47,126 nt of DNA from Candidatus Methanoperedens sp. (GTDB lineage: Archaea; Halobacteriota; Methanosarcinia; Methanosarcinales; Methanoperedenaceae). The stretch covers positions 1 to 47,126 of the forward strand of contig JAUSDC010000021.1 in the NCBI GenBank assembly GCA_030650845.1. The letters run 5' to 3'. Positions 1-47,126 of the stretch are shown here, in pieces. The position numbers and the translations under genes were made by a program. Positions within the stretch are counted from its first letter, which is position 1. Each line of letters begins with the position of its first letter. A model generated the notes under the pieces. It was not told the DNA's origin and ran no database searches. It was given only the letters and a program-made list of their open reading frames with translations.

Positions 1-2
1 TT

Positions 3-95
3 GATAAAGAACAGATACTTTACGATTTTCAACATCTGAAGATGCAAGGAAATGTATATGAGCCTAAATCAGGTGAGATAAGATATGTATTTTAA
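3..95 (+). CDS. C-terminal end of an unidentified protein (winged-helix-like tail)
   Basis: The window opens inside a reading frame that runs 30 codons to a TAA at 93-95. The visible tail has the form helix, short loop, then YEPKSGEIRYVF. This resembles the last strand-turn-strand of the winged-helix domains that end archaeal MCM helicases and some regulators, where a phrase such as 'YEPKPG' is common. The start and catalytic part lie outside the window, so the function cannot be assigned. A terminator-like hairpin follows 20 bases later, which supports a real gene end here. The frame is the only one of the three forward frames open through this stretch. Confidence 0.45.
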   Translation, partial: DKEQILYDFQHLKMQGNVYEPKSGEIRYVF

Positions 96-115
96 GGACT
101 TTCAAACGCTAAATT

Positions 116-135
116 GCCCCGATAGGGGCTTTCTT
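116..135 (+). terminator. Hairpin terminator after the partial gene
   Basis: GCCCC (116-120), loop GATA, GGGGC (125-129), followed directly by TTTCTT. The perfect 5-bp GC stem and T-rich tail fit an intrinsic-type terminator. It sits 20 bases past the stop codon of the upstream partial gene. Confidence 0.55.
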
Positions 136-226
136 GAAAAAGTGTCAAGTTTAGTTCGATCAGAGGAGAATTTGATCATAGTAAACATTTATTATTATCT
201 AACGCCTTATTTTGATTGATCATTAC

Positions 227-451
227 ATGGAAGTCTCTCATAGTAGAATAAATCAGAACAAACAAATTAAGATCCCTGATAACATCCTTGATATGCTGGG
301 ATTAAAATCTGGAGAAGAAATTAAGATGACCGTTGTAAATAGGAAATTGATAGTTGAAGCTTCTTCCGACCCTGTGGATGAGCTCACAGGCATTATTAAG
401 ATCAAACAAAATGAAGCGGATAAACTGATAGAATCTGAAGAGTGGTATTAA
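227..451 (+). CDS. VapB-type antitoxin, AbrB/SpoVT fold
   Basis: A 74-residue protein counted from the ATG at 227; a TTG at 212 would add five residues and is less likely. Residues ~5-48 form a swapped-hairpin AbrB/SpoVT DNA-binding domain with the typical phrases 'IPDNILDMLGLKSGEEI' and 'NRKLIVEAS'. The C-terminus (DELTGIIKI ... ESEEWY) matches the toxin-binding tail of VapB antitoxins paired with PIN-domain VapC toxins. By family knowledge it would bind and neutralise VapC and repress its own operon. Its stop codon overlaps the TTG start region of the adjacent broken toxin gene, the normal vapBC arrangement. The antitoxin itself looks intact. Confidence 0.7.
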   Translation: MEVSHSRINQNKQIKIPDNILDMLGLKSGEEIKMTVVNRKLIVEASSDPVDELTGIIKIKQNEADKLIESEEWY

Positions 452-854
452 TTGGCATTATCGGATGTCCCGAAAGGGACAAATACATACATCGATGCTA
501 ATATATTTCTTTTTATTGCAAGTGCTTTTTAAGCTTATTCAGGCAGAAGCATCTGTAACATTTAAGATTCCATTGCATGCAACTGTACAGTTTTTGAAAA
601 AAAATCCGGATAAGATCCCGGAATTAACCAAATGCTGGAATGCTCTTGAAAAAATATTATCGTTAAATATCACGATCCTTGATGCTCCTAAGGATTTCAG
701 GTTTGTTATGAATAACTGCAAGGAATACAAATTAATGACTCGTGATGCACTGCACGTTTCAGTTATGAAATCCAATGGAATCACCCATATCGCAACTGGT
801 GATGAGGATTTCAAAGGGGTGCCGGGGATAAAGGTCTGGACTCCTATTAGATAA
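452..854 (+). pseudogene. VapC-type PIN-domain toxin, broken by frameshift and internal deletion
   Basis: Starting at TTG 452, the frame reads ALSDVPKGT NTYIDANIFLFIASAF and then hits TAA at 530-532. 'YIDANIFL' is the first acidic motif of a PIN-domain ribonuclease. The rest of a VapC follows in another frame from about 528: a helical stretch, then 'ILSLNITILDA', then 'LMTRDALHVSVMKSNGITHIATGDEDF', which carries the later PIN acidic motifs, ending at 854. Relative to usual VapC proteins (~130-140 residues) roughly 35-45 residues between the first motif and the central helix are missing, so this is a deletion plus frameshift and not a single-base error. An ATG-started frame (465-854) spans the region but its first ~20 residues are out-of-frame noise. 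The toxin is expected to be inactive. Confidence 0.7.
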
Positions 855-882
855 TTATCACCTGCCTCAGGCTTGAAGGACT

Positions 883-3096
883 TTACTTTCCCTTTTTTCT
901 GTAGTGTTTTCTTACAGTTTTTCTAAATTCAGTCATGCGCTCAAAAATGGTCAGATCACTCATTGTAGGTCTTACTATCGAAAAAGCAGTGTTAAAATGC
1001 TCCAGTTTTATTCTGACATCACGGGCTGCCTGAATGACTTCTTCCTTTAGCATACCATGTTTGATACTATCCCTTAGCGCATGCATGGCTGCCTCGCGGC
1101 ATATAGCTTCGATATCTGCGCCTGAATAACCTTCTGACATTTCTGCAAGCTTTTTGATCTCCACACCAGGATATATCGGCTTACCTTTCAGGTGAAGTGT
1201 GAATATCATTTCCCTTTCTCTTTTGTCAGGCGGTCTGATATAAATTAGTCTGTCTAACCTTCCTGGTCGAAGAAGAGCAGGATCAACCATATCAGGACGG
1301 TTGGTGGCAGCCACAACTACAACATCCTTCAGCTCTTCAAGCCCATCAAGCTCTGTGAGTATCTGGCTCACAACACGTTCAGTGACTCCTGAATCAAAAG
1401 AAGAGCCTCGCGTGGGTACAATAGAATCTATCTCGTCAAAGAAAATAATAGAAGGCGCTGCCTGGCGGGCTTTCCGGAATGTCTCTCTTACGATGCGCTC
1501 TGATTCTCCCACGTATTTGCTCATAAGTTCAGGACCTTTTATGCTTATGAAATTGGCTTCACTCTCTGTTGCCACCGCTTTAGCCAGCATTGTCTTCCCC
1601 GTACCAGGGGGACCAAACAGCAGTACACCTTTAGGCGGTCTGGTGTTAATAGCTTCAAATGCTTCCGGGTATTTTAGCGGCCATTCCACAGCTTCAATGA
1701 GTTCCTGCTTTGCTTTTTCAAGCCCGCCTATATCATGCCATCTGACTTCCGGTACCTCGATAAATACCTCTCTTAATGCAGAAGGTTCTATATTCCTGAA
1801 TGCATCATGAAAATCTTCTTTTGTAACCACAAGGGTTTCCATTATCTCAGGAGGTATCTCTTCCTCGATATTGATCTTTGGCAGGATCTTCCTTATTGCA
1901 TGCATCGCAGCTTCCTTGCACAATGATGAAACATCAGCACCCACAAAACCGTGAGTCATATCCGCTAACTCGCGCATCCCTTTCTCCTCTGCCATGTCCT
2001 CTGACAGCGGCATTCCGCGCGTATGCACCTGTAATATCTCAAGCCGTCCCAGCTTGTCCGGGATACCTATCTCTATCTCGCGGTCGAATCTTCCACCGCG
2101 CCGCAGCGCCATATCAATAGCGTTGGGTCTGTTGGTCGCTGCGATCACTATTACTTGACCCCGCGCCTTTAGACCGTCCATAAGCGACAATAACTGCGCT
2201 ACCACGCGCCGCTCAACCTCGCCTGTGACTTCCTCTCTCTTGGGAGCGATACTATCTATCTCGTCGATAAAAATAATTGCAGGAGCTGTCTTTTCAGCAT
2301 CTTCGAAGATCTCCCTTATCTGCTTTTCACTCTCCCCATAGTATTTGCTCATTATCTCTGGACCGCTTATCGAGACAAAATTCGCATCAGTTTCGTTCGC
2401 AACTGCTTTTGCGATCATGGTTTTTCCAGTACCTGGAGGTCCATGCAGCAATACTCCTTTTGGTGGATCTATACCAAGCTTCTGGAAAAGTTCAGGATGC
2501 CGAAGTGGCAGTTCGATCATTTCCCTTATCAGCCCGATCTCTCGTCTCAAGCCACCTATATCCTCATACGTAAGATGTGTTGGACGCACTTCCAGTTCCT
2601 CGATCACCTTTTCTTTTACCACGATAGCGGTATTCCTGGCAACTAGAACTGATCCTGATGGCTGTGTCGAAACTACGATGAATGATAATGGGTTGCTTAC
2701 TGTCTCCACGCGAAGGCGCTGTCCTTTCATGACAGGTCTTCCCTCAAGCAAACGCTGCAGATATTGCGGTCCTCCTACAAGCCTTACCTGCTGCGTGGGC
2801 GCAAGAACTATCCTGTTCGCAACCTGTGCAGAAGATTTCTGTATCTGCACTTTGTCATCGATACCCACACGTGCGTTACTTCTGATATTCCCATCTATCC
2901 TGATAAGATCATATCCCTGATCCTCAGGATAGCCAGGTCCCGCCAGTGCACAGGCTTTATCTTTTCCTATCACAAGAATGACATCACCGTTTGAGATCCC
3001 CATTTTATCCATCAGGTCACGGTCAATTCTCGCAATATCCCTTCCCGCATCCCTGTGATGCGCCTCAGCCACTCGCAGTATTATTTTTTCGTTCAT
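883..3096 (-). CDS. cdc48: CDC48/VAT-family double AAA+ ATPase (shorter paralogue)
   Basis: A 737-residue hexameric unfoldase of the archaeal CDC48/VAT (p97) family, which extracts and unfolds proteins for degradation or refolding in the cytoplasm. Residues 1-~165 are the double-psi barrel and CDC48 domain 2 of the N-domain. D1 has Walker A GPPGTGKT at 219-226 and Walker B IIFIDEID at 274-281. D2 has Walker A at 495-502 and Walker B IIFFDEID at 550-557. Length matches Thermoplasma VAT (~745). The D1 arginine-finger region reads RRGGRF where the family nearly always has RRPGRF. The C-terminus ends in basic residues (RKKGK) and lacks the proteasome-docking Hb-Y-X motif that its neighbour carries. 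It lies 188 bases downstream of the second cdc48 on the same strand, separated by a hairpin. Confidence 0.93.
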
Positions 3097-3238
3097 GCAG
3101 TAATTAATAATATCGGCTCATTATAGATAAAACGGTATGTAGAACTTTTTAAGGTCACCGGGCACTGGGGAGTTATCATGGCTCAGTGGATAGTTACATG
3201 AAATAATGTAACAAAATGTAATTAAGGGATGAGAAAGT

Positions 3239-3256
3239 GGAGGTCGGAAGACCTCC
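3239..3256 (-). terminator. Hairpin between the two cdc48 genes
   Basis: GGAGGTC (3239-3245), loop GGAA, GACCTCC (3250-3256): a perfect 7-bp stem 28 bases past the stop codon of the leftward coiled-coil cdc48. On the minus strand the tail (ACTTTCTC) is only moderately T-rich, so it may be a weak terminator or an RNA-processing or stability hairpin separating the two cdc48 transcripts. Confidence 0.4.
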
Positions 3257-3284
3257 CTTTTACTCTACTTTCAGATTCTGCTTC

Positions 3285-5951
3285 TCATTGATATATGAAG
3301 TTCTCTGAGATCTTCTTGTATTTCTCCATCTCTTTCTTGGAATACGGCTTCACTTTAGTCATCGCATCCCTGAAATGATGATAGCCAAGCTTTAGTTCTG
3401 TGATAGTACCTTCACCCGTAGGTTTGCCTGAGTTCACATACTCTCTTATTGCAAGCATCGTGGCTTCATTGCATACAGATGCGATATCTGCGCCAGTGAA
3501 ATCCTCTGTATCTTTTGCAAGTATGTTAAGGTCCACATCGCTATCAATAGGCTTGTTAGCAAGATGTATACTGAAGATATCATACCTTGCCTTCTCATCT
3601 GGCGGGGTTACGAATACAAGGCGGTCTATCCTTCCAGGACGCAAAAGCGCAGGGTCGATTATGTCGGGTCTGTTAGTTGCCGCAATTACTGTTACGTTGT
3701 GCAGTTCTTCCAGACCATCGATCTCAGACAGCATCTGGCTGACAACTCTTTCTGTGACATGTGAATCTCCTCCGTTCCCTCGGGCAGGGGCAATAGAGTC
3801 GATCTCATCAAAGAAAACAATGCACGGAGCTGACTGTTTTGCTTTCCTGAAGGTCTCTCGCACGGCTTTCTCGCTCTCTCCTACCCACTTGGACAGGAAC
3901 TCAGGTCCTTTCACACTGATGAAATTCGCCTGGCTTTCGGTGGCAACAGCTTTTGCAAGCATGGTCTTTCCTGTGCCCGGCGGCCCGTAGAGCAGTATGC
4001 CCTTTGGCGGTATTGCGGAAAGATGTTTGAACAGCGCAGGATATGTCATAGGCCATTCCACAGCCTCTTTCAATTCCTGCTTCACATCTTCACTTCCCCC
4101 AATATCGCTCCAATGGATATTCGGGGACTCAATGAACACCTCGCGAAGTGCAGAAGGCGACATCTCGCGAAGAGCATTATTGAAATCATCCGAAGTCACA
4201 GTCATCTTATTAAGTATATCTGCAGGGATGCTATTCATATCAAGATCAATTTCTGGAAGGACACGTCTGATAGAACACATGGCTGCCTCTCTTGCAAGTG
4301 CGGCAAGGTCTGCACCCACAAAACCATGTGTTAGAGAAGCAAAGTGATTTTGCATCATAATTACTGAATCTGCAAGCACCTTTTTAAAATAATCTTCAGA
4401 AATTACACCTGAATTCAAAAGTGTTTCCTCAATTTCTCTAATCGCTTTATCCTTTATCCCAGGAATTCTATCTGAAAGTGTTTTTCTGATATCTTCAAAT
4501 TCTCTGATGCTTTTGGTGTTTGTACTTTCATTTATGTCTGCGACTATTGAATCAATTATACCACTCTTTTCCTTTATTGTCTCATTTATTTTATTACTAG
4601 AAACAATATCTTTCTCCAATTTTTTAATATTCTTTGAAATTTTTTCTATATTTTTTTCTAAATCATCGGTTTTGGAGGTCAAATATTTTATTTGGCTTTG
4701 TCTTTCCAGGTCATTTTTAATATTATTTTTCTCTAATTTTAGATATTCTATTTTGGAAATGTCTTCTGAAATACGTGTTCTAGCCTTTTTCTCAAAAGAT
4801 TCAATCTCTTCTATAAGTATTTTTGATGCACTCGCATTTTCCCAATGATTGATTGGCATTCCTCTGGTATGAATCTGCAATATCTCATGACGTGATTTCT
4901 GATTCGGCACACCTATCTCGATCTCACGGTCAAATCTTCCGGGGCGGCGCAGCGCAGGATCTATTGCATTTGGTCTGTTCGTGGCTCCGATGACCACTAC
5001 CTTTCCTCTTGCTTTTAACCCGTCCATCACAGCAAGCAGCTGAGCAACAACGCGCCGCTCCACTTCGCCTGTCACTTCTTCGCGCTTCGGGGCTATGCTG
5101 TCTATCTCATCTATAAGTATGATACTGGGGGCATTCTCCTCAGCAGCCTTGAAAATATCACGAAGTCGTTCCTCTGACTCACCATAGAACTTGCTCATTA
5201 TCTCAGGACCGCTGAGAGTATGGAAATTTGCGTTGGTCTCAGAAGCAAGCGCTTTTGCAAGCAGTGTCTTTCCTGTACCAGGTGGTCCGTGCAGCAGGAC
5301 ACCTTTTGGCGCTTCGACGCCAAGACGTTCAAATATTTCAGGATGACGCAGCGGGAGTTCTATCATTTCCCTTACTTTCCTTACCTCGTCCCCGAGACCT
5401 CCTATATCTTCATAGGAAACTCTTGGAATGGAAGGAAGCTCTTTTGCAGGCTTGTCGCTTATTTCTATCTGGGTACCGTCGGTGATTATAACGCAATCGC
5501 TCACCGGTTTTATGGAAATTACAATAAGGTCTACCCTGCGCCCCATTATGTTAAGTTCGACCGCGTCACCTCTTGAGATGACACGACCATCCAGATTATG
5601 CAGAAGGTACGACTCTCCCCCCTGTATCTTCAGCGGCTGGGTTGGCGCGAAAAGTATTTTCTCAGCAGGTGCGGTCTGGATCTTACGTATCTGCACTTTG
5701 TCGTCTATACTGACTCCGGCATTACGCCTTACAGTCCCATCCACTCGAATTATTCCACTATGAGTATCTTCTGGGTATCCTGGCCATATCAGCGCTGCAG
5801 TCCTTTTTGTGCCTTCGATCCCGATGACATCCCCGGTCTGCAAGCCCATTTCACGGGCGATCTCAGGATCTATCCTGGCTATCCCGCGACCTGCATCATA
5901 GGATTTTGCTTCGCTTATCTTCAGGGCAACTGTTTTGTCTTTTTTTTCCAT
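3285..5951 (-). CDS. cdc48: CDC48/VAT-family AAA+ ATPase with a coiled-coil insertion in D1
   Basis: An 888-residue CDC48/VAT unfoldase, third gene of the heat-shock operon (48 bases after hsp20). N-domain 1-~170; D1 Walker A GPPGTGKT at 222-229 and Walker B IILIDEID at 277-284. Residues ~368-535 (bases 4349-4850), between the 'HTRGMP' strand and 'THGFVGADL' of the D1 lid, hold ~155 extra residues rich in Lys, Glu, Ile and Asn with heptad-like spacing: an inserted coiled coil. The sister gene has only ~17 residues there. The D2 ring with GPPGTGKT and IVFFDEID follows without interruption. The protein ends in I-Y-Q, a hydrophobic-Tyr-X motif that in archaeal proteasome ATPases docks into the 20S alpha ring. 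The insert is visibly more AT-rich than the flanking coding sequence, which suggests it arose or spread separately. Confidence 0.92.
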
Positions 5952-5974
5952 AATACCATAATATAGTGTATGTT

Positions 5975-5987
5975 TTATTTATATATC
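5975..5987 (-). promoter_or_regulatory. Possible internal TATA box for the coiled-coil cdc48
   Basis: On the minus strand the 48-base gap between hsp20 and cdc48 contains AGATATATAAATA. A TATA box here would put transcription start about 25 bases downstream, close to the ATG at 5951, giving a nearly leaderless message. This would allow cdc48 expression apart from the operon. It is supported only by sequence resemblance. Confidence 0.3.
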
Positions 5988-5999
5988 TATTCAATGTGT

Positions 6000-6494
6000 C
6001 TATTCGATATCTATCTTCTTTCCTTTAGGCTTATTCGATTCTTTGAGCCTGAGAGTGACTTCCAGTACTCCGTTGTTGTATTTGGCTCTGGCACTATCTG
6101 GATCAACAGGTGTCGGCGCAGCTATGCTCTTATAATATTTCCTTCCGCTGCCTTCTGCTTTGATCACTACCTCGCTCTCTGTCGCATTGACCTCTATGTC
6201 ATTTTTTTCAATGCCGGGCATCTCAGCTGTGATATTTAATTCATTGTCTTTTTCATTGATAATAGAGCTTGCAAAAGGCTCCCTTACATCATGGTCTTTG
6301 CCAACAGGCAGGACGTTCCCGAACCGTTCGACATGTGGTATACCTTCGGGTCCTACCTGAACGCTGAAACCATATACTTGCGGCTCTTTTCCAAACTGGG
6401 TCATCATGTGGCTCATGAGTTCGTTCATCTGTTCGAACTCTCTTTCGAGTTCATCAAACATTCCTTTTTCGGTTTTTCTCCAGTCTTTAAACAT
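6000..6494 (-). CDS. hsp20: Small heat shock protein, Hsp20/alpha-crystallin family
   Basis: A 164-residue ATP-independent holdase that binds unfolding proteins during stress. The N-terminal ~70 residues are the variable Met- and Glu-rich arm. The alpha-crystallin domain runs from ~75 to 155 and includes the diagnostic 'NNGVLEVTL' strand near residue 143. The C-terminus carries an I-D-I version of the IxI oligomerisation motif. A clear GGAGG ribosome-binding site stands 6 bases before the ATG. It sits between the ArsR-type regulator and a CDC48 ATPase, the same triad as the HSR1 operon of Archaeoglobus fulgidus (AF1298-AF1297-AF1296), so heat-inducible co-expression is likely. Confidence 0.92.
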   Translation of the reverse strand: MFKDWRKTEKGMFDELEREFEQMNELMSHMMTQFGKEPQVYGFSVQVGPEGIPHVERFGNVLPVGKDHDVREPFASSIINEKDNELNITAEMPGIEKNDIEVNATESEVVIKAEGSGRKYYKSIAAPTPVDPDSARAKYNNGVLEVTLRLKESNKPKGKKIDIE

Positions 6495-6544
6495 ATTTTT
6501 TCCTCCGATTTTTTTTCTTCTGTCTTATTCCTTACATCTTTTTT

Positions 6545-7177
6545 TTAGTCTATACTATAATTATTTTCATCCTGATTGATCATATTTTTCCTGAGCATTT
6601 TCTCAAGGTGCGCCTCAATGACGTATTCCGGGATCCCGAGCTGCATGGATAGTGCTCGCTGGCTCATCTGACCTTTGAGAAGGGCATAGAGTATCTCTGC
6701 CTCAACAGGGTCATGTGCTGCTTCTGTTATGGCGTCCATGCACTGTCCCATCGCATCCGTGATACTGGCCTGAACTTGCTGGTATTCCAGCATTATCCGC
6801 TGGCTGTCTTCCATAAGACCATGTATTCTGCCGTACAGGGATTTCAGGTCTGAAAGCGCAGGGTCGGCTCTGGTCGGATTTTCCGGTTCATCTTCTCTGG
6901 TGATAATGGTGGTTGCCATTTCAAAGGAGTACGGCGACACGAACACTTCCAGCCGCAGGTTATCTGCGATATGGAAATACTTGCGCCGCTGTTCATCCAC
7001 GTTGGCTTCGATCATACCTGATTGCACAAGGAGCTCAAGATGTCCCAGGATCGCTTTTGCGCCCACGTCAAGCCTTTCTGCTATTTCGCTCATATAGCAG
7101 GGTCGGCTTGCCAGGAGGTGCAGGATCTTCCTGCGGTTCTCGTTCCCGAGTATATCCAACAGTTGTGCTGATTCCAT
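6545..7177 (-). CDS. ArsR-type winged-helix regulator, HSR1-like heat-shock repressor
   Basis: A 210-residue regulator. Residues ~5-85 form an ArsR-type winged helix with 'ILGNENRRKILHLLA' leading into the recognition helix 'VGAKAILGHLELLVQSGMI' and a basic wing. The centre (~95-150) is a helical linker. A second helix-turn-helix-like segment lies at ~160-205 (QRALSMQLGIPEYVIEAHLEKML). It is the first gene of the operon with hsp20 and cdc48. In Archaeoglobus fulgidus the same order encodes HSR1, which represses its own operon through CTAAC/GTTAG half-sites. The same half-sites lie just upstream of this gene. Function as autorepressor of the heat-shock operon is inferred from that match. The start ATG is supported by the promoter position. 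Confidence 0.8.
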   Translation of the reverse strand: MESAQLLDILGNENRRKILHLLASRPCYMSEIAERLDVGAKAILGHLELLVQSGMIEANVDEQRRKYFHIADNLRLEVFVSPYSFEMATTIITREDEPENPTRADPALSDLKSLYGRIHGLMEDSQRIMLEYQQVQASITDAMGQCMDAITEAAHDPVEAEILYALLKGQMSQRALSMQLGIPEYVIEAHLEKMLRKNMINQDENNYSID

Positions 7178-7195
7178 GTTTTGTGGTTCACCCCA

Positions 7196-7220
7196 GGTTA
7201 GTGTCTTGAGGTTACTAACC
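7196..7220 (-). promoter_or_regulatory. Putative HSR1-type operator at the heat-shock operon start
   Basis: On the plus strand GGTTAGT (7196-7202) and ACTAACC (7214-7220) form a perfect 7-bp inverted repeat. The right half also makes a near-palindrome GGTTACTAACC (7210-7220). The half-site GTTAG/CTAAC is the one reported for HSR1 of Archaeoglobus fulgidus. The site begins 19 bases upstream of the regulator's ATG and covers the expected transcription start, so a bound repressor would block initiation. Confidence 0.6.
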
Positions 7221-7237
7221 TTAAGTAAGTATCAATC

Positions 7238-7248
7238 GTATATAAAGG
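7238..7248 (-). promoter_or_regulatory. TATA box of the heat-shock operon
   Basis: The minus strand reads CCTTTATATAC, a good archaeal TATA element. A start site ~25 bases downstream falls at about 7213, inside the GTTAG/CTAAC operator. The spacing relative to the regulator gene is right for a short-leader message. Confidence 0.6.
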
Positions 7249-7325
7249 CTGCGGTAGGTTTCAATTCATGCTTGTGAATAAAAGTGAACGTGACTTGGTG
7301 GTATCCAACGAATCGAAACATTTGA

Positions 7326-7380
7326 CAGGATTTACAGGATCGACAGGATACGATTTTTGTGACAAATCCTGTAAATCCTG
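7326..7380. repeat. Intergenic inverted repeat of the CAGGATTTACAGGAT type
   Basis: CAGGATTTACAGGAT (7326-7340) is matched by ATCCTGTAAATCCTG (7366-7380), a perfect 15-bp inverted repeat. The unit ACAGGAT itself recurs three times in the left half (also near 7343). The arms could fold into a hairpin with a ~25-base loop. With the heat-shock promoter, this fills the 314-base gap between the regulator and the HdrBC gene; I see no further gene there. Confidence 0.75.
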
Positions 7381-7491
7381 CTGAATAATTTGCGTCACTA
7401 TTTATATAATAAACCGGCAGTATCCTTCCTATTGCTGAGCAAACTTAATATACTATCACAGCTATCGTCTGCTTCCCCAACGAGAGGAAAA

Positions 7492-8829
7492 ATGTCTGAA
7501 TACACCTTATTTCTGGGATGCATAATCCCGGCGCGTTTTCCTTTTATGGAAAAATCCACGCGCCTTGTTCTATCCAAGCTCGGTTGCGTTCTGCACGACC
7601 TTGAAGGAGCCACGTGCTGCCCCACAAAAAGCATCATCAAACCGATGGGCGAGATGGGCTGGTATGTTACGGCTGCAAGGAACCTTGCTCTGGCAGAGAA
7701 AGCAGGACATGATCTACTTATACCCTGCAACGGCTGCTACAGCACTTTAAAAACGGTTGATGTTGAACTGAGACTAAATCACGCACTCAGGGATGAGGTA
7801 AATAAGGTCCTCTCCTCTGCAGGGCTGGAATACCGCGGAACCATCGAAGTTAAGCACCTTGTCGAAGTGCTGCATGATGACATCGGGATCCCTAAAATAA
7901 AGCAGCTCATCAAGAAACCGTTTGACGGAATGAAGCTTGCGGCACATGCCGGATGCCACATGCTGCGCCCCAGCTCATCCATATTCTTTGATGACCCGAA
8001 CAAGCCAAAGAAATTCGATGCGCTGATAGAAGCACTGGGGGCAAAGAGCATTGATTACGATACAAAGATGCTATGCTGCGGCGGGAACCTGAACACGGCA
8101 GACGAACCGGATGAAGCATCAGCCCTTGCAAGGATGAAACTTCAGGAGGTCACAAAGAAAGCGGATGCACTTGCGCTAACATGCCCGTCATGCTTCATGC
8201 AGTACGATTCACGTCAGTACCTACTTCAAAAGAGCGGCGAGAAATTAAACGTCCCAATTCTATTTTACCCCGAATTACTCGGTCTTGCCATGGGTTTTAC
8301 AACTCAGGAACTGGGCATGGATATGCACAGGATAGATGCTGCTGAATTCCTATCGAAGTGGGATTCAAGATACAACTATCTCAAGACTCTAAAAGAAGTT
8401 TTTGACCTGCCTTCGCTCATAAAGTGCTACGAGTGCGGCGCATGCGTTAATGACTGCCCTGTTGTGAAGGTCAGCCCTGAATTCAATCCAAATGAAATAA
8501 TAGGCAGGATCCTGTCAGGTGAACTTGATGCGGTTATAGACTCTCATAATATTTGGCGATGTGTGGACTGTTACACATGTTATGAACTCTGCCCGCAGAA
8601 AATGGGCATGAATAAGATATTTGATAAGCTGAAACATATAGCTAATGAAAGAGGAAAAGGACCAAAGGGGTTCAATGCCAGTATCGAGATGTTCAGGAAA
8701 GAGGGAAGATTGGGCGAACCAACATCCGTAAGAAAGAAATTAAAACTATCCGAACCTCCCAGGAGCGGAGGGGAAGAATTGAAGAAATTATTGCTAATAA
8801 TACAAAAAGGAGAAGAAAATGAAGTGTGA
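7492..8829 (+). CDS. HdrB-HdrC fusion protein (CCG-domain and [4Fe-4S] electron carrier)
   Basis: A 445-residue protein from the ATG at 7492, preceded by GAGAGG; the longer frame from 7390 adds 34 residues without family resemblance. The first ~300 residues are HdrB-like with two CCG domains: 'FLGCIIPARFP', 'GATCCPTKS', 'IPCNGC', then 'AHAGCH', 'MLCCGGN', 'LTCPSC'. The last ~110 residues are HdrC-like with two [4Fe-4S] motifs, 'CYECGACVNDCP' and 'CVDCYTCYELCP'. In heterodisulfide reductases this pair carries the disulfide-reducing cofactor and its electron relay. Here the order is B then C in one chain, the opposite of HdrD (C then B). The gene overlaps the glutamate synthase amidotransferase gene by 11 bases and is clearly cotranscribed. 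An electron-transfer role for glutamate synthase is an inference; the substrate is unknown. Confidence 0.85.
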   Translation: MSEYTLFLGCIIPARFPFMEKSTRLVLSKLGCVLHDLEGATCCPTKSIIKPMGEMGWYVTAARNLALAEKAGHDLLIPCNGCYSTLKTVDVELRLNHALRDEVNKVLSSAGLEYRGTIEVKHLVEVLHDDIGIPKIKQLIKKPFDGMKLAAHAGCHMLRPSSSIFFDDPNKPKKFDALIEALGAKSIDYDTKMLCCGGNLNTADEPDEASALARMKLQEVTKKADALALTCPSCFMQYDSRQYLLQKSGEKLNVPILFYPELLGLAMGFTTQELGMDMHRIDAAEFLSKWDSRYNYLKTLKEVFDLPSLIKCYECGACVNDCPVVKVSPEFNPNEIIGRILSGELDAVIDSHNIWRCVDCYTCYELCPQKMGMNKIFDKLKHIANERGKGPKGFNASIEMFRKEGRLGEPTSVRKKLKLSEPPRSGGEELKKLLLIIQKGEENEV

Positions 8830-9895
8830 TGGAATACCATCCGGTTGTGCGATCTCCGGATTGATGAGTGAAGAAGGCAGACGTATCGATGGCAGCGTTA
8901 TAATAAGATCCATCGCCAATATGCACGACCGCAGCAATGGTCTGGGCGGAGGATTTGCAGCATACGGCATTTATCCGAAACGTCAGCACCAGTATGCTTT
9001 CCACATGATGTTCGATAATATCGAGGCAAAGGAAACCACTGAAGAGTTCTTCAAGGACGTGTTCAACGTGGACAAGGACGAACCCATCCCCACACACAGG
9101 GAGAACGGTATCAAGAACCCTCCAATACTCTGGAGATATTTCCTCGAAGTGCCTGAGAACAAGCTTGAGTTCATCACAGAGAGGGACTATGTCATGAAGA
9201 AAGTCATGCAAATAAACTCAGAGATAGAAGGTGCTTTTGTTGCATCTAGCGGGAAGAACATGGGCGCGTTCAAGGGCGTAGGATACCCTGAAGATATCGG
9301 GAAGTTCTACAAACTGGAGGAGTACAATGCATACATCTGGACATCGCATGGCAGGTTCCCGACCAACACACCGGGGTGGTGGGGAGGAGCGCATCCATTT
9401 ACGCTTCTTGACTGGTCAGTCGTGCATAACGGCGAGATATCTTCATACGGTATCAACAAGCGATACCTGGAAATGTTCGGGTACAAACTCGAACTGAGGA
9501 CTGATACAGAGGTAATAGCGTATCTTTTTGACCTGCTTGTAAGGAGACATAAGCTTCCGATTGATCTTGCTGTGAAGGCTCTGGCATCTCCTTTCTGGAA
9601 GGACATTGATCGCATGGAGCCAGCGCAAAAGAAAATCGCGACTGCTATAAGGCAGGTTTACGGGAGCACGCTTATGAACGGACCATTCAGCATAATACTG
9701 GGTCATAACAGGGGTATGATAGGACTTAACGACAGGATAAAGCTGCGCCCAATGACCGCAGCCCGGAAGGACGATATGCTCTACATGGCATCGGAGGAAG
9801 CTGCGATACGTGAGATAGCGCCCGACCTTGACACTATATGGAGCCCGAAAGCAGGCACTGCTGTCATAGGCACCCTTAATGCAGAGGTGGAATAA
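8819..9895 (+). CDS. Glutamate synthase, glutaminase (class II amidotransferase) subunit
   Basis: A 358-residue Ntn-type class II glutamine amidotransferase, the separately encoded first domain of archaeal glutamate synthase. It hydrolyses glutamine and passes ammonia to the synthase subunit. Motifs seen: 'TSHGRFPTNTPGWWGGAHPF' (~175-195) and 'VVHNGEISSYG'. The catalytic Cys must be N-terminal in this family. Here the match to 'CGIAG' is 'GCAISG' with Cys at residue 10, so a nine-residue propeptide would have to be removed. The gene overlaps HdrBC upstream and shares a TAATG stop/start with the synthase subunit downstream. Confidence in family is high; the propeptide is inferred. Confidence 0.9.
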   Translation: MKCDGIPSGCAISGLMSEEGRRIDGSVIIRSIANMHDRSNGLGGGFAAYGIYPKRQHQYAFHMMFDNIEAKETTEEFFKDVFNVDKDEPIPTHRENGIKNPPILWRYFLEVPENKLEFITERDYVMKKVMQINSEIEGAFVASSGKNMGAFKGVGYPEDIGKFYKLEEYNAYIWTSHGRFPTNTPGWWGGAHPFTLLDWSVVHNGEISSYGINKRYLEMFGYKLELRTDTEVIAYLFDLLVRRHKLPIDLAVKALASPFWKDIDRMEPAQKKIATAIRQVYGSTLMNGPFSIILGHNRGMIGLNDRIKLRPMTAARKDDMLYMASEEAAIREIAPDLDTIWSPKAGTAVIGTLNAEVE

Positions 9896-11394
9896 TGGAA
9901 TCACAACTGCCAGCAGAATTTGTGGTGAACGTAGATCATGAAAAGTGCCGCAGGTGCAAGCGCTGTGTTATCAATTGCAGCTTTTCAGCCATAGAGTTCA
10001 AGGATAAAGTCACTCCCAACAACAGGCAGTGCGTGGCCTGCCACAGGTGCGCTACTTTCTGTCCGGAAAATGCGATAACTATCACTGAGAACCAGCTTGA
10101 TTACAAGGATGGATATAACTGGACCCCTGAGATCAGGAAGAACATACTGAAGCAGGCTGAAAGCGGCGGCATAATACTTACTGCCATGGGAAACCCGAAA
10201 CCATATCCTATTTACTGGGACCACATGCTTATAGATGCATGCCAGGTGACGAACCCATCCATAGACCCGCTTCGTGAGCCAATGGAACTGCGCACCTACC
10301 TTGGTGCGAAGCCAGAATCCCTGGAATTTGACAGCGATGTAAACCTGAAAACAGAGCTTACCCCGCAGGTGAAGATCGACATACCAGTGGTATTTGCTGC
10401 AATGTCTTATGGTGCTATCAGCCTGAACGCGCATAAAGCACTGGCAATGGCTGCAAGGCGCATGGGAACGTTGATGAACACAGGTGAAGGGGGTCTTCAT
10501 GAAGACCTTGCTGATTATACTGACAGGATCATAGTCCAGGTCGCATCGGGAAGATTCGGCGTCACGAGCAAATACCTGAACAACAGCGCACTTGTGGAGA
10601 TAAAGATCGGGCAGGGCGCAAAACCCGGCATCGGAGGGCATCTGCCAGGCGAAAAAGTAGGCGAGGATATCTCAAAGACGCGTATGATACCTGTAGGAAC
10701 AGATGCACTATCTCCTGCGCCGCATCATGATATTTATTCTATCGAAGACCTGTCGCAACTAATTTATGCAATAAAAGAAGCTACCGACTATAAAAAACCA
10801 GTATCAGTCAAGATAGCGGCTGTGCATAACGTCGCAGCTATCGCAAGCGGTATCGTGCGTGCCGGCGCTGATATTGTTATGATAGACGGTTTCCGCGGCG
10901 GAACCGGCGCAGCACCAATGATCATTCGCGACCATGTCGGGATACCCATCGAGCTTGCACTTGCAGCAGTGGATGAGAGGCTGAGGCAGGAGGGCATCCG
11001 CAACCGAGCCTCTATCCTTGTTGGAGGAAGCATCAGGCAGAGCGCTGATGTTGTGAAGGCAATCGCGCTTGGCGCTGACGCCTGTGTCATTGGCACGGCA
11101 TCACTTATCGCAATGGGCTGCCGCGTTTGCCAGAAGTGCTATACAGGCAACTGCGCCTGGGGCATAGCCACGCAGAAGCCTGAGCTTGTTCGAAGGCTGA
11201 ATCCCGAAGTAGCGGCAGATCATTTGTGTAATCTCCTTACTGCCTGGGGTCATGAGATACAGGAAGTGCTTGGTTCGCTGGGCATCAATGCGATCGAGTC
11301 TCTGCGCGGAAGCAGAGAACGCCTTCGCGGCGTGGGACTTAGCCAGGAGACGCTGGATATACTTGGGATCAAACATGCCGGGATAGGACAGTGA
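9895..11394 (+). CDS. gltB: Glutamate synthase, central FMN/Fe-S synthase subunit
   Basis: A 499-residue archaeal-type glutamate synthase synthase subunit. It makes glutamate from 2-oxoglutarate, ammonia and electrons. Residues ~10-70 are an added 2x[4Fe-4S] ferredoxin domain ('CRRCKRCVINC', 'CVACHRCATFC'), which points to ferredoxin and not NAD(P)H as donor. The rest is the FMN-binding barrel with 'TGEGGLHEDL', 'VKIAAVHNVAAIASGIVRAGADI' and 'DGFRGGTGAAP'. The 3Fe-4S cysteines lie in 'CRVCQKCYTGNC' near 404-416. It is the middle member of the split three-gene enzyme. The next subunit does not follow directly but after a 382-base gap holding a palindromic element. Confidence 0.93.
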   Translation: MESQLPAEFVVNVDHEKCRRCKRCVINCSFSAIEFKDKVTPNNRQCVACHRCATFCPENAITITENQLDYKDGYNWTPEIRKNILKQAESGGIILTAMGNPKPYPIYWDHMLIDACQVTNPSIDPLREPMELRTYLGAKPESLEFDSDVNLKTELTPQVKIDIPVVFAAMSYGAISLNAHKALAMAARRMGTLMNTGEGGLHEDLADYTDRIIVQVASGRFGVTSKYLNNSALVEIKIGQGAKPGIGGHLPGEKVGEDISKTRMIPVGTDALSPAPHHDIYSIEDLSQLIYAIKEATDYKKPVSVKIAAVHNVAAIASGIVRAGADIVMIDGFRGGTGAAPMIIRDHVGIPIELALAAVDERLRQEGIRNRASILVGGSIRQSADVVKAIALGADACVIGTASLIAMGCRVCQKCYTGNCAWGIATQKPELVRRLNPEVAADHLCNLLTAWGHEIQEVLGSLGINAIESLRGSRERLRGVGLSQETLDILGIKHAGIGQ

Positions 11395-11421
11395 TTACTA
11401 TGGGCATTTTATATGGAAAAA

Positions 11422-11722
11422 AACCGCAGATAAAAGCGCCCAGAGTCACGCCTCTGGAGGGCGTGTCCACCTATGCCCTGCGGGGCATAGGTGTGCGCGG
11501 AGTCGAGAATCCGCAGGGTTTCGGCATTGATGAACGCAGATTTGTTGTTCCTTATATTGAGCAATTATATCCAGCTATATTAAGCAATTCACCGCAAAGT
11601 TCGCAAAGTTCGCAAAGATTATTTCCGCACTTAATGTCAGAGATTGGACATGTATGCCCCAGCAGGGGCATACGTGGATGCGCCCTCCAGAGGCGCGACT
11701 CTGGGCGTCATTATCTGCGGTT
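11422..11722. repeat. Palindromic non-coding element inside the glutamate synthase operon
   Basis: The gap between the synthase and GXGXG genes is framed by long, imperfect inverted arms of ~70 bp: 11422-11492 and 11649-11722. Matching pieces include AACCGCAGATAA/TTATCTGCGGTT at the outer ends, then CGCCCAGAGT/ACTCTGGGCG, then GCCTCTGGAGGGCG/CGCCCTCCAGAGGC. Each arm also contains its own hairpin (CTATGCCC-TGC-GGGGCATAG and TATGCCCC-AGCA-GGGGCATA). The ~155-base centre includes three copies of CGCAAAG at 9-base spacing (11593-11617). A 129-codon open frame crosses the element but is low-complexity and arm-encoded, and I do not regard it as a gene. It may be a MITE-like insertion or a structured RNA element. 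Confidence 0.8.
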
Positions 11723-11776
11723 AATATTCGAAATGCAAAAAAGTGTAGCAAATGGCACAAAAGGATGTGACATTAT

Positions 11777-12505
11777 ATGAGAATCGACGCAAAAGGCATT
11801 CATTACAGACCCCTGAACAAGATAATCCGCGATGCTGTGGCATCGGGTGAGAAGGAGTTCGAACTAGATAACATCGGCGGGCAGAGATACATAGGCGATG
11901 GATTGAACGAAAGTGTAAAAATAACCATCAACGGCACCCCCGGTAACGACCTTGGAGCATTCATGAACGGACCCAGGATAATCGTCAATGCCAATGCGCA
12001 GGACGGAATAGCCAACACCATGAACGCTGGTGAGATAATCGTACATGGCAACGTGGGTGACATTATCGGATACGGCATGCGCGGCGGGAAGCTATACATC
12101 AAGGGTGATGCCGGCTACCGTGTGGGGATTCACATGAAGGAGTACAAGAAGCAAATACCAGTTATCATCACAGGGGGCACAGCAGGCGACTTCTTTGGAG
12201 AGTACATGGCAGGTGGCATAATGATCCTCCTCGGATTGAACAATAAGAGCCCGCTTGTTGGTGATTATGTGGGTACTGGCATGCACGGGGGCGTGATGTA
12301 TATTCGCGGAACGGTTGATCCGTACCATATAGGGAAAGAAGTTAGCTGCCTTGAGTTGAACGAAGAAGATACAAAGCTCATTGGGTCATATCTTAAAGAG
12401 TATTGCGAATGCTTTGGTTTTGATTATAACGAAGTGATGGGCGGGAAGTTCACCAAGCTTGTACCGTTGTCACACAGACCGTATGGGAATTTGTATGTGT
12501 ATTGA
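11777..12505 (+). CDS. Glutamate synthase, GXGXG (domain 3) subunit
   Basis: A 242-residue right-handed beta-helix protein of the GXGXG family, equivalent to the C-terminal domain of large glutamate synthase subunits. It plays a structural role, holding the amidotransferase and synthase domains and the ammonia tunnel. The repeating phrases 'GDGLN', 'GTPGNDLGAFMNGPRIIVNANAQDG', 'GEIIVHGNVGDIIGYGMRGGKLYIKGDAGYRVGIHM' and 'GTGMHGGVMYIRG' are typical. It completes the three-part enzyme begun at 8819. Its distance from the synthase gene is unusual, as the palindromic element intervenes. Confidence 0.9.
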   Translation: MRIDAKGIHYRPLNKIIRDAVASGEKEFELDNIGGQRYIGDGLNESVKITINGTPGNDLGAFMNGPRIIVNANAQDGIANTMNAGEIIVHGNVGDIIGYGMRGGKLYIKGDAGYRVGIHMKEYKKQIPVIITGGTAGDFFGEYMAGGIMILLGLNNKSPLVGDYVGTGMHGGVMYIRGTVDPYHIGKEVSCLELNEEDTKLIGSYLKEYCECFGFDYNEVMGGKFTKLVPLSHRPYGNLYVY

Positions 12506-12534
12506 ACTTTTCCAGACCAATTGAACTGAAAAAT

Positions 12535-12555
12535 AAAAAATATTCTATTTTTTTT
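12535..12555. terminator. Bidirectional AT-rich terminator between glutamate synthase and por operons
   Basis: AAAAAATA (12535-12542), loop TTC, TATTTTTT (12546-12553) lies between two convergent operons. Both strands end in T-runs of six to nine, the archaeal signal for polymerase release. Confidence 0.5.
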
Positions 12556-13426
12556 ACTCAAGCCCGAAATGCTTCACATTCCAGTCAGCAGTAGCCTGTA
12601 TCTTCTTTATCTCTTCAGCTCCGCCTTCCATCGTAAATAGATGCTTGAATCGCCCCTGAGCTTTTAGGTATTCTTCAACAGGCTTCCTGTTCTTTATTTT
12701 CCTGACACCTGTTACTTCACCCTTCTCCATTTCATACAGCGGCCACAACGCTGTTTCAACTGCAAGCCTGCCAACTTCAATGGTCTTTGAGCCTTCGAAC
12801 TTCCAGCCAGTACAGCAGGGAGCGTGCACATGCACGTAGGTGGGACCTTTTATCGCGGCAGCCTTCTTGACTTTTCTTATCATATCAGGAGCATATGCTA
12901 CGGATGCAGTAGCCACATATGGAGAGCCATGCGCTGCAATGATGGCTGGCATATTCTTCTTATTCAGGGGGTTTCCGAACGAAGCCTTCCCTGCCGGGCT
13001 TGTAGTGGTGCTTGCATACATCGGTGTGCCGCTGCTTCGTTGTATTCCGGTGTTCATGTACGCCTCATTATCCACGCAGATGTAGGTAAAATCATGTCCC
13101 CGCTCGAAAGCCCCGGAAATAGCCTGCAGACCAATGTCCATAGTGGCACCATCGCCTCCGATCGCTATGATCTTGGTATTATTCATTTTTCCCATAGCCT
13201 TTAAGGCCGCTTCCACACCTGATGCAACTGCAGCTGCGTTCTCAAACAAAGAATGTATCCAGGGGACGCCCCAGGCAGATTCCGGATACGGCGTAGTGAA
13301 AACTTCAAGGCAGCCTGTCGGGCTGACAACAATGCAGTCTTCACCCACTGCATCAAGTACGAATTTTCCAGCAAGGGCGTCGCAGCATCCTGCGCATCCA
13401 CGGTGACCTGGTTTCAAGAGGCTCAT
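12554..13426 (-). CDS. porB: Pyruvate:ferredoxin oxidoreductase, beta subunit
   Basis: A 290-residue thiamine-diphosphate-binding beta subunit of the four-subunit archaeal POR, which interconverts pyruvate + CoA and acetyl-CoA + CO2 with reduced ferredoxin. The N-terminal '[12 protein letters not shown]' holds the conserved CxxC for a [4Fe-4S] cluster. The ThDP/Mg site is '[12 protein letters not shown]' followed by '[17 protein letters not shown]', a hallmark of POR and related 2-oxoacid oxidoreductases. It overlaps the alpha gene by 4 bases (ATGA), the last of the order gamma-delta-alpha-beta. In this organism type POR would mostly link acetyl-CoA to biosynthesis. Confidence 0.93.
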
Positions 13427-14613
13427 GCCAGGTCCTCCCGCAGATCGGCGAACTCGCTTTCAATAAATATCCCTTTTTCCACAAGCTTTGCCTTATTGAT
13501 CATTTTTACTATAGTACTGATCGGAATATCCCGTCCTCCGTGCCCCAACATGAACCCAATGACCGGAGCGAGAACATCTCTATTGTTGTACATGCACGCT
13601 TTTACCTCGGTGCAAAGCGCACCTTCATTCTTACCTACTGAGATGTTCTTATCAAGAGTAATAACCACTTTGGCGTTCTTTAGAGCCTTTCTGATCTCAT
13701 CAGCCGGGAAAGGCCTGAACGACCTGACCTTGAGAAGACCAACTCTCTCTCCTTCTTTTCGCAACATATCTATTGTATCCTTTATCGTCCCTATAACTGA
13801 GCCCATTGCCATTATCACGATCTCTGCATCTTCGAGCATATAACCGTCTAAAAGCCCACCGTAATACCGACCGTATTTCTCGCTAAACTCAATGGCGACT
13901 TCTTCTATCCTCTTTAACGCCACACCCATGGCTTTCTCCTGTTTGTACCTGAATTCAGTGTATGTGCTCGGGTCAGCAAAAGCGCCAAATGACATTGGAT
14001 TTTTGGGGTCAAGCACAAATTCTGGTGAATAATCAGGCAGGAACTCATCTGTAAGGCTCTGCTCAAGAAGTATAACCGGTTCATAGACATGCGATAGGAT
14101 AAAGCCGTCCATGCAAGCCATTGCAGGCAGCAAAATATCCTCATCTTCTGCGATCTTATAAAGCTGCGGTGTCATATCCGCTGACTCCTGGACATCTTCG
14201 GCATAGAGCTGTATCCATCCAGTATCTCTCTGGGATATCGAGTCCTGCTGGTCGTTCCATATATTGATGGGGGCTGAAAGCGCCCTGTTCACCACAGTCA
14301 TTACTATGGGTAGCCTCATGCCTGATGCATTGAAAAGTGCTTCATGCATTAGAGCAAGTCCCTGCGATGTCGTGGAAGTATATGTGCGCGCCCCTGCTGC
14401 ACTTGCACCGATGAGTGCTGATATTGCAGAGAACTCGGATTCCACGTTCATGTATTCACAGTTCATCTCGCCATCAGCAGCGAATTGTGACAGGTCTTCG
14501 ACTATGTGTGTCTGTGGGGTTATCGGGTATGCAGATATCACATTGGGCTTGCATACCTTTACAGCATGAGCTACAGCGTAAGAACCTTCAACTACTACCA
14601 TCCTGTGCCTCAT
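13423..14613 (-). CDS. porA: Pyruvate:ferredoxin oxidoreductase, alpha subunit
   Basis: The alpha subunit (~396 residues) with the pyrimidine-binding domain for thiamine diphosphate: '[36 protein letters not shown]', then '[47 protein letters not shown]'. I choose the ATG at 14613, where ATGA overlaps the porD stop codon. The longer frame starting at 14673 would translate 20 residues of porD sequence in another phase. The C-terminal third is the transketolase-C-like domain ('[15 protein letters not shown]'). Part of the por operon. Confidence 0.92.
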
Positions 14614-14870
14614 TTTCCCTCCAGGACCATTATTATTCCTTTCTTGGGGCATTCGTTCGCACAGATGCCGCATCCTTTGCAGTATTCATAGTCAGGTTCA
14701 AAGAACCCGTTCTCAAGCTTATTCACTACACCTTCAGGGCAGTATATCTCGCAGATACCGCATTTACTGCACAACTTATGGTCAAAAACAGGCATGAACG
14801 ACCGCCATGCTCCTGTCTTGTTAGCACGCGTACTTCCGGGTTTGACAACGGTCTTTATTATAAGTTTCAT
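14610..14870 (-). CDS. porD: Pyruvate:ferredoxin oxidoreductase, delta (ferredoxin) subunit
   Basis: An 86-residue 2x[4Fe-4S] ferredoxin-like subunit that passes electrons from the ThDP site to external ferredoxin. The two motifs are '[14 protein letters not shown]' and '[14 protein letters not shown]'. The N-terminal ~25 residues ('[15 protein letters not shown]') are the typical PorD lead-in. It overlaps the gamma gene by 4 bases upstream and the alpha gene by 4 bases downstream, so translation of the operon is tightly coupled. Confidence 0.93.
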
Positions 14871-15412
14871 CGTTGAGCCTCCATCATATCATAAGCTGCC
14901 TGGATAGCAGCAGCATTTTTCTCACCGACTTTTCCGGGGAACCTTTCCATTACTGCATTCTTTATTGATTCCGGCCTGATAATGCCAGAAACCCCTGCAA
15001 AAGCCCCGATTAGAGTGGTATTCACGATTGGTTTTCCAATGAAATCCATAGCAAGTTTTGTGGCATCAAGCGTCTTAATTGTGGCTTTTGTCACCATTTT
15101 GAAATGTTCCGGGCTTTTTTCAGTATTGATCAAAATAAACCCATCCGGTTTGGTCCCTCTTGCAACATCCACGACGTCCACAAGGGTCGCATCCTGTACG
15201 ATAACATAATCCGGTTCATATATCTGGCTGCGCAGGCGTATGGGTTTCTCGTCAAGACGCACAAAAGCCATTACAGGAGCACCTCTTCTTTCTACACCAA
15301 ATGCTGGAAAAGCCTGGCTGAATTTCCCGTCCTCAAAAGCAGCCACAGCTAACAGCTCGGCTGCGGTTACAGAACCCTGCCCGCCGCGTCCGTGTATTCG
15401 TATTTCTTTCAT
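14867..15412 (-). CDS. porC: Pyruvate:ferredoxin oxidoreductase, gamma subunit
   Basis: A 181-residue gamma subunit of POR (also named porG), first gene of the operon. The opening '[21 protein letters not shown]' is diagnostic of the gamma domain of 2-oxoacid:ferredoxin oxidoreductases. '[19 protein letters not shown]' and '[13 protein letters not shown]' follow. It diverges from the AAA+ gene, with an AT-rich promoter region of 55 bases between them. Confidence 0.93.
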
Positions 15413-15437
15413 TTCTTTTTTTCTCCGACAATAAATG

Positions 15438-15456
15438 AATATATATTTTAATTAAT
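15438..15456. promoter_or_regulatory. Shared TATA-rich divergent promoter, por operon / AAA+ gene
   Basis: The 55-base gap between porC and the AAA+ ATPase gene contains ATATATATTTTAATTAA-like sequence around 15438-15456. On the minus strand a start ~25 bases downstream leaves a short leader with GGAG before porC. On the plus strand the start would fall near the ATG at 15468. Assignment is by position and base content only. Confidence 0.4.
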
Positions 15457-15467
15457 AATAATCAATC

Positions 15468-16886
15468 GTGATGAATACCCACAATTGCATAAAGGTATTT
15501 ATGCTTTACGCAGTCCCGGACATAATAAGGACGAAATTATCCATATCAGGATTTTTTGAAAAAAAAATCCCAGTAAACTATATCTTATTTGATGACCTAA
15601 TGATGAAGTTCAATATGACTGATTCTAAAATACTGATCACGGAACTCGTGCTGACCGCCCACCTGTACAATCAATCTGATAAACTCAGCGTTGACGACCT
15701 GCCAGAGAAAATACGAAAACATTACTGGAACGAGAAGGAAAAAACCGTTAAGAAGCCCGTATATGTCACGGAAGGAGATATAAAATCCATTTACGGTCTC
15801 GAAGATGTAAAAACAAGCTCGAAGACATTGCCATTCCTTGAATTCGAAGAGTTCGGCTCACAGATAAAACTCACAGTATTCGACCTGGCAGCGAAATGGT
15901 TTTCAAAGAACCCGGAAGCTGTTGAAAGGATAAACAACAATCCTGCGCTTGCATCATTTTTTGAGAGCTACGATTCACTTCCCGTGAGCTACGAAAAGGC
16001 GAAGGCATCCAATACACCAAAGGAGAGCGGGCGACAATGGATAGATTCGCTTGTTAAAGGCATAGAAACAGAGAAGGGGTCAGAAGAGATGCTAAGACTT
16101 GCTCATATAGTATCTCCTGAGGATGTCAAGCAGACCATGAAAGACCTTGTCCTTACAAAGGAACAGGAAACCGAGATAGAGAAGATCGTAAAGGCTATCC
16201 AGTATCGAGATTACCTGAAGCGGATAGGTCTTGTGGAGATAGGAAAGCTCCTGTTCGTTGGGCCGCCGGGTACGGGAAAGACCTCTGTAGCCCGTGCGCT
16301 GTCAGGGAAACTGGGCATCCCAATAGTTGAAGTTAAACTCTCACAAATCGCAGACCAGTATCTTGGTGAAACGGCCAAGAACATAGACCGGGTATTCGAA
16401 CTTGCAAAACGCCTCAGCCCCTGCATACTTTTTATAGATGAATTCGATTTCGTTGCAAAAGCCAGGGCCACAGATGAGCATGCAGCGCTTAAAAGAGCTG
16501 TAAATACTCTTCTTAAAGCAATAGATGAGATAAGCCTGGTAGAGCACGGCGTTCTTCTTATTGGCGCCACTAACAACCCTGACATACTTGATAACGCAGC
16601 ATGGAGGCGGTTTGATGAAATAATGGATTTCAAGCTTCCGGATAAGGATATGCGCAAAAAAATATTGGATATAGTGCTGCGGGAGATCGAAGGTACTTTT
16701 GATACCGAAGAGATAGCCCGCAAGTCAGAGGGTTATTCGGGTTCAGACCTGCGTCTGATAGTAAGAGAAGCTGTACTTAATGGCCTGATCACGGAGAGAA
16801 TGGAGCTCATCCAGAAAGATCTGCTGCGCGGGATAGATGAGTTCAATAAGAGAATTTCTCTTAAGACAAAGGATGAAACTGGATGA
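15468..16886 (+). CDS. AAA+ ATPase, single AAA module, function unknown
   Basis: A 472-residue protein with an unrecognised N-terminal region (~1-230) and one AAA domain. Walker A is '[14 protein letters not shown]' at ~264-277; Walker B is 'CILFIDEFDFVAKAR'; sensor 1 is in 'LLIGATNNPDIL'; the pair 'AWRRFDEIMDF' is the arginine-finger region; the lid ends in 'EGYSGSDLRLIVREAV'. The sequence is of the FtsH/katanin/Vps4-like classic AAA clade but has no protease or membrane segment. The start is uncertain: ATGs at 15468, 15603 or 15615 are all possible, and 15615 begins the better-looking part (MTDSKILITELVLTAHLY). Its stop overlaps the next gene's ATG. The substrate is not predictable from the sequence. 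Confidence 0.8.
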   Translation: MMNTHNCIKVFMLYAVPDIIRTKLSISGFFEKKIPVNYILFDDLMMKFNMTDSKILITELVLTAHLYNQSDKLSVDDLPEKIRKHYWNEKEKTVKKPVYVTEGDIKSIYGLEDVKTSSKTLPFLEFEEFGSQIKLTVFDLAAKWFSKNPEAVERINNNPALASFFESYDSLPVSYEKAKASNTPKESGRQWIDSLVKGIETEKGSEEMLRLAHIVSPEDVKQTMKDLVLTKEQETEIEKIVKAIQYRDYLKRIGLVEIGKLLFVGPPGTGKTSVARALSGKLGIPIVEVKLSQIADQYLGETAKNIDRVFELAKRLSPCILFIDEFDFVAKARATDEHAALKRAVNTLLKAIDEISLVEHGVLLIGATNNPDILDNAAWRRFDEIMDFKLPDKDMRKKILDIVLREIEGTFDTEEIARKSEGYSGSDLRLIVREAVLNGLITERMELIQKDLLRGIDEFNKRISLKTKDETG

Positions 16887-17623
16887 AAGTAACCCTTCTG
16901 GGTACAGGAGATGCAGTGGGAACACCCAAAATTGGCTGTTCCTGCCCGGCCTGCCTGGATGCGATCGCAGGAGGAAAAAGCAGAAGGCTGCGGTTTTCAG
17001 TGTTAGTAGAGTCCTCTCAGGGTAAAGTGCTAATAGATACAAGTCCAGATCTGCGGTGGCAGTTCCTGAAAAAAGGCATCAGCCACATTGATGGGGTGAT
17101 ATGGACGCATTCGCACTATGACCATTATGCCGGGTTCGGGGATTTTCACCGCATCCAGAGCGGGGTGAATGTATATGGGCTGAAAAACACGCTTGATTAT
17201 ATCCTGAACTACCTTTATTTTATGAATCCAGTCAGGCATGATGTGGAGTTCTGCACACCTTTTGAATTGATAGGTCTTGAAATGATGCTTGTAGAAGTCA
17301 ACCATCCGCCACTTGAAGAGACTGCAGGAGTAATAATCAGGGATGGAAAAACCAAGGTTGTGATCACAGGCGATACTACGCAGCACCTTTCGAAAAGGAC
17401 CATTGAACTGATGATGGAGCCAGACCTTCTTATCGCAGATGCTATAATCCCTCCCAGGAGAAGTATACTCAAACACATGAATTCAAAGGAGGCTATGGAT
17501 CTTGCATCGCTGTTAAAAGCAAATAATGTTGTGCTGACACACCTCAGCCATAATTTCCCTCCACATGATGAAGCTGTTAAACAATGGCCTCTTGGATATG
17601 ATGGAATGGATTTCGAGTTTTAA
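16883..17623 (+). CDS. Metallo-beta-lactamase-fold hydrolase, PhnP-like
   Basis: A 246-residue metallo-beta-lactamase-fold phosphodiesterase resembling PhnP and other RNase Z-like cyclic or linear phosphodiesterases. The di-metal motif is 'THSHYDHYAGF' (H76, H78, D80, H81). A possible structural-zinc cluster of cysteines, C19, C21 and C24 ('GCSCPAC'), is characteristic of PhnP-type proteins. Later ligands are in 'ITGDTTQH' and 'LTHLSHN'. The first four bases overlap the AAA+ gene (ATGA), so the two may be translationally coupled. The physiological substrate is unknown; no phosphonate genes are nearby, so the PhnP role itself is doubtful. Confidence 0.82.
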   Translation: MKVTLLGTGDAVGTPKIGCSCPACLDAIAGGKSRRLRFSVLVESSQGKVLIDTSPDLRWQFLKKGISHIDGVIWTHSHYDHYAGFGDFHRIQSGVNVYGLKNTLDYILNYLYFMNPVRHDVEFCTPFELIGLEMMLVEVNHPPLEETAGVIIRDGKTKVVITGDTTQHLSKRTIELMMEPDLLIADAIIPPRRSILKHMNSKEAMDLASLLKANNVVLTHLSHNFPPHDEAVKQWPLGYDGMDFEF

Positions 17624-17672
17624 ATGAATATGGCAATTTCTGAGATGCCTACCTTTTTGAAGCTTCGTAACA

Positions 17673-17795
17673 TTACATTCTTCCGTTTTTTCGGTTTTTG
17701 TCTTGTTCCATAAATTTGGGAGGATTGTATTCATATTTCTGGAACAATCTTTTCCAGATATCCATCCCGAGATCTTCGAACTCGTTTTTATCCAT
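17673..17795 (-). CDS. Possible 40-residue small protein, unknown
   Basis: In the 358-base gap between the PhnP-like and SSB genes, the minus strand carries ATG (17795) to TAA (17673), 40 codons. The peptide is charged and aromatic (MDKNEFEDLGMDIWKRLFQKYEYN, beginning as quoted in part, then PPKFMEQDKNRKNGRM), with a helical first half and basic end, and looks more protein-like than the overlapping longer frame in the other phase. An AT-rich stretch lies ~80 bases upstream. There is no recognisable family, and it could be chance. The rest of the gap (17800-17981) holds AT-rich sequence likely to include the SSB promoter. Confidence 0.3.
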   Translation of the reverse strand: MDKNEFEDLGMDIWKRLFQKYEYNPPKFMEQDKNRKNGRM

Positions 17796-17981
17796 AATTC
17801 CCAACCGTTTTTATGATTCATGCTCATGTATATTAACCTTGCGAAAACAATTTTTTCTCCCATACGGAAAGTATATTAAATACACATACTATATGGAATA
17901 CACTTCTTCTAACTCAAGGAACAGGTGAAATTCCATCTGGGAAATGGTCGAGGAAAGTTAAAAGTCAAATAAGGAATTATC

Positions 17982-18572
17982 ATGGAAGAAACGCCCACAG
18001 CTACAAATTTTAATATAAATGACCTGAATGAAAACTCAAAAAATGTTAATGCCACCATAAAAGTTATTGAAATTGGTGAGACAAAGGATATACCCTCAAG
18101 GTTCGGAGATAAACGGGTTTGTGAAGTTAAAGTCGCAGACGCATCAGGAAGTATTCTGTTATCCTTATGGGATGACCAGATCGGAAAGATCGCAGTTGGC
18201 GATACCCTATCTATCCAGAACGGTTACATTTCTATTGTCAGGAACTCGATGAGATTGAATATTGGTAAATATGGAAAGATGCTCCTATCCGAAGAGCCAC
18301 TTACTGAAGTAAATACCGAAAACAATGTTTCCGACAGGCACGTTGACCAGCCAGAAAGACCCAGGCGCACTGGATACGGCGGAGGCGGCAGCAGCGGAGG
18401 CAGTAGCGGTGGAAGCGGTGGATATGGCAGTATGTACGGGAGCGGCGGCGGAGGTGGCGGTTTCAGACGCAGTGGATATGGCGGCGGCAGCAGCGGAGGC
18501 GGTGGCGGTAGCGGTGGCGGACGCAGGGATTCTCGCGGCGGCGACAAGAGAGGCGGCAGAGGAAGAAGGTAA
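17982..18572 (+). CDS. OB-fold single-stranded DNA-binding protein with Gly-rich tail
   Basis: A 196-residue protein. Residues ~20-110 form one OB fold similar to Sulfolobus SSB and human SOSS-B/hSSB1: 'ATIKVIEIGETKDIPSRFG', 'VCEVKVADASGSILLSLWDDQ', 'GDTLSIQNGYISIVRNSMRLNIG'. Residues ~125-196 are a Gly/Ser-rich, Arg/Tyr-punctuated low-complexity tail ending RGGRGRR, comparable to the disordered RGG tails of SSB and RNA-binding proteins. The tail probably mediates partner binding or condensate behaviour, by analogy only. Long forward and reverse alternative frames over the tail arise from its GGC/GGT codon repeats and are not genes. A second ssDNA-binding system (RPA) is encoded at 39885-42108. 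Confidence 0.87.
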   Translation: MEETPTATNFNINDLNENSKNVNATIKVIEIGETKDIPSRFGDKRVCEVKVADASGSILLSLWDDQIGKIAVGDTLSIQNGYISIVRNSMRLNIGKYGKMLLSEEPLTEVNTENNVSDRHVDQPERPRRTGYGGGGSSGGSSGGSGGYGSMYGSGGGGGGFRRSGYGGGSSGGGGGSGGGRRDSRGGDKRGGRGRR

Positions 18573-18635
18573 TTTACCTTCTACTTTTATTTTTTATTAA
18601 TACTTTTTATAGTCATCAGTCGTAACAGTCATTTA

Positions 18636-19520
18636 ATGCTGGAAAATATTCCGGATACATTTCTTAACACCACGAGCAAGGAATTTCGGGTTCTTATCGC
18701 CATAGAGAACAAGATGAAGTTCTACGAATGGGTGCCCATAGATGAGATCGTCAGTTTTACAAAATTCAATATCAAAGAAGCCGGTCGTATCCTTTCTACC
18801 CTGGCAGAGAAAAAACTGATACATAGAAATGTCGCAACGTATGAAGGATACAGGATATACTTTGAAGCTTACTACCTGCTTGCGCTAAAAGCGCTTGTGG
18901 AGCGTGGTTCTGTCAATGCGATAGGGGATCTTATTGGAGTTGGGAAAGAATCACGGGTTTACTCGGCTGAGGGTGGGCTCACCGACAGGGAAGTTGTCAT
19001 AAAGTTCCACACCGAAGGTAAGGCGAGTTTCAAAAAGGTCAGGATAAAAAGAGAGCATATTGAAGATCGAAAACATCTGTCCTGGCTTTATGCTTCACGC
19101 CTTGCTGCAAAAAGAGAGTACGATGTCCTGAAACTCCTGTATCCAGTGGTCACAGTTCCTGAGCCCATCGATCATAATAGGAATGCAATTGTGATGGCGG
19201 TCATGAAAGGACAGGCGCTTGCACATACAAAGGTGAACGAACCAGAATGGTATCTTGATGAAATACTTGCACAGGTGAAAAATGCGGCACAACTCGGGAT
19301 AATCCACGGGGACCTGAGTGAGTTCAATATATTCGTCAATCCGCATGGATGCGAAATATTCGATTGGCCACAGTACGTTACCTTCTTACACCCAAATGCA
19401 AATGAGTTGCTTGACAGGGATATTGACAACGTTTTGACTTTCTTTAAGAAAAAATACAGGATAAATAGAGATATCGAAGAGGTGCGCAATAGTATAATAG
19501 AATCATGCCAGAAAAAGTGA
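18636..19520 (+). CDS. rio2: RIO2-type serine kinase/ATPase
   Basis: A 294-residue atypical protein kinase. Residues 1-~85 are the RIO2-specific winged helix. The kinase domain has a nucleotide loop 'GVGKESRVYSA' (101-111), ATP-binding lysine K123 ('VIKFH'), the catalytic loop 'IIHGDLSEFNIFV' (D226) and the metal-binding 'FDWPQYV' (D243). RIO2 acts in the maturation of the small ribosomal subunit and is conserved across archaea and eukaryotes. Its length matches archaeal RIO2 (~280-300). The stop overlaps the start of the DUF460 gene by 16 bases, which implies cotranscription. Confidence 0.95.
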   Translation: MLENIPDTFLNTTSKEFRVLIAIENKMKFYEWVPIDEIVSFTKFNIKEAGRILSTLAEKKLIHRNVATYEGYRIYFEAYYLLALKALVERGSVNAIGDLIGVGKESRVYSAEGGLTDREVVIKFHTEGKASFKKVRIKREHIEDRKHLSWLYASRLAAKREYDVLKLLYPVVTVPEPIDHNRNAIVMAVMKGQALAHTKVNEPEWYLDEILAQVKNAAQLGIIHGDLSEFNIFVNPHGCEIFDWPQYVTFLHPNANELLDRDIDNVLTFFKKKYRINRDIEEVRNSIIESCQKK

Positions 19521-21481
19521 TCTTCGGAGTGGATATCGCAAGAGGCTCTTCAAGGGCAAGGGAAAAACCTGCATATGCAGTTGTGGTTTTAAAAGATGGA
19601 ATGGCACAGCATCACCATATGGTCAGCCTCCATAAAATCCTGAGGATGGCATGGAAAGAAAAACCGCAGTTTATCGCCATCGATAACATCTATGAACTTG
19701 CGTCTGACAGGCGGTCACTTGTCTCAATGCTTTCGAAATTACCCCACGAAACAAAACTCGTTCAGGTTACAGGAGGGGAACATCCTGAACCTCTTGTAAA
19801 ACTTGCAAGGGAACACGGGATCACGTTTGATAGATTCGATCCTGGCGCTGAGGCGCTTGCATGCGCACAGCTTGTGCAAATGGGTATTGGTCATGAGGTT
19901 TCTGCTTTTGAGGATAAAACTATGATCAAAGTAAGCAGGGGGCGCTCTCCGGGAAGGGGCGGGTGGAGCCAGAACAGGTACAGGCGCAAGATACATGGGT
20001 TTGTCAGGCAGAGGGCGCGCGAAATAGAAGCCTATCTGAATGAACAGTCAAAGCTTCGCGGATTCACATACACTTCGAACGTGGCTGAAAGGTTTGGAGG
20101 GTACTCAAAAGCTGAGTTCTTTGTTAACGCGCCCAGAAGTATGGTTCATGTAAGTTCAGGCAGGTATGGGGACGTGCAGGTGAGCGCAAACAGCATTGAA
20201 CGTGATGCGCTTATCTTTAAACCTATCACGACGAGGAAACGGGATTACATCATTGTGGGGATAGACCCTGGAACAACTACTGCGGTAGCTGTGCTCACAC
20301 TTACTGGGGAACTGCGAAAATTGCACAGTTCAAGGACGATATCCATCCCCGAAGTTATTGAGATGATCTCAGAAGAAGGAAGACCTCTTATCATTGCAAG
20401 CGATGTGTTCCCCACGCCCAATGCTGTTGAAAAGATCAGGCGGGCATTCAATGCAGTTCTCGGGACGCCTGAGGAATTGATCTCCACAGGGGACAAGATA
20501 GAATTTGCCAAACCCTACGAGTATTCAAATGCCCATGAACGCGATGCTATTGCTGCTGCTGCATCAGTTTATCGAAGGAACAGGAACAAGTTCGATCAGA
20601 TAAAGAGAAAAATTCCTGCCGGAGTGGATGCTGATGAGGCGATAGCGCAGGTTGTTAGAGGAAGATCAGTTGATGCTGTGATCTCAACACTTTTAAAGAA
20701 AGATGAAAAAGAACCAGCCAGTGAAACAGCAAGAGAGAGGGTGGGCGATGAAGTTTTTCACCTCAGGGAATCCCTCCATAGAAATGAAGAAAGCCTCCGT
20801 GACATGAAAAGATACCAGGAAGAGCTGAAGAAAAAACTCGATATGAAGGATGATAAGATAAGAGAGATTGAGAAAATTATTAGCAGGCAGCGCGATAGGG
20901 TATATAAAGAATTCAAAAAAGAAAAAGAATTCAGGATACGTGATAAGGAGATAATCTTCCTTCGAAGCAAGGTTTCAGAAAGCGGTAAACGCATAGCGTC
21001 CCTGAATGAAAGGATACATAACCTGAAGAACGTGCGCAGGCTTGAGATGAGCGGGAGGCTCCTGCCTGTAAAGATAATACAGGCTTTTACTAAGGACAGC
21101 ATTCAGAAGACCAGGGAGCAGTTCGGAATAAAGAAGGATGATATTATTCTTCTAAAGGATGCAAGCGGCGGAGGTGCAATGACGGCCAGAATGATAGCAG
21201 ACTCAGGAGTTCGTGCTGTTATCATTTGCAATGATATGTCTCATGCTGCAAAGGAGGAACTGTTCAAGCTGAACGTGCCTGTGCTTATGGCAAAGGAGGT
21301 GAAGATCAAATTCGATCCTGACGAGGAGATCGCGGTCATTGACCCGGGTGATATCAGTAACGCGATCGATGAATGGAATGTGAAGGCAGAGGAGAGAAGG
21401 AAACAGGAGAAGGAGGAGTGGCTCGCGTCGCTGGTGGATGAGTACAGGAGTGAGAGAAGAAAGGAGATCAAAAAGTTTTAA
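19505..21481 (+). CDS. DUF460 protein with two RNase-H-like domains and a coiled coil
   Basis: A 658-residue archaeal DUF460 family protein of unknown function. An N-terminal ribonuclease-H-like segment starts 'VIFGVDIARGSSRAREKPAYAVVVL' (quoted in part; residues ~5-30). A second such fold lies at ~250-375 ('IIVGIDPGTTTAVAVL' ... 'HERDAIAAAASVYRR'), with acidic residues that could bind metal. A long charged coiled coil spans ~410-530. The C-terminal ~120 residues form an alpha/beta domain ('LLKDASGGGAMTARMIADSGVRAVIICND'). Linkage with rio2 suggests a role in RNA or ribosome biology. Pairing of RuvC/RNase H folds with a coiled coil would also suit a nucleic-acid nuclease. Both are inference. 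Confidence 0.85.
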   Translation: MPEKVIFGVDIARGSSRAREKPAYAVVVLKDGMAQHHHMVSLHKILRMAWKEKPQFIAIDNIYELASDRRSLVSMLSKLPHETKLVQVTGGEHPEPLVKLAREHGITFDRFDPGAEALACAQLVQMGIGHEVSAFEDKTMIKVSRGRSPGRGGWSQNRYRRKIHGFVRQRAREIEAYLNEQSKLRGFTYTSNVAERFGGYSKAEFFVNAPRSMVHVSSGRYGDVQVSANSIERDALIFKPITTRKRDYIIVGIDPGTTTAVAVLTLTGELRKLHSSRTISIPEVIEMISEEGRPLIIASDVFPTPNAVEKIRRAFNAVLGTPEELISTGDKIEFAKPYEYSNAHERDAIAAAASVYRRNRNKFDQIKRKIPAGVDADEAIAQVVRGRSVDAVISTLLKKDEKEPASETARERVGDEVFHLRESLHRNEESLRDMKRYQEELKKKLDMKDDKIREIEKIISRQRDRVYKEFKKEKEFRIRDKEIIFLRSKVSESGKRIASLNERIHNLKNVRRLEMSGRLLPVKIIQAFTKDSIQKTREQFGIKKDDIILLKDASGGGAMTARMIADSGVRAVIICNDMSHAAKEELFKLNVPVLMAKEVKIKFDPDEEIAVIDPGDISNAIDEWNVKAEERRKQEKEEWLASLVDEYRSERRKEIKKF

Positions 21482-21511
21482 CGGAAAAATTAAGGTATAT
21501 GTCCAGCGTTT

Positions 21512-21859
21512 TCAAAGTAACTTCAGATGCCCGGTTATCCGGTCCAGTTCACCGACTTCTGCAGGTCCTATCCCAAGTACAGTAACCGTTCCGGGTGGAA
21601 CTTCCGTTAGCCCTGCATCCTGGATAAGCGCTGTCGAAAGGCGCTGCTTTCTTGCCAATTCTTTTAGTTCGAATAAGTCCTGGAGAGATGGGACCCTGAG
21701 CACGACTTTCTTTTGTCCCCCTTCTTTCCAAGCTTCATAGGTATTTCGATCTGCAAATTCAGATGCAGATACAGCGGCATGTGCCACCTGGACTGCGAGC
21801 TTTCCTTTTGAAAGCTTGAGGTCGTCCCGCACTACAATGACCTGTTTATATTCTGCCAT
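21512..21859 (-). CDS. pth2: Peptidyl-tRNA hydrolase, Pth2 family
   Basis: A 115-residue Pth2, the archaeal/eukaryal enzyme that frees tRNA from stalled peptidyl-tRNA. Family marks: '[27 protein letters not shown]' (N-terminal strand and helix with the catalytic Lys and His region, quoted in part), '[15 protein letters not shown]', '[21 protein letters not shown]'. The length is normal (115-120). It follows a small barrel-like gene by 12 bases and is convergent with DUF460. Confidence 0.95.
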
Positions 21860-21871
21860 ACGAAAAAAGCT

Positions 21872-22222
21872 CTATTGAGGCGGCTGGATGTCTAGGATCA
21901 TCATTCCGTTATTGTCAAATTTCAGAGTGTCCCTTTTTTCAGACCATTCTTTTCCAAACTTAAGTGATTCGTCCATATCAAAACCACCCAGAGCAATGAA
22001 ATCAGTGTTCGCTGTGATCTTATCAACAGGGATAGCCATGTAGTTATCTTTGCTTTTAACAACGATCCTGTTATTTTCAAGTGCAACGCTCTCGCCTATT
22101 TCAAAGCCGTTTTGCTTCACGAATTTCCCGGTATATTCCCTGGCGTCAAGCTTTTTTTCTTTCTGAGGGTTGTCCTGATTTTTATTTCTGAAAAATCCTG
22201 ATATCCTGCTTATGATTGACAT
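21872..22222 (-). CDS. Small beta-rich protein, PRC-barrel-like, function unknown
   Basis: A 116-residue protein. A short N-terminal helix (MSIISRISGFF) is followed by a Lys/Gln/Asn-rich linker (~13-28) and a beta-rich domain with alternating strands ('GKFVKQNGFEIGESVALENNRIVVKS', 'NYMAIPVDKITANTDFIALGGF', quoted in part). This layout recalls PRC-barrel-like or DUF5749-type small barrels of Methanosarcinales, but the match is by impression only. It lies 12 bases upstream of pth2 and 35 bases downstream of the helicase, in the same run. Confidence 0.6.
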   Translation of the reverse strand: MSIISRISGFFRNKNQDNPQKEKKLDAREYTGKFVKQNGFEIGESVALENNRIVVKSKDNYMAIPVDKITANTDFIALGGFDMDESLKFGKEWSEKRDTLKFDNNGMMILDIQPPQ

Positions 22223-22257
22223 TTATCTAACTATTGTTTTACTGAAATAAATACTAT

Positions 22258-24708
22258 TCACCCCTCCATCTTTTCCCTGAGCTCTCGCGCCTTACTTCTT
22301 AACTCATTCTTTCCGTATATCCCTGAGATCAATTCCACTGCCTCAAGAGCCCTTGCAGCCTGGTCAAGATAGTTGAGCACATCCCCGCCATAAGCATATA
22401 CTCCGTACTGATCCGTAAGCTCTCCAATAATTTTTTCAGGCGACAGACCTTCGGCACAAAGATCAATGACACGCGACGAGAATTTCTTTTGTGCGCATCC
22501 GCAATATGGTGAGTCTTTGCACCTGCATGCCATGAACTCGCGAGCAAAGTCAAGCATTGTCCGTTTCACGTTCTCTTTTAGCTTTGACATCCCATCTGCT
22601 GAGAATACGATATCAAGTCCTGCTCCAAAGACCCTGGTGGGAAGATCCGTTCCAAGTGCAGCAGACAACTGTGAAGCGTACCTGAAAAATACTGCCTCAA
22701 GCGTAGACAATTCAGTAACAATGTCTACCGGGTCGCGCCCTTCAAGCACCGCGCTTTTTATGAGAAAGGTCTGCTCAACGCTCAGGAAATGCGATGCAAC
22801 GATGCGACCAAGAGCTGTTGGCGAGTAGCCAGCATTTGTTTTTTCAATAAATCCGTATTCTCTGAGTTTACCGAGCAGGTGCCCGAGGTCACCTTCACCA
22901 AGAAGAAATTCATTCAGCATTTTTATTTCATCAAGCGTGCGGGCGACAATAATATTGGAGAGCGTTTCCTCAAGCAGTTCGTCATCCCCGTAGTCCACGC
23001 CGAAGTGCTCCAATGTCCCTCTCAACAGCCCGAAAGCGATCTCGTCCTCTGTATCGCCTTTCCCGAATCTCTTCTCAGGGTCAGCCAGCAGCACGACTAT
23101 GCCAAGGTCATGGTAATCAGGTCTCCCTGCGCGCCCCAGCATCTGCTGGAACTCGCGCACCGTGAGCCACTCGATGCCCATGGCAAGTGATTCAAATATC
23201 ACCTGTGAAGCGGGAAAGTCAACACCAGCAGCAAGCGCTGCAGTTGTCACAACAACGGGCAGTTCCCCTTTCCCGAATTTCTCTTCAACCTTCTGTCTCT
23301 CATGATACGAAAGTCCGGCATGGTAGGGCATTGCTTTTATCAAAAGCCCCTTTGCGAGCACTTCGCAGTTGCGGCGCGAGTTGGTGAACACGATGGTCTG
23401 CCCACGGAATCCTTTGGAGGACTTCTTATCATATTCCTGTTGCGCAAGTTTTTCTATCAGCCGCTTTTTTTCATATTCTGGCGCGAATATGAGGTGGCGC
23501 TCTATGGGTACGGGTCTTTCCTCGAACTCGATGAGTGCTGCGCCCAGTTTATCTGCAAGCCACTGCGGTTTTCCAACAGTGGCTGAGAGATAGATGAACT
23601 GCGCATTCGGAGCGATGAACTTGAGGCGCGCGATAAGACCGTCCAGCCTGTGTCCGCGCTCTTTATCTTCGAGCATGTGAACTTCGTCTATTACCACTGT
23701 GCCAACATTCCCGAGCGCATTTTTGTTACCCGACCTGATAACAAAGTCCAATCCTTCGTACGTCCCCACAATGATATCTGAAGAAAGCGTTGTGCGAATG
23801 CCTCTTGAATCTTTTATGATGCGGCTTGTTCCCACGCGCAGAGACGTGGCTGCAACGGATGAATACCGCTTCGTGAAATCCCCGTACTTCTGGTTCGCAA
23901 GCGCAACGAGAGGGACAAGATATAACATCTTTCCCCTGCAACCAAGGATATTCTGTATGCCCGCAAGCTCCCCGACAAGCGTTTTTCCCGTAGCGGTCGC
24001 AGAGACTATTAGCTGGTTCTTTCCCTCAAGCAGTCCAGCCTTTACCGAGAGCGCCTGAACTGGCAGGAGTTCATCGAGCCGGGTGAGGAGAATATTCTTG
24101 AGTTCAGGATGAAGGGGCAGGTCTTTTACCCTGATGTGGCTTTCAACCTTGCTTGCTTCCATGGTATCGTATCGTGTCAGCCCCGAATCAAGTTTATCAG
24201 GACTGAGCATCGCCAGCACTTTGTCAAGGTTCCCTGTTGCGAGCAATATCTTCACTAGGCGTTCCTGACCGTGTTTTCCGATCTTGAGCGATCTTGCTTC
24301 CCGCAACAGTTCCTTTGTAGCGCACTCCTGGCAGATATGCTCATTATGGAAGCGGATGGGATCGTTGTTGAGCAGGGTATATCTGCCTGCGTTTATGCAA
24401 AGGCGGCACGGGTTCGTGTATCCGTAATCCAGTTGATACGCTGTAAGCAGTTCCTTGAATCCTGCCTCAGATTCCTCGTCCCCCTCTGCGATAAGTATCC
24501 TATCAGCAAGGCGCAGGAGTTCTATGAGTTCCTCTGGCGCCCTGAAGTCTTCCTTTTCGCCCTGCCGTATCCTGAATTTTCCCACGCGTGCGCCTTTTGG
24601 GGTGTGCTTGAGGATCAGGGTGCCCTGGAAGGATGGCTCCTTTGCGTTGTCTTTGATGGGGAGAACGAGGAGCTTTGACTTCTGGGGGTGGATGATGACG
24701 TGGAGCAT
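22258..24708 (-). CDS. Ski2-like DEAD/DEAH-box helicase with zinc-binding N-terminal domain
   Basis: An 816-residue superfamily-2 helicase of an archaeal Ski2-like group (DUF5814 type). The N-terminal ~190 residues include a zinc-ribbon-like set C101/C104 and C126/C129. Motif I is 'SATATGKT' (236-243), motif II DEVH (341-344), motif III 'LSATVGKP' and motif VI 'QMLGRAGRPDY'. A C-terminal cysteine cluster 'CRCKDSPYCGCAQ' (~720-732) may bind another metal. Relatives act on branched DNA (Hel308) or structured RNA (Ski2/Mtr4); which applies here cannot be told. The ODC-like gene's stop codon directly abuts this start, with no gap. Confidence 0.88.
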   Translation of the reverse strand: MLHVIIHPQKSKLLVLPIKDNAKEPSFQGTLILKHTPKGARVGKFRIRQGEKEDFRAPEELIELLRLADRILIAEGDEESEAGFKELLTAYQLDYGYTNPCRLCINAGRYTLLNNDPIRFHNEHICQECATKELLREARSLKIGKHGQERLVKILLATGNLDKVLAMLSPDKLDSGLTRYDTMEASKVESHIRVKDLPLHPELKNILLTRLDELLPVQALSVKAGLLEGKNQLIVSATATGKTLVGELAGIQNILGCRGKMLYLVPLVALANQKYGDFTKRYSSVAATSLRVGTSRIIKDSRGIRTTLSSDIIVGTYEGLDFVIRSGNKNALGNVGTVVIDEVHMLEDKERGHRLDGLIARLKFIAPNAQFIYLSATVGKPQWLADKLGAALIEFEERPVPIERHLIFAPEYEKKRLIEKLAQQEYDKKSSKGFRGQTIVFTNSRRNCEVLAKGLLIKAMPYHAGLSYHERQKVEEKFGKGELPVVVTTAALAAGVDFPASQVIFESLAMGIEWLTVREFQQMLGRAGRPDYHDLGIVVLLADPEKRFGKGDTEDEIAFGLLRGTLEHFGVDYGDDELLEETLSNIIVARTLDEIKMLNEFLLGEGDLGHLLGKLREYGFIEKTNAGYSPTALGRIVASHFLSVEQTFLIKSAVLEGRDPVDIVTELSTLEAVFFRYASQLSAALGTDLPTRVFGAGLDIVFSADGMSKLKENVKRTMLDFAREFMACRCKDSPYCGCAQKKFSSRVIDLCAEGLSPEKIIGELTDQYGVYAYGGDVLNYLDQAARALEAVELISGIYGKNELRSKARELREKMEG

Positions 24709-25887
24709 TTATTTATTCAAATGTACCACTTTTGGAGGCGGAAAACCGTTAAAATAGGTGGTTGAAGCGATCGTATATGCGCCAATTTTTTCAGCATAAA
24801 GCAAATCGTCAATTTGCAGATCATCAGGCAGCTCATCAGCCAGGGAAATCGTGTCGAAAGCGTCGCACGTGGGACCAAACGTAGCGCAAACTTTTTTCAC
24901 TCCGTTCTTTATGGAATGTAGCGGATAATGCTGATGATCAAAAACCTGTCCAGAAAAAGTATGATAAACGCCGTCGTTCAGATAATAGCATGTTTTTCCA
25001 TCACGAACAGCTTTACCAATAATTTTCGTGACCAAAGTGCATGCCGTCGCCACAATAAATCGTCCCGGCTCGGCGATGACCTGAATATCCTCATTGGGAA
25101 ACATTCGCTTTATTTCCGAATTCAATATTTCAGAAAGGGCTGAAAAAGATTTTACATCTGGCGTGTACTTTACAGGAAAGCCGCCGCCAATATCCAGGAT
25201 CTTTCTTCTTTTGCCTTCTTTGTCAATAAACCCAATTTGATAATTTCTCAATTCAGCTTCCTTGAAAATTGAGGAGGCGAAATTCAAAGCCTGCGAATAG
25301 TTATCAAAATTATTGCACTGGCTTCCGACGTGGAAACTGATGCCTTCAACTCCCAGTCCCAGATTCACAGCTTCAGAGATCAGATCAACCGCTTCTCCAG
25401 GGTGGGCTCCAAATTTTGAAGAAAGCTCAACCATAGAACCGGTATTTGGCACGCGGATCCTCAAAACCAGACCAACATCAGGAGCATGTTTTTTTATCTT
25501 TTTTAATTCTTCAACATTGTCAAAAGTAACTAATATTTTGTATTCATTTAACTTGGCCAGGACCTCGGCAGGCTTGATTGTATTTGCATAAATAATTTTA
25601 TCCCAGATAAAATCTTGCCGTTCTTTTTGTGGAAAATGTTTGATATTATCATGAACCAGCATAAATTCAGGAAAAGATGCAACATCAAAACTTGCACCCA
25701 TATTATACATGGTTTTGATAATTTCAGGATTGGAATTTGCCTTGACAGCAAAATATGCCTGAACATCCGGCAATTTTTCTCTGAATTCACGATAATTCTC
25801 CCTGATCTTTTCATGATCTATAATAAAAACCGGAGTTCCGTGTTCTTCGGCAATCTTTGTTAACTGCTTTTTTTGTTTCTCGATCAT
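24709..25887 (-). CDS. PLP-dependent decarboxylase, ornithine decarboxylase-like (fold type III)
   Basis: A 392-residue alanine-racemase-fold decarboxylase. The PLP lysine is in 'YFAVKANSNP' (K49). 'SFHVGSQC', 'DIGGGFPVKY', 'AEPGRFIVATA' and the second-subunit catalytic motif 'GPTCDAFDTIS' follow. This last motif is the ODC/lysine decarboxylase type with the catalytic Cys and Asp. Likely reaction: ornithine to putrescine. Archaea usually make putrescine from arginine via agmatine, so this bacterial/eukaryal-type enzyme stands out. It is 4 bases downstream of a homospermidine synthase gene, which uses putrescine. Carboxynorspermidine or lysine decarboxylase are alternatives. Base composition looks AT-richer than that of the helicase next door. 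Confidence 0.82.
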   Translation of the reverse strand: MIEKQKKQLTKIAEEHGTPVFIIDHEKIRENYREFREKLPDVQAYFAVKANSNPEIIKTMYNMGASFDVASFPEFMLVHDNIKHFPQKERQDFIWDKIIYANTIKPAEVLAKLNEYKILVTFDNVEELKKIKKHAPDVGLVLRIRVPNTGSMVELSSKFGAHPGEAVDLISEAVNLGLGVEGISFHVGSQCNNFDNYSQALNFASSIFKEAELRNYQIGFIDKEGKRRKILDIGGGFPVKYTPDVKSFSALSEILNSEIKRMFPNEDIQVIAEPGRFIVATACTLVTKIIGKAVRDGKTCYYLNDGVYHTFSGQVFDHQHYPLHSIKNGVKKVCATFGPTCDAFDTISLADELPDDLQIDDLLYAEKIGAYTIASTTYFNGFPPPKVVHLNK

Positions 25888-25891
25888 TGTT

Positions 25892-27340
25892 TTATCCTAC
25901 GAAAATAAAATTTTCAATTTGCCAGGGATCAGGATTGTATATAGCTGCCGGATTTTCTTTAAAATATATTTTGCGATTTTTTAGCGGCGTCCAGTCTGAG
26001 GGCGTGGAAATGAATTTTCCAAGATATGGTTTGGCTATATCCAGGACAAAATCATGAGGCAGGTCATCAGGTAATTTAATCCCCTCCCGCGGATTTTCAA
26101 GCATCCAGAGTACAGCAGCAATTATGCCTGCTGCTACCTGAAGGGTAGTGGCGTTCTGACCTGGAGCCAGGGATCTTGCTTCTTCAATGCTCAATGAGCT
26201 TCCCGTCCACCAGGAATTATAAGAATGCCCCATCAAGAGCGCCCCCAGAGTATCCTCTCCTGATATAATTTCATTTGTCATGATCCTTATCTTTGGCTGT
26301 AGTTCGTAATTCCGGCCGCGCAATTCCCAGAGCGAGGAAAGCGTGTCGTGACAGGGCATATAAGCATAATTTACAGTAGGCCGGTAGATCGCCTTTCCAT
26401 CTTCCCAGACAGTTAATCGGTCTGAAAGGCCAAATGCTTCTCCATGTCGGATCATCATACCGATAATTTCTTCATGGGGTATCCACGATCTGACCCATGT
26501 ATTAATGCCCATCTGGGGCAAAAAGATCTGATTTTTCGGTCCACATGGAGGAATATTCGCCAGGGGCGGCAACTTGTTCTCATGTGTTCCCCAGCCAATT
26601 TCAGCCGGCGCCGTACCTTCTTCCCGCAATCCTTCAATGCTCCATGTCCCAACAAATTCGTTAACCTTCTTTGGTCTGTTGGCGATTTGAGTATCTCGCT
26701 CGCTGCAATGGATAACCTTGATATCTAATTTCTTCGCCAGTCGAGCAAAATCCTTTTCTTTTGCAAGACGAACAATTTCTTCTTCATCTTGAGGAGAAAC
26801 TTTTTTGTCTAAACTGATACGTGCAGCAATATCCAGCAGGGCTTGCTTCACAAAGTGGGAAATGAGACCAGGATTAGCGCCATGGTCTATAACAGCAGTT
26901 GGCGCATTTTTCCAATCACGGGAAAGTTCAAGCAATTGCATTTGCCGCCAATAAAGCGATTTTTCATACGGGCTCTTTGAATAAATTCCCTCATCAGGAT
27001 CCCAAACTTCAACAGAAGTATTAACGTACAATACTTCGTGATCATGGCACCATTTTATAATATCTTTAGCGCCTATATTCCACGCCAGATCAATGAGCAA
27101 GCCCCCATTATCAAGATATTTTGACAAAACATGATCTATATTTTCCGGGGTGATCTTTTCACGAACAAAATTTAATCCCTGAGCAGTATATTTTTTCAGG
27201 GCTTTTGATTTGTCTTCAAAATCAATGAGGGTAATATTTTTTAGCGGGACATCTAACGTGTCTATTAAAATTGGGAGGGTGCATTGCGAAACTGAGCCAT
27301 AGCCGATAATAAGGATTTTATTATTGAATTGTTTTTTCAT
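25892..27340 (-). CDS. hss: Homospermidine synthase, bacterial type
   Basis: A ~482-residue NAD-dependent saccharopine-dehydrogenase-like protein. A Rossmann motif 'ILIIGYGSVSQ' lies near the start, with 'LIDFEDKS' after it. Further motifs are 'LAWNIGAKDIIKWCHDHEVLYVNTSVEVWDP', 'VIDHGANPGLISHFVKQALL', 'GWGTHENKLPP' and 'WVRSWIPHEEIIGMMIRHGEAFGLSDRLTVW' (quoted in part). These match bacterial homospermidine synthases (EC 2.5.1.44), which join two putrescines. I start it at ATG 27340; the longer frame to 27436 would overlap the ferredoxin gene and only adds a ferredoxin shadow. The next gene is the ODC-like decarboxylase, giving a two-step path ornithine to putrescine to sym-homospermidine. Likely acquired from bacteria. 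Confidence 0.85.
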   Translation of the reverse strand: MKKQFNNKILIIGYGSVSQCTLPILIDTLDVPLKNITLIDFEDKSKALKKYTAQGLNFVREKITPENIDHVLSKYLDNGGLLIDLAWNIGAKDIIKWCHDHEVLYVNTSVEVWDPDEGIYSKSPYEKSLYWRQMQLLELSRDWKNAPTAVIDHGANPGLISHFVKQALLDIAARISLDKKVSPQDEEEIVRLAKEKDFARLAKKLDIKVIHCSERDTQIANRPKKVNEFVGTWSIEGLREEGTAPAEIGWGTHENKLPPLANIPPCGPKNQIFLPQMGINTWVRSWIPHEEIIGMMIRHGEAFGLSDRLTVWEDGKAIYRPTVNYAYMPCHDTLSSLWELRGRNYELQPKIRIMTNEIISGEDTLGALLMGHSYNSWWTGSSLSIEEARSLAPGQNATTLQVAAGIIAAVLWMLENPREGIKLPDDLPHDFVLDIAKPYLGKFISTPSDWTPLKNRKIYFKENPAAIYNPDPWQIENFIFVG

Positions 27341-27369
27341 TTTTTTATGAAGTAAAAGCAAAGAAAAAA

Positions 27370-27606
27370 TTATAACTGTACCATTGCAAGCGAGCTGACC
27401 GGGCAGTTCTTGGTACATATCCCGCATGCGATGCAAACTTCGTAGTCAACTGATGCCACGCCGTTGCTAACATGGATCGCAAGTCTAGCATTATCTATAT
27501 CAAAATCTTCTGCCTTTGACATCTTTGTATTAGTAGGGCAGACCGTTACGCATATCCCGCACCCGTTGCAATTGCCAGATTGAACAAGCTTCTTATCTTT
27601 TGCCAT
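27370..27606 (-). CDS. Dicluster [4Fe-4S] ferredoxin
   Basis: A 78-residue soluble ferredoxin with two cluster motifs: 'CNGCGICVTVCP' followed 40 residues later by 'CIACGICTKNCP'. The insertion 'TNTKMSKAEDFDIDNARLAIHVSNG' (quoted in part) between clusters is longer than in clostridial ferredoxins. It resembles polyferredoxin-like carriers found near formylmethanofuran dehydrogenase or POR in methanogens. The partner is not identifiable here. It sits between nadC (39 bases) and the homospermidine synthase gene (29 bases), on the same strand. Confidence 0.88.
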   Translation of the reverse strand: MAKDKKLVQSGNCNGCGICVTVCPTNTKMSKAEDFDIDNARLAIHVSNGVASVDYEVCIACGICTKNCPVSSLAMVQL

Positions 27607-27645
27607 GAATTATGATACTGCATGCAAGGATATGAATATTTCGAT

Positions 27646-28458
27646 TTATTTTATTCTCATGCTTATATCAAGCCATCTGGATGAATGTGTAAGAGCACCT
27701 GCTGATATTACATCAACGCCGCATCTTGCATATTCATCAATATTTTCAAGAGAAATTCCACCTGACGCCTCAAGAATGATGCCACCACGCAATCCTTTTT
27801 TTGAGATCGATTTTATACTTTCTTTGATCTTATCTACAGTCATGTTATCGAACATGATAATATCAACACCAGATCCTGCTGCAAGGACGGCATCATCTAC
27901 AGTTTCAACTTCTACTTCTATTTTCTGTGTGAAACTTGCCATGGTCTTTGCTTTTTTAACGGCTTTTTCAAGTCCAAGCACAGCAATATGATTATCCTTG
28001 ATCATGACAGCATCAGATAGATTGAACCTGTGCGGGTCGCCTCCGCCTGCAATAACAGCTTTCTTTTCAAATTTCCGAAATCCTGGCGTGGTTTTCCTTG
28101 TGCAGGCTATCCGAACGTTGCCTGCCTGTTCCACATATTTGCGCGTCATGGTGGCGATCCCACTCATCCTTCCGAGAAAATTTAGAGCCAGCCTCTCAGC
28201 TTTCAGGATAGACTGTGCACCTCCATCAAGAACGAACAGAACGTCATTTCTTTTGATAGAAGAGCCGTCAGTAAATTCAGTTGTTGAAAGCACTTTGAAA
28301 TATTCAAAGACTTGAGCAGCTTCAGCAAGACCGGCCACAACCCCGTCTTCTTTTGCAATAACTTCAGCCTGTACTTTGCAATCCGGAACAATGCTGCTTG
28401 AGATATCATTGTATCCTGAGTCCTCATCTTTGAAACGTTCAAGCTCGGTCAATAACAT
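27646..28458 (-). CDS. nadC: Nicotinate-nucleotide (quinolinate) pyrophosphorylase
   Basis: A 270-residue quinolinate phosphoribosyltransferase. It converts quinolinate and PRPP to nicotinate mononucleotide, CO2 and PPi in de novo NAD synthesis. Typical features: 'AERLALNFLGRMSGIATMT', 'ACTRKTTPGFRKFEKKAV' (Arg/Lys for quinolinate), 'GGGDPHRFNLSDAVMIKDNHIA', 'IEVEVETVDDA', 'IIMFDNM' and 'GIILEASGGISLENI'. It is divergent from nadX, another NAD-pathway gene, with 68 bases between. Confidence 0.96.
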   Translation of the reverse strand: MLLTELERFKDEDSGYNDISSSIVPDCKVQAEVIAKEDGVVAGLAEAAQVFEYFKVLSTTEFTDGSSIKRNDVLFVLDGGAQSILKAERLALNFLGRMSGIATMTRKYVEQAGNVRIACTRKTTPGFRKFEKKAVIAGGGDPHRFNLSDAVMIKDNHIAVLGLEKAVKKAKTMASFTQKIEVEVETVDDAVLAAGSGVDIIMFDNMTVDKIKESIKSISKKGLRGGIILEASGGISLENIDEYARCGVDVISAGALTHSSRWLDISMRIK

Positions 28459-28492
28459 TATAATCCCTGTAATTAATAGTAGTCTTCAATTA

Positions 28493-28503
28493 CTTATATA
28501 CTG
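28493..28503. promoter_or_regulatory. Shared TATA element between nadC and nadX
   Basis: CTTATATACTG lies mid-way in the 68-base divergent gap. Read forward it puts a start near 28520, just before the nadX ATG (28527). Read backward (CAGTATATAAG) it puts a start near 28470, just before the nadC ATG (28458). One near-symmetric TATA box may therefore serve both genes, giving very short leaders. Confidence 0.45.
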
Positions 28504-28526
28504 CTGTCAATAAATCCAGGAACATT

Positions 28527-29339
28527 ATGTTAAAAGTCGGTGTAATCGGTTGTGGAGCTATCGGAACGCAAGTCTGCATGGCTATTGACAGAGGTGTGGT
28601 AAATGCACAACTTGTAGCGGTTCATGACAGGAGCAGGGAGAATTGTGAGAAACTTCTTGCGTCGCTTGGCAAAAAGCCGGCAATATCGTCCCCGGATGAA
28701 CTGATATCAAACGCGGACATAATCGTTGAGTGCGCCTCGGCGCAAGCTGTACATGAATTCGGGGGCGCTGTCCTGGAGAGTGGAAAAGACCTCATGGTCC
28801 TGAGTGCAGGCGCCTTTACGGATAACGGGCTCCTGAAAAGACTAACTGAAGCAGCCAGGAAAAATAACTGCAAGATATATATTCCCTCAGGAGCCATTGC
28901 AGGCATCGACGGCTTAAAATCCGCAAGCATTGCTCATGTTAAAAAAGTAACTCTTACCACGACCAAGAATCCGAAAGGATTGAAAGGCGCGCCGTTTGTA
29001 GAAAAAAACAATATTGATCTTGATTCATTCAGTGAAAAAATGCTGCTTTTTGAAGGAAGCGCGGATGAAGCGATAAAAGCATTCCCTGCGAACGTGAATG
29101 TGGCAGTCTCTCTGAGCCTTGCAGGGATTGGAAAAGAAAATACAAATGTGAGGATATTTGTTGACCCGGGCGCTGAAAGGAACATCCACGAAATCCAGGT
29201 TGAGGGAGATTTCGGGAAATTCAACTGCATAATCGAAAACGTTCCCTCACCTGATAATCCCAGGACAAGTTACCTTGCTGCGCTCTCAGCAATAGCAACG
29301 TTGAAGAAGATCACAGAACCGCTGCAAATAGGAACATAA
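28527..29339 (+). CDS. nadX: L-aspartate dehydrogenase
   Basis: A 270-residue NAD(P)-dependent aspartate dehydrogenase, which makes iminoaspartate for quinolinate synthesis in organisms without NadB oxidase. Rossmann motif 'KVGVIGCGAIG' (3-13). Family phrases: 'ECASAQAVHEF', 'LSAGAF', 'IYIPSGAIAGIDGLKSA', 'KNPKGLKGAPF', 'FPANVNVAVSLSLAGIG', and 'IIENVPSPDNPRTSYLAALSAIATL'. Divergent from nadC; the middle enzyme NadA is not in the window. tatC follows after 2 bases. Confidence 0.95.
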   Translation: MLKVGVIGCGAIGTQVCMAIDRGVVNAQLVAVHDRSRENCEKLLASLGKKPAISSPDELISNADIIVECASAQAVHEFGGAVLESGKDLMVLSAGAFTDNGLLKRLTEAARKNNCKIYIPSGAIAGIDGLKSASIAHVKKVTLTTTKNPKGLKGAPFVEKNNIDLDSFSEKMLLFEGSADEAIKAFPANVNVAVSLSLAGIGKENTNVRIFVDPGAERNIHEIQVEGDFGKFNCIIENVPSPDNPRTSYLAALSAIATLKKITEPLQIGT

Positions 29340-29341
29340 AT

Positions 29342-30220
29342 ATGGCGTTGGAAGATGTCGGAAGGATACTTGGAGAACTAAAGAAAAAGCTGATTTACAT
29401 AGTTGCTCTTTTTGGCATCGGAACAATAGCTTCGTTTTCTTTCATGGGAGAATTAATCAAGAAAATTGAATATGATATGTTCTGGCGTATTGCTCTTTCG
29501 GATAAACCTGGGACTGCAGGGCAGCTGGTGGATATCTCAAAAAATCTAACACTCATATCAGAGAAGCTGGCAGAAAATAATTCTGCCATCTCCCATAACC
29601 TGACTGTAATGTCCGGCGAACTTTTGAATATTTCAAGTAACCTGAACCTTCAAACTCCCGCCATTGTGTACCTGTCCCCGATGGAAGTCCTGATGCTTGA
29701 AATGAAACTTTCCCTGATATGCGGGGCGATCATCACATTACCGCTTATTCTTTATTATGCATATACGGGCCTAAAGGGAAGGGCCAGGAAAATCCTGCCT
29801 GTGAGCGGCGCTATGTTAATATTTATATTATTTGCGGCTGTAATTCTATTCTTGTTGGGAGCGGGTTATTCGTATTATTTTATGCTTCCGTTTTTCCTTG
29901 GCTACATATATCAGGATGCTGCAAGCCTGGGAGTGAACGCGACCTTTTCTGTGTATGAGTTCATTTATTTTATCGTAATGACAACGGTTCTATTCGGGAT
30001 TTCTTTTGAACTGCCTCTTCTTTTGGCAACTTTGTCCAGGCTGGGAATTACATCAAGGCAGACACTTGCCCATTACAGGAGGCACGCGTATGTCATACTG
30101 CTAATAATATCAGCATGGGTCACTCCTGACCCCACAATGTTCAGTCAGGTCATGTTGATGTTGCCTTTTGTTATCCTGTATGAAATAAGCCTTCTTGTTA
30201 TGAGAATTACGGGAAAATAA
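29342..30220 (+). CDS. tatC: Twin-arginine translocase subunit TatC
   Basis: A 292-residue polytopic membrane protein that recognises twin-arginine signal peptides and forms the Tat translocase with TatA. A first membrane segment near 17-35 is followed by an unusually long external loop (~45-115) with repeated 'NLT/NIS' potential sugar-attachment sites. Segments follow at ~125-145, 155-180, 210-235 and 250-290; 'GISFELPLLLATLSRLGITS' and 'RRHAYVILLIISAWVTPDPTMFSQVMLMLPFVILYE' are the TatC signature (quoted in part). tatA is not nearby. Cotranscribed with nadX. Ends within one copy of an 18-bp tandem repeat. Confidence 0.93.
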   Translation: MALEDVGRILGELKKKLIYIVALFGIGTIASFSFMGELIKKIEYDMFWRIALSDKPGTAGQLVDISKNLTLISEKLAENNSAISHNLTVMSGELLNISSNLNLQTPAIVYLSPMEVLMLEMKLSLICGAIITLPLILYYAYTGLKGRARKILPVSGAMLIFILFAAVILFLLGAGYSYYFMLPFFLGYIYQDAASLGVNATFSVYEFIYFIVMTTVLFGISFELPLLLATLSRLGITSRQTLAHYRRHAYVILLIISAWVTPDPTMFSQVMLMLPFVILYEISLLVMRITGK

Positions 30221-30250
30221 ATATTTAAAACCAAATAAATATCTAAAACC
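30215..30250. repeat. Two-copy 18-bp tandem repeat at convergent gene ends
   Basis: AAATAAATATTTAAAACC (30215-30232) is followed directly by AAATAAATATCTAAAACC (30233-30250), 17 of 18 identical. The tatC stop lies in the first copy and the stop of the convergent protease in the second. Confidence 0.85.
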
Positions 30251-32021
30251 CGTGCGCTGCGTATGGTGCAAAGGTCACAAGTACAAGCGAACCAAGTATC
30301 AAGATCGCCAGCATGACCGCGATAGCATTGGATATCCGCTCTATTTTTTCTCCATTCCCGAAGAGCCTTGAGAGTGATGTTGCTACTACATCGCGAAATA
30401 CATGTCCGCCATCAAGAGGAAGCGCAGGCAGGCAGTTAAATAATCCAACGTAAAAATTCATCCAGCCGACCCAGAGAAGTATGTTCAATATCCAGAATAT
30501 CCCATCCCCCATAAACGCAATAAGACCTACAGGTTCATAGAAGTTAGTAATAAGACCACTGAACCCGGGAAACCCCTCTCCTGCAAAACCATAGATGGGC
30601 AGGCCGAAAAGGAGAATCCATCCTGTTACACCGTTCATATATGATGGAATGCTCTGAAGCATCCCCAGAAAACCCTTTGCATGGAACTGACCTATACCGA
30701 TACCTATGGAATAGCTTATAGCTCCTCCTTCTGAGGAATAAGTGACACCCATAAATCCTTTTTGGATATCATTATTGTCTGGATGTTTTGCAAGTTCAAG
30801 ATTTTCAAACACAAGTGCTGATGCATTCAACGAATTGTTGCTGAGCACCTCCACTCTTATTTTCTGCCCCGGTGTTGTGGAATTCATGAACATAGAAAAA
30901 TTTTCAAGCCCCATGATCTCTGTATTATCAAGTCTGGTCAGGATCATATCAGGTTTTAATCCTGCAGCTTCTGCTGGTGATCCGGGTAAAACATTGAATA
31001 TTCTCACGCCAAACGAGGTCTGGTTTCCTCCCATTGTGACAATACTTATCGATCGTCTCACTTTATTGTCGATCAATTGAAGTGTGATATTTGTTCCAGT
31101 CTTAAGCCCGCTTGCATAAGACAGGAATTCACTTCCGTTATTTATCTGGTTGTCGTTTATCCCGGTAAGTATCATGTTCGTTCTTACGCCTGCGAGGTCG
31201 GCTGGAGAACCCGGAACTACACCTGTGACCATCACTTCTCCGACCGGTGAGATAGAACCCAGTAATGAAAAGAACAGTGTGAATGCGATAAGGGCTGTGA
31301 CAAAGTTTGCCATCACGCCTGCAGTGAGAACTCGAACCCGCTCGCTTCTTGTAGCAAGTTTTTTAGGGACATTTTGCTCCTGAATTTCTATCTCCGATCC
31401 TTGATTTTTATTTTCAGCTCCCTGAATTGCTTTGTCAGGCTCCTGCTTTTTTCCAAGAAGCTGCTCTTCATCAGGCTCAGCAAATCCTCCGATAGGAAGA
31501 AGTGCTACCAGTATCCCCATTGATTTTACTTTGATTCCTTCGACCTTGCAAAGGATAGCATGTGAGAATTCATGAACTACCAGGGTTATTGCCAGTGCGA
31601 TGATACCCCACCACAGGGGGATGTATTCATTAATGCCTGGAATTAGGAACATATTGCGCGCTTCGTTGTACTTGCCTGGTGAAGGAACAGTCTGGGTCTG
31701 GAAAGACTGTATCATGACATAATCTATGAAGATCAGTAACAGGAACATTACGATCATCCCGATAAGCATTGCCGGGAGACCTATGTTCGCGAACATCCTC
31801 CAGAATCTCTTATGGATTGCGATGCGGTCAAGAAACTTCTGACCGCGCTGTGTCCTTATCATCAGAACAGGTATGAATAATAAATAAAAAACAGTAATAT
31901 TGTATTTACTGAGCGTCCCTTGCCTGTCCAATAAAACGACAAGCAGCACATAAGTGAAGAAAACCGCCACCAACTGCCAATTATTTGTAATAAATCCAAA
32001 AATCATTTCGATAAAACTCAA
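30243..32021 (-). CDS. Site-2 protease family (M50) membrane metalloprotease with two PDZ domains
   Basis: A 592-residue intramembrane zinc protease. N-terminal membrane segments lie at ~14-32, 41-56 and 79-105. The zinc site HEFSH is at 150-154. A membrane segment at ~232-256 is followed by two tandem PDZ domains (~258-340 and ~345-425; 'VVPGSPADLAGVRTNMILTGINDNQI', 'VLPGSPAEAAGLKPDMILTRLDNTEI', quoted in part). The third metal ligand motif 'NCLPALPLDGGH' begins at 529. A final segment lies at ~562-585. By family it cuts membrane-bound regulators or signal-peptide remnants. Between HEFSH and the PDZ domains is a charged Gln/Glu/Lys-rich cytoplasmic loop (~185-225). Bacterial RseP has a comparable layout. 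Confidence 0.9.
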   Translation of the reverse strand: MSFIEMIFGFITNNWQLVAVFFTYVLLVVLLDRQGTLSKYNITVFYLLFIPVLMIRTQRGQKFLDRIAIHKRFWRMFANIGLPAMLIGMIVMFLLLIFIDYVMIQSFQTQTVPSPGKYNEARNMFLIPGINEYIPLWWGIIALAITLVVHEFSHAILCKVEGIKVKSMGILVALLPIGGFAEPDEEQLLGKKQEPDKAIQGAENKNQGSEIEIQEQNVPKKLATRSERVRVLTAGVMANFVTALIAFTLFFSLLGSISPVGEVMVTGVVPGSPADLAGVRTNMILTGINDNQINNGSEFLSYASGLKTGTNITLQLIDNKVRRSISIVTMGGNQTSFGVRIFNVLPGSPAEAAGLKPDMILTRLDNTEIMGLENFSMFMNSTTPGQKIRVEVLSNNSLNASALVFENLELAKHPDNNDIQKGFMGVTYSSEGGAISYSIGIGIGQFHAKGFLGMLQSIPSYMNGVTGWILLFGLPIYGFAGEGFPGFSGLITNFYEPVGLIAFMGDGIFWILNILLWVGWMNFYVGLFNCLPALPLDGGHVFRDVVATSLSRLFGNGEKIERISNAIAVMLAILILGSLVLVTFAPYAAHGF

Positions 32022-32066
32022 TGGGCAGTCTCCGAGGGTAAACTCTTAAATAAGTTACGCATTTAA

Positions 32067-32384
32067 TTGCCTGTTATGTTTTCAATCATATATATAACCG
32101 CTGGCAGTTTGGATGAGGCAAAGAGCATCGGGAGGACACTTGTGGAAGAAAGGCTCGCAGCATGTGCGAACATATTCCCAATTAATTCTATATTCAGGTG
32201 GAAGGATAACATAGAGGAGGCGGAAGAGTTTGGCATCATCGTAAAGACAAAGACAGATAGAGTGAAGGATGTCGAAAAGAGGGTAAAACAACTCCACAGT
32301 TATGAAGTGCCGTGTATTGTTTCTTTTAAGATAGGATCGGGTTTAGAGGATTATCTCAAATGGATAGGGGAGAGTGTGAGTTAG
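32067..32384 (+). CDS. cutA: CutA-family protein
   Basis: A 105-residue trimeric ferredoxin-fold protein of the CutA1 family (102 residues if the ATG at 32076 is used). Family phrases: 'EERLAACANIFPINSIFRWKDNIEEAEEFGIIVKT' (quoted in part), 'VKQLHSYEVPCIV'. Linked to divalent metal tolerance in E. coli; the molecular role in archaea is unknown. Its divergent neighbour is the site-2 protease, with a 45-base gap. Confidence 0.93.
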   Translation: MPVMFSIIYITAGSLDEAKSIGRTLVEERLAACANIFPINSIFRWKDNIEEAEEFGIIVKTKTDRVKDVEKRVKQLHSYEVPCIVSFKIGSGLEDYLKWIGESVS

Positions 32385-32429
32385 AGATGTTGTAAGGGGA
32401 GGTTTTAAATGAATACGAAATACCAGGCG

Positions 32430-32460
32430 TAGAGGCACAAAGCGCAAAGTCATGGGTTTC
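32430..32460 (+). repeat. Degenerate CACAAAGCGCAAAG element
   Basis: In the 246-base gap between cutA and the MC1 gene, 'GAGGCACAAAGCGCAAAG' near 32433-32450 resembles the CGCAAAG repeats seen at 11593 and 32944. No gene is visible in this gap. Its right end holds the MC1 promoter and leader. Confidence 0.4.
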
Positions 32461-32562
32461 AAATTAGTAAAGATATTCTGATATATGAAACAGATCGAAG
32501 AAGGCAGGAAAGAAGGCGCTTGATAACGGCATACTATATCATGATTATTCATGTAAATAAGT

Positions 32563-32571
32563 TTTATAAAT
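32563..32571 (+). promoter_or_regulatory. TATA box of the MC1 gene
   Basis: TTTATAAAT, a strong archaeal TATA element, sits ~68 bases before the ATG. Initiation would be near 32590, inside the palindrome at 32587-32604. Confidence 0.6.
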
Positions 32572-32586
32572 AAAAACAGTGTAATG

Positions 32587-32604
32587 TAGATGCTGTAGCA
32601 TCTA
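32587..32604 (+). promoter_or_regulatory. Perfect palindrome at the 5' end of the MC1 leader
   Basis: TAGATGCT-GT-AGCATCTA is a perfect 8-bp inverted repeat. It overlaps the predicted transcription start and lies ahead of a strong AAGGAGGA ribosome-binding site (32613-32620). It could be an operator or a 5' hairpin protecting an abundant message. Confidence 0.5.
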
Positions 32605-32630
32605 AAGGGTGCAAGGAGGATTTAAAACAA

Positions 32631-32921
32631 ATGACAGAAATAAAGAATTTTATATTAAGAAAAAAAAATGGTACAGAGGAAGGTGTATTCACAGGTCGCC
32701 AGCCGCGACAGGCTGCACTTAAGGCAGCAAACAGGTTGGGGGGAACAAAGAGCGCCCCAGTAGAGCTGCGTCTCAGGGAGCGAGGTACTAAGAAGATACA
32801 CATATTCAAGGGCTGGAAACAAATCATCGCAGCACCGAAGAACAAACCTGATTGGATGCCGGATAAGATCAACAAGCCTTTTGTAAAGAAAGTTGGAATT
32901 GAAAAGCTGGATAAGATCTAA
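32631..32921 (+). CDS. Chromosomal architectural protein MC1
   Basis: A 96-residue, Lys/Arg-rich monomeric DNA-bending protein of the MC1 family, a major nucleoid protein of Methanosarcinales and some haloarchaea. Family phrases: 'FILRKKNGTEEGVFTGRQPRQAALKAANR' (quoted in part), 'LRERGTKKIHIFKGWK', 'KPDWMPDKINKPFVKKVGIEKL'. Strong promoter and ribosome-binding signals fit high expression. The gene is followed by a T-rich run and a CGCAAAG inverted repeat that probably terminates transcription. Confidence 0.95.
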   Translation: MTEIKNFILRKKNGTEEGVFTGRQPRQAALKAANRLGGTKSAPVELRLRERGTKKIHIFKGWKQIIAAPKNKPDWMPDKINKPFVKKVGIEKLDKI

Positions 32922-32943
32922 TTCTTTTTTTTGCAACAAAACT

Positions 32944-32998
32944 CGCAAAGAACGCAAAGATGATCTGAAAAATTTTTACGGATCTTGTGTTCTTTGCG
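32944..32998. terminator. CGCAAAG inverted repeat between MC1 and mobB
   Basis: Two CGCAAAG units at 9-base spacing (32944-32959) are followed by an inverted copy GATCTTGTGTTCTTTGCG (32981-32998), with TTTTTA in the loop. It occupies the short gap between convergent genes and can fold into one hairpin, so it may act as a two-way terminator. A T-run (32924-32931) just after MC1 supports termination there. Confidence 0.5.
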
Positions 32999-33472
32999 TT
33001 AATTCCATCTACAAAATCTTAATACAGCACTGGTAAGTTCCAATAATTCATTACTTCCGACATTCTGGTCGATTACTGCAAGTACTTCGCAACCTTTTTT
33101 AAACACCTCAATATCCTCTTCACTTTCTGTGACAATTATTCTTGGCTTATCAGAAAAGGTGAATCCATCAGCAAGAACGATATCACAATCTGTAAAGTGA
33201 TTTTGAATAATATCATCAATTTCGGGTTCGCCACTTGCTTTTTTTATGAGCGCAAATTTCATTGATGATGAAATAGCAACAGTATCAGCTCCTGCTTTTG
33301 CATATTTCCATGTATCTTTGCCTTCGATATCGATTTCAAAATCCCCATGTTTATGATATTTCAGAGCGCCCACCTTCAGGCCACGGGTTTTTAACTTTGA
33401 GATCAATTCCTGCATGATCATTGATTTAGTGCTCTTGCTTTTTCCAACTATGCAGATAACAGGAGGTATCAT
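32999..33472 (-). CDS. mobB: Molybdopterin-guanine dinucleotide biosynthesis adapter MobB
   Basis: A 157-residue P-loop GTPase-like protein. The N-terminus 'VICIVGKSKSTKSMIMQELISKL' has the P-loop in a GKSKSTKS form. 'GLKVGALKYHKHGDFEIDIEGKDTWKYAKAGAD' is the MobB signature (quoted in part), and 'IVLADGFTFSDKPRIIV' the later strand. MobB aids GTP delivery for MGD cofactor formation. It overlaps mobA by 4 bases. Confidence 0.9.
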   Translation of the reverse strand: MIPPVICIVGKSKSTKSMIMQELISKLKTRGLKVGALKYHKHGDFEIDIEGKDTWKYAKAGADTVAISSSMKFALIKKASGEPEIDDIIQNHFTDCDIVLADGFTFSDKPRIIVTESEEDIEVFKKGCEVLAVIDQNVGSNELLELTSAVLRFCRWN

Positions 33473-34092
33473 GGATCAGCCTTTTCCAGATCATTCTTAT
33501 CGATCATTTCCAAATCTTTGCAGGTATTGATATTCATGAATGTTATTAAATCAGGATCAATTTTTCGTATATCTTCAACTGGCACATAATTAACATTCAT
33601 TCTTGAGATGGGCACAAGTATGGTGGTCTCATTATTTTCAAGTGATCTTTTTGTTTCCTTGATCATCGAATTGCAATTATAAACTGCATGAAGAGGCTCA
33701 AGGGTACTATCTGCATGCTGCGGGATCGCAGCATCATGATCCCTGCACTTATCAAAAAGAAAATTTACCGCATTTTCATTAATAAAAGGCATATCGCATG
33801 CTGCAATAAAACAATAAGCATCCTTACAGATCGAAAGCCCTGAAAGAATGCCTGCAAGAGGACCTGTGTTCTCATACTTGTCACAGGCGTACCGAAGGTT
33901 TGGGAATATTGTCCTTAAATGCTTTCTTTGAGCCTCATCACGAACAGAAATTATTATTTCATCAACAGATCTTTCAAGTCTTTCAATGACAAAGGCTATC
34001 AATGGTTTCCCTTTTACCTCAATAAGGGCTTTTTCCCTGAATCCTAAGCGGCTACCTCTTCCTCCAGCGAGAATGAGAGCAGATCGCGACAT
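33469..34092 (-). CDS. mobA: Molybdenum cofactor guanylyltransferase MobA
   Basis: A 207-residue nucleotidyltransferase that adds GMP to molybdopterin to make the MGD cofactor of Mo/W enzymes such as formate dehydrogenase and nitrate reductase. 'ALILAGGRGSRLGFREKALIEVKGKPLI' is the GTP-binding signature (quoted in part), and 'CFIAACDMPFINENAV' holds the metal-binding Asp. Paired with mobB, which implies bis-MGD enzymes elsewhere in the genome. Confidence 0.92.
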   Translation of the reverse strand: MSRSALILAGGRGSRLGFREKALIEVKGKPLIAFVIERLERSVDEIIISVRDEAQRKHLRTIFPNLRYACDKYENTGPLAGILSGLSICKDAYCFIAACDMPFINENAVNFLFDKCRDHDAAIPQHADSTLEPLHAVYNCNSMIKETKRSLENNETTILVPISRMNVNYVPVEDIRKIDPDLITFMNINTCKDLEMIDKNDLEKADP

Positions 34093-34099
34093 ATTTTAT

Positions 34100-34258
34100 T
34101 CATCTTTTGATCGTTATATTCAGGATCTTCCAGCCTTCATCAACACCATGAAGCGATTTTACCGAACCTGTGATCATCCCTGATAAGATCTTTTTTACAA
34201 AATCGTTCATCGGGATGCTTTCCCCGTCAACTTCTAAGATAATATCCGCATCTTTCAT
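34100..34258 (-). CDS. 52-residue small protein between AdoMet synthetase and mobA, unknown
   Basis: On the minus strand ATG at 34258 runs 52 codons to TGA at 34100, ending 7 bases before the mobA start. The peptide begins MKDADIILEVDGESIPMNDF and ends in GWKILNITIKR; its pattern of strand, turn, helix ('FVKKILSGMITGSVKSL') and strand looks like a small folded domain. It starts 15 bases after the AdoMet synthetase stop, fills the gap precisely and keeps the operon continuous, which is good evidence that it is real although shorter than the usual ORF cutoff. I know no function. Confidence 0.65.
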   Translation of the reverse strand: MKDADIILEVDGESIPMNDFVKKILSGMITGSVKSLHGVDEGWKILNITIKR

Positions 34259-34273
34259 AAAAAAGGAACTGGA

Positions 34274-35470
34274 TCAGAAAGTAGCCAGTTCTCCCCTTGT
34301 TGTCATCTCTGTGATCTTCGTGATATCCCCGAGCCATTTATCGATGATGGCTTCTGATTCTGATTTAATGTTCTTCATGTTCGCGCCATCCTGTGGTATC
34401 ACCTGAGCGCTGGCTATGAGAGGATGATCAATGGGTTTCCCTATCTGTGAAAGGATTCGGATATATACGTCCTCGATCCCGGAAACGTTGGCTGCAATGT
34501 CGTTGGCTATCTGGGTCGAGAGAAGATTGTACAGCTTCCCAACGTGGTTTATGGGGTTCTTTCCGCTTGTGGCTTCCATACTCATGGGTCTATTCGGTGT
34601 GATAAGACCATTGCACCTGTTCCCGCGCCCCACAGAGCCGTCATCACCCATCTCGGCTGATGTACCTGTGACAGTGAGATAAACTGAGCCAGACTTTTCA
34701 TCGTCCCCTGTATTCACAAAGACCTCAACTTCGCGGTCTGTATATTTACCTGAAAGGTCGAGGATCTTTCCTTTAAGTTCATCTTTTATTTGGAAGTAGT
34801 GATCCTGATCATTGACATGCTTGCCTATCATGGCGCAGGCGACGGTCAGCGTGATGCTGTCGTTCTTCCTCATTCCCATGACTTTTATATCAGTGCCAAT
34901 AGCAGGCATATCTTTCTTGAAATTAAGTACCATCTGGCGTTCTGTATTGTACACTATCTGCTCGACCTCGGAAAAGGGAGCATGTCCCACGCCAAAGGAA
35001 GTATCGTTAGCCATCGGGGCTTTTCCCCGCTTGAAAACGCTCTGGAGGTCTGTTGACCCGTCCCCGAGCTTGCAGTCGATGATGACATCATGTTCAGAAT
35101 CGATGTCAGGAAGTGTGGTCTTCAGGTACTGTTTTGCAGCTCTTACCGCCGCAGTATCAGTAGGGATCTTTTTACCCTGGAATTCTTTTGTTGCTCTTCC
35201 CACAAGAAGCACATAAATTGGTGAGATCTGTTCTCCGCCGCCATATTCCGGATGTGAGCGCCCTGCCACGACCTCTACCTGGTCAGTATTATGATGTAGC
35301 ACAGTCCCGAATTTTTTGATATACTCATGACATAGTGCCCGGCTTACTGCTTCTGCAAAGCCGTCAGCCATGCTGTCAGGGTGTCCGACCCCTTTTCTTT
35401 CAACGATCTCTATCTCCTGTTTTTCTATAGGAGTTTGTGTGATTTTTTCAACACGAATGTTTCTTGCCAT
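34274..35470 (-). CDS. mat: S-adenosylmethionine synthetase, archaeal type
   Basis: A 398-residue archaeal methionine adenosyltransferase, which makes AdoMet from methionine and ATP. This family is very divergent from bacterial MetK. Typical phrases: '[15 protein letters not shown]', '[20 protein letters not shown]', '[14 protein letters not shown]', '[16 protein letters not shown]', '[38 protein letters not shown]' (quoted in part). The length is normal (~400). First gene of a run with the 52-residue gene, mobA and mobB. The window holds two radical SAM enzymes that use its product. Confidence 0.96.
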
Positions 35471-35530
35471 TTAATTAACCTCGAGATGTGCTTCCTTTGA
35501 TGTATATGGTAAATAAAAACTTTTGGTATG

Positions 35531-36964
35531 CTATTCCAGATCAGAGAGATCAGCGGATACTTTGCCTGAAATAAAGTAAATTGCACTGCCTTTTACGTTT
35601 TTATCCATGGTGATGATATCATTCCTCATAAGGATCTCAAGGTGATATCTGATAGTCTTATAATCCATTTTCAAAATATTTGCGAGTTGATTTGCATTAT
35701 TAGACCTTTCAGAAAGGTTCTTTAATATCAATGCCCTTGTTTCTCCTCCACGCGTCCCTTTTACCAGATAACACAGGAGTTTTCGCTGTTTATTTGAATT
35801 GTTGAGTTTCAGTTTCAGTTTCTTATTCTCAGTGACGTCCCTGCCAATGCCGTGAACCTCAACGATTTTTCCATTATCCAAAATTGGTCTTGTTTTTATC
35901 TCGATCCACCGGTGCTCGCCGTTTCTGCTAATTATCTCAATAACTTCCGTTTTTTTCAATGTTTCCCCAGCAAGGTGTTTTTTCCTGCGTTCTTCGATGA
36001 TCTTAATGCTTTCTGGCGTGAGCCAGATAAAAATGGACTTACCAATTACTTCCTCTTTTGTGCACCCGAGCATTTCAAGTCCCTTCTGGTTCATTTTCAA
36101 AACATTACATTTTTTATCAAGTACATACATGGCATCCTGTGCATAATCAAAAAGGTCGCGGTATTTTGCCTCTGATTCTTTAAGTTCTTGTTCCAATTTT
36201 ATCTTTTCAGTTATGTCTCTTACAATACCGTGCACCCCAGTGATAGTATCCCCATCTTTCAATATTCTTGTTTTTGATTCACCCCATTTAAGAGTCCCAT
36301 CTTTAGTAATAACTTCTATCAATACTGTTTCCTCCAAAAATTCCCCAGACATTTGTTTTGCAAGAATATCCATTGAGGATTTCAGGCTTTCTGATGTTAA
36401 CCAATTTGATATATGCGAACCTATTATCTCTTCTTTTTCCCCCCCAAGACTTTTCACTCCAGACTTATTTATCGTTCTAATGAAACCCTGGTTATCGATG
36501 GTATACATGATATCTTCAGCATTTTCAAAAAGATCTTTATATTTTGCCTCAGATTCTTTGAGAAAAGATTCAAGTTCCTTATTTTCAGTTATATTTTTGA
36601 TAACTGAGACAACTTTATTTTTTCCATTGATTAATGTAAGTTTGTGTGCCACTCTAACATATTTTATCCTTCCACTTTTTGTTGTGATTCCTATTTCAAA
36701 ATCATCTGGGATCCCTTTCTGAATAGTATCCCATTTCTGAATGCAGAGTTCTTTCATATCTTCTGGTATTATTTTCATAAAATAATTGCCAATTATTTCT
36801 TCCCTGGGCCATTCAATAATTCGAAAAAAAGAATCGTTGGCAAATTCAAATTTCCCATGTTCATCAACAACAGTTATGCCATCGATCGATGAATCTATTA
36901 TTGCCTTGAGATATCTCTCAGATTCATACATTAATTGATGAGGGTCGTCGATCTTTTCATCCAT
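35531..36964 (-). CDS. Three-PAS sensor with C-terminal winged helix (one-component regulator)
   Basis: A 477-residue cytoplasmic protein. Three PAS/PAC units lie at ~15-130, ~135-258 and ~265-385, each ending in the 'DIT/DVTE' transition ('VIKNITENKEL', 'IVRDITEKIKL', 'IGRDVTENKKL'). PAS2 and PAS3 are linked by near-identical 'ESEAKYKDLFENAED' / 'ESEAKYRDLFDYAQD', which suggests internal duplication. The C-terminal ~80 residues are an ArsR/MarR-like winged helix ('NANQLANILKMDYKTIRYHLEILMRNDII'). There is no kinase or membrane segment. It likely senses a ligand, redox state or light and binds DNA directly. The target is unknown. Confidence 0.85.
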   Translation of the reverse strand: MDEKIDDPHQLMYESERYLKAIIDSSIDGITVVDEHGKFEFANDSFFRIIEWPREEIIGNYFMKIIPEDMKELCIQKWDTIQKGIPDDFEIGITTKSGRIKYVRVAHKLTLINGKNKVVSVIKNITENKELESFLKESEAKYKDLFENAEDIMYTIDNQGFIRTINKSGVKSLGGEKEEIIGSHISNWLTSESLKSSMDILAKQMSGEFLEETVLIEVITKDGTLKWGESKTRILKDGDTITGVHGIVRDITEKIKLEQELKESEAKYRDLFDYAQDAMYVLDKKCNVLKMNQKGLEMLGCTKEEVIGKSIFIWLTPESIKIIEERRKKHLAGETLKKTEVIEIISRNGEHRWIEIKTRPILDNGKIVEVHGIGRDVTENKKLKLKLNNSNKQRKLLCYLVKGTRGGETRALILKNLSERSNNANQLANILKMDYKTIRYHLEILMRNDIITMDKNVKGSAIYFISGKVSADLSDLE

Positions 36965-37047
36965 TTTTGAAATTCAAATGAAAACACTTTAAATAAAACT
37001 ATCGGTCATATTGATATATCTTCTCGATAATAGAACCCACCCCAACA

Positions 37048-37971
37048 ATGACATCAATCTCCAGCGCAACCCAGGATATCCTTATAAAACACGGTTACCA
37101 CCTCGCGGGCTCACACGGTGCTGTAAAGACGTGCCTGTGGCTCAACAAAAGCATGCGCAACGACGGCGGCTGCTATAAATCGAAGTTTTACGGCATGACG
37201 TCCCACCGCTGCATCCAGATGACGCCCACCCTTATATGCAACCATCGCTGTCTCCATTGCTGGCGGGCTGTCGAGATCCCTGTGAAGGTGCCAGAAACCT
37301 GGGATACACCCGAAGAAATTGTGAAAAACTGCCTCATTGAACAGCGCCGCCTCGTGTCAGGATATAGAGGCTCTGAATTCATGGATAAAATAAAATGCAT
37401 TGAGGCTCTTACACCCAGGCATGTGGCTATATCGCTGGCCGGTGAGCCCACGCTTTACCCCTACCTCCCTGAACTCATAGAGGAATTCCATAAAACGGGC
37501 GTGACCACTTTTGTGGTCACCAACGGGACAAATCCGGAAATGGTAGGATCGCTCAAACCCACCCAGCTTTATATCAGCCTGAACGCCCCAGATAAAGAAA
37601 CATATCAAAAAGCATGCGCCCCGCTTGCAGACACATGGGACAATATAAGACAATCACTTGAAATTATGAACACTTCTGAAACACGGACCGCAGTAAGGAT
37701 AACACTCACAAAAGGTGTAAATATGGAAGCACCTGAGGGTTATGCCCGCCTCATCGGGCTTGCAGAGCCGGATTATGTGGAATTGAAAGCTTACATGCAC
37801 CTGGGGTTTTCAAGGAATCGGCTTTCACGGGACAGTATGCCTTCCCATCAGGAAGTGCTGGATTTCTCAAAAAAAGTTGGGCAAGCTCTTGGCTACTGCA
37901 TTGCCGACAGTTCTGAATCAAGCAGAGTGGTGCTTCTGTCAAAAGACGGGAAAAAGAATGACATTGTCTAA
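37048..37971 (+). CDS. taw1: tRNA 4-demethylwyosine synthase
   Basis: A 307-residue radical SAM enzyme (Taw1/TYW1) that builds the tricyclic base from m1G37 of tRNA-Phe using pyruvate. The radical SAM cluster is C64, C68 and C71 ('CNHRCLHC'). A second [4Fe-4S] cluster is formed by C29, C42 and C55, with the same 13-residue spacing as in the characterised Pyrococcus enzyme. 'VAISLAGEPTLYPYLPELI' and 'FVVTNGTNPEMV' follow. The length is slightly short but complete. Confidence 0.94.
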   Translation: MTSISSATQDILIKHGYHLAGSHGAVKTCLWLNKSMRNDGGCYKSKFYGMTSHRCIQMTPTLICNHRCLHCWRAVEIPVKVPETWDTPEEIVKNCLIEQRRLVSGYRGSEFMDKIKCIEALTPRHVAISLAGEPTLYPYLPELIEEFHKTGVTTFVVTNGTNPEMVGSLKPTQLYISLNAPDKETYQKACAPLADTWDNIRQSLEIMNTSETRTAVRITLTKGVNMEAPEGYARLIGLAEPDYVELKAYMHLGFSRNRLSRDSMPSHQEVLDFSKKVGQALGYCIADSSESSRVVLLSKDGKKNDIV

Positions 37972-38025
37972 CAAAACCCTTATGTGCTTTTATATACCTA
38001 TATTAATACAAACATAAATACGAAC

Positions 38026-38721
38026 ATGACAAACGGCGAGACTGAGGTAATCACAAAAGAAGCAATACTTGAAGAGCCAATCGAGATCCTTGTAAATCTG
38101 GCTCGAAGCGGAGAAATAGACCCCTGGAACATAGACATCGTTGAGATCACTGATAAATTCCTGCGCCAGGTCGAGGAACTGGAGAAAATGGACCTTCGCG
38201 TTTCGGGAAGAACACTTCTGTATGCTGCCATCCTGCTTCGTATGAAATCCAACGCCCTGGTAGAAGTGGAAGAAATTCCCGAGGATTTCATGGATGAGGG
38301 TGATAATTTTGAGATAAGCGATTACCCCGTACCCACACTTCCCCTGCGCCGCACCTCCCGACGTCCTGTAACTCTTGATGAGCTGCTGGCAGAACTGAAA
38401 AAGGCAGAAGCACAAGAAGATAAAAGACTTGAACGCTTAAGGAGCAAGAAAGAAGTGCATCGTACGACCATAAAGGAAGTACTTTCCATAGCTCACGAAG
38501 AAGACATTGAAAGCAGGGTAACAATGATGAGGAATATTTTGATGAATCTTTTCGAAAAACAGAAAAATATCCAGTTCTCAGAACTTGCAGGTTCACTTGA
38601 CAGGGCTGGAATGATAATGGCATATCTTGCCCTGCTCTTTCTTGCTACAAAAAAGGAGATCTGGCTTGAGCAGGAAGAGCTTTTCGGTGAGCTTTTCATA
38701 CGAAGGCAGGAGGCATCATGA
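38026..38721 (+). CDS. scpA: Segregation and condensation protein ScpA
   Basis: A ~231-residue kleisin counted from the ATG at 38026 (MTNGETEV). A start at 37984 adds a repetitive Asn/Thr stretch that is not conserved. The kleisin N-terminal phrase is 'EPIEILVNLARSGEIDPWNIDIVEITDKFLRQVEEL' (quoted in part); the C-terminal winged helix ends '...LFLATKKEIWLEQEELFGELFI'. It links the two heads of Smc in the condensin-like complex. Smc is not in the window. scpB overlaps by 4 bases. Confidence 0.93.
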   Translation: MTNGETEVITKEAILEEPIEILVNLARSGEIDPWNIDIVEITDKFLRQVEELEKMDLRVSGRTLLYAAILLRMKSNALVEVEEIPEDFMDEGDNFEISDYPVPTLPLRRTSRRPVTLDELLAELKKAEAQEDKRLERLRSKKEVHRTTIKEVLSIAHEEDIESRVTMMRNILMNLFEKQKNIQFSELAGSLDRAGMIMAYLALLFLATKKEIWLEQEELFGELFIRRQEAS

Positions 38722-39812
38722 TGGGAGAAAAGGAGATCTTAGAGGCTGCACTCTTTGCCACAGGGGAACCTCTGGATATTGCGCAACTTTCCAATCTCGT
38801 CCGGGGAAAGAACGCGAAGGAACTGCTGCATCAATTGATAGAGGAGTACAGGCAGCGAGGTTCAGCTCTTGAGATAAAAGAGATCGAAGGAAGGTTCGTA
38901 ATGCAGGTCATGCCAGAGTATGCTGAAAAGGTCAGGTCTCTTGCGCCAAAGGAGCTGCGTGCCCCGGTGCTGCGGACGCTGTCCATGATCGCGTATCACC
39001 AGCCGCTGACCGTGGCTGACCTTGTGGACAGGAGGGGTGCTGCGGCTTATGACCATGTCAGGGAACTGGAGGAATGGGGTTTCATTTCAACAGTGCCTCA
39101 GGGCAGGACGAAGCTGCTTTCCACGACGCATCGGTTTGCTGAGTATTTCAACCTTGATTCAGGTGATCCTGATGCCATCAGGCGAAAGATAATTGAGCTT
39201 GCTAAGGAGCAGCAGATGGGACTTGATAAGTGGCTTGGGAAGCAGGGGATAGGCGTAACGCCCATGTTCGAATCAATGATGGAACTGTGCGGTATAGCTG
39301 AATATCAGGTCGTGAACCCGTATTCTCCCACAGACGAAGAGCGCGACCAGCTTGCTGAACTCGGAGTGCTTGTTATTTCTAAAGGTTACCAGCAAAAGAT
39401 CAGCCAATTCTTTGATGGCAGGATCATCGAGGTATGTGCTACTACGTTCGATGAACTGACAAATTCGATCAATCTCCTGACTGAATATGGTTCTTCCAGA
39501 AAAATAAGGGAAAGCATGGGGCGTATTTCTGAACTCAAGGATGAATACATCGAAAAAACATATTCAATAACCCGAAAAGCTGCACCGCAGACCGAAATGA
39601 TATCAAAGATGGTCAATGAACTGCGCCTTGGTATCTCGTCTGACGGAGTGAGTATTGCGCCTGATTATGGAACATCGAGCGAAGGGAAAGAGATCGGAAC
39701 AGGTGCTGATGTCCTTATTCCAACACATAAGAACGCACAGATGGATGTAATGAAGAGGATCTGCCAGAGGTATGACGTTTTGATAGAGGGGCTGAGGAAG
39801 AAGGCGAAATAA
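38718..39812 (+). CDS. scpB: Segregation and condensation protein ScpB with long C-terminal extension
   Basis: A 364-residue protein. Residues 1-~185 are a normal ScpB with two winged helices ('EILEAALFATGEPLDIAQLSNLV', 'LRTLSMIAYHQPLTVADLVDRRGAAAYDHVRELEEWGFIS', quoted in part). Residues ~190-364 are an extension about as long as ScpB itself: 'GLDKWLGKQGIGVTPMFESMMELCGIAEYQVVNPY', then a DUF-like alpha/beta part and a helical end. Most ScpB proteins are 170-220 residues. The extension has no motif I recognise. ScpB dimers bind ScpA in the Smc complex. Confidence 0.9.
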   Translation: MMGEKEILEAALFATGEPLDIAQLSNLVRGKNAKELLHQLIEEYRQRGSALEIKEIEGRFVMQVMPEYAEKVRSLAPKELRAPVLRTLSMIAYHQPLTVADLVDRRGAAAYDHVRELEEWGFISTVPQGRTKLLSTTHRFAEYFNLDSGDPDAIRRKIIELAKEQQMGLDKWLGKQGIGVTPMFESMMELCGIAEYQVVNPYSPTDEERDQLAELGVLVISKGYQQKISQFFDGRIIEVCATTFDELTNSINLLTEYGSSRKIRESMGRISELKDEYIEKTYSITRKAAPQTEMISKMVNELRLGISSDGVSIAPDYGTSSEGKEIGTGADVLIPTHKNAQMDVMKRICQRYDVLIEGLRKKAK

Positions 39813-39884
39813 CTTTAGAACCAATGGCTTTTTATCCCAATCCGACCCTATTAGCACATATTCCATCAGTCTGAAGGAGGCTTT

Positions 39885-41156
39885 ATGGATAATGAATTTG
39901 CGCCCCATGTTGAAGAAATAAAAAGGGCGCTTGATAACGAAATAGAGGAAAGTAGCATATTGGCGGATTTAAAGAAGCTCATTGAATTCAGGGTACCGCT
40001 TGAAGAAGCCAAACGCAGTCTTATCAAAAAATATGGCGGAGCTGATAAAAGCATAGTTTGCAAACTTTCCGATATAAAAATAGGCGACCGCAATATAGAA
40101 TTTACTGCGCAGGTCATGGAACTTGCAAAAAAAAGTATTAATGTCAATACTATCGAAAAAACTATTTTTTCCGGGACACTGGGTGACGAAACAGCTGCGC
40201 GAAGTTTTACTGCATGGCATGATTTTGGTCTCAATGCTGGCGATGTTGTCCAGATCACACAGGCTTATGTGAGGAACTGGCAGGACAGACCTGAGATCAA
40301 TTTCGGAAGTAAATCAAAGGTAACAAAGCTCAATACCACAATGGCGATAAATCCGGATATTTTGCAGAAAAAACTTGCTGAATTAAGGGATGGGGACATG
40401 AACATAAATGCTGCATTCACGATCCTGAGCATTGAACCCAGGGAGATAATAACAAAAGACGGGGTCAAGAAAATACTGAATGGGATCGGTGCGGATGATA
40501 AGACAAAGGCTCCTTTTACTTCATGGGTACTGCTGCCAGAACTCGTGGCCGGCAACACGATAGAAGTGAAGAACGCCTACGTTCGCTCATTCAGGGGAGT
40601 CCCAACATTGCACATCAACGAGAACAGCAAGGTAACAAAGCTTGAAAAAAGCATCGAATTCAAAGAACCAAATAAGGTCATGATAAGGGATATAATCGAA
40701 AGCGAAGGGGCTTTTGATGTAGTTATAGAAGGGAACATTCTTTCTGTGAGACCGGGTTCCGGATTGATAGCCCGTTGTCCTGAATGCTCCCGCGTTATCC
40801 AGAAGGGCATGTGCAGGGTACATGGCAAAGTGGATGAGAAGCTGGATATGAGGATCAAAGCAATTATTGATGATGGGACAGGGGCTATGACACTTGTTCT
40901 GAATGCTGAACTGACGCAGGTGCTTTGCGGGATCACGATCGAACAGGCAAAAGAAATTGCAAAGGCAGCGATGTCCCAGAATGCAGTGGAAGAAGAAGTG
41001 AAAAAGAAACTGCTGGGAAAAAAGCTGAATGCCAGAGGCAATATGTCAAAAGGCGAATACGGTATCACACTTGTAGCTACTAAGGTCTGGGAATCTCATG
41101 ACCAGATAAATGAAAGAGCATTAGAGATCCTTTCAAGGGCAGGGCAACATGGATAA
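39885..41156 (+). CDS. rpa1: Replication protein A, large multi-OB subunit
   Basis: A 423-residue single-stranded DNA-binding protein with three OB folds (~60-150, ~160-258, ~270-375) after a helical N-terminal ~50 residues. The last OB fold contains a zinc finger 'CPECSRVIQKGMCRVHG' (three Cys and His). 'NAGDVVQITQAYVRNWQDRPEINFGSKSKV' and the similar 'NTIEVKNAYVRSFRGVPTLHINENSKV' show internal repetition (quoted in part). A GGAGG site precedes the ATG. First of the rpa1-rpap1-rpe order known from haloarchaea; the 8-base overlap with the next gene supports an operon. Confidence 0.93.
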   Translation: MDNEFAPHVEEIKRALDNEIEESSILADLKKLIEFRVPLEEAKRSLIKKYGGADKSIVCKLSDIKIGDRNIEFTAQVMELAKKSINVNTIEKTIFSGTLGDETAARSFTAWHDFGLNAGDVVQITQAYVRNWQDRPEINFGSKSKVTKLNTTMAINPDILQKKLAELRDGDMNINAAFTILSIEPREIITKDGVKKILNGIGADDKTKAPFTSWVLLPELVAGNTIEVKNAYVRSFRGVPTLHINENSKVTKLEKSIEFKEPNKVMIRDIIESEGAFDVVIEGNILSVRPGSGLIARCPECSRVIQKGMCRVHGKVDEKLDMRIKAIIDDGTGAMTLVLNAELTQVLCGITIEQAKEIAKAAMSQNAVEEEVKKKLLGKKLNARGNMSKGEYGITLVATKVWESHDQINERALEILSRAGQHG

Positions 41157-42108
41157 GATACTTGACCGGGAAGTAGCCTGGCGCATTTTTGCGTGGGAAT
41201 TCAACAGGTCAACCCTTCACATCAGCGAAGGTGATGAGAGGGCTCCGAACTATATAATTACACCAACTGGAGTTAAATGTAATCGCCTTTTCATTGTGGG
41301 TGTTGTAACCGAAGTAGAGAACATCGGAAAGGATAACAGCCTGTGGCGTGGCCGCGTGGCTGACCCAACTGGTGTATTCACTGTATATGCAGGACATTAC
41401 CAGCCAGAGGCAGCAATTTTCCTTTCTGAACTTAACATCCCGGCATACGTTGCAGTGGTTGGAAAAGCAAGAAAATTCGAGCCTGAGGACGGAAGCGTAT
41501 ACACATCTGTAAGACCTGAAGAGATGAACAATGCAGATGAGAAGCTAAGGGACAGGTGGGTGCTTGATACAGCAGAGCGCACACTTGAAAGAATAAAGTA
41601 TGTAGAGGATGCCTTAAGCTCAGGAAAGTCAGGGAATGATCTTAAAGAATATTTGATCAGAAAGGGGACAAATGTCATCCTTGCTGACGGTGCTGTAAAG
41701 GCGATCGAACATTATAAAAATCTTGATAAGACGATCGCAGAACTCAAAAATGCTGTTATACATGCTATAGAGACGGTTGTTTCTGATATGGAAACAAAAA
41801 CCGATGATAATAAAGATCAAGACCAGTCTATGCCGGTTGAAATAATGATACCTCCAGAAACAGATGAGGCCGTTTCCATAGAAGATATTGCAAAGCCCGA
41901 AATCAAAGAGCCGGAAACCGGGCCAAAAGAAATAATCGCGGGTATAATCGATAAACTGGATACAGGCAAAGGAATATCCTATTCCATAGTGGTGGAGACT
42001 GCCCAGAAGGCGGGAATTGACCCTGAGATCGTGGAATCCGGTATCAAAGAGCTCATGGACGAAGGGCGGTGCTATGAGCCTAAGATCGGGGTACTGCGGA
42101 AAGTCTGA
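41149..42108 (+). CDS. rpap1: RPA-associated protein (RPAP1-like)
   Basis: A 319-residue RPA-associated protein of the COG3390 family. An OB fold occupies ~15-125 ('REVAWRIFAWEFNRSTLHISEGDERAPNYIITPTGVKCNRLFIVGVVTEVENIG', quoted in part). A Glu/Asp/Lys-rich linker (~190-250) follows, then a C-terminal winged helix (~255-319) like that of RPA32. In Haloferax it works with RPA1 in DNA repair. It overlaps rpa1 and precedes the phosphoesterase by 2 bases. Confidence 0.9.
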   Translation: MDKILDREVAWRIFAWEFNRSTLHISEGDERAPNYIITPTGVKCNRLFIVGVVTEVENIGKDNSLWRGRVADPTGVFTVYAGHYQPEAAIFLSELNIPAYVAVVGKARKFEPEDGSVYTSVRPEEMNNADEKLRDRWVLDTAERTLERIKYVEDALSSGKSGNDLKEYLIRKGTNVILADGAVKAIEHYKNLDKTIAELKNAVIHAIETVVSDMETKTDDNKDQDQSMPVEIMIPPETDEAVSIEDIAKPEIKEPETGPKEIIAGIIDKLDTGKGISYSIVVETAQKAGIDPEIVESGIKELMDEGRCYEPKIGVLRKV

Positions 42109-42110
42109 AA

Positions 42111-42932
42111 ATGATTAGCCCTCTGGTTAACGAACCGGCGCTATTAGTCGAAAATAATATCAGGACGCTTGTAATTGCAGATATTCATCTTGGCATCGAA
42201 TGGGAACTTTACTATAGCGGAATAAGCATCCCCAGCCAGGTCGAAAAACGCACGGCACGCATAAGGGAATATATCAAAAAAGTGTCTCCTGAGAGGATAG
42301 TGCTGCTTGGAGATATAAAACACAATGTACCAAGGACTTCATGGCAGGAAAAAAAGGAAGTTCCGGCATTCCTTGAGGAACTTGCAGGGTTTGCGCCAGT
42401 GGATATCGTGCCGGGGAACCATGATGGAGATATTGGGGAGCTTATCCCGGAAAATGTCTTTATGCATGACATGAGGGGATTTGTTCTTGATGGTGTGGGA
42501 TATTTCCATGGGCATACCTGGCCTGATAATGCTCTTCTATGCGCCACGCATGTGGTCATGTCACACAACCACCCAACGATAAGGCTAGTGGATACACTGG
42601 GGCACGGTGTTTCTGAGCCAGTCTGGATACGCACACATTTTATAGAAAAAGCCATCATGGAACACTATGGAGATATGAAGTGGAGCGATCCGGAAGTTGT
42701 TATTATGCCTGCTTTTAATGAATTATGCGGAGGGATACCGTTCAATGAATCCATACATGAAGAGCTGCTTGGACCGGTGTTCGCCAACCACGCTATTGAG
42801 CTTGACAAAGCGCGCGCGATCCTGCTTGATGGGACAGACCTGGGAACGATCGAAGGGATAAAAAAGCTGGGTATAACGAAGATCAGAAAAAGATATAAGT
42901 CCCGTGGTGTAAGAGTAAATAGCGGGAAATAG
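42111..42932 (+). CDS. rpe: Calcineurin-like phosphoesterase of the RPA operon (Rpe)
   Basis: A 273-residue metallophosphoesterase of the COG1407 type. Metal motifs: 'IADIHLGIEWE' (D-x-H), 'LLGDIKHN' (GD), 'VPGNHDG' (GNHD) and 'FHGHTW' (GH-x-H). In haloarchaea the equivalent gene rpe follows rpa1 and rpap1 and is part of the same operon, with a proposed role in DNA metabolism. The spacing here (2 bases) is consistent. Confidence 0.92.
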   Translation: MISPLVNEPALLVENNIRTLVIADIHLGIEWELYYSGISIPSQVEKRTARIREYIKKVSPERIVLLGDIKHNVPRTSWQEKKEVPAFLEELAGFAPVDIVPGNHDGDIGELIPENVFMHDMRGFVLDGVGYFHGHTWPDNALLCATHVVMSHNHPTIRLVDTLGHGVSEPVWIRTHFIEKAIMEHYGDMKWSDPEVVIMPAFNELCGGIPFNESIHEELLGPVFANHAIELDKARAILLDGTDLGTIEGIKKLGITKIRKRYKSRGVRVNSGK

Positions 42933-42933
42933 T

Positions 42934-43230
42934 ATGAATAATGAAACAGAGCCATTACAAGATGATCACGACGCCTGCGAAATAAAAACGCCACAAGACC
43001 ACAAGATCATGGTCAGGACGCTAGAGAGCCCCATCAGGAGAAAGATAGTTAAATCCATGGGAGCTTTCGGGAAAACCAAAAAAGAGATAATGAAAGAGCT
43101 TGGCATCACTGAGTCGCAGTTGAAGTTCCAGTTAGATTATCTTGTGAAAAACTGCTATGCAGAAGTTGATGGGGAGAATTGCAGGCTGAATGCGAAAGGA
43201 TTGGACGAACTTCTGGTGAATGTTAAGTAG
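42934..43230 (+). CDS. Small winged-helix DNA-binding protein
   Basis: A 98-residue protein that starts 1 base after the rpe stop. An acidic N-terminal ~25 residues leads into an ArsR-like winged helix: 'LESPIRRKIVKSMGAFGKTKKEIMKELGITESQLKFQLDYLVKNCYAEVDG' (quoted in part). It may regulate the RPA operon of which it is the last gene, or be a DNA-binding partner. No ligand-binding domain is seen. Confidence 0.75.
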   Translation: MNNETEPLQDDHDACEIKTPQDHKIMVRTLESPIRRKIVKSMGAFGKTKKEIMKELGITESQLKFQLDYLVKNCYAEVDGENCRLNAKGLDELLVNVK

Positions 43231-43269
43231 TGATGATGGGTACGTATGCAGTGAAAATGCATCGATAAC

Positions 43270-44253
43270 TCAGATATTTCCGAGCTCCCTTATAATTTCT
43301 TCTTTTTCCTCCTTATCCGGTCTTCTCGGAAAGTTATACAACTTTGAAAAAGTCTCATTCGCCATCGGGCGGTTGCAGTCGGGACATCCTGATGTCTGAA
43401 AGGCCGATCCATCCTCTATTATTTTCGTGATAGTATCCCTCCCTACCCCGAAATCAGTGAGGATCCCATCTGAAAACCTCAAATCCCCGTATGTTGCCTT
43501 TCCCTCTGTGATAAGGTACTTTGTAACCTGCACTGCGCGATAATGCCTTATGCTCTCCTCTTTATCCTGTTCGAGCGATAACTGGGCGCCCGGAACGTAC
43601 GTATATGAAAAAAGAGCAGTATTGATCCTGTACATGTGAAGTTCATCGATCATGCTTACAGCCTCTTCATCCGTTTCCCCGAGACCGATAATGAGATGGG
43701 TCCCCACTTTTCCAAATAATTTCGCACCCCTTTTCAGCCCATCTAAGTGTTTCTCCCATGAATATGGTCCTCCTGCGCCTTTCCCTTTTATCTTATCGAA
43801 TAAACCCGGTGTGCAGGCGTCAAGCGGTACTACAAGTTCGTTAACTCCCATCTTTTTTAATTCCCTGTACTGTTCATCACCGAGAGGAAAGACCGAAAGC
43901 GATATGGGTATCTCGCTTTCTTCACGGATCCTTTTTATCAGGTAAACCGTATCATCCCACCACGAAGCATAAAGCGCGGTCTGGATGCAGGCTCGCGCCA
44001 GATAGCCTTTTTGATACGCCATCTTAAGGCGCCGTACCACTGCTTCAAGGTCTGCTGGCATGTACATGCCGCGGGCAATATGCGTCAGATCCGCCTTCGA
44101 ACCTGAAGCCTGGGCGCAGAACAGGCAGTTTGCAGCGCACCGTTTTTCGGTGTATATCTGGAGATACGCCGTTGTTGGGGGGGTATCCATTTGCACAAAT
44201 TCCAGCCCAAGAACTCCAAGTGTTCCCATTGAAGCCCTGACCTTTGGTGCCAT
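43270..44253 (-). CDS. BioB-like radical SAM protein
   Basis: A 327-residue radical SAM protein counted from the ATG at 44253. A TATA-like ATTATATATGG on the minus strand (~44275-44285) would place transcription start near 44255, so the ATG three codons upstream is unlikely. The radical SAM motif is 'CAANCLFC' near residue 36. The core resembles biotin-synthase-related proteins (COG2516 type). A C-terminal 'TSGCPDCNRPMANE' with CxxC probably binds an auxiliary cluster. Substrate unknown; two-protein archaeal lipoyl synthases (LipS) are also BioB-like, but no partner is adjacent. Confidence 0.75.
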   Translation of the reverse strand: MAPKVRASMGTLGVLGLEFVQMDTPPTTAYLQIYTEKRCAANCLFCAQASGSKADLTHIARGMYMPADLEAVVRRLKMAYQKGYLARACIQTALYASWWDDTVYLIKRIREESEIPISLSVFPLGDEQYRELKKMGVNELVVPLDACTPGLFDKIKGKGAGGPYSWEKHLDGLKRGAKLFGKVGTHLIIGLGETDEEAVSMIDELHMYRINTALFSYTYVPGAQLSLEQDKEESIRHYRAVQVTKYLITEGKATYGDLRFSDGILTDFGVGRDTITKIIEDGSAFQTSGCPDCNRPMANETFSKLYNFPRRPDKEEKEEIIRELGNI

Positions 44254-44288
44254 AAAGTACAACTATTCAGGCAGCCATATATAATATC

Positions 44289-44966
44289 ATGCTTGTCGGC
44301 CTGATATCAGATGTCCATTCCAATGCCGTTGCTCTAAAAGCCGTGCTTTCAAAACTTGATAAGATCGGGGTTGAGAAAATACTGCATGCAGGCGATATGA
44401 TTGGCTATAATCCATATCCAGATGAGACCGTGGCATTATTCAGGGAATACAAAATTGGCTCAATTATGGGTAACCACGAAAGGGCATTGATCACAGGAGA
44501 TATTTCTGATTTCAATCCCCATGCAGCGGATGCTCTTATGTGGACCAAAAGTGCTATTTTGCCTGAAAATTTGGAATACATAAAGGAATTAAAGAATCGT
44601 GAACATATCTTATTAGAAAAAAAGCGCATAGTCATTATCCATGGAAGTCCAAGGGACGTTGATGAATACATTTTCCCGGAAAATGTGAGCGCACATTTCC
44701 TGGCTTCTACAAAAGCTGACATTCTGGTGCTGGGACACACCCATGTTCAGTTCAAAAAAAAATACTCTCTGGGTATTGTATTGAACCCGGGCTCAGTGGG
44801 CCAGCCCAGGGATGAGAATCCGGAAGCTGCTTTTGCAGTTCTTGATACTGCCAGAGGAGAAGTAGAACTCCATAGAACAAGCTATGATATCGAGAAAGTG
44901 ATAAAAGACATGCAGAGCGCACATCTTCCGGATAAGCTAGGTTTAAGGTTAAAGTTCGGACTTTAG
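44289..44966 (+). CDS. YfcE-like metallophosphoesterase
   Basis: A 225-residue calcineurin-fold phosphodiesterase. Motifs: 'LISDVHSN' (D-x-H), 'HAGDMIGY' (GD), 'IMGNHERA' (GNHE, a variant of GNHD), 'IIHGSPR' and 'LGHTHVQF' (GHTH). It is similar to archaeal MJ0936-type enzymes with activity on model phosphodiesters. The biological substrate is not predictable. It converges with and overlaps the ferredoxin gene end by 4 bases. Confidence 0.88.
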   Translation: MLVGLISDVHSNAVALKAVLSKLDKIGVEKILHAGDMIGYNPYPDETVALFREYKIGSIMGNHERALITGDISDFNPHAADALMWTKSAILPENLEYIKELKNREHILLEKKRIVIIHGSPRDVDEYIFPENVSAHFLASTKADILVLGHTHVQFKKKYSLGIVLNPGSVGQPRDENPEAAFAVLDTARGEVELHRTSYDIEKVIKDMQSAHLPDKLGLRLKFGL

Positions 44967-45181
44967 CACGAACTGTGCTTGATAGCTTTTGTGGGGCATG
45001 CATCCACGCATGCGCAGCATTCGATGCATTCATCAACCTTCGTGGCTTTGGATTTTCCGTCTATGATCTCAAAAACATTGGTCGGGCAGACGTTAACACA
45101 CTCCCCGTCGGCGTTGCATTTATCTTCATCTATTTCGATCGTCAGGCCTGCGCCCTTGCTCTCGTATTTTTTTACTGCCAT
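44963..45181 (-). CDS. Dicluster [4Fe-4S] ferredoxin
   Basis: A 72-residue ferredoxin from the ATG at 45181 (MAVKKYESKGAGL), preceded by a GGAG-type site. Longer frames to 45340 read through intergenic DNA. Clusters: 'CNADGECVNVCP' and 'CIECCACVDACP'. The first motif has a three-residue gap (C-x4-C-type spacing CNADGEC instead of CxxCxxC), so that cluster is unusual or may be a 3Fe form. The protein ends in Cys (HSSC). It is likely a soluble electron carrier. Confidence 0.85.
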   Translation of the reverse strand: MAVKKYESKGAGLTIEIDEDKCNADGECVNVCPTNVFEIIDGKSKATKVDECIECCACVDACPTKAIKHSSC

Positions 45182-45247
45182 GGTTATTTCTCCTGTTCGA
45201 TTAGTGTTATTATTTAAGATTAAAGGTTTTGGTTCATGGTGATAATA

Positions 45248-45559
45248 ATGCTTCAATATAAGATCAAGTTTGATGATATTGAATGGGAGTCTCCGGTAGA
45301 AGGTGGGAGATATAAGAAATATATTCATGAAAACAAACAAGTCCGGCTTGTAGAGTATTCAAAAGAAATGCCGCCGCACTGGTGCGAGAAAGGTCACTAT
45401 GGCATGATACTTGAAGGTGAAATGGAGATCGAATATCAGAATGAAAAAATAATATATGGGAAAGGGGATGGGGTATTCATCCCCGATGGGGCGGAGCATA
45501 AGCATAGGGGGAGGGTTTTGACGGAATCTGTGAAGGTGATCTTTGTTGAAGATGTATGA
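45248..45559 (+). CDS. Small cupin-domain protein
   Basis: A 103-residue single cupin from the ATG at 45248; an ATG at 45236 adds four hydrophobic residues. Cupin motif 1 is in 'PPHWCEKGHYGMILEGEMEIEY' (quoted in part), with His and Glu in metal-ligand positions. Motif 2 is 'GDGVFIPDGAEHKHRG'. It probably binds a metal or small ligand. No partner is obvious. It is the last core-type gene before the rearranged right end. Confidence 0.82.
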   Translation: MLQYKIKFDDIEWESPVEGGRYKKYIHENKQVRLVEYSKEMPPHWCEKGHYGMILEGEMEIEYQNEKIIYGKGDGVFIPDGAEHKHRGRVLTESVKVIFVEDV

Positions 45560-45571
45560 CAAAATACTTAA

Positions 45572-46143
45572 CATGAAAACGTCTGGCTGACGCAAAAACT
45601 CATGGCGGAACTTTTTGATTGCTCAACGGACAATATTTCTCTCCATCTTAAAAACATATTTGCCGAAGGTGAGTTATACCCAAATTCAGTTACCGAGGAA
45701 TACTCGATAACTGCCTCCGATGGGAAAAATTATAAAACAAAGCATTTCAGCCTTGAGGCGATTATTGCTGTTGGTTACAGGGTCAACTCGGTTCGCGGCA
45801 CCCAATTTCGTATATGGGCTACCGATAAATTAAAGGGTTACATTTTAAAGGGGTTTGCTATCGACAGCGAGAGATTCAAGCATGGGACACGCTTTGAAAC
45901 GCGATATTTTGATGAGCTTTTAGAAGAAATTCGCGAGATTCGGGCAAGTGAACGCATGGCGTATCAAAAAATCACCGATATTTATGCTACAGCCATTGAT
46001 TATTCGCCACATACCGCACAAGCGGAAAAGTTTTTTGCTGCTGTCCAGAACAAACTTCATTTTGCTATTACAGGACAGACCGCAGCAGAAATTATTGCCT
46101 CACGCGCAGATAAGAATAAGCCGAACATGGGACTTACAAGCTG
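45572..46143 (+). pseudogene. RhuM-family protein fragment, truncated at both ends
   Basis: The open frame from ATG 45602 continues back to 45572 (HENVWLTQKL), which aligns with the conserved 'VWLTQ..MAELF' start of RhuM/Fic-linked virulence proteins, but a TAA stands just before it, so ~20-25 N-terminal residues are lost. The body ('CSTDNISLHLKNIFAEGEL', 'VGYRVNSVRGTQFRIWATDKLKGYILKGF', 'FFAAVQNKLHFAITGQTAAEIIASRADKNKPNMGLTSW', quoted in part) is otherwise well preserved. After 'GLTSWR' (about 46143) RhuM resemblance ends and the frame runs into PLD-gene DNA in the wrong phase until 46246. RhuM proteins often belong to bacterial mobile or defence islands. Confidence 0.75.
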
Positions 46144-46727
46144 GCGAAAATCACCCGGAGGTAACAGACATAAATCCGGACGACAGCGCTTGGTTACAAT
46201 CCATGCCTGGGATCAAGCTGATGTTTCACAAAGACCTTCATGCTAAATGTTATTTCAATGAAAAAGAAGCGATAATTACTTCAATGAACTTGTATATGTT
46301 TTCACAGCAGAACAATGTTGAAATGGGAATTTATATTTCAAAGGAAAAAGATGAAGACCTTTACAATCAAGTTGCGAAAGAAGTTGACAGAATAAAAAGG
46401 GGTAGTGAACACAGAACAATCTCCGTTCAAAAGGTTGAGAATAAAAAACCAGAAACAACTAAACAACAATCATTTCCAAAAACTGAAAATAGAAAACACA
46501 ATAACAATCAAACAGGTTATTGCATCAGGACTGGAGTGGAAATCCCTTTCAACGTTGAAAAACCGATGAGCTATGAAGCATTTAAAGTTTGGAGTCAATT
46601 TGGAGACCCTGACTATCCCGAAAAGTTTTGTCATTTCTCTGGTGAACCATCAAACGGCGAGACAAGCGTCAGTAAACCCATACTGAAAAAGAACTGGAAG
46701 AAAGCAAAAGAGATATTTGACTTTTAG
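46137..46727 (+). pseudogene. C-terminal half of a phospholipase-D-like protein
   Basis: In a different frame from the RhuM fragment, PLD-like sequence begins at about 46137: 'AENHPEVTDI'-type text preceded by RhuM DNA, then 'HKDLHAKCYFNEKEAIITSMNLY', a HxK-x4-E variant HKD motif, 'NNVEMGIYI', a Lys/Asn/Gln-rich linker, and a C-terminal domain 'GYCIRTGVEIPFNVEKPM ... DPDYPEKFCHFSGEPSNGETSVSKPIL' (quoted in part). The N-terminal half of the PLD domain is absent. The computed frame starting at 45948 covers it, but its first ~60 residues are out-of-phase RhuM DNA. Style of the C-terminal domain is bacterial (Bacteroidetes-like by impression). The protein is probably non-functional. Confidence 0.7.
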
Positions 46728-46830
46728 GACGTGCGGATAACAATAGATTGGCCTAAAATGTCGCCAACGATGGGAACGTTTCGCAAACCCTTTTCTGCAA
46801 GCAGTGGAGATAACCGTTGTATCGCTAATT
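46728..46830 (+). repeat. Possible integron attC-like site after the PLD fragment
   Basis: One base past the stop codon lies ACGTGCGGATAACAA, a phrase I associate with R''-type ends of attC sites in bacterial cassettes. About 85 bases later CCGTTGTATCGC can pair imperfectly with it (GCGGATA/TATCGC). Between them TTGGC and GCCAA form an inner pair. The 3' core does not fit the GTTRRRY consensus, so this is tentative. Confidence 0.25.
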
Positions 46831-46854
46831 CATATAAATCGCAATTAGTATACG

Positions 46855-46887
46855 CCTACTGAACAGTATGTTACTCTAAAGTAGGCT
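46855..46887 (+). terminator. Hairpin in the non-coding right end
   Basis: GCCTACT (46855-46861) and AGTAGGC (46881-46887) form a perfect 7-bp stem with a 19-base loop, followed by TTTATG. It could be a terminator or part of the upstream element. I see no gene from 46728 to the window end. Confidence 0.35.
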
Positions 46888-46980
46888 TTATGGATGTTCG
46901 TTACAATTTGTGCCGCTCATATATCATAAACTGGTGCATTCGTCATCGTTTAATCGAAAAATCATAAAATAGAACACGGA

Positions 46981-47126
46981 TTGCGCGGGCGCGCCGAGCA
47001 AAGCTCAAATTCGCAAGCTGGTGCAAATCCAGCATGAGGAAAGGCTAGCCGCCACCTCAGAACTGAACCCCACACCCGGCCTGGTAACAGGCCAATGTGA
47101 AGCTGGGGGGAAGGGATACCAGGCCG
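46981..47126 (+). mobile_element. 5' part of a group II intron (cut by the window end)
   Basis: From about 46981 the sequence becomes GC-rich and structured: TTGCGCGGGC, then GAGCAAAGCTC (hairpin), GCTGGTGCAAATCCAGC (hairpin), GAGGAAAGGCTAGCC, GAACTGAACCCC, GGCCTGGTAACAGGCC, and GTGAAGCTGGGG. This order is that of domain I of bacterial/archaeal group II introns. The usual 5' end GUGYG reads UUGCG here, so the exact splice site is uncertain. The reverse transcriptase (domain IV) would lie beyond the window. Group II introns with maturases are common in Methanosarcinales. Confidence 0.6.

Follow-up and report, generated by a model that had tools for sequence, protein, structure and literature searches.

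Palindromic repeats within an open reading frame that bridges two glutamate synthase genes of Candidatus Methanoperedens

Within a 47,126-nt stretch of Candidatus Methanoperedens DNA, hereafter called the window, two glutamate synthase genes that usually lie next to each other are separated by a palindromic element of about 300 bp, which raises the questions of what this element is and how the operon accommodates it. The upstream gene (positions 9895-11394, plus strand) encodes a GltB-like Fer4/FMN protein, namely the FMN/Fe-S protein of glutamate synthase (PF01645, E=7e-145), and the downstream gene (11777-12505, plus strand) encodes the GXGXG-domain subunit (PF01493, E=1.4e-33). The initial annotation described the element as splitting the operon, a misleading expression because a bridge ORF, hereafter the relay, retains stop-start overlaps with both genes. 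The relay spans 11391-11780 on the plus strand (129 codons from GTG 11391, 126 from ATG 11400). Its start covers the upstream stop in the sequence GTGA (11391-11394, plus strand) and its stop covers the start codon of the GXGXG gene in the sequence ATGA (11777-11780, plus strand), so that the 4-nt overlap characteristic of translationally coupled pairs (-4/-1 nt) is present at both ends. The whole palindromic element is contained in this ORF, a point absent from the initial annotation. Given that the preceding ORFs of the operon also overlap by their coordinates (7390-8829, 8819-9895 and 9895-11394), stop-start overlaps follow one another without a break once the relay is included. The predicted product of the relay includes VTPLEGVSTYALR and returned no database homologue and no match in Pfam or NCBIfam.

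The multi-hairpin palindrome that had been proposed from inspection is borne out by computation. Its inverted arms (11422-11478 and 11666-11722) are 57 nt long without gaps, 88% complementary and 187 nt apart, and constitute the strongest inverted repeat in the whole window. The plus strand of 11395-11776 folds at -178 kcal/mol, against -110 +/- 5.6 kcal/mol for shuffled sequences (z = -12.2; 0 of 100 shuffles as good), and each arm contains its own hairpin (11468-11493 and 11649-11676), both with a folding energy of -22.4 kcal/mol and z about -6. Since the arms match many dispersed copies, the element can be resolved into three parts. The first is a full copy, defined by alignment of copies, of a dispersed palindromic repeat of ~122 nt (11422-11544, plus strand), which has the organization CCGCAGAT...palindrome...GAACGCAGATTT and reads as PQIKAPRVTPLEGVSTYALRGIGVRGVENPQGFGIDERRF, with the inner hairpin CACCTATGCCC/GGGCATAGGTG at 11468-11493 on the plus strand. 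This is followed by a second dispersed short repeat, CACCGCAAAGTTCGCAAAGTTCGCAAAG (11590-11617, plus strand), beginning with CACCGCAAAG and read as SPQSSQSSQR, and by another copy of the palindromic repeat, incomplete and inverted (11642-11727, minus strand), which includes the right arm and its hairpin and is 90% identical to a sequence on another contig of the genome (G000:C105). No direct-repeat family was found in 11300-11850, the copies there being inverted and diverged.

Genome-wide searches with the arms, extended to relatives, retrieved many diverged and dispersed copies in the same genome and in most congeners, including a 122-nt copy (G000:C230:8211-8332) that is 94% identical to 11422-11544; the element was matched in 22 of the 23 genomes of the same genus in the sample. 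Almost all exact matches to the core pattern of the repeat lie in Methanoperedens or close kin, and on this basis the repeat appears to be confined, or almost confined, to Candidatus Methanoperedens. Aligned copies have in common a body that hardly varies and a covarying central hairpin: in 23 copies, 22 cells are changed on both sides of the inner hairpin, against 7.5 +/- 2.1 in shuffles, and no slid control comes close. The differences between the arms with retained pairing, which had been taken as a hint of selection on structure, are thus real. The suggestion of a MITE-like insertion is supported, for the copies are dispersed, their ends are inverted sequences of the CCGCAGAT type and the composite terminates in the inverted repeats AACCGCAGAT...ATCTGCGGTT; the comparison of empty and filled sites yielded no consistent target-site duplication. 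A Y1 transposase with four matches in the genome is a candidate mobiliser only. One copy (L066) lies on a contig titled Bacteroidales bacterium (JADGPT010000084.1), which may point to horizontal transfer or to mis-binning of a contig from Methanoperedens.

The repeats are also found in frame inside conserved proteins, and the unit is open in one and the same frame in 24 of 25 copies; the family is therefore compatible with coding. The short form, organized as CCGCAGAT-AACGCAGAT-GAACGCAGAT, encodes the peptide PQ-NADERR. Depending on the genome, a loop of peptidase U32 (L214-L242) has no insert, the short insert KPQMNADERRF, or that same insert with a palindrome set into it in frame, the nested form reading KPQMKAPRVTPLEG...GFGIDKRR. 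Similarly, the C-terminus of MvhD is either NPVKEVKK or ...KPQMNADERR... with or without the nested palindrome, so that for both proteins orthologues free of the insertion are known. An AlbA-domain protein and a HhH-GPD protein carry the repeat at the N- and C-terminus. In these arrangements the short CGCAGAT element itself serves as the target of a nested palindrome of ~90 nt, and the U32 loop offers a good system for testing how such inserts are tolerated. Copies are present as well in two paralogous genes for ABC-transporter ATPases (L019 and L023 on G000:C19), where they adjoin the signature motif and apparently substitute for part of the coding sequence; these genes may be pseudogenes.

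We then consider how the glutamate synthase junction varies across the genus. Among 31 Methanoperedens genomes, the GXGXG gene is present in 26 and the junction is readable in 25. The two genes are separated by a short spacer of 4-11 nt in 10 of these 25 junctions and by a filler of 70-382 nt in the other 15, composed of repeats, largely different ones, or of short stretches of unique sequence. All 15 fillers are open in frame from a start adjoining the stop of the first gene; their own stop falls exactly on ATGA in 14 and a few nucleotides earlier in G021. The content of the site thus turns over while frame and overlaps are preserved. The sister genomes G014 and G040 illustrate this turnover: the relay of the former reads MSNFYDKLSRMDAFRIKGHGAL*, whereas the latter has an in-frame insert of 291 nt (97 codons) between FYEK and LSKTDAF. 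On a gene tree that is partly unresolved, genomes with and without the relay are intermingled, which requires at least 10 changes, six of them forced by well-supported branches; a single origin of the relay was rejected on account of this pattern.

The same situation recurs at other operon junctions. The trpE and trpG genes either overlap by 4 nt or have between them fillers that overlap both genes, and moxR and the DUF58 gene are either 0-3 nt apart or separated by fillers, some of their junctions being occupied by long inserts that do not bridge. We take GltB-GXGXG and TrpE-TrpG to be pairs of complex subunits. Pooling the three junctions, with six moxR-DUF58 junctions that contain a separate long gene or a long non-repeat insert omitted, gives 39 fillers, of which 36 bridge the two genes; dinucleotide shuffling of these gaps leads one to expect 7.8 (tail probability 3e-37 if fillers are treated as independent, which those of related genomes are not fully). 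The fillers failing to bridge are two at trpE-trpG, L122 with a frameshift and L125 with the repeat joined to trpE, and one at moxR-DUF58 (L173). Among fillers of at least 120 nt, 25 of 30 have an open coupling frame, whereas 3 of 60 other sense frames and 5 of 90 antisense frames are open. As the elements are palindromes, their antisense strand serves as a fair matched control. A census of the context of 44 pattern hits was dropped as a control, because too many hits lay at contig edges or had doubtful gene calls.

In Haloferax and in E. coli, termination-reinitiation requires overlaps or very short gaps (PMC10666635, PMC6728339) and is almost lost with gaps of ~20 nt (PMC10666635); short overlaps are enriched among genes that encode subunits of complexes (PMC10666635). 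Hundreds of inserted nucleotides would consequently uncouple the genes unless they were themselves translated, which makes a bridge ORF a natural solution. The locus is probably best explained by a mobile-looking, coding palindromic family that has produced a composite insert, surviving in the operon only as a bridge ORF that preserves termination-reinitiation. According to this explanation, palindromic repeats would have inserted into a small ORF lying between the closely spaced glutamate synthase genes, and the insert would survive only if a single open frame connected the stop of the first gene with the start of the second. The ribosome finishing the upstream gene would re-initiate at the overlapping GTG/ATG, translate the hairpin-rich bridge ORF, terminate at ATGA and re-initiate on the GXGXG gene, so that synthesis of the subunits would stay coupled. 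The proposed bridge ORF would account for the frame, for both overlaps and for the turnover of content, and we infer from these features that ribosomes translate the relay and that selection acts on coupling. Several considerations temper this interpretation: the repeats are largely open on their own, so that the fillers owe part of their openness to them, and a Shine-Dalgarno-like (SD-like) motif is often kept before the downstream genes, making independent initiation possible; the failing fillers, the non-bridging moxR-DUF58 inserts and the incomplete independence of fillers from related genomes also count against it. Broader still, and rather doubtful, is the idea that operon junctions of Methanoperedens in general are landing sites for coding palindromes that turn into translated relays. 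Ribosomes would then pass from gene to relay to gene, and the relays, variable and rich in hairpins, would fix the proportions of the subunits of a complex, tune operons and yield new small proteins.

The alternative that survives best, which we nonetheless regard as unlikely, considers the repeat as purely selfish and coding-compatible, landing anywhere and sparing ORFs by its very nature, with coupling irrelevant. The openness of 24 of 25 copies in one frame whatever their context, together with the in-frame copies within the U32, MvhD, AlbA-domain and HhH-GPD genes, is just what such a repeat would produce. However, it leaves unexplained why the open frame of the fillers is the frame of ATGA with overlaps at both ends, rather than any of the other sense frames, why the non-repeat spacer sequence within fillers is open too, and why their antisense strand so seldom is.

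Much less credible is that the bridge ORF represents a genuine small protein gene, encoding a functional peptide with a variable, repeat-derived middle. The ends of the relay do recur in congeners (start M-S-N-F-Y-E-K, stop I-K-G-R-D-A-L), and minimal forms of 22-28 amino acids without large repeats occur in G014, G022, G009 and G013; yet the ORF is missing from 10 of 25 genomes, its middle is not conserved, the conservation of its 3' end overlaps the SD/start region of the next gene, and the domain searches mentioned above speak against it as well. We consider it very improbable, too, that the hairpins act in cis as RNA to attenuate, stabilise or process the mRNA, the role in tuning the output of the GXGXG subunit that the initial annotation had envisaged and that we do not retain. 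The fold is very stable and the inner hairpin covaries, but this covariation is a trait of the dispersed family in every context, relatives carry unrelated repeats or nothing at the site, and the Rfam search of the element gave no match above threshold (best 20.8 bits vs 47 required). Moreover, RNA structure needs no open frame, yet the open frame is the constant feature of the filled junctions. Finally, an assembly artefact is scarcely believable: the source assembly consists of 258 contigs and repeats provoke mis-assembly in metagenome-assembled genomes, but syntenic glutamate synthase genes flank both sides in 25 genomes, long assemblies such as G014 (10 contigs) have the same architecture and the frame would not survive mis-joins.

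The preferred explanation, a frame-preserving bridge made of coding repeats, can be related to known systems. According to reviews (PMC2229807, PMC10969869), the Rickettsia palindromic elements (RPE; Ogata et al.) are dispersed coding palindromes of 100-150 nt that occupy intergenic positions and also lie in frame within conserved genes. The Methanoperedens repeats likewise are multi-copy palindromes of ~100-150 nt with in-frame protein insertions and a conserved peptide frame, and we read them by analogy as an RPE-like family with coding potential. In contrast to RPE, they are archaeal, nested (the CGCAGAT element plus the inner palindrome) and form recurrent operon bridge ORFs overlapping both neighbours; the likeness is one of description. 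The same holds for a palindromic repeat family fused into protein genes of Methanocaldococcus jannaschii (2005, cited in PMC2229807), archaeal as well but of another lineage. The in-ORF tandem repeats of Borgs are Methanoperedens-associated and kept in ORFs under strong selection, but they form perfect head-to-tail arrays and are reported to be virtually absent from host genomes (PMC9879509), whereas the repeats described here are dispersed palindromes in the host, with no head-to-tail tandem units. With ATGA-mediated coupling (PMC6728339, PMC10666635) the relay shares the 4-nt overlaps, present at both of its ends, and the association with genes for complex subunits; the difference is that the coupled partner is a repeat-made ORF set between two enzyme genes. 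Coding palindromic repeats are therefore of a known kind, while what is new is that coupled junctions have been filled serially with the frame preserved; a literature search for the repeat strings or for palindromes in Methanoperedens, with subscription journals mostly outside its scope, retrieved no report.

These results extend protein-coding palindromic repeats to methane-oxidising archaea, with a clear evolutionary filter. Repeated and largely distinct insertions at the same junctions amount to natural experiments suggesting that the interval separating coupled genes must stay translatable, by which translational coupling in an uncultured archaeal genus becomes testable from sequence. Annotators should be warned that many 'hypothetical proteins' in these genomes are repeat-made bridges.

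Some individual fillers have additional features. In the trpE-trpG junction of G002 (L148), a CGCAGAT repeat replaces the start of trpG, resulting in an in-frame N-terminal extension of TrpG (MSIDTKKPQMNTDERRC-TKVLFVNN). In the moxR-DUF58 gap of G007 (L158), an unrelated ORF is extended C-terminally in frame by several repeat families and ends 5 nt short of the DUF58 start. Many fillers, among them L155, L156, L160, L167, L168, L175 and L177 of the moxR-DUF58 gap and the glutamate synthase filler of G046 (L115), close with CATAAAGCGAGGTGTCGCTTTATG or a very similar sequence. This ending is a palindrome whose loop holds the SD-like GAGGTG and whose stem holds the ATG of the next gene, possibly a portable ribosome-binding-site hairpin, and it occurs in variant form at glutamate synthase junctions too.
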